64,000 nucleotides of DNA, taken from contig NZ_POQT01000003.1 of NCBI RefSeq assembly GCF_002938435.1, positions 124,001 to 188,000 of the forward strand. Direction: 5' to 3'. The DNA is from Blastococcus saxobsidens. GTDB taxonomy: Bacteria > Actinomycetota > Actinomycetes > Mycobacteriales > Geodermatophilaceae. Of this stretch, positions 1-64,000 are shown piece after piece. The first letter of the stretch is position 1. Every line of letters starts with the position of its first letter. Below the pieces are notes generated by a model, which saw nothing but the letters and a program-made list of their open reading frames with translations, was not told the origin of the DNA and did not search any database. A program made the translations under genes and the position numbers.

Positions 1-561
1 CCCGAGGAAGACCACCCGTTTCCGGCGGTCCGCCGGCCAGGGGACGTCGGGCGGTGCGCCGCCGGAGACGCCGTTGTGGACGATGTGGATCCTCGACCGC
101 GGAACGGAGAGCTCGTCGGCCACCAGACGTGCCCACGGCTCGCCGAGGACCACCACGTACGCCGCCCCGTGGAAGAAGTGCTCGACCAGGCGCTTCCCAG
201 CCGGCGAGGACGAGGACAGGAAGCCGGCGTACCCGGCGCCGTGCAGGTGGATCCCGTAGGGCAGCCCGCGCAGCGAGCACGCCCGGGCTATCGCCGCCTT
301 GCGCCACGTGCTGCCCCGCGAGGCGACGTGGAGGTGGGCGACGTCCACGCGGGCGGTGACGGCGCCGAGCAGTGCCCGGGCGAAGCGGGCGCCACGCCGC
401 GGCGGGGAGCCGATCCCGCCGGAGTCGACGACGCGGAGGTTCACGGGGGCGGCGCTCAGCCGGTTCTGGTCGGCGAGCTCGGCCACGACCGACGCCATCC
501 CGCCCGGCTGTTCGGCCGTCGGCCCGACGTTGAGGACTCGGATCACGGGTGCGGTCGCCAC
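1..561 (-). CDS. Glycosyltransferase family 4, N-terminal half (cut by window edge)
   Basis: The gene reads leftwards off the window, so only about 187 N-terminal residues are visible. The opening strand IRVLNVGP followed by the glycine-rich QPGGMASVV is the usual start of GT-B enzymes that act on nucleotide sugars. HLHVASRGS, IHLHGAGY and HIVHNGVS are typical of the acceptor-side Rossmann domain of GT4 enzymes. The inferred role is cytoplasmic sugar transfer to a lipid-linked exopolysaccharide intermediate, which fits the surrounding cluster. GTG codons at 561 and 546 are both possible starts and neither has a clear ribosome site. Donor and acceptor cannot be read from this fragment. Confidence 0.8.
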   Translation of the reverse strand, partial: MATAPVIRVLNVGPTAEQPGGMASVVAELADQNRLSAAPVNLRVVDSGGIGSPPRRGARFARALLGAVTARVDVAHLHVASRGSTWRKAAIARACSLRGLPYGIHLHGAGYAGFLSSSSPAGKRLVEHFFHGAAYVVVLGEPWARLVADELSVPRSRIHIVHNGVSGGAPPDVPWPADRRKRVVFLG

Positions 562-599
562 CGTTCGTAGGTCGGAGTGCGAGCCCGGCGGTGTCACGG

Positions 600-836
600 T
601 TAGGAGCCCAGGTCGCGCAGGACCCAGAGGCTACCGAGCCGGTCGTCGCACTCCTGCGGCTCGTAGCGGCGGACGCCGCCTGCCGGGGACGGGGTGACCT
701 CGCCGGACCAGATCGTGCCGCGCACGTCGGAGAAGTCGATGCGCGCGAAGTCGAACGAGCAGCCCAGCTCTCCGGCCGGCCGGTGGGCGGGCCGGAGGTG
801 CGTCCGGATCCTGGCGTCGGCCCTGTTCGGCGGCAT
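600..836 (-). pseudogene. C-terminal remnant of a TupA-like ATP-grasp gene (tandem duplicate)
   Basis: About 78 codons ending in TAA at 600-602. The stretch FDFARIDFSDVRGTIWSGEVTP...PAGGVRRYEP aligns directly with the C-terminal part of the full-length ATP-grasp protein just upstream (YDFMRVDLYSTRGKVWLGELTP...PAGGTIQYHP). That block carries the metal- and ATP-binding end of the fold. Everything N-terminal is missing and there is no gene of its own in front, so this looks like the decayed tail of a second copy in the same orientation. A short expressed peptide cannot be excluded, but it could not be an active ligase. Confidence 0.7.
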
Positions 837-885
837 GCTCACTCCTGCTCGGCGGGCGCCGGCGCCCCGAGTGGCCCCCGGTCCG

Positions 886-1806
886 TCAGGTGCCGTGGCG
901 TCCACGGCCTGGGACGGCACCGAGCGGAGGCAGGGCCCACTGCTCACCGAGGTACAGGTCGAACTCGCGCGGGTGGTACTGGATGGTGCCGCCGGCGGGA
1001 TAGGGGGTCAGCTCGCCGAGCCAGACCTTCCCTCGCGTGCTGTAGAGGTCGACCCGCATGAAGTCGTACGGCCGCCCGAGCGTCTCGGCCGCGTGCACCA
1101 TGGCGTCCAGGTCCTCCGGCGGGGGCGCCTGCTCGCCGATCGGCATGATGTCCGCGACGGGAGCGGGTTGCCAGTCGACGGTGTAGAAGGTGCGCGCGTG
1201 GCCGCTCGTGAACCTGCCGCGATCGACCTGGATCAACACGACCTTGCCGCCGAACACGAAGAACTTGTAGTCGTCCAGGGGCTCGCCGGCGGCGAGGTCC
1301 TCCTCGATGAGGTGCAGCCTGCGCGCCTGGCTGTAGGCCCATTCCCCGAGCAGGACGCTCTGGTCGTCCTGCAGCCAGGTGCGCGTCGACTCGACCATGT
1401 CGGCGTCGACGGCCTCCGATGCCGCCCCGAACCGGACGAGGCCGCTGCGGTGATTCGGCTTGAGGACCCACGGCCGATCGAACGTCCGCCCCAGCACTGC
1501 ACCCAGGTCGTCCCCCGCCCACAGCGTCTCCGGTACCTCCAGCCCGGTCTCCCGGTGCAGGCCGATCGCGTAGTCCTTCATCGCCAGCTTGTCGCAGGTC
1601 CAGGCGAGTTCCGGTCGTCGGTCGTGGACGATCCGCCAGTTGATCTTCTCCGTGAACAGGCGCGGGTCGTTCAGGCGGGGGAGCCGGCCGTGGCCGGCCA
1701 GGTAGAGGTAGCGCCGCCTGGCGGGCAGGGGGAGCAGGCTGGCGATCGTGCGGTGCACGGGTCTCAGGGACTTGCGGAGGGTCGTGTTGAACCCGCTCCG
1801 GGGCAT
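886..1806 (-). CDS. TupA-like ATP-grasp ligase (teichuronopeptide biosynthesis family)
   Basis: A 306-residue protein of the ATP-grasp family related to TupA. The N-terminal KSLRPVHRTIASLLPLPARRRYLYLAGHGRLPRLNDP region leads into FTEKINWRI and CDKLAMKDYA, which are family hallmarks. WVLKPNHRSG, YKFFVFGGK and MRVDLY...VWLGELT are ATP and metal ligand blocks. Family members are thought to join amino acids or peptides to carboxyl groups of surface glycans using ATP, in the cytoplasm; the substrate here is unknown. The ATG at 1806 is chosen because GAAGGA lies just upstream; the longer reading to 1929 lacks a ribosome site. It is divergent from a tyrosine phosphatase gene and followed by its own decayed duplicate. 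Confidence 0.83.
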   Translation of the reverse strand: MPRSGFNTTLRKSLRPVHRTIASLLPLPARRRYLYLAGHGRLPRLNDPRLFTEKINWRIVHDRRPELAWTCDKLAMKDYAIGLHRETGLEVPETLWAGDDLGAVLGRTFDRPWVLKPNHRSGLVRFGAASEAVDADMVESTRTWLQDDQSVLLGEWAYSQARRLHLIEEDLAAGEPLDDYKFFVFGGKVVLIQVDRGRFTSGHARTFYTVDWQPAPVADIMPIGEQAPPPEDLDAMVHAAETLGRPYDFMRVDLYSTRGKVWLGELTPYPAGGTIQYHPREFDLYLGEQWALPPLGAVPGRGRHGT

Positions 1807-1978
1807 CGTCGGTCCTTCTCGCGATCGCGGGCGTGTCAGCGGGTGAGTGGCCGGAGGCACACACCCGAAACCGAAGTTCGCACGAATGTCACCGCGCGCC
1901 CCGGTCGACCGCTCGCCGTCGTGCGCCACCCGGGCCGGTGAACCACCCCAACGGAGGTGTCGGGCGATGACACCGCCC

Positions 1979-1994
1979 CGTCACACTGGGAGCC
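1979..1994 (+). promoter_or_regulatory. Possible leaderless promoter, degenerate -10
   Basis: CACACT sits seven bases before the GTG start at 1995. It differs by one base from the TACNNT boxes at the same distance from other starts in this window. The same TCACACTGG string occurs at about 14113, upstream of the BY-kinase gene. Low confidence because the first T of the box is missing. Confidence 0.3.
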
Positions 1995-2759
1995 GTGTCC
2001 GCACCAGAGATCTCCACAACGCCGTTCACCGTCCTGCTGGTGTGCACGGGCAACATCTGCCGGTCCGCGCTCGGCGAGCGTCTGGGGACCACCTATCTGC
2101 ACGACGCCCTCGGGGCGGCAGCGGGCGACATCCGCCTGGCCAGCGCCGGCACGCGCGCGCTCAGCGGCTCGGGGATGCACCCTGACACCGCACTTGTCCT
2201 GCAGGGTCTGGGTGGCGATCCCACCGGGTTCACGGCCCGGCAGCTCGAGCCGGGCATGATCGAGGACGCCGATCTGGTGCTCGCCCTGACGCGGGAGCAC
2301 CGTCGCACGGTGCTGGAACTGGTGCCGCGCGCGCTGTCCCGCACGTTCACCCTGCGGGAGGCGGTGGCCCTGGTCGACGTCGTCGACGACGGCGACCGCC
2401 CGGCAGGAGCGGACTTCGCGAGCCGGGCACGCGGACTCGTCGCGGCCCTGGCGGCGGCGCGTGGCCGGCGAGCGAGTGACGCCGACGACGACATCACCGA
2501 CCCGATGGGTCGGCCGGTCGAGGCGCACCAGGAGGTCGGGCAGGACGTCGCCGAGGCGCTGCTCCGCGTGCTCGCGGAGCTGATCGCGGCCCATCCGGAG
2601 CTCGACCCCGAGGTCGCGGCCTCGGTCGCCGCCTCGTTCCTGCACGAGGCTCCCGCCAGCGCCCTCGTCGACGACGTGCCGGCGGATGACCGCCGGCCGG
2701 AGCGCCGGCGTCGGTTGCGACCCTTCGGGCTCCTCGGTCGGCGCGGCGCCAGCGCCTGA
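1995..2759 (+). CDS. Low-molecular-weight protein tyrosine phosphatase, long form
   Basis: A 254-residue LMW-PTP. The P-loop VCTGNICRSALGERLG near residues 15-30 carries the catalytic Cys and Arg of the CX5R motif. SAGTRALSG, DADLVLALTREHR and a late DPMG acid-loop aspartate follow. Such enzymes dephosphorylate BY-kinases of exopolysaccharide export in the cytoplasm. Compared with the usual 150 or so residues it has about 40 extra residues before the acid loop and a roughly 80-residue C-terminal extension ending in an Arg-rich stretch. Two similarly enlarged relatives lie at 13.3 and 30.8 kb. The GTG start has no Shine-Dalgarno and may be leaderless. It is divergent from the ATP-grasp gene. 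Confidence 0.88.
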   Translation: MSAPEISTTPFTVLLVCTGNICRSALGERLGTTYLHDALGAAAGDIRLASAGTRALSGSGMHPDTALVLQGLGGDPTGFTARQLEPGMIEDADLVLALTREHRRTVLELVPRALSRTFTLREAVALVDVVDDGDRPAGADFASRARGLVAALAAARGRRASDADDDITDPMGRPVEAHQEVGQDVAEALLRVLAELIAAHPELDPEVAASVAASFLHEAPASALVDDVPADDRRPERRRRLRPFGLLGRRGASA

Positions 2760-2912
2760 AAATTTCTGGGCAGCGCGGTGGCCCGCGTTCCGCCCACCAT
2801 CCCGGCTCCGACCTGCGGGGATCGGCCGGAACGTCCACGCACGTGTCCACCGACCCGGTCGCCGCGGGAGGAAATCGAGCCGAACGGTCCTGGCGTTACG
2901 TAATCGTGATGC

Positions 2913-2924
2913 TACCGTCAGTTT
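2913..2924 (+). promoter_or_regulatory. Leaderless promoter -10 box (TACCGT)
   Basis: TACCGT at 2913-2918 lies six bases before the GTG start at 2925, so transcription should begin at or within a base or two of the start codon. An 8-bp palindrome, TTACGTAA, lies about 20 bases upstream and might be an operator. Confidence 0.55.
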
Positions 2925-4256
2925 GTGTCACGAACCCGTAGCAGTCAGTGGTGGAACAGCGGTCGACGTGGGCGCTCGTGGGTGCAGAGACTGATCGCGT
3001 TCCTCGTGCTGGCGTTCTCGGCCCACCAGGTCCTCCCCGTCCAGGAGGCCGGGGTGGTCGCCGGCCAGGAGGCCGGCGTCACCGGCAGCCCCGAAGGGGG
3101 CAGCTCGGGCGCCGGCACCGGCGTTCCCGGTTCGTCCGACACGGACGGACCGGTGCCCCCCGGCCGGCCGGTGACCGCCCCGTCGACCGAGCCTGAGCAG
3201 GAGCAGGCGGCCAACGAGGCCGGAGCTCGCGCCCGGACCGATGCCCGGGCGCAGGACCTGGCCGCGGCCGGCGAGTCGGAGGACGAGGCCCCCGCTGCCG
3301 CGACGACCCCGGATGCGCCCGCCCCCCGGCCGGGCAACAGCCCCTCCGCCACCTCCCACCGTGGTACTGCCACCGGCACCGCTCCGGCTCCGGCACCGGC
3401 GCCTGCTGCGGCCGGTGGAGCGCTGAGCTGGGCCCCGCCGGCGGGCTGGGCCGGCTACCCGGTGACCCGCATCACGGCGACGAACTCCGTCACGACGGTC
3501 AGCGGAAAGGGCGGGGACGTGCTCGTCCAGCTGCCCCCGGACCGCGCTGTCGCGCCGATCATCATCGCCAACTGCCGGAACGCGGTCGTCATGGGCGGGC
3601 GGATCGACGTCCTCCCGACGGCGCGACCGGACGGGAACGACCAGCGGGCCATCTACGTGCACAAGTGCACGGGGACGGTGCACATCGAGGGCGTCCTCAT
3701 CAACGGGAACGTCAGCGGATCCCAGGCCGACGGCATCGCCGTGAACGCGCCCGACGCGCTCGTGCAGATCCAGAACGTGCGCATGGAGGGGCTGCGCGGC
3801 ACGTACTCGGTCAACCACGCCGACGTGTTCCAGCCCTGGGGCGGCGTGCGGGAGTTCCGCATCGACCGCCTGACCGGCTCGACGAACTACCAGGGCATCC
3901 AGGTGCGCCGCGACCTCGGCGCGATCGGGCGGGGGACGATCCGCAACGCCAACGTCTCGAGCTCGGGGGTCACGCCGACCGACCGGGGCGGCCAGTTCAT
4001 CCGGGTGGAGTGCAACGGCTACCCGCTGGCGCTGGACAACGTCTACGTCGCCGGCCGCGAAGGAAGGTCCTTCGGCACCAGCGTGTGGCCGCAGAGCGAT
4101 GACCGCAGCTGCCCCGCGGTCATCCAGGGCGGCGTCGCCTCGTGGCCCTCGGCGTCGAACATCGCCGGCGGCGTCCGTCAGGGCAGCCCGGCGGCGGGCG
4201 ACTTCGTCCCGGCCGGGACGGTGGGGCTGGGCTACGTCTCCCCGGGCTATCGGTGA
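2925..4256 (+). CDS. Exported right-handed beta-helix protein
   Basis: A 443-residue protein with an N-terminal export signal (basic start, then RLIAFLVLAFSAHQVLP). A long low-complexity linker rich in Gly, Ala, Pro and Glu follows, up to about residue 165. The C-terminal domain of about 275 residues has short repeating beta-strand units (for example IANCRNAVVMGGRIDV, IEGVLINGNVSGSQADGI, IQNVRMEGLRGT) with turn asparagines. This is typical of right-handed parallel beta-helix proteins such as pectate-lyase-like polysaccharide-binding or lyase folds. No catalytic residues could be assigned. It probably acts on or binds the exopolysaccharide outside the cell. The GTG start follows the TACCGT box by six bases. 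Confidence 0.72.
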   Translation: MSRTRSSQWWNSGRRGRSWVQRLIAFLVLAFSAHQVLPVQEAGVVAGQEAGVTGSPEGGSSGAGTGVPGSSDTDGPVPPGRPVTAPSTEPEQEQAANEAGARARTDARAQDLAAAGESEDEAPAAATTPDAPAPRPGNSPSATSHRGTATGTAPAPAPAPAAAGGALSWAPPAGWAGYPVTRITATNSVTTVSGKGGDVLVQLPPDRAVAPIIIANCRNAVVMGGRIDVLPTARPDGNDQRAIYVHKCTGTVHIEGVLINGNVSGSQADGIAVNAPDALVQIQNVRMEGLRGTYSVNHADVFQPWGGVREFRIDRLTGSTNYQGIQVRRDLGAIGRGTIRNANVSSSGVTPTDRGGQFIRVECNGYPLALDNVYVAGREGRSFGTSVWPQSDDRSCPAVIQGGVASWPSASNIAGGVRQGSPAAGDFVPAGTVGLGYVSPGYR

Positions 4257-4257
4257 G

Positions 4258-4275
4258 CTGAGCGGGCCTGCTCAG
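4258..4275. terminator. Short inverted repeat between convergent genes
   Basis: CTGAGC and GCTCAG form a 6-bp stem around a 6-base loop. It lies exactly between the convergent beta-helix and sugar transferase genes and overlaps the latter's stop codon. It is weak and has no T-tract. Confidence 0.35.
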
Positions 4276-5777
4276 TAGGCGCCGTCGCCCTTCAGGACGG
4301 CGCCCACCGTCCGCCACAGGATGGTCAGGTCCATCACCAGCGACCAGTTGTCCACGTAGTGGACGTCCAGGCGCACCGAGTCGTCCCAGGACAGGTTCGA
4401 CCGACCGCTCACCTGCCACAGCCCGGTCAGCCCGGGCTTCACCACGAGCCGGCGGTTCATCTCCACGCCGAACCGTTCGACCTCGGACGGGAGCGGCGGC
4501 CGCGGCCCCACGAGGGACATGTCCCCCTTGAGGATGTTGATCAGCTGCGGGAGCTCGTCGACCGAGTACCGACGGAGGATCCTCCCTGCCCGGGTGACCC
4601 GGGGATCCTGGCGCATCTTGAACAGCACCCCGTTGCCGTCGCTCATCGCGGCCAGCTGGGCGACCAGCTGCTCGGCGTCGGCCTGCATGCTCCGGAACTT
4701 GAGCATGGCGAACCGGCGTCCGTCGCGGCCCACCCGTTCCTGGCGGAAGAGGACCGGGCCGGAGCTGTCGAGCTTGACGGCGAGTGCCGCAGCCACGAGG
4801 AGAGGCGCCATCACGAGCAGGAGCAGGGCAGCGGAGGCGCGGTCGAAGGACTCCTTGACCAGCAGCCGCAGGCCGCGCAGTTCCGGCCGCTCCATGTGCA
4901 GGAGGGACAGGCCGCACACCGGCCGGACGCGGATGCGTGGACCGGCGACCTCGGACACCGAAGGGGCGAGCAGCAGGTCGGCCCGGGTCTTCTCCAGCTC
5001 CCAGCCCAGCCGGCGCAGCGCCGCGCCGTCCAGCTCGGGCGAGGGCAGCACCGCCACCGTGTCGACCTCGTAGCGGCGGACCACCTCGATGACGTCCTCG
5101 GGTCCACCCAGCACCGGCAGCCCGTCGAACGTCTCCTGCGCTCCTGAGCCGGACGGCAGGCAGCAGCCGATCACGCGGTACCCGTGGCTCACGTCGCGGT
5201 GCAGCTGCTCCCGCATCGCCACGACCCCGTTCCGGTGCCCGACGAGCAGCGTCGTCTGCTGGAACCGGCCGTGCACCCGCTGGCGGCGCAGCCACCATCG
5301 ATGGGCCTGCCGGCTCCCGAGCGTCAGCAGCGTGGCCAGCGGGAGCGCGACGACGACGAAGCCGCGGGCCACCTCGAGCTTGAGTCCCCACGAGACCGTG
5401 CCCACGAGGGCCAGCAGGAGCGCGGCGGCGAAGAAGACCCGGCGGAACTCCTCGGGTCCCTCCCACAGGAACCGGCTCTCGTAGCTCGCGGCGACCAGCA
5501 TGGAGAAGACCCAGACGGCCGGCATCGTCACCGCGATGACCAGCGACGCGGTGGAGACCCCCTCCTCGGTCGGGCCGAAGCGGGCGAGCAGCCCCACCCC
5601 CGCGGCCGCGGACGCACAGACGGCGTCCCACAGGACGAGGCGTCTGACGAAGGGGCCACGCCATGCACGGCGGGCGACGGTGCCCGCGCCGCGCAGCCCG
5701 TCGGCCGGGCCGGGCCGGGCCGGGTGCTGCTGCGCATCGGGGAGGGCGTGCTGGGACTGTGCCGCGTCATGGGTCAT
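4272..5777 (-). CDS. Exopolysaccharide undecaprenyl-phosphate sugar transferase (WbaP/CpsE-like)
   Basis: A 501-residue polyprenyl glycosylphosphotransferase. Four or five hydrophobic segments occupy roughly residues 40-150, a CoA-binding-like Rossmann domain follows (TLLVGHRNGVVAMREQL), then a last membrane hairpin (ASAALLLLVMAPLLVAAALAVK). The C-terminal catalytic domain has GPVLFRQERVGRDGR, FKMRQDPRVTRAGRILRR, DELPQLINILKGDMSLVGPRP and KPGLTGLWQVSGRS, all family signatures. It transfers a sugar-1-phosphate from a nucleotide sugar to undecaprenyl phosphate, the first membrane step of repeat-unit assembly. The ATG at 5777 has AAGGA eight bases upstream. Confidence 0.93.
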   Translation of the reverse strand: MTHDAAQSQHALPDAQQHPARPGPADGLRGAGTVARRAWRGPFVRRLVLWDAVCASAAAGVGLLARFGPTEEGVSTASLVIAVTMPAVWVFSMLVAASYESRFLWEGPEEFRRVFFAAALLLALVGTVSWGLKLEVARGFVVVALPLATLLTLGSRQAHRWWLRRQRVHGRFQQTTLLVGHRNGVVAMREQLHRDVSHGYRVIGCCLPSGSGAQETFDGLPVLGGPEDVIEVVRRYEVDTVAVLPSPELDGAALRRLGWELEKTRADLLLAPSVSEVAGPRIRVRPVCGLSLLHMERPELRGLRLLVKESFDRASAALLLLVMAPLLVAAALAVKLDSSGPVLFRQERVGRDGRRFAMLKFRSMQADAEQLVAQLAAMSDGNGVLFKMRQDPRVTRAGRILRRYSVDELPQLINILKGDMSLVGPRPPLPSEVERFGVEMNRRLVVKPGLTGLWQVSGRSNLSWDDSVRLDVHYVDNWSLVMDLTILWRTVGAVLKGDGAY

Positions 5778-5915
5778 GGAGCAGGTCCTTGGCAGAGCGT
5801 GGGTGCCCGTGGGGGCTGGGAGCGTGGTGGGATCGAGCCGATCCGCGATGCCGCATCCGGTGGTCCGGTGCGGCGGGTCGGTGCGTGCGGCAGGACGGGG
5901 CGCAACGCGACCGGC

Positions 5916-7097
5916 TCAGTCGGGGGTGGCCCCCGAGTCGGCGACGCCGCCGACGACGGCAGGGACGAAGTCGAGACCGGCCCGGCCCGCCGAGCCCCCG
6001 GCCGACGCGGGGAAACCCGCGTCCAGGATGGCGAGGGACGAGTCCGAGTCGTGCGCTCCGTGCCCGTGCCCGCAGAGGGCGCCGCCGGACGCCGACGTCG
6101 CGGTCGGTGACGCTGGTGGCGCCGGTGCGGGAGCAGGGGAGGAGTACGGGAGGCCTACGGGTCCGGCGGGCGCGAAGGGCCTCACCGGATGCGGGAACGG
6201 CTCGTGGCGCGGCTGAGCCTGCCCGGTGGCGACGATCGGCTCGTCGTCCGCTCCGCTCTGCTGCACAGCAGCACCACCGGGCGAGGCCTGCGCCGGGCTG
6301 CGGGCGGCACCCGGGGCCGGCTCGGCGACCGGGGGAGGGCCGGCCGGGGGTGCCGGCGCGGAGATCTCAGGACCCGGCGCCGGGCCGACGGCCGCCGGTG
6401 CCGGCTCGGTGGCTGTGGCGACCGGCCCGGCCGTTGCGGATCCGGTGACGGGAGGTGCCGCGCCGGCGGCTGTTCCGTCGCCGGCCGACTCCTCGGCGGC
6501 TGTTCCGTCGCCGGCCGACTCCTCGGCGGCCGGTCCCTCGGCGGCCGGTCCCTCGCCGGCCGACTCCTCGGCGGGTGACTCCTCGGCGGGCGACTCCTCG
6601 GCGGGCGGCGCGGCGCTGGGTGGTGCTCCCGCTGATCCGTCGTCGGCCACCGGCGCCGGGGCAGGCGGCACCGCTGTTCCCGAGGCGGCAGGCTCCGGCT
6701 CGACCGGATCGGCGCCGGTCACGATGTCGTCGATCGGGATCGCCGCCGCCGGCAGGACCTGGCTCGATCGTCCCGCGGGCGCGGGCACCGAGCCCGGCGG
6801 CATGCTGGCAGCAGCCGTGGCCGCCGAGGGAGGCACACCGCCCTCCGCCGGCGCATCCGGCGGAACGGCGGTCGTCGGCGGGAGCAGGACGGCGGTCGGC
6901 CCGGCATCACGGGTGGCCGGCTCCGACGATCCGGCGGGCCGCTCCTGCTGGGGCGACGTGTGGTGAACGCCCTGCTGGCCCTGCTCGGCCAGCGCGACGT
7001 CGGCCACCGTCACGAGCGCTGCGCAGAGGCCGAGCAGGAGCAGGCCGGTGAGCAGGAGGCGCCGCTGCCACGACGGAGCCGCGGTCGACGGACTCAC
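5916..7097 (-). CDS. Exported low-complexity protein with pentapeptide repeats
   Basis: About 393 residues. A clear signal or anchor segment (WQRRLLLTGLLLLGLCAALV) is followed by a Pro/Ala/Glu/Gly-rich chain. The middle contains five-residue units of the type EESPA, EESAG, EGPAA and DGTAA, encoded by 15-bp and 30-bp DNA repeats at 6466-6615. The last 45 residues (from about DSDSSLAILDAGFPA) are more ordinary and could be a short functional tail. No known domain is recognised; a cell-wall spacer or secreted mucin-like role is possible. The start is uncertain. GTG at 7097 gives a compact signal peptide, while TTG at 7160 has GGAG six bases upstream but a long N-terminus. Confidence 0.55.
   Translation of the reverse strand: MSPSTAAPSWQRRLLLTGLLLLGLCAALVTVADVALAEQGQQGVHHTSPQQERPAGSSEPATRDAGPTAVLLPPTTAVPPDAPAEGGVPPSAATAAASMPPGSVPAPAGRSSQVLPAAAIPIDDIVTGADPVEPEPAASGTAVPPAPAPVADDGSAGAPPSAAPPAEESPAEESPAEESAGEGPAAEGPAAEESAGDGTAAEESAGDGTAAGAAPPVTGSATAGPVATATEPAPAAVGPAPGPEISAPAPPAGPPPVAEPAPGAARSPAQASPGGAAVQQSGADDEPIVATGQAQPRHEPFPHPVRPFAPAGPVGLPYSSPAPAPAPPASPTATSASGGALCGHGHGAHDSDSSLAILDAGFPASAGGSAGRAGLDFVPAVVGGVADSGATPD
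6466..6615. repeat. Tandem 15/30-bp coding repeats
   Basis: A 30-bp unit is present twice without change (6466-6495 and 6496-6525). It is followed by several 15-bp units differing by one to three bases (two identical copies at 6526-6555). All are in frame with the exported low-complexity protein and encode its pentapeptide repeats. Confidence 0.8.
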
Positions 7098-7364
7098 GGC
7101 AGCCCGGGGCGAGGCGTGGCCATGGGGCCGCCCCCTCGCCGCCGTGCTGCATGAGTGCAAGTCGTGCTCCTGCCGGATTCCCCCGAACGATCGTTCTTCG
7201 TGCGCAACGATCGGCGGGACTCCGAACCGGAACAACCCCTGCCCGTAAATGAACGGTGAACACGAGCGACGCGCGGCCCGGGCTCACGCTCCGTGACCGC
7301 GATCAGCGGGTCCGTGCGACCACGGTCGGCCGGTATCCCGACCACCGGCGCGAGCCACGCTGGA

Positions 7365-7526
7365 TCAGAGGCCGGATCGCACGACGCCGCAGCGGCAGCG
7401 GTACAGCGAGCCGTTGCCGAACGGGTCCTCGCCGTGCCAGCGGAACCAGTGCGCGTGCGTCCTGGCCGCAGCGCCGGACGCAGGGCGCGCCGGCCGTTGC
7501 AGGGACAGGTGGAACTGCCTGGTCAT
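7365..7526 (-). CDS. 53-residue HWFRW/CRCG mini-protein
   Basis: A very small protein whose C-terminal half reads HAHWFRWHGEDPFGNGSLYRCRCGVVRSGL in two adjoining blocks (His-Trp core, then a CxC motif close to the end). A 55-residue relative at 32573-32740 keeps the pattern HWFRWxGxDPFxxxSLYxCRCGVVRxGL, so this is a real conserved family although I do not recognise a described function. The His and the two Cys could bind a metal, possibly as a dimer. The ATG at 7526 has a strong GGAGGGA ribosome site. It overlaps the preceding membrane gene by four bases (ATGA), so the two are translationally coupled. Confidence 0.72.
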   Translation of the reverse strand: MTRQFHLSLQRPARPASGAAARTHAHWFRWHGEDPFGNGSLYRCRCGVVRSGL

Positions 7527-7747
7527 CGACGTTCCCTCCTGCTCCGCGGACGACGCGGGGCCGGTAGTTCGATCATCTGGGACTGTGTCTGCGGGTCTGC
7601 CCAGTCGGCCGGCACGCCGTCCGGGGCGTCGAGGGGGTCCTGCGGCGGTTGCCGGCGGTCGGCGAGCTGGATCGAGCGCCCGACCGCCCACCCCACGAGG
7701 ACGGCGAGCGCCACCCACGCAGCTCCGATGACCAGCAACCAGGTCAT
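7523..7747 (-). CDS. 74-residue single-pass membrane protein
   Basis: The first 25 residues form a membrane segment (TWLLVIGAAWVALAVLVGW), followed at once by GRSIQLADRR and a Pro/Gln/Arg-rich cytoplasmic tail. The same layout, VxxGxxWxALAV then G-(R/S)-S-I-x-x-A-D-x-R, occurs in the 80-residue protein at 9123-9365 and at the N-terminus of the multi-pass protein at 31690. Function unknown. It is coupled by a 4-base overlap to the CRCG mini-protein downstream, which suggests that the two work together, perhaps as membrane anchor and metal-binding partner. Confidence 0.7.
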   Translation of the reverse strand: MTWLLVIGAAWVALAVLVGWAVGRSIQLADRRQPPQDPLDAPDGVPADWADPQTQSQMIELPAPRRPRSRRERR

Positions 7748-7874
7748 GGCACCGGACCTTCCGGACTGGAAGGCGGACCGCTTCTTCGATCCGACCAGCT
7801 CGCACCGGAGAACGAACGAGCGACCGCGGCGGTGCCCTTACCCGTTCCGGACGGAGCCCAACCCCACGGCGCCG

Positions 7875-9014
7875 CTACCGGGGTACGTCGGGCAGCGCCT
7901 CGTTGGCGAACTCGTCGGCGTTCTGGCCCAGGGAATCGCTGCGCAGGTACTCCCACATGCGCTGCCCGGCGGTCTGGTCCAAGTACACGACGCTGGCCGG
8001 GCCCTCCATCCCGGTGCCCAGCACCGGGGCGGTGAAGAACTCGACGCGCTCCGGGGTCAGGTTGCGCAGTGAGTAGGTGAGGGACAGGAGTTCGCCGTTG
8101 CCCAGCCGGTCGTCCAGCGCGACCGCACTGGTGACGGCCAGCAGCGCGGCGTCCAGGCGCGCCGGGTCGGTGAAGGTGTCAGAGCTGAAAAGCTTGCCGA
8201 ACATCGCCTGCAGGTACTGCTGCTGCCGGCGGACCCGGTCGAAGTCGCCACCCGTCAGCCCGTAGCGCTGTCCCAGATACCACCGGGCCTGCTCCCCGTC
8301 GAGGTGGTTCACGCCTGCTGGGAACGTGTACGGGCCGTTCGACGTCGTCTGCGCGACCACCACGTCCACCCCGCCGAGGTCGTCGGTCACCTGGATCAGG
8401 CCGTCGAAGTCGATCGCCGCGTAGTGGTCGATGCGTACCCCGGTGAGTTCTTCGACCGTCTGGATCAGCAGGCTCGGCCCGCCGAAGGAGTAGGCGGCGT
8501 TGATCTTGTTCATCCCCCGCCCGGGGATGTCGACCCAGCTGTCGCGGGGGATCGAGATGACCTGAGCGTGCCGGCGGTCGGCCGAGAAGCGGGCCAGCAT
8601 GATCGCGTCCGAGCGGCCGTCCGGCGTCTCGCCCGGCTCGAGGTCTGCCCGGGAGTCCGAGCCCACCAGGAGGAAGGTGACCGGGTCCTCGGCCGCAGCC
8701 TGCTCGGGGGTGGCCGGTGCCGGGCGAGCGTCCTCGTCGATGTCGGCGAACACGTCGCTGACGCGCTCGATGTTGCCGGCGTAGCGCTCGGTCAGGTACC
8801 AGAGGCCGCCTCCGACGAGCAGGAGCAGCACGGCCGTCAGCGCACCCAGGGCGATCAGAACCTTGCGGAACTGGCGCTTGCGGGGGGTGGGATCCGCGTC
8901 GTCGTCCGTGAAGGAGTCCAGTGGAGGGCGCTCGCCGTCCGCGGCCGGCACTGCCGTCGCGCGGTCGGGCCCGACGTCATCGGGCGTCGTCGCGCCCGGT
9001 CCTTCCGTGCTCAT
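7875..9014 (-). CDS. LytR-CpsA-Psr (LCP) family glycopolymer ligase 1
   Basis: A 379-residue protein. The N-terminal tail of about 50 residues is acidic and Pro-rich. One membrane segment follows (VLIALGALTAVLLLLVGGGLWYL), then an extracellular LCP domain. That domain has FLLVGSDSRAD, GRSDAIMLARF, VISIPRDSWVDIPG, KINAAYSFGG and YAAIDFDGLIQVTDDLGGVDV, with the Arg and Asp residues that bind the polyprenyl-pyrophosphate head group. LCP enzymes move glycopolymers from the lipid carrier to peptidoglycan, or to arabinogalactan in some actinobacteria. The ATG at 9014 has GGGGGA upstream; a GTG at 9041 is possible. It closely resembles the second LCP at 29.7 kb. Confidence 0.93.
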   Translation of the reverse strand: MSTEGPGATTPDDVGPDRATAVPAADGERPPLDSFTDDDADPTPRKRQFRKVLIALGALTAVLLLLVGGGLWYLTERYAGNIERVSDVFADIDEDARPAPATPEQAAAEDPVTFLLVGSDSRADLEPGETPDGRSDAIMLARFSADRRHAQVISIPRDSWVDIPGRGMNKINAAYSFGGPSLLIQTVEELTGVRIDHYAAIDFDGLIQVTDDLGGVDVVVAQTTSNGPYTFPAGVNHLDGEQARWYLGQRYGLTGGDFDRVRRQQQYLQAMFGKLFSSDTFTDPARLDAALLAVTSAVALDDRLGNGELLSLTYSLRNLTPERVEFFTAPVLGTGMEGPASVVYLDQTAGQRMWEYLRSDSLGQNADEFANEALPDVPR

Positions 9015-9122
9015 GGGTCCCCCGTCCGGCCTGTCCGGCACCGAAGGTACCGCCGGTGTGGCCGCCGGCCGACCGGTTCTGCTTCCGTCGGGTGAGCTCG
9101 GGGACGAGAGGCGTGGAGTGCG

Positions 9123-9365
9123 TCAGCCCTGACGAACGGAGCGGCCGGTGCGCGGCGCGAGCAGCAGCGCCGGCGCTCCGGCGGTGTCCACCGACGGCGG
9201 CGCCGGCAGCGGCGCGGCGAACGGGTTGCCATCGACGACGAAGTTGCGTGCGGCGTTCGTGGCCGTCTGTCGCGCATCGGCCAGGCGGATGCTGCTCCCC
9301 AGGAGGAGGGCGAACCCCACCGCGAGTGCCAGCCACACCGCTCCGACTACGACCATCGCGCTCAT
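9123..9365 (-). CDS. 80-residue single-pass membrane protein
   Basis: It starts with a membrane segment (SAMVVVGAVWLALAVGFALLLG) followed by SSIRLADARQ, the same anchor motif as in the genes at 7523 and 31690. The remaining 45 residues are Ala/Pro-rich with no recognisable domain. The ATG at 9365 has AAGGA five bases upstream, so it is well supported as a translated gene. It lies upstream of LCP ligase 1 on the same strand with a gap of about 110 bases. Unlike its relatives it has no CRCG mini-protein partner. Function unknown. Confidence 0.65.
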   Translation of the reverse strand: MSAMVVVGAVWLALAVGFALLLGSSIRLADARQTATNAARNFVVDGNPFAAPLPAPPSVDTAGAPALLLAPRTGRSVRQG

Positions 9366-9602
9366 GTGTCCTTCTTAGGGGAGGGGCACGTCGCCCCCTC
9401 GGTTCCGGCCCGGCATGGCTTGCCGAAATCAGGTGGGAGGTTCTGTGATCGGCCTCCATGCCCGGTACGGGAGTGGTTCATGCATCAGCAGGGGCGGCTG
9501 GGGCGTTACCCGGCCGTGCACGCGCCGGTGACCAGGGGCAGAACCCCTGCGGGGCCGGCCGGCGATACCGAGCCGGACCGGTCCTCCCGTACCTTCCGCG
9601 GC
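9366..9602. other. Intergenic region between divergent genes
   Basis: 237 bases between two divergent genes. It holds a leaderless -10 for the rightward gene at its right end and a GC-rich inverted repeat (GAGGGG/CCCCTC) near 9380. No coding sequence could be supported. Confidence 0.4.
9590..9602 (+). promoter_or_regulatory. Leaderless promoter -10 box (TACCTT)
   Basis: TACCTT at 9590-9595 is seven bases before the ATG at 9603. There is no Shine-Dalgarno, which supports a leaderless transcript. Confidence 0.5.
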
Positions 9603-12263
<2,661 letters not shown>

Positions 12264-12275
<12 letters not shown>

Positions 12276-12299
12276 CCTCCGCGGGGGTCGCCCCCTCCG
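12264..12299 (+). terminator. Terminator hairpin overlapping the rmlD stop codon
   Basis: A 14-bp stem, CGGAGGGGGTGACC with GGTCGCCCCCTCCG, contains one G-T pair and an 8-base loop. The rmlD stop lies inside the left arm. Confidence 0.65.
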
Positions 12300-12359
12300 T
12301 CGCAGTCGTCCCACGTGACACACGCGTCCCGACGCCCTCACGGGGTGAAGTCGAACCCT

Positions 12360-12371
12360 TACGATTTCCGC
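12360..12371 (+). promoter_or_regulatory. Leaderless promoter -10 box (TACGAT)
   Basis: TACGAT at 12360-12365 precedes the ATG at 12372 by six bases; no ribosome site is present. Confidence 0.55.
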
Positions 12372-13136
12372 ATGCGACGACTGGCTCTCGAGCGTCCACC
12401 TTCCTGGGGCATCCTGGCGCTGGTCCTGCTGGTGCTGGGCAACGTCGCGCTGTTCACCGTCATGGGCATGCGTCCGGCTCCGGCGGACACCTACGAGAGC
12501 CAGGCGCCGGCCGGAGCGGGCTCGCCGGTCCCGGCGGAGTCGCCCGTGACTCCTGCGGAGACGGAACCGAGCGAGCCCCCGGTGCTCGCCGTGTACGGCG
12601 ACGGGTACGCCGCCGGGAACGAGATGGGTGGTCAGGGGGCGACCGGCTGGCCGGCGCTCGTGGCCCAGCGGACCGGAACCGAGCTGGCCCTCCACGCCGT
12701 GCCGCAGGCCGGGTACGCCTCGATCGGCGTCACCGGCCAGGACTACATGGGTCTCCTGGGCGCCGCCCCGGTTCCGGACGCCGACATCACGCTGCTCTTC
12801 GGCAGTCGCAACGACGCCGACGAGGACCCGGCGCAGGTGAAGGCACAGGCCGTCGCCGCCATGGCTGCTGCAGCGCAGAACGCCCCCCAGGCGATCCTCG
12901 TCGTCATCGGGCCGGTCTGGGACGACGGCGACGCGCCGGCGAGCGTCCTCGCCGTGCGTGACCTCGTCCAGGCTGCGGCGCAGGGAGCCGGCGCCGTCTT
13001 CGTGGATCCCCTCGCCGACGGCTGGTTCGGCACGGGTAGTGGGCTCATCGCGACCGACGGCATCTCCCCCACGGACGCCGGGCACGCCTACCTCGCGGAG
13101 CAGATCGCCCCGGTGGTCACCGCCGCCCTGCAGTAG
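12372..13136 (+). CDS. Membrane-anchored SGNH-fold protein lacking catalytic Ser and His
   Basis: A 254-residue protein with an N-terminal membrane segment (WGILALVLLVLGNVALFTV) and a Pro/Glu-rich linker. The rest follows the SGNH hydrolase layout: LAVYGDGYAAGN for block I, GSRND at 144-148 for block III, and DGISPTDAGHAYLAEQI for block V. The nucleophile position is Gly78 instead of Ser (GDG rather than GDS), and the catalytic His is Ser232 (DGIS instead of DGIH). It should therefore be a non-hydrolytic relative, perhaps a carbohydrate-binding or scaffold protein for the exopolysaccharide machinery. The paralogue at 9603 keeps all these residues. Leaderless start at 12372. Confidence 0.72.
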   Translation: MRRLALERPPSWGILALVLLVLGNVALFTVMGMRPAPADTYESQAPAGAGSPVPAESPVTPAETEPSEPPVLAVYGDGYAAGNEMGGQGATGWPALVAQRTGTELALHAVPQAGYASIGVTGQDYMGLLGAAPVPDADITLLFGSRNDADEDPAQVKAQAVAAMAAAAQNAPQAILVVIGPVWDDGDAPASVLAVRDLVQAAAQGAGAVFVDPLADGWFGTGSGLIATDGISPTDAGHAYLAEQIAPVVTAALQ

Positions 13137-13286
13137 GGCGGGCTCGACCCCTACCGGGTCCCGCGGCCGCAGCCCCTCAGCGGGTGGAGCTGCTGCCGCC
13201 GTGCGTGGCGGTCGGAGTGGCCGGGCACGCCCTCGGCCCCTGTCGCCGCACCGGTGCCGGTCCCGTCGCCCGGGCTCCGCGCATGC

Positions 13287-13324
13287 CTCGGCCCGGCCGC
13301 AGCACGCGCTGCGACCGGGCCGAG
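13287..13324. terminator. Bidirectional terminator hairpin
   Basis: CTCGGCCCGG/CCGGGCCGAG plus inner CGCAGC/GCTGCG, one mismatch and a 4-base loop. It sits between the convergent SGNH-fold and phosphatase genes. Confidence 0.65.
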
Positions 13325-13338
13325 AGTCCAGTGGGCTA

Positions 13339-14028
13339 CTACCGGGAGGCGGCAGGCAGCGCACGCGCCGGGACGGGAGGCCGGGCAGGGACCGGAGGAA
13401 GGTTCCTCGCCGTGCCCACCTGGGTGTCGGCCAGGTCGACCGGCGCCTCGGCACTCGTTCCGCAGAGGGCCTGCAGCAGGGGGATCAGCGCGCCGAAGAT
13501 CTGGTCGCCGACCTCCTGGTGGACCGTAGCGGCGTGACCCATGGGGTCGACCACGTCGTCGGACTCCCGCTCTGCCAGGCGGCGCGTCGCCCGCTGCGCG
13601 CCCAGGGCGGCGACCAGGGCCTTCGCCCGCTCGTCCAAGGCGCCGACCGGGGGGAGCGCACGGAGGTCGACACCTTCGAGCAGTTCCGCGGCCTCCCGCA
13701 GGGTGTAGGTGCGGAACATGGCCCGCGGGGCGAGCTTGAGCGCCGAGCGACGGTGCCGACGAGTCATCGTCAGCGTGAGATCCGCGGCGTCGACGAGGTC
13801 GCCGGTGAGCTGCTGGGCGGTGAAGCCGGCCGGGTCCCCACCCAGGCCCGCCAGCACGCGCGCCGAGGAGGGCTCCATGCCACTCCCGACGACCGCGTGC
13901 GTCCCGGCGCTCGACGTCCCGACCACGGCTGCCGAGGCGCCGAGCGTGTCGTCGAGGAAGGCCCGGGTGAGCCGCTCCCCCATGGGAGAGCGGCAGATGT
14001 TCCCGGTACAGACGAAGAGGATGCGCAC
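13339..14028 (-). CDS. Low-molecular-weight protein tyrosine phosphatase, long form (Wzb-like)
   Basis: A 229-residue LMW-PTP. FVCTGNICRSPMGERLT at residues 5-21 is the complete catalytic P-loop. SAGTHAVVGSGMEP, DAADLTLTMTRRHR and the acid loop DPMG at about 167 follow. About 40 residues are inserted before the acid loop relative to the classical enzyme, and the C-terminus is Pro/Ala-rich. It is divergent from the BY-kinase gene, so it is the natural candidate for the Wzb partner that removes phosphates from the kinase's tyrosine cluster. GTG start at 14028. Confidence 0.9.
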   Translation of the reverse strand: MRILFVCTGNICRSPMGERLTRAFLDDTLGASAAVVGTSSAGTHAVVGSGMEPSSARVLAGLGGDPAGFTAQQLTGDLVDAADLTLTMTRRHRRSALKLAPRAMFRTYTLREAAELLEGVDLRALPPVGALDERAKALVAALGAQRATRRLAERESDDVVDPMGHAATVHQEVGDQIFGALIPLLQALCGTSAEAPVDLADTQVGTARNLPPVPARPPVPARALPAASR

Positions 14029-14253
14029 GAGGCGGATTCAACCGTTCCGCTGGGCGCGGACCGGTCCGCGACCACCGAAGAGGGCGCGGTGTCTCCGGGC
14101 GGAGGAACTTGCGTCACACTGGTGACACGGCGTCCCAAGACGCACACGTTCAGCGACATATCGACACCTGGACGTTACGTTGCTCGAGTCATCGGAACGG
14201 CGCCATCCCCTGAGCGGTGCTGGCCCTTGACTGGATCTGAGAGCGGGGGGTCC

Positions 14254-15729
14254 GTGGACCTGAAGGATGTCGTTCAGGCGCTGCGAGCAGGATGGTGGCT
14301 CGTCGTCACCGCGGTACTCCTGGGTGTCGCCGCGGGTGGTGCGGCCACGTGGTCGGCAACGCCGCTGTACGAGTCGACCACGAAGCTCTTCGTGTCGACG
14401 TCCACCACGACGGACACGTCGTCGGCCTACACGGGCAACCTGTTCTCCCAGCAGCGGGTGGCCTCGTACGCCGAGTTGCTGACCGGCGTGCAGCTCGCGG
14501 CGGAGGTCGTCGAAGAGCTCCGGCTGGACATGGCGCCGGACGAGTTGGCCGAGATGGTGTCGGCCACCATCGTCCCTGACACCGTGATCCTCACCGTCAC
14601 GGTCAGCGACACCTCTGCCCGACGGGCGCAGGACATCGCCGACTCCCTGGGGCGGCAGTTCGCGGAGCAGGTCGCCGAACTCGAGACGCCGCCCGGCGCC
14701 GAGGTCTCCACGGTCAAGGTCGCCACCGTTCAGCCGGCCGCCTTCAACGACACTCCGGTGAGCCCGGACGAGGTCCGGAACGTCACCCTCGGTGCGGTGC
14801 TGGGAATCCTGGCCGGCCTGGGCCTGGCCCTGCTGCGCAGCCGGATGGACAACACGGTGAAGAGCAGTGAGGACGTGACCCACCTGACCGGCGTGGGGGT
14901 CATCGGGACCGTCCTGGAGGACGCGCGGGTCGGCGAGGACCACGTGGTGACCGACCAGGACCAGCACTCGATCGCTGCCGAGGCCTACCGGTCGATCCGG
15001 ACCAACCTCCAGTTCCTGAACGTCGACAACCCGCCGCGGGTCATCGTCGTCTCGAGCGCCGTCCCGGGCGAAGGCAAGTCCACGCTCGCGGTCAACCTGG
15101 CGACGGTGCTCGCCCAGGCCGGTAGCCGTGTCATGCTCATCGAGGCCGACCTGCGCCGCCCTCGCGTCACGCGCTACATGGGACTGATCAGTGGTGCCGG
15201 GCTGACCAACGTGCTCGGCGGTACGGCCATGCTGCACGAGGTGGTCCAGCCGTGGGGCGACGGTCGGCTCAGCGTGCTGGCTGCCGGCCCCATGCCGCCG
15301 AACCCGAGCGAGATGCTCGGCTCCCGGCACATGCAGGTCCTGCTCGACGAGCTCCGCGAGCGGTACGACTACGTCCTGATCGACGCCCCGCCGCTACTGG
15401 CGGTCACCGACGCTGCGGTGCTGACGGCCGTCTCCGACGGCTGCCTGCTGACGTCCCGCTACGGCAGGACCCGGCGCGAGGAACTACAGGAGGCCGCGTC
15501 CTCGCTCGCGCGGATCGACGCCTCGCTGCTCGGCGTCATCCTCAACCGGGTGCCGCAGTCGGCAGGCGCGGCGCGGGGCTACGGCTACGCCTACAGCTAC
15601 GAGGCCGACCCCTCCCGGGACACCACCGGCGTGGTCCGCTCCATGACCAGCGCCCGTTCCGGGCGGGGACGTGGCGCCCAGCCGGTCGACGACACCGGCC
15701 CCGTGGCGGCTGTCCGGTCCCGGCGCTGA
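14254..15729 (+). CDS. Wzz-domain polysaccharide co-polymerase / BY-type tyrosine kinase
   Basis: A 491-residue fusion. The Wzz domain has two membrane helices (about residues 15-35 and 175-195) flanking an extracytoplasmic coil. The cytoplasmic P-loop kinase domain follows, with Walker A (AVPGEGKST, about 268-276), Walker A' (LIEADLRRP, about 295-303) and Walker B (VLIDAPP, about 375-381). The tail has a tyrosine cluster, GYGYAYSYEADP, the usual autophosphorylation site. It sets chain length and couples polymerisation to export. The GTG start at 14254 is preceded by a G-rich ribosome site. It begins an operon with the dehydratase and WecA-like genes, opposite the phosphatase gene. Confidence 0.94.
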   Translation: MDLKDVVQALRAGWWLVVTAVLLGVAAGGAATWSATPLYESTTKLFVSTSTTTDTSSAYTGNLFSQQRVASYAELLTGVQLAAEVVEELRLDMAPDELAEMVSATIVPDTVILTVTVSDTSARRAQDIADSLGRQFAEQVAELETPPGAEVSTVKVATVQPAAFNDTPVSPDEVRNVTLGAVLGILAGLGLALLRSRMDNTVKSSEDVTHLTGVGVIGTVLEDARVGEDHVVTDQDQHSIAAEAYRSIRTNLQFLNVDNPPRVIVVSSAVPGEGKSTLAVNLATVLAQAGSRVMLIEADLRRPRVTRYMGLISGAGLTNVLGGTAMLHEVVQPWGDGRLSVLAAGPMPPNPSEMLGSRHMQVLLDELRERYDYVLIDAPPLLAVTDAAVLTAVSDGCLLTSRYGRTRREELQEAASSLARIDASLLGVILNRVPQSAGAARGYGYAYSYEADPSRDTTGVVRSMTSARSGRGRGAQPVDDTGPVAAVRSRR

Positions 15730-15745
15730 ACGACAGGGGTCCGTG

Positions 15746-17677
15746 ATGGCGGTGGCAGGCGGTGTCGGCCGGAATGAGCGGGGGCCGACCGAGCACGGCA
15801 GCCGAGCGGCTGCGGCAGGCGACGGCGTGACGAACGGGGGCGGTCCGATGGAGCGGCGCATGACGTGGCGCTGGCGGCTTCGGCGATGGGGGCTCCTCTC
15901 GGCCGACGTGCTGCTGATCGGCAGCGGACTGGCCATGGCGAGTGCAGCTCGCTACGACGGCGAGCTCGGCCGGATCGACCAGTCCGGTCTGATCGCGGCT
16001 GCCGGCATCGCCATCACGGTCTACCTCCTCGTGTCGGTGGCGCTCCGGCTGCACCAAGGCCGGCACCCGGTGGGGAGCGCCGACGAGGTCACCGTGATGG
16101 GCCTGGCCGTAGCCGTTGCCTGTCTGACGGTTCTCACGATCGACACCGCCGGCGGTGCGGCGAATCTGGTGCCACGTTCGGTGCCCCTGATTGCCGTGCC
16201 CGTGGCTTTCGTGTCCATGCTCCTGGTCCGCCTGACGGTGCGGCGGCTGCGCGACTTGTCGGTGCGCCCGCAGCAGGGCCGACGCACGCTGGTGTTCGGC
16301 GCGGGCGACGCGGGCCACCAGCTGGTCCGTTCCATGCTGGGCCGGCCGGAGAGCCCCTTCCTGCCGGTGGGCGTGCTCGACGACGACCCCAAGAAGCGCT
16401 ACGTCCGCATCAGTGGAGTCCGCATGCTGGGCGGGCGCGACGACATCGCCGACGTGGCGCGGACGACGGGCGCGGAAATCTTGATCATCGCCCTGCCGTC
16501 GGCCGAATCGGCGATCGTCCGCGAGCTCTCCCGCCTGGCCATCGCTGCCGGTCTCTCGGTCAAGGTGCTACCCGGTCTGTCGGACCTCGCCGGGAACGGC
16601 GTGGGCATCCGCGACGTCCGGGACATCGACATCGCCGACCTGCTGGGCCGGCGCCAGATCGACACCAACGTCGACGCGATCGCCGGGTACCTGACCGGTA
16701 AGCGGGTGCTCGTCACCGGCGCCGGGGGATCCATCGGATCGGAGCTGTGCCGCCAGATCTCGAAGTACCAGCCGGCCGAGCTGATCATGCTGGACCGGGA
16801 CGAGTCGTCTCTCCACGCCGTACAGCTGGCCATCCACGGCGAGGCCCGTCTCGACCTTCCCGAGGTCGTGCTGGCCGACATCCGCGACTCGGAGACGCTG
16901 TCGGCGATCTTCCAGGCCCGGCGCCCCGACGTGGTGTTCCACGCCGCCGCGCTCAAGCACGTCACGATGCTCGAGCAGTACCCGGACGAGGGCTGGAAGA
17001 CCAACGTGCTCGGCACGCGGAACGTTCTCGAGGCGGCGTCCGCGGTGGGGGTCGGCCACTTCATCAACGTCTCCACGGACAAGGCCGCGGACCCGGTGAA
17101 TGTGCTCGGGCGCACCAAGCGCATGGCCGAGCAGCTCACCGCCACCTACGCGCAGCGCAACGCCGGCGCCTTCCTCTCCGTGCGGTTCGGCAACGTGCTG
17201 GGCAGCCGCGGATCGGTCCTGACCACCTTCGCCGCCCAGATCGCGCGCGGTGGGCCGGTCACCGTGACCGATCCGGAGGTGACCCGCTTCTTCATGACCA
17301 TCCCCGAGGCGGTGCAGTTGGTCATCCAGGCCGGGGCCATCGGCCGCGGCGGCGAGGCGCTGGTCCTCGACATGGGCGAGCCGGTCCGCATCGCCGACGT
17401 GGCTTGCCAGCTGGTCGCCCTGTCGGGCGAGCACATCGACATCGTGTTCACCGGATTGCGGTCGGGGGAGAAGCTGCACGAGGAGCTCACCGGAGAACAG
17501 GAAACGAGCCGCCGCGCGGTGCACCCGCTGATCAGCCACGTTGCTGTCCCGCCGCTGGATGAGTGGGTCCTCAGCCGGCTCGGTCGCCGTGCGGGCGACG
17601 GTCCGGGCGTCCCGTCCCAGGCCGTCAGCGCCGAGGAGAGTGCCTCGCTGGGCCTGCTGCCGGTCGCGAGGGGATGA
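15746..17677 (+). CDS. CapD-type UDP-sugar 4,6-dehydratase (membrane-bound, FlaA1/WbpM family)
   Basis: A 643-residue protein with four membrane helices in the first 150 residues. A first Rossmann domain follows (VFGAGDAGHQLVRSM, about 182-196), then the catalytic SDR domain beginning at VTGAGGSIGSELCRQ near 322. DRDESSLHA, DIRDSETL, HAAALKHVTMLE, NVSTDKAADPVNVLG and RFGNVLGSRGSVL are family hallmarks. It makes a 4-keto-6-deoxy-HexNAc nucleotide from UDP-GlcNAc, the entry to N-acetylquinovosamine, fucosamine or bacillosamine-type sugars. The ATG at 15746 has AGGGG six bases upstream and is 16 bases after the kinase stop; ATG at 15848 is an alternative. It overlaps the next gene by four bases. 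Confidence 0.92.
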   Translation: MAVAGGVGRNERGPTEHGSRAAAAGDGVTNGGGPMERRMTWRWRLRRWGLLSADVLLIGSGLAMASAARYDGELGRIDQSGLIAAAGIAITVYLLVSVALRLHQGRHPVGSADEVTVMGLAVAVACLTVLTIDTAGGAANLVPRSVPLIAVPVAFVSMLLVRLTVRRLRDLSVRPQQGRRTLVFGAGDAGHQLVRSMLGRPESPFLPVGVLDDDPKKRYVRISGVRMLGGRDDIADVARTTGAEILIIALPSAESAIVRELSRLAIAAGLSVKVLPGLSDLAGNGVGIRDVRDIDIADLLGRRQIDTNVDAIAGYLTGKRVLVTGAGGSIGSELCRQISKYQPAELIMLDRDESSLHAVQLAIHGEARLDLPEVVLADIRDSETLSAIFQARRPDVVFHAAALKHVTMLEQYPDEGWKTNVLGTRNVLEAASAVGVGHFINVSTDKAADPVNVLGRTKRMAEQLTATYAQRNAGAFLSVRFGNVLGSRGSVLTTFAAQIARGGPVTVTDPEVTRFFMTIPEAVQLVIQAGAIGRGGEALVLDMGEPVRIADVACQLVALSGEHIDIVFTGLRSGEKLHEELTGEQETSRRAVHPLISHVAVPPLDEWVLSRLGRRAGDGPGVPSQAVSAEESASLGLLPVARG

Positions 17678-18729
17678 TCGGCGTGGTGGCTGGAGGCGCT
17701 GTCCTGCTCAGTGGCGTGCTCGCGACGGCATTCCTGGCATTCACCCCGCGGCTGCTGCGCAGACTCGACCTCTACGACGTCCCTTCCGCGCGGTCCTCGC
17801 ACGACCGCCCGGTGCTGCGCGGTGCCGGCGTCGCGGTGGCCACGGCGATCGTCGTGGTGCTCTTGGGAGCGAGCGCTGCGGTACCCGAGACGGACGCCGC
17901 CGTGCTGCGAGCGGTCGCGGCGGCAGTCGCCGTCTTCGCAACGCTCGGGTTCGTCGAGGACCAGCGGGGCCTCGGCGTGGGAGTGCGGCTGCGCCTGCAG
18001 GCAGCGCTGGCCGTACTGGCGGCCGGTGCGCTGGCGGCAGCGACATCTTCCTGGTGGTGGTGGCTGCCGGCCGCGCTGCTGGTCGCGGGGTACGTCAACG
18101 TGGCCAACTTCATGGACGGCATCAACTGCATCTCGGCTCTCCACGGGACAGTGGCCGGCGTCAGTCTGGCCCTCATGGGGGTTCTGGAAGGCCAGCGGTG
18201 GCTGATTGTCGCGGGGCTGGTCGGCGGCGCCGCCTTCGCCGCCTTCCTGCCCTGGAATGGGCTGGGCCGGGTGACCTACTTCCTCGGTGACGTCGGCAGC
18301 TACACCTTGGGGGCGTTCGTCGCCGCGGTTGCGGCCGGCGCGGTGGTGACCGCGGCCCACCCGTGGCCGGTCCTGTCCATCCTGTCCGTCTACGTGCTCG
18401 ACGTCGGGCTGACCCTGCTGCGGCGCCTGCGTGCCGGCGAGGACATCACCCAGGCGCATCGTGACCACGTGTATCAGCGGTTGACCCGCACCGGGCTCCT
18501 CGGGCACCTGCCGACGGGCATTCTGGTGGGCTGCTGCACCGTGGGAGTCACTGCCGCGGGATGGATCGGGGCGTCAGCCGGTCGCGTGGGGGTGGCCGTC
18601 CTGTGCGTCGCGGCCCAGGCCGCCATGCTGGGCGCCTATGCGGTCCTGCCCGGCGTGCTCGCCCACCGACGTCCGGCCCAGGGCGGCGGCGTCGGGCCGA
18701 TGGCCGCGGCACCAGCCCGTACCGGCTGA
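17674..18729 (+). CDS. WecA/MraY-family polyprenyl-phosphate sugar-1-phosphate transferase
   Basis: A 351-residue protein with 10-11 membrane helices. Diagnostic cytoplasmic loops are RSSHDRPVLRGAG, the metal-binding NVANFMDGINCIS, YFLGDVGSYTLG and the carbohydrate-recognition HRDHVYQRL. It transfers a HexNAc-1-phosphate, plausibly the product of the CapD-like enzyme in the same operon, to undecaprenyl phosphate. The ATGA overlap with that gene supports the link. Together with the CpsE-type transferase at 4.3 kb, the locus has two different initiating enzymes, so it may build two glycans. Confidence 0.92.
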   Translation: MIGVVAGGAVLLSGVLATAFLAFTPRLLRRLDLYDVPSARSSHDRPVLRGAGVAVATAIVVVLLGASAAVPETDAAVLRAVAAAVAVFATLGFVEDQRGLGVGVRLRLQAALAVLAAGALAAATSSWWWWLPAALLVAGYVNVANFMDGINCISALHGTVAGVSLALMGVLEGQRWLIVAGLVGGAAFAAFLPWNGLGRVTYFLGDVGSYTLGAFVAAVAAGAVVTAAHPWPVLSILSVYVLDVGLTLLRRLRAGEDITQAHRDHVYQRLTRTGLLGHLPTGILVGCCTVGVTAAGWIGASAGRVGVAVLCVAAQAAMLGAYAVLPGVLAHRRPAQGGGVGPMAAAPARTG

Positions 18730-19015
18730 GCCCAGCGGCGAGCGCTTCCGGCCACTGGGGAAGCCACGTGGCGCAACCCGACGGAGTGCGGGTAGGCGAC
18801 CAGCCGGTCGGTGGCGAGCATCGACACGCATGCAACGCGTGATGACGTTCCATCAGTGCGACCGCTGGGCGGTGGCTCGGCCGGAGCGGAGCGGAACGGG
18901 CCGGACGGCGAGCAGCACGGCGATGTCGTCGACCGGCCGAGCAAGGGGCAGCCGGTGGGCGCTTGCCCGGGTCAGCTGCCCCAGCCCGACGTGCCGCCGG
19001 CCACGCGCGCACTGG
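18730..19015. other. Intergenic region, no feature seen
   Basis: 286 bases between convergent genes. I found no supportable gene and no strong hairpin in it; short readings here have no start signal or family resemblance. Confidence 0.4.
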
Positions 19016-20146
19016 TCACGGCAGAACCTCCAACGATTCGTAGGATCGGACCAGGCGGTCGTACACACCGGCCTCCCGTCGACTCGGGTCGGCACTGCGG
19101 CGCGCTTCCGTCACCATGCGGGCATAGTCGTCCCGGTTCAGGTTCCGCATCGCCACGACGGCCCGCCGGAGAGAGTCCACGTCTCCGGCTGGGTGCATCA
19201 AGCCGTTCTTCCCGTGCGTGACAAGTTCCCGATTGCCCCGAATCTCCGATGCGATGACCGGCCGGCCCGCCGCCAGGGCCTCGATCACGCTGCGTGGGAC
19301 GCCCTCGCGGTAGCTCGGCAGGGACAAGGCGTGGGCTCGCTCCACGAGCGCGCGGACGGTTGCCGGCTTCGCCATGCCGTGCACCGTGACGAAAACCGGC
19401 CCGAGCGCCGCAGCTCTCGCCCGCACCTCGTCAGAGACTCCGTCGCGATCTGACGGCAGGGCGTCACCGACGATGTCCAGGTGGACCCCGTCAACGCCGT
19501 TGACTGCTTCAAGCAGGTCGAGGATTCCTTTTTCTCGCACCAGCCGACCGACATATACCAGGCGCAGGGGTCCTGTTCCTCGGTGTTCCGCCGCGGATAT
19601 TTCGAACCATTCATCCTGCACGCCGTTGCCGAGCAGGACGAGTGGTTCGCCGTATTCACGCGCGGAAGCCTCGGCAAGGTCCTCCTCGCTTTGGAAGAGC
19701 AGCAGGTCTGTTCGCTTCGCCAGGCCCTTCTCCAGGCGTTGTACGAGCCTTTCGCCCGGCCCTCGAGGAGGCCATTGATGGGAGAAGCCGTGCACTGTGT
19801 AAGCGATCTTCATGTGGCGTGGCCAGAGCGACCTCGGAACGAGGCGTGCAGGCAAGGCGGCGGCTGGGGTGTGGAGGTGCAGCAGAGCCGGGCGCACCCG
19901 GCGGACCACGCGAACCAGTTCGCTGGTGGAAGTCAGCATCCGGCTCGGTGAAGGAGACCGCGGGAAGGCGATGTCGTGCGTGGTGAACGATGACAGCCGG
20001 CCCCAGTGCTCCTCCGACGTGCGGCCGCATGCCACGTGGACGTCGTACCCCCGCGCACTCAGGTGCTCCAGCTGGGGTGCGAGCAACTTCGCGGCTGTGA
20101 AGTCCACCGCCGCCACGTGCAGAATTCGTCGGGTACTCTGATTCAC
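19016..20146 (-). CDS. Glycosyltransferase family 4 (GT1-type C-terminal domain)
   Basis: A 376-residue GT-B enzyme. The N-terminal domain has RILHVAAVDFTAAKLLAPQL, HLHTPAAALPARL and AYTVHGFSH. The C-terminal donor domain has LVYVGRLVREKGILDLLEAV, VHGMAKPATVRALVERA and the nucleotide-sugar motif SYREGVPRSVIEALAAGRPVIASEIRGN. This resembles EpsD/CapM-like transferases that build the repeat unit. The GTG at 20146 is chosen because GGGGAAG precedes it; the reading to 20233 would add a region without homology. Composition is noticeably less GC-rich than its neighbours between about 19.4 and 19.8 kb, so it may have been acquired separately. Confidence 0.9.
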   Translation of the reverse strand: MNQSTRRILHVAAVDFTAAKLLAPQLEHLSARGYDVHVACGRTSEEHWGRLSSFTTHDIAFPRSPSPSRMLTSTSELVRVVRRVRPALLHLHTPAAALPARLVPRSLWPRHMKIAYTVHGFSHQWPPRGPGERLVQRLEKGLAKRTDLLLFQSEEDLAEASAREYGEPLVLLGNGVQDEWFEISAAEHRGTGPLRLVYVGRLVREKGILDLLEAVNGVDGVHLDIVGDALPSDRDGVSDEVRARAAALGPVFVTVHGMAKPATVRALVERAHALSLPSYREGVPRSVIEALAAGRPVIASEIRGNRELVTHGKNGLMHPAGDVDSLRRAVVAMRNLNRDDYARMVTEARRSADPSRREAGVYDRLVRSYESLEVLP

Positions 20147-20355
20147 ACGACTTCCCCTCGCTGCGGAGCACCGTTGACACTCATCTCGAGATTCCCTTGG
20201 TTCGGTGCTCCCGTTCCTTTGCACAAGCATCAACAGTCACATCAGAATCGTCTGCACCACGTGCCTCACGAATTGCGGGCCACAGTGCTCCGGAATGGCG
20301 TGGAGCGTACCTCTCCGTCCACTGGCGGGCTCGTGTCGGCCTCACGCGTGCGCCG
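20147..20355. promoter_or_regulatory. Divergent promoter region
   Basis: About 210 bases of AT-richer DNA between the divergent glycosyltransferase and flippase genes. It must hold promoters for both, but I cannot pick convincing boxes. Confidence 0.35.
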
Positions 20356-21627
20356 ATGAGCGGACTGGCACAGGTCTCCCAGCGCTTTCAGCTGCCGGCC
20401 TGGTCGGCCGCGCAGGCGGGCCTGCAGATGCTGGTCGCCGTGTTGAGCGCCCGGTGGCTCGGCCCGGCCGACCGGGGCTCTCTGGTGCTGGCCACCACGC
20501 TCGCGACTCTGCTCCTCCTCCTCAGTGGCCTCGGCGTCGGCACGGGCGCGCGGGTCGTGCTTGCCGAGCCGTCGACCTGGTGGACGTGGCCCCGCTACGT
20601 CGTTCTCGCCGGCGCCATGGCGGTGCCTCACGGGTTCGTCGCCCTTGTCGTGGGGCTTCCCGTCCTGGGTGTTCTGACAGACCCGGACCCGGCGACCCAG
20701 GCTCTGTTCGTGTTGTACTCCGCACTGGCGCTGAGTGCCTCGCTGCTCCGAGAAGGCCTCCACGGCCGGGGGCTGCACCGGCAGGGGATCGGCCTGGACG
20801 TGCTGGCAGCGGCGATCCAGCTGGTGTTGACGGCGGCCATCCACCATGCAGGTCGGCTCACCGTGGCCACCGCCCTGGCCGCAGCGAGCGCATGTCTGGT
20901 GCTCACCGTGCTGGGTCAACTCGCCGTCGGGCAGCGTGGCTCCGGGCAGGGGCCGCGCCTCGGGTGTTCCTGGCGGGTGCTCCTCACCCAGGGGCGGATG
21001 TTCGTGGCGTTCAGTCTGCCGGGACTGGTCACCTCTCTCGGGCAGTCCTTCGTCATCCACGGTGACCGTCTGGTGCTCGGGGCGGTCGGATCCAGCGCCG
21101 CGGTCGGCGTCTACAGCGCCGCCTCCTCCCTCGCCGCCCTCGCGTGGTTCATCCCTGCCGCCTTCACCGGCGTGCTCACCCGGCGGGTGGCGGCAACGGG
21201 ATCCCTGCAGGCGTGGGAGCGGAGCTGGAAGCCTTTCGTCGCCTCCTCCGCCGTCCTCGCATGCGTGACGGGATCGCTGGGCACGATGATCTTCCCCCTG
21301 CTCCTGGGGGCGGACTATCGAGAGGGAGCCTCGCTGGTTGCAGTGCTGTCCATCGCGGCAATCCCCTACGCCGTCTATCAGTACGATTCGGCCGCCTGCC
21401 AAGGCCTGCGCGACCTGAAGACAGGGACCCTCGGGGCCCTCTCAGGATCGCTCCTGGTCCTCGTCGTCCTCGTGCCGATCATCATCGAATTCGGCCCGCC
21501 TGGTGCGGCGGTAGGGATGATCGCCGTGTACACGGCGATGGCGGCCGTCGCGCGGTTCCGGCTGCGCAGGTTGCAGAACCACGCGACCGAGGCAGCAAGA
21601 GGAGCGGTGGCGGTCCATGTTGCCTAG
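20356..21627 (+). CDS. Wzx-like lipid-linked repeat-unit flippase (MOP superfamily)
   Basis: A 423-residue membrane protein with about 12 hydrophobic segments spread evenly. SARWLGPADRGSLVLATTLATLL near the start resembles the AR.LGP...G pattern of polysaccharide transporters. FSLPGLVTSLGQSFVIHGDRLVLGAVGSSAAVGVYSAA in two stretches around residues 220-260 is the repeated-half motif. It should flip the undecaprenyl-linked repeat unit to the outer membrane face. The ATG at 20356 avoids a 53-residue N-terminal extension without membrane character. It overlaps the next gene by 11 bases. Confidence 0.82.
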   Translation: MSGLAQVSQRFQLPAWSAAQAGLQMLVAVLSARWLGPADRGSLVLATTLATLLLLLSGLGVGTGARVVLAEPSTWWTWPRYVVLAGAMAVPHGFVALVVGLPVLGVLTDPDPATQALFVLYSALALSASLLREGLHGRGLHRQGIGLDVLAAAIQLVLTAAIHHAGRLTVATALAAASACLVLTVLGQLAVGQRGSGQGPRLGCSWRVLLTQGRMFVAFSLPGLVTSLGQSFVIHGDRLVLGAVGSSAAVGVYSAASSLAALAWFIPAAFTGVLTRRVAATGSLQAWERSWKPFVASSAVLACVTGSLGTMIFPLLLGADYREGASLVAVLSIAAIPYAVYQYDSAACQGLRDLKTGTLGALSGSLLVLVVLVPIIIEFGPPGAAVGMIAVYTAMAAVARFRLRRLQNHATEAARGAVAVHVA

Positions 21628-22738
21628 CGCATCGACACCCCGGCTCGTCACGGTGTCGGCGTACGGCCACGCCGGTCCCAGTAGTCGCGTCCGGGTCTAT
21701 GACTGGCTGCGCCACCTGGAGGCGTCATCGACGAACCATGACTACCTGGGCGCGGCCGACGCTTCCTTCCGGCGCATCATGTCGCGCCCCGGTGCGGCGT
21801 TCCGGTCAGAGATGGCTCTCCGTCGGCTGAGCGGGCGGCTCGTCGACGCCACGCTGTTGCTGTCCAGAACCGCCACCCCCCTGACGACGGGGAGGTTGGA
21901 GGCCGGTCTGCTGACAGCGGCCAGGCGAGGCGTCTACGACTTCGACGACGCCCTGTACGCGGACCGGCGGGGCGGCGTGCACCGCCTCTTCGCCAAGCCG
22001 CGCGCCTGGTCCCGCGCCGTCGCGGCAGCGGACGTCGTCGTCGCCGGCAACGCCACCCTGGCCCAGGCTGCCCGCGAGTACAACGACGCAGTCGTCGTGG
22101 TACCGAGCTGCGTCGAGCCCGGCGACTACGACGCCAAGGACTCCTACGAGGTCACCGGTCGACCTAACCTCGTCTGGGTCGGTTCCCCGGCGACCGAGCA
22201 GTACCTCGCGCACCTGGCGCCGGCGCTGTCCCGCCTGCACGCCGCGTGCGACGCGGTCGTGACGGTGGTGAGCCGCGGGGACCGACCATTCCCCGGTATG
22301 GATCACATGGTCCGCCGGGTCGACTGGTCCCCTGCTGCGGCGAGGGAGCAGTTGGCCCGCGCCGATCTCGCGCTCGCACCACTGGTCGACGACGAGTTCA
22401 CCCGCGGCAAGTGCGCCTACAAGCTGCTCCAGTACGGCGCTGCCGGCGTGCCGACCGTCGGGTCTCCCGTCGGGGTCAACCGCACCGTCCTGCAGGATCT
22501 CGGCGGCTCCGCCGCAGCCGATCTCGAGCAGTGGTTCGCCCGGGTGGCGGACGTGCTCGCCATGGCACCTGCCGACCGCGCCGAGCTGGGACGGCGTGCC
22601 CGTGCCGCGGTCGCGGAAACGTACAGCTACGGCGCGTGGGCGCCGGTCTTCTGGCGGATCCTCTTCCCGGATCTGCCGTGGAGCGCCCCCGACGCGGGCG
22701 CGCCACCACACCGAGCATCCCCGGGGGACGAGCGATAG
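21617..22738 (+). CDS. Glycosyltransferase (GT-B fold), exopolysaccharide
   Basis: A 373-residue protein. GHAGPSSRVRVYDWLRHLE at the N-terminus, YDFDDALYAD, VVAGNATLAQAAREY and the C-terminal KCAYKLLQYGAAGVPTVGSPVGVN resemble a group of GT-B transferases in exopolysaccharide and O-antigen clusters. PNLVWVGSPATEQYL starts the second domain. The usual EX7E motif is only partly present, so family assignment is less firm than for the neighbour at 19.0 kb. It overlaps the flippase gene by 11 bases and abuts the polymerase, making a flippase-transferase-polymerase operon. Confidence 0.8.
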   Translation: MLPSASTPRLVTVSAYGHAGPSSRVRVYDWLRHLEASSTNHDYLGAADASFRRIMSRPGAAFRSEMALRRLSGRLVDATLLLSRTATPLTTGRLEAGLLTAARRGVYDFDDALYADRRGGVHRLFAKPRAWSRAVAAADVVVAGNATLAQAAREYNDAVVVVPSCVEPGDYDAKDSYEVTGRPNLVWVGSPATEQYLAHLAPALSRLHAACDAVVTVVSRGDRPFPGMDHMVRRVDWSPAAAREQLARADLALAPLVDDEFTRGKCAYKLLQYGAAGVPTVGSPVGVNRTVLQDLGGSAAADLEQWFARVADVLAMAPADRAELGRRARAAVAETYSYGAWAPVFWRILFPDLPWSAPDAGAPPHRASPGDER

Positions 22739-24118
22739 ATGTCCGACCTTTACGCCTTGATCCTCGGCCTCATCCTGACCGCGGCGACCGCGGTGACCTG
22801 GCTGGCCCACCGGCGGATGGCGGTGGCCGTGGCGCTGCACAACGGTGCGTGGGCTTGTGGGCTGTTGATCGTGGGCAGCGGCCTGATGAATTACGTCGCC
22901 CTCTCGGTGACCGCCTGGATGGTGATCACCGGTTCCATCGTCGCCTTCAACTTCGGTGCGTGGGTGGTGGCCCGGAGGGGCAGGCAGGAGCCTGTCGCGG
23001 ACGGGGAGGAGGCGGCGTCCGGAAAGTCCATCGCCTTCATGGGACTGTCGGTCTATTGGGCGATCTTCGTCCTGTTCAACATCGGCTTCGGCCTGTACCT
23101 GTCGACGATTGCCCGGCTCTACGGTCTGTCCACGCTGATCCACGACCCGGTGTCCATCCGCGGAGACACCGAGATCGGGTACATGGAGGCCTTCCCTGTC
23201 TACGGCAAGGCGCTGTTCTACCTGGCGCCGCTGTGCTTCGTGCTGACCCTTTTCCCCGGGTTCGTCCGGGGTCTGCGCAACGTGCCGGTCATGCTCCGCT
23301 ACGGAGTCATGGCGTGGTTGATCGTGGCCCAGGCCGCGACGCTGCAGCGGACCAACATCTTCACGACCCTCGTGTGGGCGGCCGGTGTCTACCTGCTCGC
23401 CCAGGCCGTCGGTTCGGTGGATCTGGGTGTGCGGCTCCGCCTGCGTCACGCCGTCGCGGTGCTGCTGGTCGGCGTCGTCGTCTTCCAGGGGATCGCGTTG
23501 ATGCTGGGCAAGACGGGGACGACCAACCCGGCCGTCCGGTACACGGTCAGCCCGGAAATGCGGGACAGCAGTTTCACCGGAGTCCTCCATTACGCGGGCG
23601 GCGGGATCCCCGCGTTCGGGATGCTGGTCGAGTCGCGGAACGACAGCTGGCCGTCCGACGCACGTGGCGCCACCTACTACGGGGACTACAACCCGCAGAC
23701 GTGGGGAGCGGCCACGCTGAGCGCGGTGTTCGACGTCGTGCCCGGTGCGCCGAAATGGGACGAGATCGCGGCACACATCCGGGTGCCGGCACCCACGAAC
23801 GTCTACACCTGGCTCGAGCCTTGGTATCGGGACTTCCGGGCCGTCGGGGCGCTCGCCGGGTGCCTGCTGACGGGCGCCCTCTGCGGCTTCTTCACCCGCC
23901 GCACCGTCCCGTCGCCCGGAGCGCTGCTGGCGGGAGGGCTGATCATCGGTGGCACCGGTCTGGCGGTCTTCGCCAACCGGATGACGTCCACCATGACCCT
24001 CGTCCTGTTGCTCGCGCTGGGGATCCTGCACCTCTCCAGCCGCTGGCGGACCGGGGGCCGGCCGATCGCCGGGCCGCGCCGGCTCACGCCCAGCGGCTCA
24101 GCCAGGCGTGCAGCATGA
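22739..24118 (+). CDS. Wzy-like oligosaccharide repeat-unit polymerase
   Basis: A 459-residue protein with about 11-12 hydrophobic segments. A large extracytoplasmic loop of about 110 residues (roughly 265-375: TNPAVRYTVSPEMRDSS to NVYTWLEPWYRDF) lies before the last helices, the usual Wzy topology. ATLQRTNIFTTLVWAAGVYLL and YTWLEPWYRDFRAVG recall O-antigen polymerases. These proteins vary so much that assignment rests on topology and on position directly after the flippase and transferase. It would join repeat units on the outer face. The ATG immediately follows the previous stop. The 3' end overlaps the convergent asnB-like gene by 35 bases. Confidence 0.72.
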   Translation: MSDLYALILGLILTAATAVTWLAHRRMAVAVALHNGAWACGLLIVGSGLMNYVALSVTAWMVITGSIVAFNFGAWVVARRGRQEPVADGEEAASGKSIAFMGLSVYWAIFVLFNIGFGLYLSTIARLYGLSTLIHDPVSIRGDTEIGYMEAFPVYGKALFYLAPLCFVLTLFPGFVRGLRNVPVMLRYGVMAWLIVAQAATLQRTNIFTTLVWAAGVYLLAQAVGSVDLGVRLRLRHAVAVLLVGVVVFQGIALMLGKTGTTNPAVRYTVSPEMRDSSFTGVLHYAGGGIPAFGMLVESRNDSWPSDARGATYYGDYNPQTWGAATLSAVFDVVPGAPKWDEIAAHIRVPAPTNVYTWLEPWYRDFRAVGALAGCLLTGALCGFFTRRTVPSPGALLAGGLIIGGTGLAVFANRMTSTMTLVLLLALGILHLSSRWRTGGRPIAGPRRLTPSGSARRAA

Positions 24119-26009
24119 GCACGTGCCAGAGGGCGTGAGCGTGGTCGGCTCGGCCGGCGAGGTGGTCGGTCCACAGAGACCGCACGGCCTCTGCGTCCAC
24201 CAGCCCGGTGCGGGCCAGCGTCTGCGGGGCGAGCAGGTCAGCGGCCCACGGGCGCAGCGGCCCCCGCAGCCACTCCGCCACCGGCATGGCGAAGCCCATC
24301 TTCGGCCGTTCGAACAGGGCGGGGTCCAGATACTCGGACAGCAGCGCTCGCAGGACCACCTTGCCGCGAGACCCGTCGACCTTGTACTGCTGGGGCAGCG
24401 ACCAGGCCAGGCGGTAGACGGCGGGATCCAGCAGCGGCATGCGGGTCTCCAGCGATGTCGCCATGGCCGCCCGGTCGACCTTCACCAGGATGTCGTCGCG
24501 CAGGTAGCCCTGCACGTCGGCCAGCATGATGGCCGACGTCAGCGGGAGGTCGCGGGAGAGCGCCGCGGCCGCGGCCGGTGCGCCGATCAGGGCGCCGCGT
24601 GCAGCGGTCGCCGTGAGTCGTCCGTAGAGATCGTCGGCGTCCCGGAAGTCGAGCACGCTGGCGACCTTCTGCACCCGCGCGCCGCGTGAGCCGGTGGGGG
24701 TGCCATCCACCCCCGGGCGGTGCAGCCCGTCCCACCAGTCGACACGGGGCCAGCGCAGGGCCCGGGCCGCCAGCGCGCGTGCGGGGCGCGGGAACCGGCT
24801 CAGGTGCCGGCTCAGGCGGGGTGCGAGGGTGTGCCGGTTGTAGCCGCCGAAGAGCTCGTCGCCGCCGTCGCCCGAGAGTGCGACGGTGACCTGCTCCCGC
24901 GCGAGCCGCGCGACGAGATGGGTGGCGACCTGGGAGGAGTCGCCGAAGGGCTCGTCGTACATGGTGGCGAGGCTGGGCACGACAGCAAGCACGTCGGCGG
25001 TACCCAGGGTCCAGCTCGTGTGCTGCGTGCCGAGAGCGCGGGCGACCTCCGACGCGTAGCGGGCCTCGTTGAGGCGGGTGTCCTCGAACCCGATGGTGAA
25101 CGACTTCACCGACGCGCCTGCCTGCGCCTGCAGGATGGCGGTCACCAGCGAGGAGTCCACGCCGCCGGAGAGGAACGCGCCCACGGGCACGTCGCTCACC
25201 GTGCACCGGCCGACGCTTCGACGGAGTTCCGCGTCCACTGCCTCCACCGCCTCGGGGAAGGTGCCGGAGAAGGGGTCGTCGCGGGCCCCCCGGGCCTCGG
25301 CGCCGGCGTCCCAGTAGGTGATCGCTGCGGCGTCGGCCGGGACGACGGCGCTCGACAGGCGGAACCCGAGCACCTGGCCGGGCTGCACCTGATGCACGCC
25401 CCGGTAGATCGTCCGCTGCTGCGACACGCACCCTCGGGCGATGACGTCCGTGACGCCTGCCGGGTCGAGATCGCGGGAAAAGCCGGGCATGCCCACCAGC
25501 GCCTTGAGTTCGCTGGCGAAGGCCAGCGTGCCTTCCGAGGCGTACCAGTAGAGGGGTTTCTCGCCGAAGCGGTCACGGGCGAGCCACAGCATGCCGGCAT
25601 CCAGGTCTGCGTAGGCAAAGGCGAACATGCCTACCGCCCGGCCGGCCAGGCCCGCGACCCCCCACTCCCGGCAGCCGGTCAGCAGCACCTCGGTGTCGGA
25701 GCTGGTCCGGAACGCGTGCCCGCGGGCCTCCAGCGCTGTCCGCAGGTCCCGGAAGTTGTAGATCTCCCCGTTGAAGGTGACGGCGGTGCGCCCCGACGGG
25801 TCGAGCATGGGCTGGCTCGCCGCGTCGCTGAGGTCGATGACCGCGAGCCGGCGGTGTGCGAAGGCGATGGGCCGGTCGGCTGCCACCCACTCGCCCGATC
25901 CGTCCGGCCCCCGGTGGGAGATCGCCGCCGCCGCCGCGCGGAGCATGTGTCGGACGTCGGCGCGATCACCGGTCGCACCCGTCCCTGCAATGCCCACGAT
26001 GCCGCACAC
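24084..26009 (-). CDS. asnB: Glutamine-hydrolysing asparagine synthase-type amidotransferase
   Basis: A 641-residue class II amidotransferase. The GTG at 26009 is chosen because it places the nucleophile Cys at position 2 (CGIVGIAG); a GTG two codons earlier would leave it internal. The glutaminase domain has ISHRGPDGSGEW, FNGEIYNF and SSDTEVLL. The synthase domain has the PP-loop FLSGGVDSSLV near 280 and LSGDGGDELFGGYNRH. In polysaccharide clusters such proteins amidate uronic acids instead of making asparagine. Together with the UDP-sugar dehydrogenase nearby, a uronamide is a reasonable guess. A TAGGGT box eight bases before the start suggests leaderless expression, divergent from the epimerase gene. 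Confidence 0.92.
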   Translation of the reverse strand: MCGIVGIAGTGATGDRADVRHMLRAAAAAISHRGPDGSGEWVAADRPIAFAHRRLAVIDLSDAASQPMLDPSGRTAVTFNGEIYNFRDLRTALEARGHAFRTSSDTEVLLTGCREWGVAGLAGRAVGMFAFAYADLDAGMLWLARDRFGEKPLYWYASEGTLAFASELKALVGMPGFSRDLDPAGVTDVIARGCVSQQRTIYRGVHQVQPGQVLGFRLSSAVVPADAAAITYWDAGAEARGARDDPFSGTFPEAVEAVDAELRRSVGRCTVSDVPVGAFLSGGVDSSLVTAILQAQAGASVKSFTIGFEDTRLNEARYASEVARALGTQHTSWTLGTADVLAVVPSLATMYDEPFGDSSQVATHLVARLAREQVTVALSGDGGDELFGGYNRHTLAPRLSRHLSRFPRPARALAARALRWPRVDWWDGLHRPGVDGTPTGSRGARVQKVASVLDFRDADDLYGRLTATAARGALIGAPAAAAALSRDLPLTSAIMLADVQGYLRDDILVKVDRAAMATSLETRMPLLDPAVYRLAWSLPQQYKVDGSRGKVVLRALLSEYLDPALFERPKMGFAMPVAEWLRGPLRPWAADLLAPQTLARTGLVDAEAVRSLWTDHLAGRADHAHALWHVLMLHAWLSRWA

Positions 26010-26023
26010 GAGCACCCACCCTA
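26010..26023 (-). promoter_or_regulatory. Leaderless promoter -10 box (TAGGGT)
   Basis: On the minus strand TAGGGT (26023-26018) lies eight bases before the GTG start at 26009. It faces the epimerase promoter 90 bases away. Confidence 0.5.
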
Positions 26024-26107
26024 GGCGTTTTCAAGCCCCTCCAGGACCGGTCCGTCCCACTCACCACAGCAGCCCCCTTCGTCACGCAGGTGGGTCAGGG
26101 GGTCGCT

Positions 26108-26120
26108 TACCGTCTGCACC
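26108..26120 (+). promoter_or_regulatory. Leaderless promoter -10 box (TACCGT)
   Basis: TACCGT at 26108-26113 is seven bases before the ATG at 26121. Confidence 0.55.
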
Positions 26121-27101
26121 ATGGCCACGGCTGCTCAGCCGGCCGGTGGGGGGAGACCGTTGACACGCTTGCTGATCACCGGCGGCGCGGGGTTCGTGGG
26201 CTCGAACCTGGCGAGAGCCGCACTGCGTTCGGATGCCATCACGTCCGTGCGCGTCCTGGACGACTTCTCGACCGGGTCGCGTCGCAACCTGGCCGGGGTG
26301 GACGTCGACCTCGTCGAGGGGTCACTTCTGGACCCGGATGCGCTGGAGTCCGCCGTACGGGGCGTCGACGCCGTGGTGCACCTGGCGGCCATCCCCAGCG
26401 TGCCGCGCTCGATCGCGAACCCGGTGGCCTCGCACGCGGCCAACGCGACCGGCACGTTGCTGCTGCTCGAAGCCTGCCGCGAGCACGGTGTGTCCTACGT
26501 GGCGGCCGCCTCGTCGAGCTCGGTCTACGGCGCCAACCCGGCACTGCCCAAGCACGAGCGGGAGTGGGTGCGGCCGCTCAGCCCGTACGCGGTCAGCAAG
26601 CTCGCCACCGAGCAGTACCTCCTCGCCTACCAGTCCTCGTTCGGGCTGCAGACGCTGCCGTTCCGGTTCTTCAACGTCTACGGCCCGGGCCAGGCGGCCG
26701 GCCACGCCTACGCCGCCGTCATCCCGGCATTCGTCGACGCGTTGCTCGCCGGTCGTCCGCTCACGGTGAACGGCACGGGGGAGCAGTCCCGTGACTTCAC
26801 CTACGTCGGCACTGTGTGCGACATCCTTCTGGACGCCGTCGCGCGGCGCACGGTCTCGACCGAGCCAGTAAACCTGGCCTTCGGCTCTCGGACGACCCTG
26901 TTGGAGCTCATCGGGCTGATCGAGGAATTGACCGGCCGCGCGGCGACGGTGACCCACGGTCCGCCGCGAGCCGGCGACGTCCCGCACTCGCAGGCCGACA
27001 ACACCGTGCTGCAGGGCCTCTTCCCGGGTGTTCTCCCGACCGAGTTGCGGGTCGGGCTGGAGCAGACGGTCTCCTGGTTCCGCACGGGACTGACGCGGTG
27101 A
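26121..27101 (+). CDS. UDP-sugar 4-epimerase family (GalE/WbpP-like)
   Basis: A 326-residue extended SDR. ITGGAGFVGSNLARA is the NAD loop, and HLAAIPSVPRSI, SSSSVYGANP, YAVSKLATEQYLLAY (catalytic Tyr/Lys) and RFFNVYGPGQ follow. The motif set is closest to UDP-GlcNAc/GlcNAcA 4-epimerases of capsule loci, but substrate is not certain. Its GTGA overlap with the following dehydrogenase suggests that the two together make a UDP-galactosaminuronic-acid-type sugar. The first 14 residues before LTRLLITGG are extra, but the leaderless -10 supports the ATG at 26121. Confidence 0.9.
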   Translation: MATAAQPAGGGRPLTRLLITGGAGFVGSNLARAALRSDAITSVRVLDDFSTGSRRNLAGVDVDLVEGSLLDPDALESAVRGVDAVVHLAAIPSVPRSIANPVASHAANATGTLLLLEACREHGVSYVAAASSSSVYGANPALPKHEREWVRPLSPYAVSKLATEQYLLAYQSSFGLQTLPFRFFNVYGPGQAAGHAYAAVIPAFVDALLAGRPLTVNGTGEQSRDFTYVGTVCDILLDAVARRTVSTEPVNLAFGSRTTLLELIGLIEELTGRAATVTHGPPRAGDVPHSQADNTVLQGLFPGVLPTELRVGLEQTVSWFRTGLTR

Positions 27102-28360
27102 ACACCGTCGTCGTCGTCGGCCTCGGATACGTGGGTCTGCCCCTCGTCGTCGAGATGGTCCGGGCCGGGCACCGGGTTCTGGGTCTGGATCGCGACGAGG
27201 CCGTCGTCGCCGGGTTGGCTGCCGGCCGATCGCACGTCGATGACATCGACGACGACACCGTCACGGCGATCCTCGGGGGTTTCACTCCCACCACAGACCC
27301 GGAGTCCATCCGGGGTGCAGATGTCGTCGTCGTGTGCGTCCCCACTCCGCTGTCGGGCGACGGGGCCCCGGACCTGGGCGCGGTGGCAGCCGTCGGTCGG
27401 CTGCTCGGCGACCAGCTGCGGCCAGGCACGCTCGTCGTGCTGGAGTCGACCACATACCCCGGAACGACCGAGGAGCTCTTCCAGCCTCTCGTGGAGGGCG
27501 GCGGACTCCGGGTGGGTCACGACTTGAACCTGGCTTTCTCCCCGGAGCGCGTCGACCCCGGCAACGCGAGGTACGGGATCCGGAACACGCCGAAGGTGGT
27601 CGGCGGGGTCACCGCTGAGTGCACGCGCCGGGCGGCGACGTTCTACGGCAGCTTCGTCGACACCGTGGTGCCCGCGAAGGGGACCCGCGAGGCCGAAATG
27701 GCCAAGTTGCTGGAGAACACCTACCGGCACATCAACATCGCGCTGGTCAACGAGATGGCCCGCTTCTCGCACGAGCTGGACATCGACCTGTGGAACGTCA
27801 TCGAGTGCGCCAAGACCAAGCCCTTCGGCTTCCAGGCCTTCTACCCGGGTCCGGGCGTCGGGGGCCACTGCATTCCCATCGACCCCAACTACCTGTCCCA
27901 CACCGTCCAGGCGCGGCTCCGTTATCCGTTCCGCTTCGTCGAGCTGGCTCAGGAGATCAACGCGAGCATGCCCGGCTACGTCGCCCGGCGGATCCAGGAC
28001 CGGCTCAACGACGAGAGCAAGGCCGTCCGGGGGTCGCGGGTGCTCCTGCTCGGCGTGACCTACAAGGCCGACATCGCGGACGAGCGGGAATCCCCCGCAG
28101 TGCCGGTGGCGGAGAAGCTGGCCGCGATGGGCGCCGACGTCCGGTTCCACGACCCGTACGTCACCGACTGGAACGTGGCCGCCCACGGCGAGCCGCCGCG
28201 GTACGTCAAGGTCGAGCCCGACCTGGTGGAGGCGCTGCAGGCGGCCGACGTCGTGGTGCTTCTCCAGGCGCACCAGGCGTACCTCGGCGGGGTCCTCGAC
28301 GATGTCTCGGTGTTCGACACCCGCGGTGTCCTCGCCGGGGACGCGGTCGAGCGGTTGTGA
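27098..28360 (+). CDS. UDP-HexNAc/hexose 6-dehydrogenase (WecC/TviB family)
   Basis: A 420-residue nucleotide-sugar dehydrogenase. VVVVGLGYVGLPL is the NAD loop and VCVPTPL ends the first Rossmann domain. AEMAKLLENTYRHINIALVNEMA is the linking helix. The catalytic Cys is in GPGVGGHCIPIDPNY near residue 268, and GVTYKADIADERESPA belongs to the C-terminal domain. It oxidises C6 of the UDP-sugar to a uronate with two NAD+. Sequence features favour the WecC/TviB/WbpO group over plain UDP-glucose dehydrogenase. The GTG overlaps the epimerase stop, so the pair is translationally coupled. Its product is the probable precursor of the amidated sugar. Confidence 0.92.
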   Translation: MNTVVVVGLGYVGLPLVVEMVRAGHRVLGLDRDEAVVAGLAAGRSHVDDIDDDTVTAILGGFTPTTDPESIRGADVVVVCVPTPLSGDGAPDLGAVAAVGRLLGDQLRPGTLVVLESTTYPGTTEELFQPLVEGGGLRVGHDLNLAFSPERVDPGNARYGIRNTPKVVGGVTAECTRRAATFYGSFVDTVVPAKGTREAEMAKLLENTYRHINIALVNEMARFSHELDIDLWNVIECAKTKPFGFQAFYPGPGVGGHCIPIDPNYLSHTVQARLRYPFRFVELAQEINASMPGYVARRIQDRLNDESKAVRGSRVLLLGVTYKADIADERESPAVPVAEKLAAMGADVRFHDPYVTDWNVAAHGEPPRYVKVEPDLVEALQAADVVVLLQAHQAYLGGVLDDVSVFDTRGVLAGDAVERL

Positions 28361-28403
28361 GCGCCGCGCCCACCCGCTGTCGGCCGGCACCGACCTCCGA
28401 GAC

Positions 28404-29582
28404 GTGACGGGCCTGCCGACCGTCACGGCGGCCCGGCCCTTGGCGCACGTCCCTGCACTGGACGGGTTGCGCGGCGTGGCAGTCATGCTGGTGATGGGTC
28501 TGCACGTGGGGCTGGCGGTCGTCCCCGGCGGCCAGGTGGGGGTCCTGATCTTCTTCTCGCTGTCCGGATTCCTGATCACCCAGCTGCTGCTCGACGACCT
28601 GCGCGGTCAACGGCAGCGAGTGCTGCGGCGGTTCTACGCCCGCCGTGCGTTGCGCCTGGTGCCTGCCTGGCTCTCGGTCGTGGTCGCCTGTGGGGTGCTG
28701 GCGTGGCTGTGGCCGGAGATGGAGCGGGCCGAGGCCACGATCGATGGTCTCCCGATGGTGCTGCTCCACCTGGGGAACTGGAGTCGGGCCTTCGAGGGCG
28801 CCGGCTCGCTGGGCGTCCTCGACCACACCTGGTCCCTGGCCGTCGAGGAGCAGTTCTACCTCGTCTGGCCGTTCGTGCTGCTCCTGGTCCTGCGGCTGAC
28901 CCGACGGATGTGGGTGGTGGCGGCCGTGGCCGGAACCGGATGCTGCGCGGCGCTCGCCGCGCGGATGGCGGTCGACGGCGTCGGTGCCGGAGCGCTGGAC
29001 CGGGTCTACAACGGGACGGACACCCAGGCCGATCACCTCATGCTCGGCTGCGCTCTCGCCGTCGTCGTCACCCTCGCCCGGGAGCGAGGGGGAGTCCCGC
29101 AGCTCCGGGCCGTCCTCACCCGGCTCGCGGCGCCGGCTGCGATCTTCCTCGCCGCCCTCACCGTGGTCTTCCCGTTCGAAGGGGCGAGCGTGGGCTACAG
29201 ACTGACCCTATCTGCGGTCGCGGTCGCTTCCGCGGTGCTCGTCGGCGCGGCCTACCTCTCCGGTGCGGGCTGCATCGCCCAAGTGCTGGGCGCCGCCTGG
29301 CTGCGGTGGGCCGGAGTGCGTTCGTACGGGCTCTACCTGTGGCACTACCCGGTGATCGCCGTGGTGACGTCGACGGGGTTGGTGCCTTTCACCCTGCCCA
29401 AGCAGGTCATCGAGGTGGCGCTGTCGCTCGCCGTGGCGGCGGCCTCCTATCGCTGGGTCGAGCAGCCCTTCCTCCGTCGGAAGAAGGGCTGCCGAGCGGT
29501 GGATCCGGGGCTGAACCGAGCCGGACCGCCGATGTGCGGGACACCCCTCCCCGCTGGCCATCGACAACAGCGAAGCCCGTGA
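28404..29582 (+). CDS. Acyltransferase family 3 (OafA/YrhL-like) membrane protein
   Basis: A 392-residue protein with about ten membrane helices. The opening HVPALDGLRGVAVMLVMGLHVG, then GVLIFFSLSGFLITQLLL, RFYARRALRLVPAW and LDHTWSLAVEEQFYLVWP are the classic blocks of acyltransferase 3. GLYLWHYPVI and YRWVEQPF close the family. It would move an acyl group, usually acetyl or succinyl, onto sugars of the exopolysaccharide at the membrane. GTG at 28404 is the first start that leaves the conserved block near the N-terminus. It lies 43 bases after the dehydrogenase and probably in its operon. The last 35 residues are not conserved in type. Confidence 0.87.
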   Translation: MTGLPTVTAARPLAHVPALDGLRGVAVMLVMGLHVGLAVVPGGQVGVLIFFSLSGFLITQLLLDDLRGQRQRVLRRFYARRALRLVPAWLSVVVACGVLAWLWPEMERAEATIDGLPMVLLHLGNWSRAFEGAGSLGVLDHTWSLAVEEQFYLVWPFVLLLVLRLTRRMWVVAAVAGTGCCAALAARMAVDGVGAGALDRVYNGTDTQADHLMLGCALAVVVTLARERGGVPQLRAVLTRLAAPAAIFLAALTVVFPFEGASVGYRLTLSAVAVASAVLVGAAYLSGAGCIAQVLGAAWLRWAGVRSYGLYLWHYPVIAVVTSTGLVPFTLPKQVIEVALSLAVAAASYRWVEQPFLRRKKGCRAVDPGLNRAGPPMCGTPLPAGHRQQRSP

Positions 29583-29719
29583 GGGGTGTGGCGGCGTGAG
29601 CGAGTCCGCAGGTCATGTGGCGCATCTACATCAGCCGTCACTGTTGACCCGCGGCTCCATGAACATGTGTCTGATTGGTCCCAACCTCGTGCTGCGGTCG
29701 TGATGGAAGGGGGGATCTG

Positions 29720-30778
29720 GTGAGATCCCGATGGTCGGAAGTCCTCGACGACGAGGCCGAGGTCACGGAGAACCCGCTCCGGAGCCGGCGGAGGCGACGG
29801 CTGCTCCAGTCACTGGCCGCCGGCGTGGTGGTGGCTCTGCTCCTCGTGGGGGGCGCGGCCTGGTATTTGACAGACCGGTACGCGGGCGGCCTCGAGCGCC
29901 TGGACGGCGTCTTCGCCGGCCTGGACGAGACCCAACGACCGGCGGCTCCGACCGGTCCTGCCCGAACGGCCCTCACGTTCCTCGTCGTCGGATCGGACAC
30001 GCGCGCCGATGTCCCCGAGGGCGAGCGTCCGGACGGTCGCTCGGACGTGATGATGCTGGTCCGGGTCACCGCTGACCGCCAGAACGCTCAGGTGATCTCG
30101 CTGCCCCGGGATTCATGGGTCTCCATCCCCGGGATGGGCATGGCAAAGCTGAACGCGGCCTACGCCTACGGTGGGCCCACGCTGTTGGTGCAGACCGTCG
30201 AGAACCTGACCGGCGTCCGCGTCGACCACTACGCCGCCATCGACTTCCAGGGCTTCGTGCAGATGACCGACTCGCTCGGCGGGGTGGACGTCCAGGTCGC
30301 CGAGGCGACGAGCAACGGCCCGTACACCTACGAGGCGGGACTGAACCACCTCGACGGTGACGAGGCGCTGAACTACGTCCGTCAGCGGTACGGACTCCCG
30401 GGCGGGGACTTCGACCGGGTCAAGCGCCAGCAGCAGTACCTGCGTTCGGTGTTCGGTGCGCTCTCCCAGCAGAACGTCCTCACCGACATGGGTGCCCTCG
30501 GTGGGTTCATGGACGCCCTCACCGGCGCGATGGCCGTGGACGAGCAGCTGTCGAACGCCGACCTGATCCAGATGGCCTACGACATGCGGTCGTTGCGCCC
30601 GGACGCCCTCACGTTCCTGACCGCGCCGGTCGCCGGCACCGGTCGGGAAGGCGCGCAGAGCGTCGTCTACCTCGATCCGGCCCGCTCGGCACAGATGTGG
30701 AACCACCTTCGCGCCGACTCGCTGGGCGAGCACGCGGCTGAATTCGCCGTCGACGCGTTGCCTGCGGTGCCGAACTAG
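29720..30778 (+). CDS. LytR-CpsA-Psr (LCP) family glycopolymer ligase 2
   Basis: A 352-residue paralogue of the LCP protein at 7.9 kb, sharing its whole layout: short acidic/basic tail, one membrane helix (GVVVALLLVGGAAWYLTDRYAG), then the LCP domain. FLVVGSDTRAD, GRSDVMMLVRV, VISLPRDSWVSIPG, KLNAAYAYGG and YAAIDFQGFVQMTDSLGGVDV are present, so the catalytic Arg/Asp set is complete. It should attach the exported polymer to peptidoglycan or arabinogalactan. The GTG at 29720 has an excellent GGAAGGGGGG ribosome site. The end overlaps the convergent phosphatase gene by four bases. Confidence 0.93.
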   Translation: MRSRWSEVLDDEAEVTENPLRSRRRRRLLQSLAAGVVVALLLVGGAAWYLTDRYAGGLERLDGVFAGLDETQRPAAPTGPARTALTFLVVGSDTRADVPEGERPDGRSDVMMLVRVTADRQNAQVISLPRDSWVSIPGMGMAKLNAAYAYGGPTLLVQTVENLTGVRVDHYAAIDFQGFVQMTDSLGGVDVQVAEATSNGPYTYEAGLNHLDGDEALNYVRQRYGLPGGDFDRVKRQQQYLRSVFGALSQQNVLTDMGALGGFMDALTGAMAVDEQLSNADLIQMAYDMRSLRPDALTFLTAPVAGTGREGAQSVVYLDPARSAQMWNHLRADSLGEHAAEFAVDALPAVPN

Positions 30779-31473
30779 CTCGGCCGGGGCACCGGTGGGA
30801 TCCGGGGCATCCGGACCGTCTCGTCGCTGAGCGGCGTGCGGTCCTCCAGCAGCGGGAAGACGAGCTCGAGCGCGGTCACGATCTGGTCGACGGCCTCGGC
30901 GTGCACCCGTGAGGACCCCTCGATGGGGTCCGGCACGTCGAACTGCGGCCCGCGGGACCGCGCGTACCGTGCCCGTGCCTCGCCGAGGGCCTGGGCGAGC
31001 TCAGCCCCCCGCCGGTGTGCCGAGTCGGGGGACCAGTCCTGTCCCAGCGTCTGTGCCAGCGCAGCGGCCTCCATGACGGTGAAGACCTTCTGGAGCCCGC
31101 GGGGACTGATCCCCGCCACCTCGTCGCGATGCTCGCCGGTCATCGTCAGCACGAGGTCGGCCCAGTCGACGTCGGCGTCCGACAGGCGCCGGGAGGCGAA
31201 GCCGTCGGCCCGGACCCCGTGCCGGGCCAGCGCGCGTTCGGTGCGGGGGTGCATGGGTCGACCGGGGCGTGCCTGGGTTCCGGCGCTGCGCGCCTCCACC
31301 CGCAGATCGCCGTCGGCGGTCCAGGCGCGGAGGAGTCGTTCGGCGGCTGCGGAGCGGCAGATGTTGCCGGTGCAGACGAAGAGCACCTTCGCGGTCGTCT
31401 GCTGCGGATACGTGGACACCGGGGCCCAGCCTATGCCGGAAGCTGGGGCTACCGGAGCAGGCGGCAGTCCCAT
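30775..31473 (-). CDS. Low-molecular-weight protein tyrosine phosphatase, long form
   Basis: A 232-residue LMW-PTP. The P-loop FVCTGNICRSAAAERLL lies near residues 31-47. SAGTQARPGRPMHP, DADVDWADLVLTMTGEHR and the acid loop VPDPIEG at about 190 follow. As in the two other phosphatases of this window, extra residues separate the WADLVLTMT block from the acid loop. The ATG at 31473 has AGGA seven bases upstream; GTG at 31419 would give a shorter protein. The convergent overlap with LCP ligase 2 is four bases. Target probably a BY-kinase or another cytoplasmic tyrosine-phosphorylated protein. Confidence 0.87.
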   Translation of the reverse strand: MGLPPAPVAPASGIGWAPVSTYPQQTTAKVLFVCTGNICRSAAAERLLRAWTADGDLRVEARSAGTQARPGRPMHPRTERALARHGVRADGFASRRLSDADVDWADLVLTMTGEHRDEVAGISPRGLQKVFTVMEAAALAQTLGQDWSPDSAHRRGAELAQALGEARARYARSRGPQFDVPDPIEGSSRVHAEAVDQIVTALELVFPLLEDRTPLSDETVRMPRIPPVPRPS

Positions 31474-31689
31474 GCGTCGTTCCTGATCTTCGTCGGCCCT
31501 CCCTCCGCCCGACATGGCCTTCTCCGGTCATCGACGGACGGGGACTGGTTCCCGCACGAGGTCGGTCCGCCGTGGCGCTCGGCGCCGGGGAGCCACCTCA
31601 GCAGACTCGACTGACCCGCGCGCACCCGAGGTCACGCCACGTGGGACGAAATGGTCATGTTCTCGGGCTGACCTGCCGATGATCTCTGC

Positions 31690-32559
31690 GTGTGGTGGCT
31701 CTGGGTCGTGGGTGGACTGGTCGCGTGGTTCGTCCTCGCCTTCGGGCTGGCGGTCGTCATCGGCCGGGGCATCCGCACCGCTGACCTCCGAACCCCCGAC
31801 TCGACGGGCGTGCTGACGACCGAGGCCCTCGCCCCACAGGCCGCCCCCGCGCGCGTGCGCCGCCGTGCCGTGCCGCTGCCCCCCATCGGGATCGCACTCG
31901 CCGCCCTCGCCGTCGGCCTGATGACCGTCGGCTACGGCTTCCGGCTCTCCGGCACCTCGGGGCCGCTCGCCCAGGCGCTCTCCATGGACGCCCCCTTCTC
32001 GCTGCCGCGCATGTACGTGGCGGCGCTCTTCGCTGCCGCCGCGCTGGCCGCCGTCGCCGGCGCGGGCACCACCCGGCGCACCTGGTGGCTGGGTGTCGGC
32101 ATCGTGGCCGCCGGGATCGCGGCCGTGAAGGCGGGCAGCACCGTGCACGTCGACACGATGGCGGCGCTGGGCTCCGCGATCGGCGGACACGCAGCCGTGC
32201 TGATCAGCGTGGCCGTCGCCGTCGCCGTCGTCTCCGCCCTGTTCTTCCTCAGCCGCACCGATCGCCGTGACCGGCGGCGCGTCCTCGGCGCCCTCACCGG
32301 TTACGCCGCCGCCTCGGTCGGGCTCTCCGCCCTCAGCGGCGTCGCCCCCGGCGGCTGGGCGGTGACGGCCACCTACCTCGAGGAGTCCGGCGAGGCGCTG
32401 GCCGGCGTCGCGTTCCTCGTCGCCGTGCTCGTCGGCGTCGCCCCGCGCCTGGTGCTCCCGGCCGACTGGGCGCTGCGCCGAGCCGCCGACACCGAGACCC
32501 TCGACGTCCGCGACGCCCTTCCGGGCCGTCCCACGACCGGGGACGCGTTCCGCGGCTGA
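31690..32559 (+). CDS. Multi-pass membrane protein with GxGIxxADxR anchor motif
   Basis: A 289-residue protein with seven or eight hydrophobic segments and no family I can name. The first segment and following turn (LWVVGGLVAWFVLAFGLA, then GRGIRTADLR) match the anchor of the small proteins at 7523 and 9123. After a linker rich in Ala and Arg, the remaining six or so helices have no recognisable motif. The C-terminus is short and charged. The GTG at 31690 lacks a ribosome site and may be leaderless (GATGAT six bases upstream, a poor match). It ends 13 bases from the convergent CRCG mini-protein gene, the second time an anchor-motif gene and a CRCG gene lie side by side. Confidence 0.65.
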   Translation: MWWLWVVGGLVAWFVLAFGLAVVIGRGIRTADLRTPDSTGVLTTEALAPQAAPARVRRRAVPLPPIGIALAALAVGLMTVGYGFRLSGTSGPLAQALSMDAPFSLPRMYVAALFAAAALAAVAGAGTTRRTWWLGVGIVAAGIAAVKAGSTVHVDTMAALGSAIGGHAAVLISVAVAVAVVSALFFLSRTDRRDRRRVLGALTGYAAASVGLSALSGVAPGGWAVTATYLEESGEALAGVAFLVAVLVGVAPRLVLPADWALRRAADTETLDVRDALPGRPTTGDAFRG

Positions 32560-32572
32560 CCGCCGGCAGCGG

Positions 32573-32740
32573 TCAGAGGCCGGGGCGCACCACGCCGCAC
32601 CGGCAGGCGTACAGACTCGACCCGCTGAACGGGTCGGCGCCGGACCAGCGGAACCAGTGCACGTGCCGGACGGCGATGGACGGCAGCCGCTGCTGACGGT
32701 CCGCGGCCGTTGCCGGAGCTGCCCCCGGACGTGTGTGCAT
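32573..32740 (-). CDS. 55-residue HWFRW/CRCG mini-protein (second copy)
   Basis: The C-terminal 30 residues (HVHWFRWSGADPF then SGSSLYACRCGVVRPGL) match the 53-residue protein at 7365-7526 at most positions, while the N-terminal 25 residues are unrelated Ala/Arg-rich sequence. Conservation of such a short stretch in two distant places argues that both are translated. The CxC with nearby His residues could bind zinc or iron. The start at 32740 is inferred from length similarity and there is no strong ribosome site. Function unknown. Confidence 0.62.
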   Translation of the reverse strand: MHTRPGAAPATAADRQQRLPSIAVRHVHWFRWSGADPFSGSSLYACRCGVVRPGL

Positions 32741-32853
32741 GGCGGCAGTGTGCCATCGCAGGCAGCCGATCGGGGAGGGGGTTCCTGCTGTTCCCCCGAT
32801 GTTCGGCGGGCGGCCGCCGAAGAGGGGATGCCCCGCCGCCCCGCCGGTTCCGG

Positions 32854-33903
32854 TCAGCCCGCCGTCCAGGTCACCAGATCGTCGGCGGACCGGGTGTTGA
32901 CGACCCGCTCCACCGGGACCCCGCACTCGAGGGCCCGCTCGCAGCCGTTGCCCAGCCAGTCCAGCTGGCCGGGGGCGTGCGCGTCCGTGTCGATGGCGAA
33001 CTCGCAGCCCAGCTCGACCGCCAGGGTGAGCAACCGGCGGGGTGGGTCGAGCCGCTCCGGGCGGGAGTTGATCTCCACGGCGGTGCCGAACTCGACGCAG
33101 GCGCTGAACACGGCCTCGGCGTCGAACTGGCTCTCCGGGCGCGGCTTCTGGGTGCCGTTGCGCTGCCGGCGGCCGATGACCAGCCGCCCGGTGCAGTGGC
33201 CCAGGACGTCGGTGTGCGGGTTGGCGACGGCGGTGAGCATCCGCGCCGTCATGGCCTTGGCGTCCGCGCGCAGGTCGGAGTGCACGCTGGCGACGACGAC
33301 GTCGAGCCGGCCGAGCAGCTCGTCGGTCTGGTCGAGGGAGCCGTCGACGTTGATGTCGCACTCGATGCCGGTGAGGATCCGGAAGGGAGCCAGCTCCTCG
33401 TTGAGCTCGGCGACGACGTCCAGCTGCTTCTCCAGCCGCGCGGCGGTCAGCCCGTTGGCCACCGTCAGCCGGGGGGAGTGGTCGGTCAGCGCCATGTAGT
33501 CGTGGCCGAGCGCCATCGCGGCCTCGGCCATCTCCCGAATGGGGCTGCCGCCGTCGGACCAGTCGCTGTGCACGTGCAGGTCGCCCTTGAGGGCGGCGCG
33601 GAAGGCGGCGACGTCGTCGGCTGCCGGCAGCTGTTCGGCGTAGTCGCTCTCGAGCTTCGCCAGGTACTCCGGCACCTGGCCCTTGTGCGCCTGGACGACG
33701 ACGGCGGCCGTCTTGGGGCCCACGCCCTTGAGGTCCTTGAGCGTGTTCGTACCGATCTTGAGGTCCAGCTGTTCGTCGGTCAGCCCGTCGACCACGGCGG
33801 CCGCCGTCCGGAACGCCTGCACCCGGTAGCTGGGCTCGCGGGCGCGCTCCAGGAGGAAGGCGATCCTCCGGAGCGCGGCCGCGGGCGGGAGCGGTGTGCT
33901 CAG
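32854..33903 (-). CDS. PHP-domain phosphoesterase with helix-hairpin-helix N-terminus; CTG start
   Basis: A 349-residue protein. The N-terminal part has the polymerase-X-like helical region (LRRIAFLLERAREPSYRVQAFRTAA) and a helix-hairpin-helix (LKDLKGVGPKTAAVV). The C-terminal PHP domain starts at GDLHVHSDWSDGG and continues with YMALTDHSP, GIECDINVDG, VVASVHSD and INSRPERLDPPRRL, then AIDTDAHAPGQLDWLG. These supply most of the metal-binding His/Asp residues. Related proteins are PHP hydrolases or DNA-polymerase-X relatives without the polymerase palm. No ATG, GTG or TTG exists where the conserved N-terminus begins. CTG at 33903, with GAAGG seven bases upstream and a CTGA overlap with the DoxX stop, is the best start. 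Confidence 0.82.
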   Translation of the reverse strand: MSTPLPPAAALRRIAFLLERAREPSYRVQAFRTAAAVVDGLTDEQLDLKIGTNTLKDLKGVGPKTAAVVVQAHKGQVPEYLAKLESDYAEQLPAADDVAAFRAALKGDLHVHSDWSDGGSPIREMAEAAMALGHDYMALTDHSPRLTVANGLTAARLEKQLDVVAELNEELAPFRILTGIECDINVDGSLDQTDELLGRLDVVVASVHSDLRADAKAMTARMLTAVANPHTDVLGHCTGRLVIGRRQRNGTQKPRPESQFDAEAVFSACVEFGTAVEINSRPERLDPPRRLLTLAVELGCEFAIDTDAHAPGQLDWLGNGCERALECGVPVERVVNTRSADDLVTWTAG

Positions 33904-34448
33904 CGGGAGGCCTTCTTCAGGCGCTTCTCGGTCTGCTTCTGGGCCTTCGCGGCGCGCTTCTGCGCCTTCGCGAAGTTCTTCTCGGTCGCGTCGGCGGCCT
34001 TCGTCGCCGCGCGGCGGGCCCGGTAGCCCACCGACGGCTTGCCCTCGGTGTCCACGGCGGCCAGGAGCAGCCCGCCGAGCATGCCCAGGTTCTTCACGAA
34101 GTGGGCGGTCTTCTCGAAGGAGACCTTCGGGTCGCTCTCCTCCCAGAAGCGGTGGCCGGCCAGCGTCGTCGGCACGGTGGAGCCGGCCAGCGCCAGGGAC
34201 GTCAGCCGCGGGAACCGGCCGAGGGCGAACAGCACGCCGGCACCGACCTGCAGGGCGGCGTTGGCCTTGACGTACTGCTCCACGTCCCGGGGGACCTCGA
34301 CGGGGAGCTGCTTGTCGGCGGTCTCGGCGATCTTCTCCACCACGGGGCGGGCGCCGGGCACGCGGTCCTGCGGCTTCCGCAGGGTGCTGATGCCCCCGTA
34401 GATGTAAGGCGTGGCGAGCAGTGGCCGTGCGATCCGGCGGACGAGCAT
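33900..34448 (-). CDS. DoxX-family membrane protein with Lys/Ala-rich tail
   Basis: A 182-residue protein with four hydrophobic segments. ARPLLATPYIYGGISTLRKP, KANAALQVGAGVLFALGRFPRL, TTLAGHRFWEE and TAHFVKNLGMLGGLLLAA are typical DoxX blocks. DoxX proteins are poorly defined membrane proteins linked to redox and stress. The last 35 residues (from about ATKAADATEKNFAKAQKR) are highly basic with a histone H1-like Lys/Ala pattern, which would face the cytoplasm. The ATG at 34448 has AAAGAGG five bases upstream. It is upstream of and overlaps the PHP gene (CTGA), so the two are co-expressed. Confidence 0.82.
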   Translation of the reverse strand: MLVRRIARPLLATPYIYGGISTLRKPQDRVPGARPVVEKIAETADKQLPVEVPRDVEQYVKANAALQVGAGVLFALGRFPRLTSLALAGSTVPTTLAGHRFWEESDPKVSFEKTAHFVKNLGMLGGLLLAAVDTEGKPSVGYRARRAATKAADATEKNFAKAQKRAAKAQKQTEKRLKKASR

Positions 34449-34576
34449 GGTGACCTCTTTCCTCGATGTCACTGGGGAGTCCCGGGTGCACTGCCCGGAA
34501 GATCCATCTCGCAATCCCGGAACCGGCGTGCGCCGTCGTTCCGGAATCCGCCGCCGTTCCGCGGGCGGACCACCGC

Positions 34577-34590
34577 TACCGTCGCAGGAC
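34577..34590 (+). promoter_or_regulatory. Promoter -10 box (TACCGT) of the VanZ gene
   Basis: TACCGT at 34577-34582 lies eight bases before the ATG at 34591. The short AGGA just before the ATG could also act as a ribosome site. Confidence 0.5.
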
Positions 34591-35013
34591 ATGAGCCGCC
34601 GGCTGTCCGTTGCGGGGCTGGTCGTCTACCTGGCGGTCCTCGCCGCCGTGACCCTGGGAGCGTCCCCGGGTGCCCTCTTCGTCCGGGGCGCCGACGTCGC
34701 CCGGCGCTTCGACGGCCTCGGGTGGGTGTCCAGCGGCGACGTCGAGCGCGCCGCCAACGTGCTGCTGTTCGCGCCGTTCGGGCTGCTGCTCTGCTTCGCC
34801 CTGCCGCGGGTTTCGCGCCTGCTGGTCTGGTTGCTCTGCGTCGCGGTGTCGATGTCGGTGGAGAGCGCCCAGGTCTTCCTGCCCGGCCGCGAGTCCACGC
34901 CGGTCGACGTCGTCACGAACGCCACCGGCGCCGCGCTCGGTGTCCTCGCGCACGTCGTCTGGACCTGGTGGAGCCGGCGAGGAAGGAACAGCGAGGTCGC
35001 CGAACCGTCCTGA
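34591..35013 (+). CDS. VanZ-like membrane protein
   Basis: A 140-residue protein with three or four membrane helices and the VanZ signature set: ERAANVLLFAPFGLLLCFALP, then SVESAQVFLPGRESTPVDVVTNATGAALG in two adjoining runs, where the Glu-x-x-Gln, Arg and Asp-x-x-x-Asn are the conserved polar residues. VanZ relatives are found in glycopeptide-resistance clusters and widely in actinobacteria; their biochemical role is unknown and probably concerns the cell envelope. The start follows the TACCGT box by eight bases. It is divergent from the DoxX-PHP operon and convergent with ktrA. Confidence 0.85.
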   Translation: MSRRLSVAGLVVYLAVLAAVTLGASPGALFVRGADVARRFDGLGWVSSGDVERAANVLLFAPFGLLLCFALPRVSRLLVWLLCVAVSMSVESAQVFLPGRESTPVDVVTNATGAALGVLAHVVWTWWSRRGRNSEVAEPS

Positions 35014-35031
35014 CCGGGTCGGATCACCGGG

Positions 35032-35694
35032 TCACTGCAGGTCCACGAACCGTTCCACGTCCTGCGGCCGGCCGGCGATGACGATTTCGCAGCCGTAGCG
35101 GAGCACCGTGTCCATCCCCGCGTGGGTGTAGGCGTCGCCGCCCTCGGGCTTCACCGAGACGACGGTGACGCGGTGCCGCCTGCGCAGCCCGGTCTGCCCG
35201 AGCGGCACGCCCACGATCTCCCGCGGCGGCTTGGTCTTGGCGAACACCCACTGCGGGTCCAGCTCGACCCAGTCCAGCAGCCGGCCGGAGACCAGGTGCG
35301 CGACGCGCTCGCCCATCTCGTGCTCGGGGAACACCACGTGGTGGGCGCCGATGCGTTCGAGGATCTTTCCGTGCTGGCTGCTGAGGGCCTTGGCCCAGAT
35401 GTCGGTCACCTCGAGCTCCACCAGCAGTGACGTCGTCAGGATGCTGGCCTCGAGGTCGGTGCCGATGGCGACGACGACGCGGCGGAACTCACCGATCCCG
35501 AGCTCCCGCAGCGCGTCCATGTCGGTGCCGTCGGCCACCACGACCTGACCGAGCTGGCCGGAGAGCCGCTGGACGATCTCCGGGCGGTGGTCGATCGCCA
35601 GCACCTCGGTGCCGCCGCCGGCCAGCTCGGTGGCCAGCGAGGTGCCGAACCGGCCCAGCCCGATGACCGCGACCGGGTCCCTGTGACTAGCCAA
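35032..35694 (-). CDS. ktrA: Potassium uptake regulatory subunit (RCK/TrkA-type)
   Basis: A 220-residue protein. An RCK_N Rossmann domain (VAVIGLGRFGTSLATELAGGGTEV, AIDHRPEIV, VVVADGTDMDALRELGI) is followed by an RCK_C domain from about residue 135. It binds nucleotides (ATP/ADP or NAD) and gates the KtrB channel subunit from the cytoplasmic side. It starts with TTG at 35694, eight bases inside the ktrB 3' end, and GAGAGGA lies seven bases upstream, so the unusual start is well supported. Operon order is ktrB then ktrA. Confidence 0.92.
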   Translation of the reverse strand: MASHRDPVAVIGLGRFGTSLATELAGGGTEVLAIDHRPEIVQRLSGQLGQVVVADGTDMDALRELGIGEFRRVVVAIGTDLEASILTTSLLVELEVTDIWAKALSSQHGKILERIGAHHVVFPEHEMGERVAHLVSGRLLDWVELDPQWVFAKTKPPREIVGVPLGQTGLRRRHRVTVVSVKPEGGDAYTHAGMDTVLRYGCEIVIAGRPQDVERFVDLQ

Positions 35695-37054
35695 CGATGG
35701 TCCTCTCCTCTGGGAGCTGGTAGCGCCGGGCGCGGTCCCGCAGGGCCAGGCCCGAGGCCAGTGTGAGCGGACCGATCCGGCCCACGAACATCAGCAGGAC
35801 GACGAGCAGCTGCGCGCCCGGCGGCAGCGCCGGGGTGATGCCGGTGGACAGCCCGACCGTGGAGAACGCCGAGATCGTCTCGAACAGAACCTGCTCGAAG
35901 GAGAAGTCGGTCATGGCCTCCATGAGGAAGGTGGCGACCGCGATCACCCCGATGCTGAGGAGCGCCACCGCGAGCGCCTGCCGCTGGTTGGTGGGAGGTA
36001 CGCGGCGGCGCCCTACCTCGACGTCGACGTCACCGCGGAGCTCCGCCCAGAGCACGTAGGCAAGCAGGCCGAACGTCGTCACCTTGATGCCGCCGGCGGT
36101 GCCGGCGCTGCCGCCGCCGATGAACATCAGCGCGTCGGTGAGGAACAGCGTCTCCGGCTGCAGGGCCGAGATGTCGAGGTTGTTGAACCCCGCGGTGCGC
36201 GGCATGGTGCCCGCCACGAAGGCGGCCATCACGCTGTCGACGGCGCTCAGCGGCCCGAGCGTCCGCGGGTTGCGCCACTCGGCCAGCAGGTAGCCGACCG
36301 TGCCCACGACCAGCAGTACGGCGGTGACGACCACGGTGATCCGGGTGAGCACCGTCCACGTCCGGGGGCGGCGCCAGGACCGGAGGAGTTCGAAGACCAC
36401 CGGGAAGCCCAGCCCGCCGATGATCACCGCCGCGGCGATGGTGAGGCTCACCCAGGGGTCGCCGACCCAGCCCATCAGGTTGTCCGGGCGGAGCCCGAAG
36501 CCGGCGTTGTTGAACGCCGAGACCGCGTGGAACACCCCGCTGTACAGGGCGTCGGGCAGCGGCTCGTCGTAGCCGAGGGCGAAGCGGGTAGTCAGCACGG
36601 CCGCCGCCACCGCCTCGCAGGCGAGGCTGAACAGCACGACCCGGCCGATGACACGGCGCACGTCGGAGCCGGAGAGCGACTTCGTCTCGGCCTGGGCGAT
36701 CAGCCGTGCCCGCAGGCCGAGCCGGCGGGAGAGGAGCAGCGCCACCAGAGTGGCCAGGGTCATGATCCCCAGCCCGCCGACCTGGATGAGCGCGAGGATG
36801 ACGCCTTGCCCGAAGCCCGACCAGTAGGTGCCGGTGTCCACGGTGACCAGGCCGGTGACGCAGACGGCCGAGGTGGCGTGGAAGAGCGCGGTGAGGAAGG
36901 GCGCCCGCTCCGGCCCCGGCGTCGCCAGCGGCAGGGAGAGCAGCGCCGTGCCGATGAGGACGGCCGTGAGGAACGCCCCGGAGATCACCCGCCCCGGATG
37001 CCGGAAGCCGCGAGCGGTGGCCGGTTGGGCCGGGGCGCGGAACCCCTGCGTCAC
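35687..37054 (-). CDS. ktrB: Potassium uptake transporter subunit (TrkH/KtrB family)
   Basis: A 455-residue protein with the four M1-P-M2 repeats of SKT transporters. ATSAVCVTGLVTVDTGTYW, AVSAFNNAGFGLRPDN, GTMPRTAGFNNLDI and ISAFSTVGLSTGITP are the four pore loops with their filter glycines, and FIGGGSAGTAGGIKVTTFG is the conserved intramembrane loop. It conducts K+ (and Na+-coupled uptake in some relatives) under control of KtrA. The GTG at 37054 has an excellent GAGGAGGAA ribosome site. It overlaps ktrA by eight bases. Confidence 0.95.
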   Translation of the reverse strand: MTQGFRAPAQPATARGFRHPGRVISGAFLTAVLIGTALLSLPLATPGPERAPFLTALFHATSAVCVTGLVTVDTGTYWSGFGQGVILALIQVGGLGIMTLATLVALLLSRRLGLRARLIAQAETKSLSGSDVRRVIGRVVLFSLACEAVAAAVLTTRFALGYDEPLPDALYSGVFHAVSAFNNAGFGLRPDNLMGWVGDPWVSLTIAAAVIIGGLGFPVVFELLRSWRRPRTWTVLTRITVVVTAVLLVVGTVGYLLAEWRNPRTLGPLSAVDSVMAAFVAGTMPRTAGFNNLDISALQPETLFLTDALMFIGGGSAGTAGGIKVTTFGLLAYVLWAELRGDVDVEVGRRRVPPTNQRQALAVALLSIGVIAVATFLMEAMTDFSFEQVLFETISAFSTVGLSTGITPALPPGAQLLVVLLMFVGRIGPLTLASGLALRDRARRYQLPEERTIVG

Positions 37055-37144
37055 CGTTCCTCCTCTTCCCGTGCGGCACCCGGCGTGCGCCGGACACCTT
37101 GGCACACCGTCGTTCCTGCCCGGCGACGGCTCGCGCGGCCGCTC

Positions 37145-38581
37145 TCAGCTCGTCCGGCAGCAGTAGACGGTGAGCGGTTCGCGCTTGCGGAAGCGGAACT
37201 CGGTGGCCGCCGCGCCCATCTCGCCGTCGTAGGCCACCCGCTGCGGGCCGGAGCGGGAGACCACCCGGACCTCCGCGGCGGAGAAGTGCCCGTAGCTGCG
37301 GGCGTGCTCGCTGACGCCGAGCAGCGTGGCCAGCACCGCACGGGTGCGGCCGAAGCGCAGGTCGGCCCGCAGGTACTGCACGTCGAGCAGCCCGTCCTCC
37401 AGGCGCGGCCGGTACGCCGGCGCCAGCCCGCGTGGGGTGTAGGTGCAGTTGCCGACGAACAGGATCCAGGTGCGCAGCCGCCGGCCGTTCACCTCCAGCT
37501 CCACCGGCGTCCCCGTGCGCAGCACCTGCGCCGCCGCCACGCTCAGCGCCAGCCACTTGCCGAGCGAGCCGGCCAGCCGGTCGCGGCGGCGCACCATCTC
37601 CGGGTAGGCGCCGATGCTCGAGGTGTTCAGGAACGGCGTCCCGTTGACCTCGGCGACGTCGACCTTGACCGCCTGGCCGGCGAGCACGGCGTCGACGGCG
37701 TCCTGCGGGGTGATCAGCCCGACGTCGCGGGCGAAGTGGTTGAGCGTGCCGGCCGGGATGACCGCCAGCGGCAGCCCGTGCTCCAGGGCCACCGCGGCGG
37801 CCGCGGCCACGCTGCCGTCCCCGCCGGCCACGCCCAGCGCCGTCGCCCGGCCGGACGCGGCCGCCTCGCCCAGCAGCTCGGCGACGCCCGCCTGCTCGCT
37901 CAGCTCCAGCACCTCGGCGCGGGGGAGCAGCCGGCGGATGTCCTGCGCGGGGTCGTAGTCGTCGGGGCCCGAGCGCGGGTTGACCGCCACCACCAGGCCC
38001 GCCCCCTCCTCCAGTGCCGGAGCGGCGAAGGACGAGCGCACCTTCGCGGGCACCGTGGGACGCCGCAGCCACCAGTGCTGGCTGGCCGCGGCCACCGCGC
38101 TGCCCACGGCCAGGCCGGCCAGGACGTCGCCGGGGTAGTGGACGCCCACGTGCACGCGGGAGTAGCCGACACCGAGCGCGAGCGGTGCCAGCGCGGCGCC
38201 CGCGACCGGGCTCTCCATGGCCAGGCCGGTGACGAACGCCGCCGCCGAGCTGGAGTGCCCGCTCGGGAAGGAGAGGCTGCCCGGCTCCCGCCGCAGCCGC
38301 CGGTCGGTCCGCAGGTTGGCCAGGTCGGGGCGGACCCGCCCGAAGAGCCGCTTGAGGACGGCGTTGACCACGCCGCTGGAGACCAGCATCGACCCCAGGC
38401 CCCGGACGGCGCCGCGCCGCAGGGCGCCGCGGCGGGCGCTCAGCGCGAGGCCGATGACCATCCAGAGCTTGCCGTGGTCGGCGGCCGTGGAGAGCCGGCG
38501 CAGCCAGCGGTCGGCCGGCGTCGTGGGCAGCGAGCCGACGAACGCGTGCAGCCGTCGGTCGAGCTGCCGGGGGGAGGCCAT
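37145..38581 (-). CDS. Bifunctional PAP2 phosphatase / diacylglycerol kinase-family protein
   Basis: A 478-residue fusion. Residues 1-170 form a membrane PAP2 phosphatase with KRLFGRVRP, FPSGHSSSAAAF and SRVHVGVHYPGDVLAG, the three catalytic motifs (Lys/Arg, His, His/Asp). From about residue 190 a DAGK catalytic domain follows (VVAVNPRSG, ALGVAGGDGSVAAAA, PLAVIPAGTLNHFARD). It probably remodels lipid phosphates such as undecaprenyl pyrophosphate or phosphatidate and phosphorylates a lipid alcohol. Actinobacteria carry this fusion commonly. ATG at 38581. It stands alone between ktrB and a palindrome-containing gap. Confidence 0.92.
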   Translation of the reverse strand: MASPRQLDRRLHAFVGSLPTTPADRWLRRLSTAADHGKLWMVIGLALSARRGALRRGAVRGLGSMLVSSGVVNAVLKRLFGRVRPDLANLRTDRRLRREPGSLSFPSGHSSSAAAFVTGLAMESPVAGAALAPLALGVGYSRVHVGVHYPGDVLAGLAVGSAVAAASQHWWLRRPTVPAKVRSSFAAPALEEGAGLVVAVNPRSGPDDYDPAQDIRRLLPRAEVLELSEQAGVAELLGEAAASGRATALGVAGGDGSVAAAAAVALEHGLPLAVIPAGTLNHFARDVGLITPQDAVDAVLAGQAVKVDVAEVNGTPFLNTSSIGAYPEMVRRRDRLAGSLGKWLALSVAAAQVLRTGTPVELEVNGRRLRTWILFVGNCTYTPRGLAPAYRPRLEDGLLDVQYLRADLRFGRTRAVLATLLGVSEHARSYGHFSAAEVRVVSRSGPQRVAYDGEMGAAATEFRFRKREPLTVYCCRTS

Positions 38582-38932
38582 GGCCGGACGCTAGAGGAGC
38601 CGTCTCGCCGCGGTACCGGCGGAGACCCGAAGGGGTGGGGTCCTGGCCGGCGGCCTCCGCTCGCCCAGGGGCAGCCGCTGTGCGCCCGTCCCGCACACTG
38701 CGCGCTCATGCGCACGAACGCGGTCATCGAGCGCCCGATGGCCGCGTTCATGCGGATGACTGCGGTCTGGGTCGTGACCCGCACGATGCCGGGGGCTGCT
38801 GAACGGACCGCTGCGGGCGGCGGTCCCGACCCCGCGCAGGCATCCGTGCACGCTCACGCTGTGCCCACCCGGGTGGGCAGAGGGGAACTGTCGCGGGCGG
38901 GGTGCGGCCGGTCGGCCGAGCCCGACGCCGGC
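38582..38932. other. Intergenic region with a long palindrome
   Basis: 351 bases between two minus-strand genes. The only structure I see is the inverted repeat at 38711-38754. Open readings across it are the palindrome read as protein and are not supported. Confidence 0.5.
38711..38754. repeat. 19-bp near-perfect inverted repeat
   Basis: The left arm CGCACGAACGCGGTCATCG pairs with the right arm CGATGGCCGCGTTCATGCG at 17 of 19 positions around a 6-base loop. It lies downstream of the CGNR gene and could be its terminator or a repetitive extragenic palindrome. Confidence 0.7.
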
Positions 38933-39463
38933 TCAGGCCTTCTGGCGGGCCCGGTACGCGGCGACGGTCGAGCGGCTCGCGCACGTGTTGGAGCAGTAGC
39001 GCCGGCTGGCGTTGCGCGAGGTGTCGACGTAGACGTCGTCGCAGCCCTCCGCCGAGCAGACGCCCAGCCGCTGCCAGCCGTGCTGCACCACGACCTGTGA
39101 CAACCCCATCGCGACCGTCGTCGTCAGCTGCTCGAGCACGGGGGCGTCCGGGCGCGCGTAGTGCAGGTGCAGCTCGCCGTCGTGGTCGGTCGCGTACGGC
39201 CGCGGCCGCGCCAGGGCCAGCAGTTCGTTGAGCCGGCTGAGGACGTCGTCCTGCGTCTCGGCCAGCGCCACGGCGCGCACCAGCCGGGCGGTGGCCGCGG
39301 CCTCGTCCACCTCGCCGGGGGTGAGGTCGAGCGACGTCCCGGGGGTGAACCACTCGTCGTGCGACGTGAGGAAAGCCGACACGCCGTCGTCCGGGTCAAG
39401 GTCGGCGTTGGCCAGGGCGATGGCCAGTTCGACGGCGCTTGACCCGTAGGTGTCGTAGTCCAA
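38933..39463 (-). CDS. CGNR zinc-finger transcription regulator (ABATE domain)
   Basis: A 176-residue protein. The N-terminal ABATE-type region has VELAIALANA and EWFTPG, and the C-terminal zinc-finger has CSAEGCDDVYVDTSRNASRRYC followed by SNTCASRSTVAAYRAR. The four Cys (two CxxxxC-spaced pairs) and the basic helix are the usual CGNR DNA-binding motif. It presumably controls the divergent MFS exporter and itself through the palindromic sites in the 85-base gap. The start is TTG at 39463, with GGGAG four bases upstream; no ATG or GTG is available near the conserved beginning. Confidence 0.88.
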   Translation of the reverse strand: MDYDTYGSSAVELAIALANADLDPDDGVSAFLTSHDEWFTPGTSLDLTPGEVDEAAATARLVRAVALAETQDDVLSRLNELLALARPRPYATDHDGELHLHYARPDAPVLEQLTTTVAMGLSQVVVQHGWQRLGVCSAEGCDDVYVDTSRNASRRYCSNTCASRSTVAAYRARQKA

Positions 39464-39465
39464 TT

Positions 39466-39531
39466 GACTCCCTACGGTCGAGTCCCTACTCTCGGGACTG
39501 CGTAGGCGGCCAACGGTCTTTGACCGCCTAC
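39466..39531. promoter_or_regulatory. Operator region between CGNR regulator and MFS gene
   Basis: It contains two direct repeats GA(C/G)TCCCTAC (39466-39475, 39480-39489) and the inverted repeat AGTCCC/GGGACT (39481-39486, 39494-39499). A further inverted repeat GTAGGCGG/CCGCCTAC (39502-39509, 39524-39531) has CGGTC/GACCG nested inside. All share a CCTAC/GTAGG core, and the last overlaps the TACTGT -10 of the MFS gene. Confidence 0.55.
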
Positions 39532-39548
39532 TGTTCCTTCCCTGCAGT

Positions 39549-40766
39549 GTGAAACGAGTGCTCAGCGTGCGTGCTTACCTCACCGTGTGGCGGCTGCCCT
39601 CCGCTCCGGTGCTCCTCCTCGCCGGCTTCGCCGGTCGTCTGCCGTCCTCCATGGTGCCGCTCGCGCTGCTGCTCATGGTGCAGCAGCAGACCGGTTCCTA
39701 CGCCGTCGCGGGGCTCGCCGCGGCCACGCTGGGCATCGCGTCGGCCGTCATGGCGCCGGTCCTGGGCCGGGTGGCCGACCGGAGGGGCCCCCGCCGGGTG
39801 CTGCTGACGCAGGCCGCGCTCTACCCGCTGCTGCTGGCCCTGCTGGTGGCCGTCGCCCTCGGTGGAGCGCCCGACGCCCTCGTCATCGCCGCCTCGGGCC
39901 TGGCCGGCGCCACCACGCCGCTCGTCTCCGGCACCGTCCGCGCCCTGTGGGCGCGCACCGACCCGCGCAGCCGCCCGACTGCCTACGCGCTCGACGCCAC
40001 GGCCACCGAACTCGTCTTCGTCGTCGGCCCGACGCTCGTCGCCACGCTGGCGGTCCTGGCCGCGCCGGCCTGGGCGGTCGGCGTCGCCGGCGCCCTCGCG
40101 ATCGTCGGTACGGTCGGCGTCGCCGGTGCCGCGCGCTCCTGGGTGCCGGCCCCGGCCGCCCCGGCGAGCCTGTTCAGCACCGTCCTGGCGCCCGGCATGC
40201 CGCGGGTGCTGCTCAGCGGCTCGGCGCTGATGCTCGGCTTCGGGGCGCTCGAGGTGGCCATCCCCGCGTTCGCCGACTCCGCCGGCTCGCCGGGGATGTC
40301 CGGCCTGCTGCTGGCGGTGTGGTCGCTCGGCTCGGTCATCGGTGGCCTCTGGTTCGGGGCCAAGGTGCTCAGCGCCTCCCTGCCCCGGCAGTACCGCTGG
40401 CTGCTGTTCGGCGTCACCATCGGGCTCGCGCCGCTGGCCTGGGTCTCCAGCCCCTGGGCGCTGGGTGCGCTGCTCTTCCTCGGCGGGACCGCGATCGCGC
40501 CGACGCTCACGGTGCAGAACTCGCTGGTCGGCTCGATCGCCCCGGTGCACGCCACCACCGAGGCGTTCACCTGGCTCTCGACCGTCGCCGTCGGCGCCTC
40601 CGCGGTCGGGGCGGCGCTCGGCGGCGCGCTGATCGAGGGGCGGTTCGGTGTGTCCGGCGCGCTGGTCCTCGCCTGCACCGGTGCGGCCGCCGCGGTCGTC
40701 GTCACGCTGGTGCCGGGGCGCGATCTGCGGCCGCTGCCGCCGGTCCGGGAGTCCGTCCCCGCCTGA
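39549..40766 (+). CDS. Major facilitator superfamily exporter
   Basis: A 405-residue protein with 12 membrane helices in two sets of six. The loop after the second helix (GRVADRRGPRRVLLTQAA) is the MFS motif A. LLLAGFAGRLPSSMVPLALLL begins the first helix pair. It has no long loop or extra domain. Closest in feel to the small-drug or sugar-efflux branch; the substrate is unknown. It is divergent from the CGNR regulator, a common arrangement for inducible efflux. GTG at 39549 follows TACTGT (39529-39534) by 14 bases, so the 5' leader is very short. Confidence 0.88.
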   Translation: MKRVLSVRAYLTVWRLPSAPVLLLAGFAGRLPSSMVPLALLLMVQQQTGSYAVAGLAAATLGIASAVMAPVLGRVADRRGPRRVLLTQAALYPLLLALLVAVALGGAPDALVIAASGLAGATTPLVSGTVRALWARTDPRSRPTAYALDATATELVFVVGPTLVATLAVLAAPAWAVGVAGALAIVGTVGVAGAARSWVPAPAAPASLFSTVLAPGMPRVLLSGSALMLGFGALEVAIPAFADSAGSPGMSGLLLAVWSLGSVIGGLWFGAKVLSASLPRQYRWLLFGVTIGLAPLAWVSSPWALGALLFLGGTAIAPTLTVQNSLVGSIAPVHATTEAFTWLSTVAVGASAVGAALGGALIEGRFGVSGALVLACTGAAAAVVVTLVPGRDLRPLPPVRESVPA

Positions 40767-40784
40767 TCCCGCGGCCCGACTGCC

Positions 40785-40827
40785 ACGAACTCGTGGTCAT
40801 CAGCCCGGCTGATCGCCACGAGTTCGT
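40785..40827. repeat. 21-bp palindrome (hairpin or extragenic repeat)
   Basis: The arms at 40785-40805 and 40807-40827 match at 19 of 21 positions around a single central base (core ATCAGCC-c-GGCTGAT). It lies about 20 bases after the MFS stop. It could terminate that transcript or be a repetitive element. Confidence 0.65.
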
Positions 40828-40933
40828 ACCACTGGACGCCTGGCCGGTCCGGGTCCTCGGCACCCGGGCTGGGAGGCCTCCGGAGGCGCTGGTAGTCTCT
40901 CTTCTCGGCGGTTACGAGGGAACTCGGACCCCG

Positions 40934-41022
40934 GGAGGCTTCGCCTAGTCCGGTCTATGGCGCCGCACTGCTAATGCGGTTTGGGTTAATCCCCATCCCG
41001 GGTTCAAATCCCGGAGCCTCCG
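40934..41022 (+). tRNA. tRNA-Ser (anticodon GCT)
   Basis: The acceptor arms GGAGGCT and AGCCTCC pair perfectly. The anticodon stem CCGCA/TGCGG holds the loop CTGCTAA, giving anticodon GCT. The T-arm CCCGGGTTCAAATCCCGG is standard, and the long variable arm (about 89 nt total) fits serine. CCA is not encoded. Confidence 0.95.
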
Positions 41023-41046
41023 CGCTCGAGAACTCAACGCGTGAAC

Positions 41047-41084
41047 CGCAACCCGTGATCCGGTCCAGCCGGTCACGGGTTGCG
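41047..41084. terminator. Bidirectional terminator after tRNA-Ser
   Basis: A perfect 12-bp stem, CGCAACCCGTGA with TCACGGGTTGCG, has a 14-base loop that itself contains CCGG/CCGG. It lies between tRNA-Ser and the convergent membrane-protein gene. Confidence 0.7.
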
Positions 41085-41086
41085 TG

Positions 41087-42592
41087 CTACTGGGTGGGGT
41101 GCCGGTCCCCGGCGAGCATCCTGAGGTAGCGGTCCGGGAGCCAGGTACCCCGTGCGAGCCCGACGTCGGGCGTGAAGCCGCGCCAGTCGGGGAACCGGCC
41201 CTCCAGGTCGGAGGCGGGCGCGTCGACCGGGCGCCGTTCGGACATGACGAACGCCAACACGCGGACGTCGGTGGCCGCGTCCTTGCGCCGCCTCCGCCGC
41301 CAGCCGGTCCGCCGTTCCTCGGCGAGGGCGCGGGCGGCGGCCAGCCGGTGGTTCCCGTCGAGCACCAGGCGCTGGGTCCGCCCGCCGGCGGTGACGACGT
41401 CGTACACCAGGACGCACACCGTGGCGATCTCCTGCTGGCGCAGCAGGTCGCGCAGGTTTGCGATCGCCCGGCGGCGCATGCCGGCGGGGAGACCGCCGTG
41501 CCTCAGCAGCTCGGGGAAGCGGGGCAGGCCGGGACGGTCGACGACCGGATCATGGTGCGCGGCCTCGTCCAGGTCGTCGAACAGGACGTTGACCGGGTGC
41601 AACGGCGGCGGCATGTCGCTGACGTACCAGGGTGCGAGCCAGTGGTCGGTGCCGGAGAGGTCGCTCAGGACCACCCGGCAGGCGATCGCGTCCCCCGCGT
41701 CGAAGACCACGCGCCAGTCCTTCTTCACGGTGAGCTCGCGCCGGTAGAGGCAGGACAGCCGTTCCCGTCGGACGAGGAGTGCCTCGCCCTGCCGGTCGGC
41801 GTCGGCCGCCCCCTTCTCGGCCGCCGCTGTTCGCGCCGCCTGCTGCTCGGGGCTCTCGACGCCGTCCGGCCGGGTCTCCGGGGCCGGCGGGACCCCGTCC
41901 CAGACGCACCGGAGCACCTGGGGCCGTCCCGGGGGGAGGGGTGGGCGGTGCTGCTCGCGGACCTGGCGGCCTATCGACAAGGCGAAGGTGACGTTGTCGG
42001 CCAGCCGTGACAGATCGCCTCCCTGGCTCTCGGCGCGGCGTCCCAGTCCGGCCGCCACCTGCCGCGCCTCCGCGACGACTCCTTCCGCCCCGGCCGCGAG
42101 CTGGTTCCAGACGGACCGGGGGAGGGCGTCGGCGCGGGCGAAGGTGCCGAACGCCAGGTCGCTGAAGGCGTCCTCGATCGTCCGCAGGAGTGCGGACTGC
42201 TCGTCGGCGCTCGCGTTCGGATAGTGCTGGAGCGCGGCGCGGGCGTCGGCCGCGATCCGCAGGGCGTGCCGGTCGGAGCCGGCGAAACTGCGGGCGCTGC
42301 TCATGTGGAGAGCCCCAATCGTCGTCATCAGCTCGGCATCGGCGACCGCGCGGGCCCGGCGCTCGCCGTCCCGGCCCAGCACGTGCGCCAGGACGAAGAA
42401 GAGCAACCCGAGCAGCATCGAGATGATCAGCGCCGCCCAGTCGTCCCACAGCCACTGGTCGGCGTCGCGGTAGCGAGCGTAGAGCGCCACGCCGAGCGGC
42501 AGGACCACCGCGAGCAGCAGGATCAGCGCACCCACCGCAGCGGTGCTCCGCGTGCTGCGCCGGCGTCCCACGGAGCGCTCGCCCTCCACCAC
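41087..42592 (-). CDS. Membrane-anchored protein with C-terminal DGNHR (ParB/Srx-like) motif
   Basis: A roughly 501-residue protein. Two N-terminal membrane helices (VGALILLLAVVLPLGVALYA and AALIISMLLGLLFFVLAHVLG) are followed by a helical, Ala/Arg-rich cytoplasmic region. A C-terminal domain with LVLDGNHRLAAARALAEE lies near residue 408. DGNHR-type motifs occur in the ParB-N/sulfiredoxin-like fold, where the loop binds nucleotide phosphates; the rest of the domain (VCVLVYDVVTAGG, DVRVLAFVMSERRP) is compatible with that fold. I do not know a characterised membrane version, so function is open. GTG at 42592 is the best start; a GTG at 42640 is possible. Confidence 0.6.
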   Translation of the reverse strand: MVEGERSVGRRRSTRSTAAVGALILLLAVVLPLGVALYARYRDADQWLWDDWAALIISMLLGLLFFVLAHVLGRDGERRARAVADAELMTTIGALHMSSARSFAGSDRHALRIAADARAALQHYPNASADEQSALLRTIEDAFSDLAFGTFARADALPRSVWNQLAAGAEGVVAEARQVAAGLGRRAESQGGDLSRLADNVTFALSIGRQVREQHRPPLPPGRPQVLRCVWDGVPPAPETRPDGVESPEQQAARTAAAEKGAADADRQGEALLVRRERLSCLYRRELTVKKDWRVVFDAGDAIACRVVLSDLSGTDHWLAPWYVSDMPPPLHPVNVLFDDLDEAAHHDPVVDRPGLPRFPELLRHGGLPAGMRRRAIANLRDLLRQQEIATVCVLVYDVVTAGGRTQRLVLDGNHRLAAARALAEERRTGWRRRRRKDAATDVRVLAFVMSERRPVDAPASDLEGRFPDWRGFTPDVGLARGTWLPDRYLRMLAGDRHPTQ

Positions 42593-42609
42593 GATGCCCG
42601 AGCGCTCCT

Positions 42610-43668
42610 GTGTGCCGGTTCCGCAACGACCCCGGCGCACTACCCGTCGTCGCTGCCCCGAACCGCAAGCGCCGGCCGCCTAGACTCCGGCGCATCGAAC
42701 GCCACCGTCCAGCGGCCCCAGGCAGCATCCCGCCCGATCTCGCCGCGGCGCTGGCCGGACAGCGCGCAGCGGTCGCGGCGTCCGGGACGGACGACCTGGC
42801 GGCCCTCGACGCGGCTCTCGGTGTCCTGCCCGGTCTGCTCGTCGATCTCGGGCTCGGGACCTTCCTCGGTGCGCTCGCCGACTTCAAGCCTCGCCTGGTG
42901 CTGCGGTTCCGCCGCGATCCGGCCGGGCGTCCCACCGGCGTGGGCGACGACGTCGTGCTCAAGGTGTACGGCGACAGGCCGCGGGGAGAAGGGCCGCTGC
43001 TGCAGCTCTGGCACGGCCTCGGGGTGCCCACGCCGCGTGTCCGGTCCGGGGAGCGCGGCGGTTGCAGCTGGCTGCTCCTCGAGCACCTCCCGCTGCGGCC
43101 GGTGCGCGTCCCCGACCGCGCCTCCCGGCTCGCGCTGACGCGGGAGGTGGCGGCACACGGAACCGTGATGCACCGCCCTGCGCCGCGGCTGGACGCGGTC
43201 CTGCGGCCGCTCCCAGCCGTCATGGTGCCGCGGTGGACCTCCGCCGTCGCCGTGCTGGCGGCCGCCGGTCACGAGGTCGCGCCACACCAGCGGGCGGCTG
43301 TGCTGCCGGCGTACGGGGCCGGCCCGTCCCGCCCGCTGCACGGTGACCTCGGCCTGCCCAACCTCGCCCGAGGACCAGGCGGGCGTCTGGTCCTCTACGA
43401 CGCGTCCGCGCTGGCAGGGCCCGCGGCCTTCGATGCGGCGCGGTGGTCGGCCCGACTGGCCGGCGACGACCTCGGTCCCGAGGAGCTGCTGCACGTCTGG
43501 TCGGAGCACGAGCCGCTGGAGCACGGCTGCATGGCGACACGGCTGCTCGGCGCCGAGTGCCTGCTCGAGGCCGGATCGCGCCTGGTGGTAGCGGCCCAGG
43601 ATCCCGATGCGGCCCCGCCTCCCGCGATCGACGTCCTGCTCGACGCGGCCGCCCGGCTTCTCACCTGA
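42610..43668 (+). CDS. Aminoglycoside-phosphotransferase-fold kinase; start uncertain
   Basis: About 352 residues if begun at GTG 42610. The C-terminal half has the APH signature LHGDLGLPNLARGPGGRLVLYDAS followed by GPAAFDAARW, that is, the catalytic Asp/Asn and the metal-binding Asp. The N-lobe has VVLKVYGDRP with the ATP-binding Lys and WLLLEHLPL. It likely phosphorylates a small hydroxyl compound; resistance to streptomycin-type drugs is one possibility but not shown. A TAGACT box at 42681 followed seven bases later by an in-frame ATC (42694) suggests a leaderless non-standard start that would remove 28 residues. There is no other ATG, GTG or TTG before the conserved N-lobe. Confidence 0.75.
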   Translation: MCRFRNDPGALPVVAAPNRKRRPPRLRRIERHRPAAPGSIPPDLAAALAGQRAAVAASGTDDLAALDAALGVLPGLLVDLGLGTFLGALADFKPRLVLRFRRDPAGRPTGVGDDVVLKVYGDRPRGEGPLLQLWHGLGVPTPRVRSGERGGCSWLLLEHLPLRPVRVPDRASRLALTREVAAHGTVMHRPAPRLDAVLRPLPAVMVPRWTSAVAVLAAAGHEVAPHQRAAVLPAYGAGPSRPLHGDLGLPNLARGPGGRLVLYDASALAGPAAFDAARWSARLAGDDLGPEELLHVWSEHEPLEHGCMATRLLGAECLLEAGSRLVVAAQDPDAAPPPAIDVLLDAAARLLT

Positions 43669-43709
43669 ACGACCGCCGAACCCCCGACAGGTGCCTGGAT
43701 CGGACCCGG

Positions 43710-43740
43710 TACACTTTTTCCGTGCCGCTCGCGCGGTGCC
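43710..43740 (+). promoter_or_regulatory. Promoter -10 of tRNA-Arg (TACACT)
   Basis: TACACT at 43710-43715 is the only good -10 ahead of the tRNA gene, leaving a 5' leader of about 18 bases. The -35 is not convincing. Confidence 0.45.
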
Positions 43741-43813
43741 GCACCCGTAGCTCAACGGATAGAGCATCTGACTACGGATCAGAAGGTTAGGGGTTCGAAT
43801 CCCTTCGGGTGCA
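43741..43813 (+). tRNA. tRNA-Arg (anticodon ACG)
   Basis: 73 nt. The acceptor pairs GCACCCG/CGGGTGC and the D-arm is AGCTCAACGGATAGAGC. The anticodon stem TCTGA/TCAGA holds loop CTACGGA, so the anticodon is ACG (A34 is normally changed to inosine). The T-arm is GGGGTTCGAATCCCT. No encoded CCA. Confidence 0.96.
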
Positions 43814-43831
43814 CGTCTGGTTGAGACACCG

Positions 43832-43867
43832 AGCGGCCCCGCACTTCGACGGAAGTGCGGGGCCGCT
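43832..43867 (+). terminator. Strong terminator of tRNA-Arg
   Basis: A perfect 16-bp stem (43832-43847 with 43852-43867) with a GACG loop, followed by TCGTCGTCC. It is the best terminator hairpin in the window. Confidence 0.8.
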
Positions 43868-44105
43868 TCGTCGTCCGCACCCTGCCGCTCCGCTCCCCCG
43901 GCTGTGTGGGGGCGTTGTGCGTGCTCCCGGACTCCTGCAGTGACCCCTGAGCGGAGGCGCGACTTCCGGAGCGGAGCCGGCCGGCCACTTTGCGATCGCG
44001 TGACAGAGCGGCCGTCGGGGTGACGTGCCCATCTGGATCGGGCACGACGGAAGTCGGCCTCGCTGCGCGCGGGCGCCACCGCTGCCGTCTGCGCCGAGGA
44101 GTTCC

Positions 44106-46808
44106 GTGCCATCCCGCCCCACCATCGACGGCCTGCCGCTGCCCGGCATCGAGCAGGCCACGGGGGCGGTGGCACCACGTCGTCGGCCGGGGGTCCTGGG
44201 GCGCCTGGCGCTGGCGGTCGTGCTGGCGGGTGCCCTGCTGGCCGCGCTCTTCGCGCCGGTCCTGGGCGGTGCCTCCTTCCTCACCCAGCAGGGTGCCGGC
44301 CTGCTGCGCCCGATGGCCGACGCCGACGTGCTCGACCGCACCCCGCCCGGCAACACCCGCATCCTCGCCGCCGACGGCTCGCTGATCGCCGAGCTCTACC
44401 GCCGCAACCGCACCGTGGTGCCCGGCGACGCGATCGCCCCGGTGATGAAGGACGCCCTCGTCGCGATCGAGGACAGCCGCTTCTTCTCCCACGAGGGCGT
44501 CGACGGCAAGGGACTGCTCCGGGCGCTCGTCCGCAACCTCTCCGCCGGTGAGGTGGTCGAGGGCGGTTCCACGCTCACCCAGCAGCTGGTCAAGCAGATC
44601 CGGCTCCAGTCGGCCGACGACCCCGACGCGCGGCAGGCGGCGACCGACCAGAGCGTCGGCCGCAAGCTCCGCGAGGCGCAGCTCGCCCTCGCGCTGGAGG
44701 AGCGCTACAGCAAGGACGAGATCCTCACCCGCTACCTCAACCGCGTGTACTTCGGCGCCGGTGCCTACGGCGTGGCCGCCGCCGCCGAGACGTACTTCGG
44801 CGTGACGCCCGACGCCCTCACCCTCGCCCAGGCCGCCACCCTCGCCGGGCTGGTGCAGAGCCCGACCCGGTACGACCCGTTCGTCGCCCCCGAGCGGGCC
44901 ACCGAGCGGCGCGACGTCGTCCTCGCCCGGATGGCCGAGCTCGGCATGGCCGACCCGGCCGCCGTCGAGGAGGCACGTAGCGCCCCCGTCCTCCTCACCC
45001 CGGGGGAGGGACCGCCGCGCGGTTGCCGCGAGGCGCGCATCGGCGGCTTCTTCTGCGACTACGTGCTCGACCACCTCACCGGCACGCTCGGCCTCGACCG
45101 GGAGCAGCTGGAGACCGGCGGCTTCACCGTGGAGACGACGCTGGACCCGGTCGTGCAGCGAGCCGGCGACGCCGCCGTACTGCAGACCCTCGACCTGGGC
45201 GACCCGCGCGCCGGCATCTACACCGCCGTCGAGCCCGGCACCGGGCGGGTGCTGGCCATGTCGGTCAACCGGATCTTCGGTGTCGCCGAGGGCGACCCGG
45301 CGCGGACGACGGTGGACCTCAACGTCGTGGCCGGCCAGGGCGCGGGCTCCACCTACAAGGTGTTCACCGCCGCCGCGGCGCTCGAGCAGGGCATCGGGCT
45401 GGACCACCGGATCACGACGTCGGACCCCTACGTGTCCACGGTCTACCGCGACGGCGACGGCCCCTACGACGTCGAGAACGCCGGCCGCTACCCGCGCACG
45501 CTGGACATGGAGGAGGCGCTCTACAGGTCCTCCAACACCTACTTCCTGGCGCTGGAGGACCAGCTCGGCAGCGTCGAGGGGCCGGTGCGCATGGCCCAGC
45601 GGCTGGGGCTGCGGTCGCTGGACCCCGTCGCCGACCGGGTGAGCGCGGAGAACCGGGGCTCGTTCACCTTCGGCGCCGAGCGCACCAGCCCCCTGCACCT
45701 GGCCAACGCCTACGCCACGCTCGCCGCCGGCGGCACGCGGTGCGAGCCCTCGCCCGTCCACCGGGTCCTCGACCGCGACGGCGAGCCGCTGCTGGACGAC
45801 GAGGGCCGCCCGCTGGGCGAGCCGCGGTGTGAGGCCGACGTGGTCGCGCCCGGCCTGGCGCACACCCTCTCGCAGGCGCTGCGCAAGGACGTCGAGCCCG
45901 GCTTCCCGGGGCAGACCGGCCGCCGCGCCCACGTGCCCGGGCACCAGATCGCCGGGAAGACCGGCACCACGCAGAACAACTACTCGGTCACCTTCGTCGG
46001 GTACACGCCCGAGCTGGCGGCCAGCGTGATGGTCTACGACCCGGTCCGCAACCAGGACGTCGGCGGCTTCGGCGGCGGCATGCCGGCCCAGATCTGGCAC
46101 GACGCCATGCAGCCGGTGCTCGGCGCCCGGACCCCCGTGCCCTTCCCGCCGGCCGACCCGCAGTACGTGGCGGGCACCCTCGAGACGGTCCCCGCCGGCT
46201 GCGCCCGCCGGTCCGTCGACCGGTGCCGCACCCTGCTCGGCGCCCGCGACCTGGCCGCCTCCGTCGTGCCGGTCGACAGCGCGCTGGCACCCGGCGCGGT
46301 CGTGTCGGTGGACCCGGGGCCGGGCACGCTGGTGCAGACCGACCGCGCCGTGACGGTGTTCGTCAGCAACGGCGCTCGGTGGACGCCGCCGCGTCCCGAG
46401 CCCGAGCCCGAGCCCGAGCCGGCGCCCGCACCGGCCCCTGCATCCGCGCCGTCCCCGGAGCCGACGCCGGAACCGACCCCTGCGCCGTCCCCGGAACCGA
46501 CGCCGGAACCGACCCCTGCGCCATCCCCGGAACCGACACCGGAACCGACCCCTGCGCCGACGCCGACGCGCACTCCTGAGCCGGCTCCGGAGCCGTCACC
46601 CAGTCCCGAGCCCACGCAGGAGCCGGAGCCCACGCAGGAGCCGGAGCCCACGCAGGAGCCGGAGCCCACGCAGGAGCCGGAGCCCACGCAGGAGCCGGAG
46701 CCCACGCAGGAGCCGGAGCCGACGCAGGAGCCGGAGCCCACACAGGAACCGGCACCCACCGCGGAGCCCGCACCGACGGCGGAACCCACGTCGAGCACGG
46801 CGGAGTAG
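44106..46808 (+). CDS. Class A penicillin-binding protein (transglycosylase/transpeptidase) with proline-rich tail
   Basis: A 900-residue protein: short cytoplasmic tail, one membrane helix (about 33-58), GT51 glycosyltransferase domain and transpeptidase domain. GT51 motifs are [10 protein letters not shown] (catalytic Glu121), [12 protein letters not shown] and [21 protein letters not shown]. The transpeptidase has STYK with the nucleophile Ser415, SSN, and KTGTT with Lys618. A PASTA-like segment follows near 720-755. The last 140 residues are Pro/Glu/Thr-rich with eight EPTQEP units. It polymerises and cross-links peptidoglycan outside the membrane. GTG at 44106 has GAGGAG upstream. It is one of the commonest actinobacterial PBP layouts, but the tail is unusually regular. 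Confidence 0.95.
46609..46752. repeat. 18-bp tandem repeat (8 copies) in the PBP gene
   Basis: The unit encodes EPTQEP and is nearly identical in eight successive copies, apart from C/G and A/G changes in the last two. Preceding it, 46450-46560 holds three copies of a related Pro/Glu/Thr unit. In frame with the PBP tail. Confidence 0.85.
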
Positions 46809-46856
46809 GTGTGGGGGCGGGGGGCCGGTTCTGACGGTCTGGCCGCGTTGGTCGGT

Positions 46857-46874
46857 CTACCCAGCGATGGGTAG
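46857..46874 (+). terminator. Short hairpin after the PBP gene
   Basis: CTACCCA and TGGGTAG form a perfect 7-bp stem around a GCGA tetraloop, about 50 bases after the stop codon. No T-tract. Confidence 0.45.
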
Positions 46875-47015
46875 CCACTCGGTCCCGGCTACCCCCGCCC
46901 GGGGCCTACTGTGACCCAGGCCACTCCGTGGCGTCAAGACGACGCCGGGGTGTCGCACGCGCGCCGATCGGCGAGTCGGCGGGACAGCCGACGAGCGGGC
47001 ACACATGACATTTCC

Positions 47016-47023
47016 TATAAGAT
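47016..47023 (+). promoter_or_regulatory. Promoter -10 region of the universal stress gene
   Basis: TATAAGAT is the most AT-rich spot in the neighbourhood and a good -10 (TAAGAT or TATAAG), 44 bases before the start codon. The -35 is not clear. Confidence 0.45.
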
Positions 47024-47066
47024 CGGCCCTCCCCGTGCCCCCGTGACCGCTGGAAAGGACGAGCCT

Positions 47067-47477
47067 GTGTTCTCGAACGTGCTCATCGCCCTCAAGGAAG
47101 ACCTCGATCGGGAGCCACTCATCGAGCTCGCCAAGCGGGCGGCCGCTCCGGACGCGCGCCTGCACCTGCTGACCCTCATCAAGGTCGCGGCCAACGAGGA
47201 CGGCGTCCGCCGGCTGAAGTCCGCCGAGCAGGCCCTGGAGGGCCGGGCCGACACCCTGCGCGCAGAGGGCTACGACGCGTCCTTCGAGGTCGGGATCGTC
47301 GTCGTGGCCGCAGCCATGGACATCGCGCGGATCGCCGAGGAGCGCGGAGTGGACCTCATGGTCATCGGCCTCGCGAAGCGCTCGCGCGTCGGCAAGGCGC
47401 TGGTCGGCAGTGACGCGCAGCGGGTCCTGCTGGGCGCGACCTGCCCGGTTCTGGTGACGCACCTCTACGAGCGGTGA
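47067..47477 (+). CDS. Universal stress protein, single UspA domain
   Basis: A 136-residue protein. NVLIALKEDLDREPLIELAKRAA is the first UspA strand and helix, and LHLLTLIKV the second strand. VDLMVIGLAKRSRVGKALVGSDAQRVL with CPVLV is the C-terminal nucleotide-binding region. The GxxG part of the ATP loop is altered (GLAK), so ATP binding is uncertain. GTG at 47067 has AAAGGA eight bases upstream. It is four bases from the next gene and likely in the same transcript. Role: stress response; no partner is evident beyond the downstream lyase. Confidence 0.88.
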   Translation: MFSNVLIALKEDLDREPLIELAKRAAAPDARLHLLTLIKVAANEDGVRRLKSAEQALEGRADTLRAEGYDASFEVGIVVVAAAMDIARIAEERGVDLMVIGLAKRSRVGKALVGSDAQRVLLGATCPVLVTHLYER

Positions 47478-47481
47478 CGCC

Positions 47482-48411
47482 GTGACCCGGCCGCTGGGTC
47501 CCGGGGCCGTGAATCCGCGCGTCGCGCTGCGCGAGCTGCTCTCGCGCCCGGGCATCCGCCAGGTGCCGGGCGTGTACGACGGCATCACCGCCCGGCTGGC
47601 CGAGCAAGCCGGCTTTCCGGCGCTCTTCGTGACCGGCAACGGGCTCGCCGCGGCACTGCTCGGTGCTCCCGACGTCGGTCTGGTGACGATGACCGAGAGC
47701 CTCTCGGCCGCCCGGGGGGTGGCCGGTGCTGTCGAGGTGCCGGTCATCCACGACGCGGACACCGGCTACGGCGGCGCTCTGAACGTGGTCAGGACCGTCC
47801 GCGAGGCCGAGGCCGCCGGTCTGGCGGGCGTCACGCTCGAGGATCAGGTCACCCCGAAACGGTGCGGGATCCTCGACGCGCCGCCCGCTGTCGTCCCGCA
47901 GGAGGAGTTCCTCGCCAGGGTGCGGGCGGCCGTGTGGGCGCGCCGCGACGGCCTGGTGGTCATCGCCCGAACCGACGCGATGCGTGGTCTGGGCCTGGAC
48001 GCGGCGATCGAGCGCTGTCGGCTGGCGGTGGACAGCGGTGCCGACGCGGTCATGGTCGTCGGGCTGGCGGAGCTGTCCCAGGTCCGCAGGGTCGCCACCG
48101 AGGTGGATGCACCGCTGGTCGTGCTGGTGCACGACTCCGGCGGGCTGTCCGACTGCTCACCCACCGACCTCGGGGCGGCCGGCGCCGCCCTCGCCGTCCA
48201 TCCCGGCACGGTGCGCGCCGCGGTCGTGGCCGCGGCCGGACGGGCGCTGCGCGCGCTGCGCGCCGACGGGACCAGCGTCGCCGTCCGCGGCGATCTGGCC
48301 ACCGCGGCGGAGTGGAACGAGGTGACGGCCGTGGCCGCACACCTGGAGATGGAGCGGCGCTTCCTGGACGCCGGTGGCCTCCCGGCCGACGTCACGGGAA
48401 CAGGGCGGTGA
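47482..48411 (+). CDS. Isocitrate lyase / PEP mutase family enzyme
   Basis: A 309-residue ICL/PEPM-family protein. VPVIHDADTGYGGALNVVRTV is the Mg-binding DxDxG block, and GVTLEDQVTPKRCG is the family signature. The usual KxCGH has lost its His, reading KRCGI, which is also seen in PEP-mutase-like and oxaloacetate-decarboxylase-like members. IARTDAMRGLGLDAAIERC follows. Candidate reactions are cleavage of a methylisocitrate or dimethylmalate type acid, or decarboxylation of oxaloacetate. The location at the edge of the dicarboxylate locus suggests a pathway role. GTG at 47482. The 3' end overlaps the convergent MaoC gene by 20 bases. Confidence 0.82.
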   Translation: MTRPLGPGAVNPRVALRELLSRPGIRQVPGVYDGITARLAEQAGFPALFVTGNGLAAALLGAPDVGLVTMTESLSAARGVAGAVEVPVIHDADTGYGGALNVVRTVREAEAAGLAGVTLEDQVTPKRCGILDAPPAVVPQEEFLARVRAAVWARRDGLVVIARTDAMRGLGLDAAIERCRLAVDSGADAVMVVGLAELSQVRRVATEVDAPLVVLVHDSGGLSDCSPTDLGAAGAALAVHPGTVRAAVVAAAGRALRALRADGTSVAVRGDLATAAEWNEVTAVAAHLEMERRFLDAGGLPADVTGTGR

Positions 48412-49402
48412 AGCGCCAGTCCAGGACCGGGCGGGGTTCCTCGCCGGGGACGGACCGGGCCGTCACGCGGGACCGGAGGTCGACCGCCCGCCCGGCGGGC
48501 AGCTGACGCGTGCCCTCCACGTCGACGACGCTGGCGAGCGTGTCCCCCTCGCGCACCGGACCCAGGTGGTCGCAGTGCCGCCAGGACAGCACGGTGAGGA
48601 TGTCGGGGAAGGCTCGGGTCACCTGGCTCAGTGCGACGCCGATGGTGTGGCCGCCGTAGACCAGCCGGCCCGAGGCGCTGGACGCGTCGTCGTGGTGCGC
48701 CCGGGCGACGTTCAGGGTCAGTCGGGCCAGCTCGGGGGCGCTGGAGACGACGTCGCCGCCGGTGACCGACCACGCCCGACCGGCCTCGAGGAGGGAGCCG
48801 GGCGCCGCGCCGTACAGGTCTCCGACCGCCGCGAGGTCCCAGCCCCACGCGCCCGGGTCGGCGGCGACGGCGTCGGTGCCGACCAGGGCCAGGTCGTCGG
48901 CGGCACCGGTGCGGACGCCCTGGTCGCGCAGCGGCAACATCGCGCAGCGCCAGTAGTCCAGGACGGGGCGCCCCTCCTGGTCGCTGGTGGTGATCCGCAG
49001 GGCGGCCAGGCCGGTCGCCGGCCGGCCCTCGCGGACGGTGTTCTGGCGCAGGGCCACCACCTCCGTGCGGCTGTAGAGGGTGTCGCCCAGGGAGGGCAGC
49101 CGCCGGAAGGCGAGCCCCCGGTAGAAGAGGTTGGCCACCACGTGGTGGGTGACCGACGTCGACTGGCCGATGGAGACGTCCCAGACCAGGGACGGCGCGG
49201 CCGGCGGCCGGTCCTGCCCGGTCACGCGGCGGCCGAACTCGTGGTCCAGCGCGATCCGCAGCCGGTCGCCCACGATCGACTGGTGGGTGGCGGCCAGCCC
49301 CTCGGTCAGCGTCAGGCCCGACGCATTGTGCAGGACCTGCCCGACGCGCAGCTCCTCGAACCAGGGGCCCTCCGCCGTCAACCGCTCGTCCACCGTGCTC
49401 AC
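48392..49402 (-). CDS. MaoC-type double-hotdog hydratase (itaconyl/mesaconyl-CoA hydratase-like)
   Basis: A 336-residue protein made of two hotdog domains. FEELRVGQVL...TLTEGLAATHQSIVGD resembles the N-terminal half of methylmalyl-CoA dehydratases. The C-terminal half has RLVYGGHTIGVALSQVTRAFPDI. The hydratase motif is not the standard R-hydratase one, so the family call rests on overall layout. The expected job is reversible hydration of a branched C5 enoyl-CoA such as itaconyl- or mesaconyl-CoA to citramalyl- or methylmalyl-CoA. GTG overlaps the stop of the CitE gene (GTGA), so the lyase and hydratase are made together, as expected for consecutive steps. Confidence 0.8.
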   Translation of the reverse strand: MSTVDERLTAEGPWFEELRVGQVLHNASGLTLTEGLAATHQSIVGDRLRIALDHEFGRRVTGQDRPPAAPSLVWDVSIGQSTSVTHHVVANLFYRGLAFRRLPSLGDTLYSRTEVVALRQNTVREGRPATGLAALRITTSDQEGRPVLDYWRCAMLPLRDQGVRTGAADDLALVGTDAVAADPGAWGWDLAAVGDLYGAAPGSLLEAGRAWSVTGGDVVSSAPELARLTLNVARAHHDDASSASGRLVYGGHTIGVALSQVTRAFPDILTVLSWRHCDHLGPVREGDTLASVVDVEGTRQLPAGRAVDLRSRVTARSVPGEEPRPVLDWRFTALFP

Positions 49403-50319
49403 GCTCCGTCCTCCGCCGGATCTCCTGCTGACCGTGCCAGGACCCGGCGGGCCGCGGCGGCCACCGCCTCGTCCAGCATCTGCCCGTGCAGCTGCGCCGC
49501 CCCGGCGCCGGCGACGGCCGCTCGGGCCAGGGTGTCCAGCACCTCCCGCGCGGCGGCCACCTCGCTGCCGGAGGGGGTGAAGGCCGCCGTGATCGGCTCG
49601 AGCTGGGCAGGGTGGATCGCCCACTTGCCGTCGAAGCCGAGGTCCCGGGCCCGTCCGACGTCCCGGGCGAAGTGCTCGTCCACGCCGACGCCGAGGTGCG
49701 GTCCGTCGATGGCCTGGATGCCGGCCGCGCGGGCCGCCACCAGCAGCGCCTGCTGCGCCGGCAACCACAGGTCGAGCCGGTCCGGCGCGGGGGCGGTCAT
49801 GCCCAGGGACGCGGCCAGGTCGGCGTAACCGAGGACGAGCGAGACCAGCCGGGGGCTCGACCGGGCGATCTCCTGCACCCGTTCCAGCCCCGCCGCCGTC
49901 TCGATCAGCGCCTGCACGGTCATGGGCACGACCGCCGCGCGGCCGGCCTCCGCGCCGGCGAGCAGCCGGTCGACGAAGGCCAGGTCGCCGGCGCTCTCCA
50001 CCTTCGGCACGACGACGGTCGCCGGCGGGCGGGGGAGGACGGCCAGGGCGAGCAGGTCGGCGTGGCACCAGGGGGAGCCGGGCGCGTTCACGCGCACCGT
50101 CAGGATCGGCGCCCGGCGCGGCTCGAGGTCGTGCAGGGTGGCGACGAGCAGCTCGCGTGCGGCGTCCTTGTCGCCCACGGCGACGGCGTCCTCCAGGTCG
50201 AGGACGAGCTCGTCGGCCGCGCTCCCCAGTGCCTTGGCGACCTTGCGGGCGTCACCGGCGGGCACGGAGAGCACGCACCGGCGCCGGCCCGGCGGTGGAG
50301 GGACGGCGGATCCGGTCAT
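49399..50319 (-). CDS. CitE-type CoA-ester lyase (citramalyl/malyl-CoA lyase-like)
   Basis: A 306-residue HpcH/HpaI-fold protein. RRRCVLSVPAGDARKVAKAL begins the TIM barrel, ELVLDLEDAV has the acidic metal-binding residues, VRVNAPGSPWCHADL is the Arg-containing loop, and VVVPKVESAGDLAFV and GYADLAASLG follow. KWAIHPAQLEPI is the C-terminal signature. Such enzymes split 3-hydroxyacyl-CoA esters such as citramalyl-CoA into acetyl-CoA and pyruvate. The ATG at 50319 has an excellent GAGGAGG ribosome site. It is first of a two-gene operon with the MaoC hydratase and divergent from the first PrpD gene. Confidence 0.88.
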   Translation of the reverse strand: MTGSAVPPPPGRRRCVLSVPAGDARKVAKALGSAADELVLDLEDAVAVGDKDAARELLVATLHDLEPRRAPILTVRVNAPGSPWCHADLLALAVLPRPPATVVVPKVESAGDLAFVDRLLAGAEAGRAAVVPMTVQALIETAAGLERVQEIARSSPRLVSLVLGYADLAASLGMTAPAPDRLDLWLPAQQALLVAARAAGIQAIDGPHLGVGVDEHFARDVGRARDLGFDGKWAIHPAQLEPITAAFTPSGSEVAAAREVLDTLARAAVAGAGAAQLHGQMLDEAVAAAARRVLARSAGDPAEDGA

Positions 50320-50370
50320 CTGCGGCCTCCTCGAGAAGGGACGTGAACCTCGCACATCCGGGAGAGCGAC

Positions 50371-50402
50371 TGATATTGTGTATTTTGTACCATCGTACGT
50401 GG
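50371..50402. promoter_or_regulatory. AT-rich divergent promoter between citE-like and prpD-like genes
   Basis: TGATATTGTGTATTTTGTAC and the following CATCGTACG form the only markedly AT-rich stretch for kilobases. They contain TATTGT, TATTTT and TACCAT on the plus strand and TACGAT on the minus strand. TTGTGTA and TTGTACC half-sites could be an operator for the GntR regulator at 55.2 kb. Confidence 0.45.
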
Positions 50403-50432
50403 CCGCTCAGCCACCGTGTGAATGGAGACCGC

Positions 50433-51683
50433 GTGACCACCCTCGCCGCACAGCTGGCGCAGTGGGCCGCCGGCCTGGCCCCCACGGACCAGGACCTCGA
50501 GCTCGCCGACCGCTCCCTGCTCGACACCCTCGCGGTCACCGTCGCGGCGACCGACGACCCCATCCGCCAGGTCGCCGCCGACCTGCCCGAGGCGGCGCGC
50601 TGGGCGACCCTCGGCCACGTCCTCGACTTCGACGACCTGCACATGGAGTCGACCACGCACATCAGCGTGGTCACCGTCCCCACGGTGCTGGCCGCGGGTG
50701 GTGGCGCTCGGGCCTACCTCGCGGCCGCCGGTGTCATGGCTCGGCTCGGCACGGCACTGGGCTGGCCGCACTACTCCAGCGGCTGGCACGCGACCTGCAC
50801 CGCCGGAGCCCCGGCCGCGGCCGTCGGCGCGGCCGTCTCCCTCGGCCTGGACGCCGACGGCATCGCGCGTGCGATCGCCCTGGCCGTGCCCGGCGCCGGC
50901 GGCGTCCAGCGGGCCTTCGGCACCTCCGCGAAGTCCCTGCAGGTCGGTTTCGCGGCGGAGGCCGGCCTCCGTGCCGCGCGGCTGGCCGCCGCCGGCGCGA
51001 CCGCCGACCTGACCGCCCTCGACCAGTGGCTGGCGCTGGTCGGGGGGGACCCCGCCCGTGCCGACCTGTCCGGGCCGGCCGTTCCGGGTGGCCTCGCCAT
51101 CAAGGTCTACCCGTGCTGCTACGCCCTGCAGCGGCCGATCAGCGCCGTCCGGGACCTGCTCGACGGCGGCGTGCAGCCCGGCGACGTCGACCGCATCCGG
51201 TTGCGCACGCCGGCCGGCACCGTCCAGCCGCTCATCCACTCCCGGCCCGGTACCGGCCTGGAGGGCAAGTTCAGCCTCGAGTACTCGGTGGTCGCGGCCC
51301 TCCTGGACCGCTACCCCGGCTTCGCCAGCTTCACCGACGACGCCGTCCGCCGGCCGGAGGTCCGGGACCTGGTCGAGAAGGTCGACATCGAGCTGACCGA
51401 GGGCGGCGACTGGCTCCTGACCGGCACGCTCGACGTCGAGCTGGTGCTGCGGGACGGCAGCACGCGGACCACCGGCCTGGACCTGCCGCCCGGTTCGCCC
51501 GGCCGTCCGCCGTCGCCCGAGGAGATGGCGGCGAAGGTGCGGGACTGCGCGGGACCCGCGGCCGACGCCGTCCAGCAGGTGACGTGGGCCGACGCGGCCG
51601 ACTTCCTGCGCACGACCGTGGACCGGGCACCGATGAGCCACGCGCCCGTGTCGGCGTCCGCGGCCTCGACCGAGGCCTCCTGA
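50433..51683 (+). CDS. MmgE/PrpD-family protein 1 (divergent)
   Basis: A 416-residue MmgE/PrpD member, about 35-50 residues shorter than the three others in this locus. The gap falls before the first active-site block. It keeps DFDDLHMESTTH and GWHATCTAG. The later blocks differ: SAKSLQVGFAAEAG instead of the usual KxxHPGKAA, and KVYPCCYALQRP instead of KPYxCGxxxHP. Two histidines expected at the active site are therefore missing, and the reaction may differ or be lost. Family reactions include 2-methylcitrate dehydration and cis-aconitate decarboxylation. GTG at 50433 has GGAG five bases upstream. It overlaps the CoA-transferase gene (TGATG). Confidence 0.83.
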   Translation: MTTLAAQLAQWAAGLAPTDQDLELADRSLLDTLAVTVAATDDPIRQVAADLPEAARWATLGHVLDFDDLHMESTTHISVVTVPTVLAAGGGARAYLAAAGVMARLGTALGWPHYSSGWHATCTAGAPAAAVGAAVSLGLDADGIARAIALAVPGAGGVQRAFGTSAKSLQVGFAAEAGLRAARLAAAGATADLTALDQWLALVGGDPARADLSGPAVPGGLAIKVYPCCYALQRPISAVRDLLDGGVQPGDVDRIRLRTPAGTVQPLIHSRPGTGLEGKFSLEYSVVAALLDRYPGFASFTDDAVRRPEVRDLVEKVDIELTEGGDWLLTGTLDVELVLRDGSTRTTGLDLPPGSPGRPPSPEEMAAKVRDCAGPAADAVQQVTWADAADFLRTTVDRAPMSHAPVSASAASTEAS

Positions 51684-52864
51684 TGGTGCGCCCCCTCGAC
51701 GGCATCACCGTGGTCAGCATCGAGCAGGCGGTTGCGGCCCCCTTCGCCACCCGGCAGCTGGCCGACCTGGGCGCCCGGGTGATCAAGGTGGAGCGGCCCG
51801 GGGCCGGTGACTTCGCCCGCGGGTACGACGAGTCGATCCAGGGGCAGTCCAGCTACTTCGTGTGGCTCAACCGCTCCAAGGAATCGCTGACCTGCGATCT
51901 CAAGTCCCCGGACGGGGTCGCCGTCGTCGAGCGCCTGCTCGAGACCGCCGACGTGTTCGTCCAGAACCTCGCTCCCGGTGCCGCGGCGCGGCTGGGACTG
52001 GGCGCGCAGCAGCTGCGGGCGAAGTTCCCCCGGCTCATCGTCTGCGACGTCTCCGGCTACGGCAGCACCGGGCCGTGGTCGGGTCACAAGGCCTACGACC
52101 TGCTCATCCAGTGCGAGGCCGGGCTGGTGTCCCTGACCGGCACGCCGGAGCAGCCGGCGAAGGTGGGCATCTCCGTGGCCGACATCGCAGGGGGCATGTA
52201 CGCCTACAGCGGTGTCCTCACCGCCTTGCTGCAGCGGGGGATCACCGGGGAGGGCTCCGTCGTCGAGGTCTCCCTCTTCGAGTCCCTCGCCGAGTGGATG
52301 GGCTCCCCCGCGTACTACACCGCCGGGTCCGGCCGGTCCCCGGCCCGGGTCGGTATGGAGCACGCCACGATCGCGCCCTACGGCCCCTTCACCGTCGGCG
52401 ACGGGGCCGTCGTCCTGCTCGCCGTCCAGAACGAGCGCGAGTGGAAGTCGCTGTGCGAGCAGGTGCTCGGGGACCCCGCGCTGGCCACCGACGAGCGGTT
52501 CGTCCGCAACTCGGCCCGCGTGGCCAACCGCGAGGAGCTCAACGCGCTCATCACCGCGCGGCTCGGGCGGCTGGACGAGGCGCAGGCGGTCTCGCTGCTG
52601 CAGGACGCCGACGTCGCCCACGCCCGGGTCAACGACGTCCAGGGCATGCTCGACCACCCGGTGCTGTCGGGCCGCGGCCGCTGGCGCACCGTCGGGACCC
52701 CCGGTGGCCCCGTCCAGGCGCTCGTGCCGCCCGCGACGGTGAGTGGCGTGGAGCCGCGGATGGACCCGGTGCCCGCCGTCGGCGAGCACACCGACCAGCT
52801 CCTGGCCGAGCTGGGCTTCGACGCCGACGGCGTGGAGCGCCTCCGCCGGGTGCGTGCCGTATGA
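51683..52864 (+). CDS. Family III CoA-transferase
   Basis: A 393-residue CaiB/BaiF-type enzyme. PLDGITVVSIEQAVAAPFATRQLADLGARVIKVERP in two blocks is the family N-terminus. NRSKESLTCDLKSPDG, NLAPGAAARLGL, and CDVSGYGSTGPWSGHKAYDL with the catalytic Asp follow. It moves CoA from a donor such as succinyl-CoA to a carboxylate. In this setting (CitE lyase, MaoC hydratase) the acceptor could be itaconate, mesaconate or citramalate. It is translationally coupled to PrpD-1 (TGATG overlap) and followed 52 bases later by an acyl-CoA dehydrogenase. Confidence 0.9.
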   Translation: MVRPLDGITVVSIEQAVAAPFATRQLADLGARVIKVERPGAGDFARGYDESIQGQSSYFVWLNRSKESLTCDLKSPDGVAVVERLLETADVFVQNLAPGAAARLGLGAQQLRAKFPRLIVCDVSGYGSTGPWSGHKAYDLLIQCEAGLVSLTGTPEQPAKVGISVADIAGGMYAYSGVLTALLQRGITGEGSVVEVSLFESLAEWMGSPAYYTAGSGRSPARVGMEHATIAPYGPFTVGDGAVVLLAVQNEREWKSLCEQVLGDPALATDERFVRNSARVANREELNALITARLGRLDEAQAVSLLQDADVAHARVNDVQGMLDHPVLSGRGRWRTVGTPGGPVQALVPPATVSGVEPRMDPVPAVGEHTDQLLAELGFDADGVERLRRVRAV

Positions 52865-52916
52865 GGTCCCTCGTCGCCTCCAGTGCTCGACCAGTGCCCT
52901 ACGAGAGGAGCTCCTC

Positions 52917-54068
52917 ATGACCGAGCTGAACGAGGAAGAACAGGCCATCGTCGACACGGTGCGGGAGTTCGTCGACCGCGACGTCCGCCCCGCCGTCCGG
53001 GACCTCGAGCACGCCAACGAGTACCCCGAGAAGCTCATCGAGCAGATGAAGCAGCTGGGCATCTTCGGGCTGGCCATCCCCGAGCCCTACGGCGAGGTCG
53101 GTGTCTCGACCGTCTGCTACGCGCGGGTCACCGAGGAGCTCGCGCGCGGCTGGATGAGCCTGGCCGGAGCCATGGGCGGTCACACCGTGGTGGCCAAGCT
53201 GCTGCTGGCCTACGGCACGGAGGAGCAGAAGGAGCGCTACCTGCCGCGCATGGCCACCGGCGAGATCCGCGCGACGATGGCGCTCACCGAGCCCGGCGGC
53301 GGGTCGGACCTGCAGGCGATGCGCACCACGGCGGTCAAGGACGGCGATGACTACGTCGTGACCGGATCCAAGACGTGGATCACCAACGCCCGCCGCTCCC
53401 AGGTCGTGGCCCTGCTGTGCCGGACCGACCCCCAGGCCTCGCCGCCGCACCGCGGCATGAGCATCCTGCTGGCCGAGAAGGGCCCCGGCTTCGAGGTCTC
53501 CCGCGACCTGCCCAAGCTCGGCTACAAGGGCGTGGAGAGCTGCGAGCTGTCCTTCGACGGCTACCGGACGCCGCAGTCCTCGCTCCTGGGCGGGGTCGAG
53601 GGCCAGGGCTTCCCGCAGATGATGAAGGGGCTCGAGGTCGGCCGGATCCAGGTGGCGGCCCGGGCCAGTGGCGTGGCCAGTGCGGCACTGGCCGACGCGC
53701 TCAGGTACGCCCAGGAGCGCGAGTCCTTCGGCAAGCCCATCTGGCAGCACCAGTCGGTCGGCAACCTGCTCGCCGACATGGCCACCAAGGTCGCTGCCGC
53801 CCAGCAGCTGATCTACCACGCCGCGCGCCGCTACGACGGCGGGCAGCGCACCGACATGGAGGCGGGGATGGCCAAGCTGTTCGCCTCCGAGATCGCGGCC
53901 CAGGTCACCCTCGACGCCATCCGGGTGCACGGCGGCTACGGCTACTCCACCGAGTTCGACGTCGAGCGGTACTTCCGCGATGCGCCGCTGATGATCGTCG
54001 GCGAGGGCACCAACGAGATCCAGCGCAACGTCATCGCCGCGCAGCTGGTCAAGCGGGGCGGCCTGTGA
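52917..54068 (+). CDS. Acyl-CoA dehydrogenase
   Basis: A 383-residue flavoenzyme of the usual size. ALTEPGGGSDLQAMRTTAV and SKTWITNARRSQ are the FAD and substrate blocks. GVASAALADALRYAQERESFGKPIWQHQ and IRVHGGYGYSTEFDVERYFRDA follow, with VGEGTNEIQRNV giving the Glu used as catalytic base in many members. It oxidises an acyl-CoA to the 2-enoyl-CoA, perhaps a branched dicarboxylic acyl-CoA that feeds the MaoC/CitE steps. ATG at 52917 has GGAG seven bases upstream. Last gene of the operon that begins with PrpD-1. Confidence 0.93.
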   Translation: MTELNEEEQAIVDTVREFVDRDVRPAVRDLEHANEYPEKLIEQMKQLGIFGLAIPEPYGEVGVSTVCYARVTEELARGWMSLAGAMGGHTVVAKLLLAYGTEEQKERYLPRMATGEIRATMALTEPGGGSDLQAMRTTAVKDGDDYVVTGSKTWITNARRSQVVALLCRTDPQASPPHRGMSILLAEKGPGFEVSRDLPKLGYKGVESCELSFDGYRTPQSSLLGGVEGQGFPQMMKGLEVGRIQVAARASGVASAALADALRYAQERESFGKPIWQHQSVGNLLADMATKVAAAQQLIYHAARRYDGGQRTDMEAGMAKLFASEIAAQVTLDAIRVHGGYGYSTEFDVERYFRDAPLMIVGEGTNEIQRNVIAAQLVKRGGL

Positions 54069-54110
54069 GCCCGCGGGTGGAGCACGCACGCCCAGGGCCG
54101 CACCGGTCGG

Positions 54111-54131
54111 CCCGGGACGGCCGCCCGGGCG
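54111..54131. terminator. Weak hairpin between convergent genes
   Basis: GCCCGGG and CCCGGGC form a 7-bp stem with a 7-base loop in the gap between the acyl-CoA dehydrogenase and the amber-interrupted redox gene. Confidence 0.4.
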
Positions 54132-54195
54132 CGGCGGAGCGCCGGCCAGGTGCCCTCGTGGGTCCATGGCCGCACGCCCGCCGCTCATCCGGTGA

Positions 54196-54987
54196 TCAGT
54201 ACAGCTCCTCCGGGAGACCGATCCCGGTGAAGGCGGTCACGTCCAGCAACCGGGCGACCGGCACTCCCGCATTGTCGAGGAAGTCGCAGATCTGCCGGTG
54301 GTGGAAGGCCGCATGGAACCGCTGCAGTCGCACCAGTTCCGAGAAGGCGGTGTCGCCGCGGTTCGAGACGACGAACGGGTCGTCGACCTCGGGGAGCTCG
54401 CTGACCTCCAGGAGGAACGCCTGCCAGGTGCGCGAAGCCCGTTCCACGTACGTCCTGACCTGCTCCGTGGTGTGCAGGTAAGCCTCGACCTGGAGATCGG
54501 CTTCGCCGGTGTACCAGGCGAAGAAGTGCTCCCGGTAGGCCGCGGGCAGCAGGTCGATGGGCCGGCAGACGTTGACGGTCAGGTTGCGGGAGTCGCGTCC
54601 CCGGGACAGCGTCGGCTCGAGCAGCTGATCCCACTCGTAGTGCCCGACGAGGCGCACCCAGTCGTCCAGGACGGCCGCGATGTCCCAGGCCATCGGCAAC
54701 CATGGCTCGGCGGCCGACCCGCTCTCGTCAGGCATCCCGAGGATGCCGCGCAGTTGAACCGGATGGATGATCGGCACGGGATCGCCGTCGACGAGGACCG
54801 ACGGGATGATCGGCTTGCCGACCGCCTCGTGGCGTTGCTGGCCGGCACCGCCGTCGATCGCGTTGAGCAGCACGAGATCCGTGCCCTGGCTGCCGAGGAA
54901 CTCCTCGACCGCGGGGCTCTGCAGGAACTGCTTCGCCGCCGCGCAGTGGGCCTAGCCGGGCCTCCAGAACAGCACCAGTTCGCGCAT
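54196..54987 (-). pseudogene. Thioredoxin-fold/DinB-like protein interrupted by an amber codon at the CxxC position
   Basis: Read from ATG 54987 the frame is MRELVLFWRPG, then TAG at 54954-54952, then AHCAAAKQFLQ and on to a TGA at 54196, 264 codons in all. The first part matches a glutaredoxin-like strand and helix in which RPG-x-AHC would be the CxxC. IIPSVLVDGDPVPI is the cis-proline loop of that fold. The rest, with FSELVRLQRFHAAFHHRQICDFL, is DinB-like. The stop falls precisely on the first cysteine position. The remaining 225 codons after the GTG at 54873 stay open. Nonsense mutation, sequencing error or recoding cannot be told apart here. Confidence 0.7.
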
Positions 54988-55232
54988 CTGCGCACCCTGC
55001 TCCCTCGACGTGTCCGGCGGTGGATTCCAGCCGGGCGTCCGACGGTAGCGCGGCACGCCCCGGTCGGCCTCCCGGTCACCGGGCCGGGGCGCCGATCCTG
55101 CGCACGTCCAGCGGTCGTCGTCCTCGATCCACCCGCGGCACCAGAGGTGGACCGAGCTGGGGAGGGGGGCCGGTGACCGGCACGCCCGCCACCGTCGTCG
55201 CCGAGGAGCTCAGCGCGGTCCCGCTGCCGGGG
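54988..55232. other. Intergenic region
   Basis: 245 bases between two minus-strand genes. A TACCGT box on the minus strand near 55043 could serve the broken redox gene. No coding sequence is supported. Confidence 0.4.
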
Positions 55233-55919
55233 TCACTGACCGGTGGCCGCCTGGGCGCGGAGGTGCTCGGCCAGCAGGTCACCGGCGTGCACGATGTGCA
55301 GGCGCATCGCCTCGCGTGCCTTCTCCGAGTCGCCGGCCTCGAGCGCGTTCAGCACGTCGTCGTGGTCGTGCAGCGAGGCCTGGCTCCACCCCTCGATGGT
55401 GAGGAAGAACGGCTCGGGCACGTACCGGACGGCGACGCTGAGCATCCAGGCCAGCTTGGGCGCGTTCGCGTGCAGGTTGATCAGCCGGTGCACCTGCCGG
55501 TTGTGCGCCACGACGTCCTCGGGACGGCCGGTGGCCATGGCGTCGCTGAGCTTCGCCTGGTGGGCGCGCAGCGTGGCGATCCACTCCGGGTTCGTCGCCG
55601 CGGCCGCCCGGGCGGCCAGCTCGCCGGCGATCTCCGCCTGCACGAGGAACAGGTCGTGCACGTCGTCGGGCGACAGCGGGGCCACCATGAACCCGCGCCG
55701 CGGCTCGAAGGTCAGGAAGCCCTCGCCGCGCAGCGCCTGCAGTCCCTCGCGAACCGGCGTGGCACTCACGTCGAGCTCCTCGGCGATCCGGTCCAGCCGG
55801 ACGAACTCACCGGCCTCGAGCTGCCCCGACATGATCAGCGACCGGACGTGAGCCGCGACCTCCTCGCTCAACGGCCGGCGCTCGGGCCGCTGCCGAGCGG
55901 AGGAGAAGGGGGTCGTCAT
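55233..55919 (-). CDS. GntR/FCD-family transcription regulator
   Basis: A 228-residue protein. The winged helix (EEVAAHVRSLIMSGQLEAGE, RLDRIAEELDVSATPVREGL, GFLTFEPRRGFMV) covers residues 15-80. An all-helical FCD effector domain follows, with AHNRQVHRLINLHA and LHDHDDVLNALEAGD carrying the His/Asp metal ligands. FCD regulators often bind carboxylate-type metabolites, fitting control of the surrounding acid-degradation genes. It is divergent from the PrpD-2/PrpD-3 operon with a 189-base AT-rich gap. The ATG at 55919 has no strong ribosome site. It is the only regulator in the locus. Confidence 0.9.
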   Translation of the reverse strand: MTTPFSSARQRPERRPLSEEVAAHVRSLIMSGQLEAGEFVRLDRIAEELDVSATPVREGLQALRGEGFLTFEPRRGFMVAPLSPDDVHDLFLVQAEIAGELAARAAAATNPEWIATLRAHQAKLSDAMATGRPEDVVAHNRQVHRLINLHANAPKLAWMLSVAVRYVPEPFFLTIEGWSQASLHDHDDVLNALEAGDSEKAREAMRLHIVHAGDLLAEHLRAQAATGQ

Positions 55920-55986
55920 GGGCACTCGTCTCTCTCCGGGGTGGCAGTCGGCGAGACGGACTTCCGAGAAATGGCCGACCGGAAGA

Positions 55987-56000
55987 GAAATATATCCTAC
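55987..56000. promoter_or_regulatory. Divergent promoter of gntR-like and prpD-2 genes
   Basis: GAAATATATCCTAC contains TATCCT on the plus strand and TATATT on the minus strand, both good -10 boxes, and overlaps itself, so one bound regulator could block both. Confidence 0.5.
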
Positions 56001-56108
56001 TGGAAGCGCTCGATGGACAGGAGAATCCGTGATTTCCATGCGAACTGGTGAGACCTCGAGAAGAAGCTCCGGGGGTCTCCGCGCGCCGGCCGCGACCGGG
56101 GTCCGGCG

Positions 56109-57455
56109 ATGACCGCGACGGTCGCCGGGCCCACCGCCGGGCTGGCCGCCGGGCTGGGGGCCGCCGCCCGGACCGGACTGCCCGACGACGTCCGCCGCGA
56201 GACGGTCCGGTCGCTGCTGAACGTCGTCGGCACCAGCGTGGGCGCCGCCGGAACCCCCGAGGTCGACCTGCTGGTCCGGCACGCCCAGGCGCACGGAGCC
56301 GCGGGCTCCTGCCCGGTCCCAGGGCGGCGGGAGACCCTGGAGGCCTCCCAGGCCGCGCTGGTCACGGGCTTCGCCGCCCACCTCGACGACTTCGACGACA
56401 CCCACCTGGCCACGGTCGTCCACCCGGGTGCGGCCGTGCTCGCCGCCGCGCTGCCGTTCGTGGCGCAGGGCGAGGTCGCACCGCTGCGACTGCTCGACGC
56501 GCTCGCCCTGGGCATCGAGGCCCAGTTGCGGGTCGCGCTGGCGATGACGCCCTCCCACTACGACCAGGGCTGGCACGTCACCGGGACGGTCGGGCCGCTG
56601 GGTGCCGCCGTCACCGCCGGGCTGCTGCGCGGCCTCGACGACCAGCAGCTCACGCACGCGATCGCGATCGCGTCGAGCACCAGCCTGGGGCACCGGCAGG
56701 GCTTCGGGACCATGGTCAAGCCGTTCCACCCCGGCAAGGCGGCGGCGAACGGCCTGCTGGCCGCAGCGCTGGCCGGCCGTGGCTCGACCGGGGCGCCGGC
56801 GGCCCTGGAGGGCCCGCGCGGCTACTTCCGCGGCATGGCGCCCTCGGTCGACCTCGACCGCGTGACCGCCGGCCTGGGATCGACCTGGGACCTGCTGGAC
56901 AACACCTACAAGCCCTATCCGTGCGGGATCGTCAGCCACCCTGCGATCGAGGCGGCGGAACGCCTCTCCGCGCGGCTCGCCGGCACCGCTCCGGTCGCGG
57001 TGCGCGTGCGGTGCCACCCGCTGGTGGTCGAGCTGACCGGCAACCCGGACCCGCGCACCGGTCTCGAGGCCCGCTTCAGCACCGTGCACGGTGTCGCGGT
57101 GGCCTTGGCCGACGGGCGCGCCGGCCTCGCGCAGTACGAGGACGGGCGGGTGGTGGCCGAGGACGTCACGGCCCTGCGCGGCCTGGTCACCCTGGTCCCG
57201 GACGACGCCGTCGCCCGGGACGAGGCGGTGGTGGAGGTCGAGACGGCGGACGGGCAGCTGGTGGAGCACGTGGAGCACGCGCGCGGCAGCCTGGCCAGGC
57301 CGCTCACCGACGCCGAGCTCGACGACAAGGTCGCCGTCCTGGTGGAACGGACCCTGCCGGGCCGGGGCGCCGATGTCGTCGCCGCCGTCCGGTCCCTGCC
57401 CGAGCGGTCCGACACGGCGTTCCTGATCCCTGCCCTCACCCCGGAGACGACATGA
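56109..57455 (+). CDS. MmgE/PrpD-family protein 2
   Basis: A 448-residue MmgE/PrpD enzyme with full active-site blocks: HLDDFDDTHLATVVHPGAAV (Asp93, Asp97, Thr98, His105), YDQGWHVTGTVGPLGAA, FGTMVKPFHPGKAAANG and YKPYPCGIVSHPAIE. These are the places of the Asp/Thr/His/Lys residues known in cis-aconitate decarboxylase and methylcitrate dehydratase. The sequence does not tell which reaction is used. ATGA overlap with PrpD-3 downstream indicates a coupled pair. Controlled from the divergent AT-rich promoter facing the GntR gene. Confidence 0.88.
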   Translation: MTATVAGPTAGLAAGLGAAARTGLPDDVRRETVRSLLNVVGTSVGAAGTPEVDLLVRHAQAHGAAGSCPVPGRRETLEASQAALVTGFAAHLDDFDDTHLATVVHPGAAVLAAALPFVAQGEVAPLRLLDALALGIEAQLRVALAMTPSHYDQGWHVTGTVGPLGAAVTAGLLRGLDDQQLTHAIAIASSTSLGHRQGFGTMVKPFHPGKAAANGLLAAALAGRGSTGAPAALEGPRGYFRGMAPSVDLDRVTAGLGSTWDLLDNTYKPYPCGIVSHPAIEAAERLSARLAGTAPVAVRVRCHPLVVELTGNPDPRTGLEARFSTVHGVAVALADGRAGLAQYEDGRVVAEDVTALRGLVTLVPDDAVARDEAVVEVETADGQLVEHVEHARGSLARPLTDAELDDKVAVLVERTLPGRGADVVAAVRSLPERSDTAFLIPALTPETT

Positions 57456-58807
57456 CCACCACTGGTACGACCACTACCGCGCCGAGCAGGGTGCTGGCAG
57501 GGTGGGCCAGCACCCTGCGCTGGCAGGACCTGCCCGATGGCGCCCGCAGCGCCGCCCGGCGCACCCTCGCCAACGTCGTCGGCCTCGGCGTGGGTGCCGC
57601 CGACCACCCCGCCGTGGTCACGGCGATGGGCGCGCTGGGCGACCTGGGTGCCGCCGGCGACTGCTCGGTCCTGGGGCGCGCCGAGCGGTTCGGGATCACC
57701 TGGGCACCGCTGGTCAACGGGATCGCCATGCACGTCGAGGACTTCGACGACACCCACCTGCGGACGGTGCTCCACCCGGGCGCGCCGGTGGTCGCCGCGG
57801 CGCTGTCGGTCGCCGAGTCCACCGGGGCATCGGGGGCCGAGGTCCTGACCGCGGTCGCCGCTGGTGTGGAGGTGTCCTCCCGGGTGGGCAACGGCATCTG
57901 CCCAGGGCACTTCGACCTGGGCTGGCACGTCACCGGCACGATGGGGCACCTGGGCGCCGCGGTGGCTGCCGGGCGGTTGCTGGGGCTGGACCCCGAGGCC
58001 ATGCACCACGCACTCGCGCTGGCCGCCACGCAGGCCGCCGGTCACACCCAGCAGCTGGGCACGATGACGAAGTCACTGCATCCGGGCAAGGCGGCGGCCG
58101 ACGGCGTGGAGGCGGCGCTGCTGGCCGCGGCGGGCTTCACCGGTCCCGACGAGCCGATCGAGGGCCGGCGGGGACTCGCGGCCCTCATGGCGCCGGAGGT
58201 GGAGCTCGAGGAGATGCTGCGCGACCTGGGGTCGGTGTGGGAGCTGGAGGACAACGCGTTCAAGCCCTACGCCTGCGGCATCGTCAGCCACCCCGTCATC
58301 GACGCCGGCGTCGCGCTGCGCGAGCAGGGCGTCGACCCGGCGCAGATTGCCTCGGTGGAGGTCGTCGTCCGGCCGGTGGTGCTGCAGGTGATGGGGGTGG
58401 AGGAGCCACAGGACGGGCTGCAGAGCAAGTTCTCGGTCTACCACTGCTTCGCCGTCGGGCTGCTGGACGGCGCTGCGGGCCCAGCGCAGTACAGCGACGA
58501 GCGGGCGACCGACGCCGAGGTCGTGGCGCTGCGGCGCAAGGTCCGCGCGGTGACCGATCAGGACATGCCCAAGGACGCCTGCCGGGTCGAGGTCGTGCTC
58601 CAGGACGGGACCACCCTGAACGAGGTGGTCGACCACGCCACCGGGAGCGTGGAGCGCCCCATGAGCGACGAGCAGCTCCGGGCGAAGTTCGAGCTCGTCG
58701 TCCGCCCGGTGCTGGGGGAGCGGACCGGAGCGCTGTGGGAGGCCGCCTTCGGGCTGGCCGACCTGCCGTCGGTGGCGCCGCTGCTCGAGGCGTCCCGCCC
58801 GGCCTGA
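57452..58807 (+). CDS. MmgE/PrpD-family protein 3
   Basis: A 451-residue paralogue of PrpD-2 in the same operon. The blocks are HVEDFDDTHLRTVLHPGAPV, FDLGWHVTGTMGHLGAA, LGTMTKSLHPGKAAADG and FKPYACGIVSHPVID. All catalytic-type residues are retained. The short N-terminus has a Thr run (MTTTGTTTT). As PrpD-2 and PrpD-3 differ throughout, they could be two subunits of a heteromer or two enzymes for related acids. ATG at 57452 overlaps the PrpD-2 stop. Confidence 0.88.
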   Translation: MTTTGTTTTAPSRVLAGWASTLRWQDLPDGARSAARRTLANVVGLGVGAADHPAVVTAMGALGDLGAAGDCSVLGRAERFGITWAPLVNGIAMHVEDFDDTHLRTVLHPGAPVVAAALSVAESTGASGAEVLTAVAAGVEVSSRVGNGICPGHFDLGWHVTGTMGHLGAAVAAGRLLGLDPEAMHHALALAATQAAGHTQQLGTMTKSLHPGKAAADGVEAALLAAAGFTGPDEPIEGRRGLAALMAPEVELEEMLRDLGSVWELEDNAFKPYACGIVSHPVIDAGVALREQGVDPAQIASVEVVVRPVVLQVMGVEEPQDGLQSKFSVYHCFAVGLLDGAAGPAQYSDERATDAEVVALRRKVRAVTDQDMPKDACRVEVVLQDGTTLNEVVDHATGSVERPMSDEQLRAKFELVVRPVLGERTGALWEAAFGLADLPSVAPLLEASRPA

Positions 58808-58818
58808 GCGACGGGCTG

Positions 58819-58878
58819 CCGACGACCGACCGACCGATCGGCCCGGGTCCCACCGGACACGGGCCGGTCCGTCGTCGG
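58819..58878. terminator. Bulged hairpin between convergent prpD-3 and abrB-like genes
   Basis: CCGACGAC/GTCGTCGG forms the base and CGGCCCG/CGGGCCG the top of a stem with a larger left bulge. A second small repeat CCTGAG/CTCAGG at 58882-58899 overlaps the stop of the leftward gene. Confidence 0.5.
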
Positions 58879-58894
58879 AAACCTGAGTCCGGCC

Positions 58895-60061
58895 TCAGGC
58901 CAGGGCCGGTGGTGGTGCCCGGAAGATGCGCAGCCACAGCGGCATGAGGATGTTCACCGCGATCTGGCGGGACATCTGCGCGATGACCACCAGGTGCAGA
59001 TCGCTCGGGCTGGCGGCGGCGAGCACGATCATCTCCGGCGCCCCGCCCGGCGCGGTCATCAGCACGCAGGTGAGGAACGACCACGGGGTGAGCAGGGCCA
59101 GCGCCACGGCGACGAGCAGCGAGAGGACCATCGTCCCGCCCACGCCGGCCAGCCCGCCCAGCGCCGCCCGACGCTTCACCCGGGCGTCCTGGGCGAGGTA
59201 CTCGCCGACGGTGATGCCGAGCAGCGCCTGACCGACGATCGAGTGCAGGTAGGGCACCTCGAGGGGGTCGGCGCCGCTCACCAGCGCGCGGTAGGCCAGC
59301 GCGGCGACCAGGCCGAACACCATCGGGCCCAGCAGCGAGGCGACCGGCACGTGCAGGCGGGTCGCGATCGCGGAGGCGACGAACGCGCCGCCGAGCAGCA
59401 GGATCCAGCTGCCGTAGCCCGCGCCGTCGGTGGGCAGCAGGCTCGGCACGTCACCGGGCTCGACCGTGGGAGCGCCGCCGATGAGCAGGATGACCGGGAC
59501 GATCGAGACGACCACCGCGACGCGGGCGCCCTGCACCAGCGCCACCAGCGTGGGCGACCTGCCGCGGTCCGCGGCGACCGACGCCATGATGCCGATGCCG
59601 CCGGGCAGTGTCGCCAGGCCGGCGGTCAGCAGGTCCACGCCGCCCCAGCGGGCGTAGGCGCGGGCGACGACCACGGCGCCGATGAACGCGATGAGCACCG
59701 CGCCGAGCAGCAGGGCCAGGTAGGCGAGCTCCTCGCCCATCGACTGGGCGGCCAGGACCGGGCCCAGGCTCACCCCGACCAGCACCTGGCCGGTCTTGCG
59801 CGTGGCGGCGTTGGGAGCGTGGGCGAGCGCCGCCTTCCGGAAGAACGCGCTGACGATCCAGCCGGCCGCGAGCCCGCCGAGGACCCAGACGAACTCCTGC
59901 CGCACCAACAGGTACAGCCCGGTGCTGAGGACGGTGGTCAGCAGCAGTTCGGCGGGGAGGAGCCAGAAGCTCCGGGACCGCCCGCCCGCGGACGTCTTCC
60001 TCACGCGAGGACCGAGGCCCGGGCGCCTTGTGCTCCGGGGCCGCGAGCTCCTCGGCGCCAC
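58895..60061 (-). CDS. AbrB-family membrane transporter (PF05145-like)
   Basis: A 388-residue protein with about ten membrane helices in two repeats. TLPGGIGIMASVAADRG and TAPGGAPEMIVLAAASPSDLHLVVIAQMSRQIAVN in two parts are the paired AbrB motifs (PGG...D...Q..R). The family is named for an old misannotation; members are thought to be carriers, often with ammonia monooxygenase labels in databases. A TATTCT box five bases before the GTG at 60061 suggests leaderless expression. It stands back to back with the tricarboxylate-type binding protein gene, which has no other permease nearby. Confidence 0.82.
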   Translation of the reverse strand: MAPRSSRPRSTRRPGLGPRVRKTSAGGRSRSFWLLPAELLLTTVLSTGLYLLVRQEFVWVLGGLAAGWIVSAFFRKAALAHAPNAATRKTGQVLVGVSLGPVLAAQSMGEELAYLALLLGAVLIAFIGAVVVARAYARWGGVDLLTAGLATLPGGIGIMASVAADRGRSPTLVALVQGARVAVVVSIVPVILLIGGAPTVEPGDVPSLLPTDGAGYGSWILLLGGAFVASAIATRLHVPVASLLGPMVFGLVAALAYRALVSGADPLEVPYLHSIVGQALLGITVGEYLAQDARVKRRAALGGLAGVGGTMVLSLLVAVALALLTPWSFLTCVLMTAPGGAPEMIVLAAASPSDLHLVVIAQMSRQIAVNILMPLWLRIFRAPPPALA

Positions 60062-60066
60062 GCCGC

Positions 60067-60072
60067 AGAATA
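60067..60072 (-). promoter_or_regulatory. Leaderless promoter -10 box (TATTCT)
   Basis: On the minus strand TATTCT is five bases before the GTG at 60061. A second box TACGAT lies 18 bases further upstream. Confidence 0.4.
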
Positions 60073-60236
60073 ATCGCGCACTGTAATCGTAAGGTCACTC
60101 AGTGCCAAACCTGTGGTGTGCCAGGTAACGGACACGTCACTCCTAACGATGGAGGTTGACTTCTGGTGAACTGGACCACACAGTCGTATCACGTACTTCA
60201 TGCACGATATCGAACCGCCCAGACCCTGGAGGCAGC

Positions 60237-61274
60237 ATGACGACACGCTCCACACGCGCCCGCCGGTTGAGCATCCTGCTCGTCCCGATGTTCGCGGCGG
60301 TTGCCTGTGGCAACGCGGCGAGTTCCGGCGGTGGGGGCGGCGACGCCGAGGCCCCGCTCGCCGGCGAGCGGATCAGGTTCATCGTCCCCACGTCGGCCGG
60401 CGGTGGCTTCGACACCACGGCCCGCCAGCTGCAGCCATACCTGGAAGAGGCCCTCGACGCCACGATCGTCGTCGAGAACCTCGAGGGTGGTGGCTACGCC
60501 ATCGGTACCCAGGCTGCCATCAACGCCGGCGGGGACTGCAAGACGATCCTGTTCCACGCCGTCCCGCACGTGACGTTCTCCTACCTGACGCAGAACGTCG
60601 ACTACACGATCGACGACCTCGCGCCCCTGGCCGGCGTCAGCATCGAGCCGGGCATGTACCGCGTCCGCGACGACGCGCCCTGGGAGACGATGCAGGACCT
60701 GATCGACGACGCCAAGGCCCGTCCGAACGAGATCCGGCTCAGCGTCAGCGACCTGACCACCAGCAACTTCGTCGCGGTCAAGCAGCTGCAGGAGCTCACC
60801 GGCGCAGACTTCAACGTCGTCCCCTACGACGGCGGTGGCCCTGCCCGTACGGCGCTCGTCGCCGGCGAGGTCGACGTGACCGAGGCCGGTGTCTTCAACA
60901 GCCTCGCGATCGACGACGGCACCCGGGTGCTGGCCGTCAACCAGCCCGAGAACCAGTGGCCGGACGTCACCGACGACGCGCCGACCACCAGCGAGGCGCT
61001 GGGCATGGAGGTCCCCTCGGACGCCTCCAACTACGGCATGTTCGCCCCGGCCTCCTGCGAGGAGGAGAACCCCGAGGCCTACCAGGCCCTCGTGGACGGC
61101 GTGCAGACCGCCATGGAGAACCCGGAGTTCGTGTCGACGCTCGAGAAGCTCGGCGAGGCCGACAAGCTCTTCTACCTGAGCCCGGAGGAGTACGGCGACC
61201 TCGCCCAGGAGAGCGCCGACGAGATCAGCGGCATCCTGGAGGAGGACCCGGACGCCTTCGAGGTCGCGAACTGA
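60237..61274 (+). CDS. Tripartite tricarboxylate transporter-type substrate-binding lipoprotein (TctC/Bug)
   Basis: A 345-residue lipoprotein. The signal ends in AAVAC with Cys24 as lipidation site, followed by a Gly/Ser linker. The Bug-family fold follows: RIRFIVPTSAGGGFDTTARQL at the first strand, VVENLEGGGYAIGTQAA, DDLAPLAGVSIEPGMYRV and YDGGGPARTALVAGEVD. Such proteins deliver carboxylates (citrate, tricarballylate, other acids) to a membrane partner. TctA and TctB genes are not in the window. The divergent AbrB-type carrier is the only membrane partner seen. ATG at 60237 has GGAGG five bases upstream. Confidence 0.9.
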   Translation: MTTRSTRARRLSILLVPMFAAVACGNAASSGGGGGDAEAPLAGERIRFIVPTSAGGGFDTTARQLQPYLEEALDATIVVENLEGGGYAIGTQAAINAGGDCKTILFHAVPHVTFSYLTQNVDYTIDDLAPLAGVSIEPGMYRVRDDAPWETMQDLIDDAKARPNEIRLSVSDLTTSNFVAVKQLQELTGADFNVVPYDGGGPARTALVAGEVDVTEAGVFNSLAIDDGTRVLAVNQPENQWPDVTDDAPTTSEALGMEVPSDASNYGMFAPASCEEENPEAYQALVDGVQTAMENPEFVSTLEKLGEADKLFYLSPEEYGDLAQESADEISGILEEDPDAFEVAN

Positions 61275-61313
61275 TCGCATCAGCTCGGCACTGAGCCGCT
61301 CGGCGGCTCGGAC

Positions 61314-61369
61314 CCGTACAGCACTGGACTCCCCGCTCATCCGTGAGCGGGGAGTCCGCTGCTGTACGG
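61314..61369. terminator. Long hairpin terminator after the binding-protein gene
   Basis: A 26-position stem with two mismatches: outer CCGTACAGCA/TGCTGTACGG and inner 14 bp GGACTCCCCGCTCA/TGAGCGGGGAGTCC, with a TCCG loop. Confidence 0.75.
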
Positions 61370-61413
61370 GCGTGGCCCGCCGGTTCGGACGCCCGGCGAG
61401 CACCCCGCACGGA

Positions 61414-61450
61414 ACGGGCCCCCCGGTGGCGCTGCCGCCGGGGGGCCCGT
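61414..61450. terminator. Second hairpin, terminator of the leftward prpD-4 gene
   Basis: A perfect 13-bp stem, ACGGGCCCCCCGG/CCGGGGGGCCCGT, with an inner GGC/GCC pair. It lies 24 bases beyond the stop of the leftward gene. Confidence 0.7.
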
Positions 61451-61473
61451 CCTGTCGTGCGGAGGTCGGCGGG

Positions 61474-62868
61474 TCAGCCGGCGGGGGTGGCCGCCGCGAT
61501 CAGGTCGGCGACGGACGTCGCCCGGTCCACCTGCCACACGCGGGTGGCGAGCAGCTCGGCCCGCTCGCGCCCCAGGATCCCGTCGACGAGGTCGTGGAAC
61601 TTCTCCTGGAGCTCCTCGTCGGAGATGCGGTTGCCCGGGGTGCCGGTGGCCGCGTCGACGCGGATCGTCAGCTCCCGGCCGTCGGTCAGGCGGGCCGTGG
61701 CGATCGCGGCCTCGTGCGGCACCTGGTCGGAGGGGACGACCGAGATGCGGGACATCAGGCTGCGGACGTCCGGCCGCACCACGTTGGCGTCGGTGAACTG
61801 CCGCTCGCGGGCGGTGCCCTCGATCAGGGCGATCGAGCAGGCGAACTGGACGCTGAACTTGCCCTCGAGGGCCGTCAGCGGGTTCGTCTTCCCGGTCAGC
61901 TCGGCGACCAGCGGGTGCACCTGCAGTTCGATCGACTCGACGTCCTCGGGCCGGACGCCGTGCTCGCTGCCGAGGCTGCGCACCGAGTCGATCGGCGGGT
62001 GCGTCACGACGCCGCAGGCGTAGGGCTTGATGCCGTTGCGGAAGATCTCCCACCGGTCGCCCAGCCCGGACGTCAGGTCCTCCGGGGTGGACCTCGTGGA
62101 CATCACCGAGAACATGCCGCGGCGGCCCTCCAGCGAGTCGGGGGCGGCCACGTAGCCGCCCTCGGCCAGCAGCGCCGACAGCAGCCCCGCCTCGGCCGCG
62201 TGGCCGGCGTGGAAGGACTTCGTCATCGCGCCGAACTGCTCGCGGTGCCCGGCGGCCTGCGTGGCCGCCAGTCCGAGGGCGTGCGGCATGAGCGCGGGGG
62301 ACAGGCCCAGCAGTCGGGCGCTGGCGGTGGCCGCGCCCAGGGTGCCGGTGGTGCCGGTCATGTGCCAGCCGATGTCGTAGTGCTCGGGGTACAGGGCGAC
62401 GCTCACCCGGGCGCTCAGCTCGTAGCCGAGGGCGTGCGCGGCGAGCAGGTCGGCGCCGGTGCCTCCGCGCCACTCCGCGAGCGCCAGGCCGCTGGCGTAC
62501 AGCGGGGTGGTCGGGTGCAGGATCGTCGGGATGTGCGTGTCGTCGAAGTCGAAGACGTGCGCCGAGATGCCGTTCACCAGGGCCGCGTCCGTGGCCCGCA
62601 GGCGGGCCGTGGTGCCGAGGACCGCCGCCTGCGGCTGACCCCCCATGGCCTGCATCGTCCGCGCGACGATCGTCGGTGCCTCCTCGTGGACGGCGCCGAT
62701 CGCCGTGCCGAAGAAGTCCAGCAGGCACCGCTTGCTCTCGTGCAGCACATCGGCGGGCAGGTCCTCGGTCCGCGTCCGGGAGACGAAGGTCGCCAGCTCC
62801 CGGGTCGCCGCGGATACCCGCTCGTCCATCGTGTCCGGGTCCTGGGTGGTCGCTGGTTCCGGGGCCAT
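61474..62868 (-). CDS. MmgE/PrpD-family protein 4
   Basis: A 464-residue MmgE/PrpD enzyme. The blocks are HVFDFDDTHIPTILHPTTPL, YDIGWHMTGTTGTLGAA, FGAMTKSFHAGHAAEAG and IKPYACGVVTHPPID. Compared with PrpD-2 and -3, HPG is HPT and the GK of HPGKAA is GH, so the substrate pocket probably differs while the catalytic His, Lys and Asp remain. ATG at 62868 has AAGGAG five bases upstream. It follows the carboxymuconolactone-decarboxylase-like gene by 46 bases of C-rich leader and belongs to a separate leftward operon that enters from beyond the right edge. Confidence 0.88.
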   Translation of the reverse strand: MAPEPATTQDPDTMDERVSAATRELATFVSRTRTEDLPADVLHESKRCLLDFFGTAIGAVHEEAPTIVARTMQAMGGQPQAAVLGTTARLRATDAALVNGISAHVFDFDDTHIPTILHPTTPLYASGLALAEWRGGTGADLLAAHALGYELSARVSVALYPEHYDIGWHMTGTTGTLGAATASARLLGLSPALMPHALGLAATQAAGHREQFGAMTKSFHAGHAAEAGLLSALLAEGGYVAAPDSLEGRRGMFSVMSTRSTPEDLTSGLGDRWEIFRNGIKPYACGVVTHPPIDSVRSLGSEHGVRPEDVESIELQVHPLVAELTGKTNPLTALEGKFSVQFACSIALIEGTARERQFTDANVVRPDVRSLMSRISVVPSDQVPHEAAIATARLTDGRELTIRVDAATGTPGNRISDEELQEKFHDLVDGILGRERAELLATRVWQVDRATSVADLIAAATPAG

Positions 62869-62914
62869 GGTTCTCCTTGGGTTGGGTCGGGTCGGATCGG
62901 GTTGGCTGGGGGGA

Positions 62915-63340
62915 TCAGTTGCCCTGGTCGTCGCGGGCCGTGCCGGCCACCGGGACGGTCGGCTCGATGCCCTCGGCGCCGACGACCTCCCGCCAGGCGT
63001 CGAAGCCGACCTGGAACGCCACGACACCGGCCTCCGGGAGGGAGATCTCGATCGCCTCGAGTATTTCCTGGGGGCTGAGACCCAGGTCGAGCGCGACCCG
63101 GATGTGGCTCTGGATGTGCTCCTTGGAAGCCCGCATGACCGTCAGGCTGACGATGAAGATCAGCTCCTTGACGGTGCGGTCCAGGGTGCGCTGTTCGAGG
63201 TAGGCGGCCTTGACCAGACCGTTGGCGGCGGTCAGCACCTCGAAGTCGTGCTTGGCCATCACCTTGTGGTAGTCGAGCACGTATCCCCGCGAGCGGACCA
63301 TGTCGTCGACGTACTGCTGCTGCTGCTCGGGTGTGGCCAT
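62915..63340 (-). CDS. Carboxymuconolactone decarboxylase (AhpD-like) family protein
   Basis: A 141-residue all-helical protein. LDRTVKELIFIVSLTVMRASKEHIQSHIRVALDLGLSPQEILEAI, taken in parts, is the CMD core with the His of EHIQSHI and the G.s..EI.e helix. The redox CxxC of AhpD is absent, so it is not a peroxidase partner. It could be a decarboxylase or isomerase helping the acid pathway, but no direct evidence exists. The ATG at 63340 has GGAG seven bases upstream. It sits between the hydroxyacid dehydrogenase and PrpD-4 in one operon. Confidence 0.85.
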   Translation of the reverse strand: MATPEQQQQYVDDMVRSRGYVLDYHKVMAKHDFEVLTAANGLVKAAYLEQRTLDRTVKELIFIVSLTVMRASKEHIQSHIRVALDLGLSPQEILEAIEISLPEAGVVAFQVGFDAWREVVGAEGIEPTVPVAGTARDDQGN

Positions 63341-63427
63341 GGCTGGGCTCCTCGGTGATCGCGGGCGCCGCGGGCGCGGGCCCGTCGGCTGTGGGTGTGC
63401 CTCCTCGCGGCGGTCCGGGCCGCCGCC

Positions 63428-64000
63428 TCAGTCGCCCCTCGGGCCCGGTCGCACGCCCGCGCGCGCCGCCACGTAGGCGGCGATCTCGGTGTGGTCGGCC
63501 CCGGCCTCCCGGTCCTGCGCCGCAGCGATCCACTGCTCGAGGCAGCCGGCCGACAGCGGCGAGGGCGTGCCGGTGTCGTGGGCCAGGTCCAGGGCGGTGC
63601 GCAGGTCCTTGACCATCAGGCGCATGGCGAACCCGGAGTCGAAGGTGCCGGAGAGCACGAAGCGCGCCATCTTGACCTCGGTGGCGTGGTTGCGGCCCGT
63701 CGACCCGTTGAGAACGTCGAGCATGACGGCGGGGTCCAGTCCGAAGTTCGACCCGATCGCGAGGACCTCGGAGGCGGCGGCCAGGCCGACGGCCGAGAGC
63801 AGGTTGTTCAGCGCCTTCATCGCGTGGCCCGCCCCGGCGGGGCCGACGTGCACCGGCTCGCCGAGGGCGGAGAGCAGGGCGTGCACGCGGTCGACGTCGG
63901 CAGGTTCCCCGCCGGCCATGATCGCCAGCTCGCCGGTCCGTGCCCGTGCCACGCCGCCGGACACCGGGGCGTCGACGAGCGCGATGCCGCGGCTGCGGGC
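63428..64000 (-). CDS. Beta-hydroxyacid dehydrogenase (HIBADH/6-PGDH family), C-terminal part, cut by window edge
   Basis: About 190 C-terminal residues; the N-terminal NAD domain lies beyond 64000. The frame is open to the edge (GIALVDAPVSGG, the substrate-binding block). [39 protein letters not shown] with the catalytic Lys, and KMARFVLSGTFDSGFAMRLMVKDLRTAL are family hallmarks. It oxidises or reduces 3-hydroxyacids such as 3-hydroxyisobutyrate or tartronate semialdehyde. It heads the leftward operon and may feed or drain the acid pathway. Confidence 0.9.
   Translation of the reverse strand, partial: ARSRGIALVDAPVSGGVARARTGELAIMAGGEPADVDRVHALLSALGEPVHVGPAGAGHAMKALNNLLSAVGLAAASEVLAIGSNFGLDPAVMLDVLNGSTGRNHATEVKMARFVLSGTFDSGFAMRLMVKDLRTALDLAHDTGTPSPLSAGCLEQWIAAAQDREAGADHTEIAAYVAARAGVRPGPRGD

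Follow-up and report, generated by a model that had tools for sequence, protein, structure and literature searches.

The stretch of Blastococcus saxobsidens DNA analysed here (64,000 nt, the window) includes two very short overlapping genes close to a LytR-CpsA-Psr (LCP) gene, which raises the questions of whether their products belong to recognisable families and what the smaller one could do. The smaller gene (copy 1; 7365–7526, minus strand) encodes a 53-residue protein with an HxH...CxCG...R motif at the C-terminus, ending at the stop codon; this protein is designated CRCG below. It follows a gene for a 74-residue anchor with a single transmembrane (TM) segment (7523–7747, minus strand), whose stop codon and the start codon of copy 1 overlap in ATGA (7526–7523), and a Shine-Dalgarno sequence, AGGAGGG (minus strand, 7540–7534), is found 7 nt before the copy 1 ATG. 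With the LCP gene (7875–9041; PF03816, E 2.8e-45 for 7875–8951; start codon uncertain) and a second single-TM anchor gene of 80 residues (9123–9365), the minus strand carries, in this order, anchor (9365–9123), LCP (9041–7875), anchor (7747–7523) and CRCG (7526–7365). A second CRCG gene (copy 2; 32573–32740, minus strand, 55 residues) ends in the same motif and is convergent with the gene for c1, a polytopic membrane protein of 289 residues that begins with an anchor module (31690–32559, plus strand). The overlap, the strong ribosome site and the repeat of the motif at 32573, all claimed in the sequence-only reading, are thus borne out.

A genome-wide search found two strong CRCG copies, both in the window (E 4e-35 and 8e-12), the next match having E 0.3. 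In a tree of the core sequences, built on a short alignment and read without branch support values, the two copies fall in separate groups. Copy 1 is nearest to copies from loci L051 (18720), L052, L053 (6439), L054 and L055; an anchor is directly upstream of CRCG in L051, L052 and L054, and none is there in L053 and L055. The next same-strand gene after copy 1 is an ORF at 5916–7235 (minus strand) whose product has a single hydrophobic segment and a repeat tract rich in Ala, Pro and Glu, and an N-terminal segment resembling it, with Pro-rich repeats, occurs at 10415–11953 in L085. Three low-molecular-weight phosphatase-like genes lie in one envelope region of the window (2040–2759, 13339–14028 and 30775–31254) and cluster with L055 4818–5429 (PF01451).

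Of 112 genomes from the same bacterial family, 62 (in five of 12 genera) matched a profile of 51 sequences at E ≤ 1e-5; with the single 53-residue protein as query, 63 of the 112 matched at E ≤ 0.01. When 397 genomes sampled from the order were searched, 60 matched. Fifty of these are from the same family, with per-genome best E values between 2.4e-22 and 1.2e-10; the ten from outside it gave E ≥ 8.4e-4. The phylum sample of 396 genomes gave 12 matches; one is the genome of the window itself, and the remaining 11 reach E 2.7e-4 at best. Usually 19 candidates were scored per genome in the order and phylum searches, and distant copies could therefore be missed. Among the outside sequences inspected, which were three of the ten order matches (G139, G166 and G295) and all 11 phylum matches, with G166 in both sets, there was no convincing member. 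The G545 match (E 2.7e-4) shows the correct spacing of H, Y, C, C, G and R, yet is antisense to a 375-residue ORF, presumably for an aminotransferase-like protein (NPTGT, judged by eye). Likewise, the match in G166 keeps HxHxF and CxCG, yet is antisense to a 149-residue ORF that, by eye, we take to encode a MarR-like regulator; both matches were attributed to chance. An origin from phages or plasmids was rejected, as the 53-residue protein had no tblastn match in either and no confirmed relative in viral contigs.

Coding constraint was assessed on 66 cores. The pN/pS ratio was 0.60 in the CRCG frame and 0.95, 1.62, 1.12, 0.96 and 1.53 in the other five, and clear purifying selection was seen only in the former. 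This minimum, together with the matches in 62 of 112 genomes, indicates that the similarity is more than chance. CRCG is therefore a real, lineage-specific family of small proteins, and the confinement of the motif to a single genome, which the sequence-only reading had named as grounds for giving it up, did not occur; the motif search and the comparison with Pfam, NCBIfam and PHROG establish a conserved family that lacks a curated model. Since 50 of the 112 genomes have no match, CRCG would be dispensable or replaceable. Tandem CRCG pairs occur in L063 (7340–7813), L087 (7439–7903) and L086 (7258–7914), four copies within about 38 kb in G008 (one with a stop inside the match), and two degenerate copies beside an intact one in L081 (271–420 and 5695–5871).

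The conservation is concentrated in the last ~30 residues, HxHxFRWxGxDPFSGxSLYxCRCGVVRPGx-stop, and the N-terminal part is variable; where a leaderless-type start was placed (see below), the proteins have 41–64 residues. H, Y, C, C, G and R are invariant in the 51 aligned cores, a set chosen after six odd copies had been left out. With the two degenerate L081 copies set aside, HxH stands at a fixed spacing from CxC in 64 of 70 copies. It is shifted by two residues in L058 (6231) and L107, and one or both His are lost in four copies (one kept in L096 and L104, both missing in L106 and L110). The L106 (7631–7759) and L110 (7654–7905) copies keep the CxCG tail and have either decayed or are a variant without that ligand pair. 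The number of Cys residues is two in 61 of the 66 cores and three in the other five. The conserved HxH and CxC would supply the four ligands of a zinc-ribbon-like fold, which suggests that they may form a metal site. The likely ligands proposed earlier, CxC and a His, are well conserved in the family, the single His being refined to HxH. In the AlphaFold model, which is poor (pLDDT 58.6, 3 sequences), short strands (26–31, 41–44 and 49–51) flank CxC.

The surroundings of CRCG were studied in 61 sequences (60 stretches and the window) from 59 genomes. Eight envelope gene types (LCP, UGD, RmlB, RmlD, APS kinase, CysQ-like, sugar transferase and c1) were considered, and at least one of them was found within 6 kb of 68 of 72 CRCG hits and in none of 15 control regions, it being understood that the types were picked after the neighbours had been seen, that the gene models were built from the CRCG loci themselves and that each control was one region at chosen coordinates in one of 15 genomes. 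Two control regions held only a glycosyltransferase family outside the eight types. The four loci with none of the types within 6 kb are L061, L062, L069 and L092. The next gene varies by clade (a downstream UGD, APS kinase or LCP gene, or a convergent c1), and the locus stays the same. The association can partly reflect shared ancestry.

Based on these data, CRCG is most readily explained as a small accessory protein that acts in trans, binds metal and assists envelope glycopolymer assembly, a reading that we hold with moderate confidence. The protein would be small, basic and probably cytosolic, and its last ~30 residues would form a minimal fold binding a metal, probably zinc, through HxH and CxC. 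In trans, it would assist or regulate the locus that encodes it, the predicted functions of which are supply of rhamnose and UDP-glucuronate, sulfation and LCP ligation. Many copies would be transcribed from their own promoters into leaderless mRNAs, and copy 1 of the window would instead follow the LCP gene and the TM anchor, being translationally coupled to the latter.

The coupling to an anchor gene suggests a rival explanation. CRCG may be a soluble partner of the GxxIRxAD anchor, docking on its cytosolic tail, either free or fused to c1, and thereby controlling LCP or an export complex; this is possible, though we consider it unlikely. The anchor consensus, MxWxxxxxAxWxxLAxxxAxVxGRGIRLADxR, occurs three times in the window (7523–7747, 9123–9365 and the N-terminus of the 289-residue protein at 31690), with E 0.027 for the best of the remaining genomic matches. 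Of the genomes sampled, 48 of 51 in the family contain the anchor, and weak matches appeared in 13 of 247 others. Of the small anchors, 47 in all, 11 have an LCP gene ≤ 400 nt downstream on the same strand, as the partnership would suggest, and 11 adjoin CRCG, in three arrangements. c1 is convergent with CRCG in several loci of genus g1 and occurs in 96 of 112 genomes of the family; across the phylum, the genome of the window was the sole one of 198 to contain it. c1 is present in 61 of the 62 genomes with CRCG versus 35 of the 50 without it, a contrast weakened by incomplete genomes and shared ancestry. It has no significant Pfam family, and its predicted structure (pLDDT 43) was unusable.

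The coupled pair proposed in the sequence-only reading stands for the window and for L051 of G002, the only two genomes with the four-base ATGA/GTGA overlap, and is not supported in general. A looser order of anchor followed by CRCG on the same strand is seen in L052, L054 and L106 (the copy in L106 has no HxH), and six more loci have a divergent anchor. The co-occurrence that the earlier reading proposed to search for exists in moderate form only, an anchor being within 2 kb of 44 of 70 CRCG copies and of about 33% of points placed at random in these regions. Against the partnership, 15 of the 70 copies have no anchor in their examined stretch, genomes such as G011, G018 and G108–G111 have anchors and no CRCG, and G057 has CRCG and no match to the anchor or c1. 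As anchors are more widespread and also occur beside LCP or fused to a polytopic protein, anchor and CRCG are better regarded as separable modules of one locus.

The basic character of CRCG (pI > 11 for both copies in the window), zinc-finger-like ligands and the invariant Arg could also point to a mini zinc finger that binds nucleic acid sequence-specifically and regulates transcription of the locus. However, basic charge is common among small proteins encoded by high-GC genomes, and we regard this reading as doubtful. Besides the favoured accessory role, anchor partnership and nucleic-acid binding are the main forms left, and both overlap it.

The C-terminal location of the constraint and the frequent presence of APS kinase as the next gene make a cis-acting leader peptide, which would control that gene by nascent-chain arrest or cysteine-sensing attenuation, the most tempting alternative. 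The constrained part lies at a near-fixed distance from the stop, a co-directional gene begins ≤ 200 nt downstream of 39 of 70 copies and is the sulfur gene APS kinase in 15 of these, and Cys-rich upstream ORFs preceding cysteine-related genes have been proposed in mycobacteria (PMC4633059). The gene calls were made with a GC-position gene caller that misses some genes, including the repeat-rich ORF at 5916–7235, so that its next gene for window copy 1 is wrong. With the same imperfect caller, a convergent gene follows 23 of the 70 copies, 21 of them within 60 nt, whereas a leader would always be upstream of its regulated gene on one transcript. The cis leader is thus disfavoured.

Signals for expression bear on the same point. 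A CACACT- or CAGACT-like box was found 4–8 nt before an in-frame ATG or GTG in 30 of 69 CRCG loci, and in-frame −10-like boxes numbered 33 versus 2 and 3 in the other frames; these counts are descriptive, as the pattern was defined after the alignments had been seen and relatives are not independent. Copy 2 of the window has such a box at 32747–32752 (minus strand), 6 nt before its ATG (CACACT-GCCGCC-ATG), a putative leaderless promoter; the same scan gave no −10-like start box for copy 1. Leaderless translation in mycobacteria reportedly requires no more than a transcript that starts with ATG or GTG (PMC4633059), and the boxes suggest that many CRCG copies may have their own promoter and a leaderless mRNA. 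In 13 of 15 loci (exceptions L080 and L070) APS kinase is preceded by a CAGACT/CACACT-N6-7-ATG box of its own, located after the CRCG stop, which, with the change of downstream gene between clades, speaks against a leader. A recurring TTGCCAGACT-like box 6–7 nt before the APS kinase ATG, as in L093, L103 and L063, looks like a leaderless promoter. No leaderless-type box was found directly before the next gene, after the CRCG stop, for UGD (0/11) or LCP (0/5), and one transcript shared with CRCG is possible there, which leaves a leader role conceivable at those copies. On balance, regulation in cis is improbable.

A more elaborate form of the accessory role is conceivable, in which a lineage-specific envelope control module would report metal or thiol state from the HxH/CxC mini-protein to LCP and c1 via GxxIRxAD anchors, the variable N-terminus choosing the partner and the fixed C-terminus holding the sensor; we put this forward as a long shot. 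It is highly improbable that CRCG is no gene and that the conservation reflects a DNA or RNA element which is read in one frame. In favour of this are the longer open frames of high-GC DNA with which many copies overlap and the many starts other than ATG; against it, pN/pS is lowest in the CRCG frame, both AGC and TCG occur in a conserved Ser column, four codons occur in Gly and Arg columns, and window positions 7000–9500 have no Rfam match.

The bacterial group is known from desert soil and stone, and a literature search at limited depth gave no description of accessory proteins of its glycopolymer loci. CRCG, the GxxIRxAD anchor and c1 are exclusive or almost exclusive to a single bacterial family, and the three lend themselves to joint deletion and testing. 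Genes of the CRCG type are easily missed by annotation, being short and often without a leader.

Comparison with known families agrees with the sequence-only reading, which knew of no described function, as CRCG has no match below E 0.02 in Pfam, NCBIfam, PHROG or PADLOC (for PADLOC, P0001–P0003 only) and a literature search at limited depth found no description of the family. The weak PHROG matches are to phrog_22159, the widest (16 of 51 members, best E 0.063), and phrog_25407, with the lowest E (0.028; 4 of 51). There was no convincing match among PDB sequences; two matches to phospholipase A2 (E 0.028 and 0.041) have the YxCxCG loop alone in common and were ascribed to chance. Neither is there a Pfam match of CRCG or the anchor to LCP or another family, and no Pfam family stands out for the anchor; CRCG and LytR-CpsA-Psr loci are alike in their common genomic locus and differ in this respect.

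CRCG resembles zinc-ribbon and zinc-knuckle mini-proteins in having CxCG between short predicted strands, putative His ligands upstream and a small basic form, and is unlike them in having no convincing Pfam, NCBIfam or PHROG model. The mycobacterial copper metallothionein MymT has about 53 residues and a YxCxCG-like tail, and as generally described is similar to CRCG in these two features. However, metallothioneins have many Cys, and two in 61 of 66 cores are too few for a metal cluster, so CRCG is not assigned to them. A RiPP precursor was rejected too, CRCG having the opposite pattern, with a variable N-terminus and a conserved C-terminus. The small leaderless ORFs of mycobacteria described in PMC4633059 are, like CRCG, short and probably leaderless, and some contain Cys and lie upstream of sulfur genes; in contrast to them, an entire domain of 30 residues is preserved in CRCG, and its neighbour is often convergent with it.
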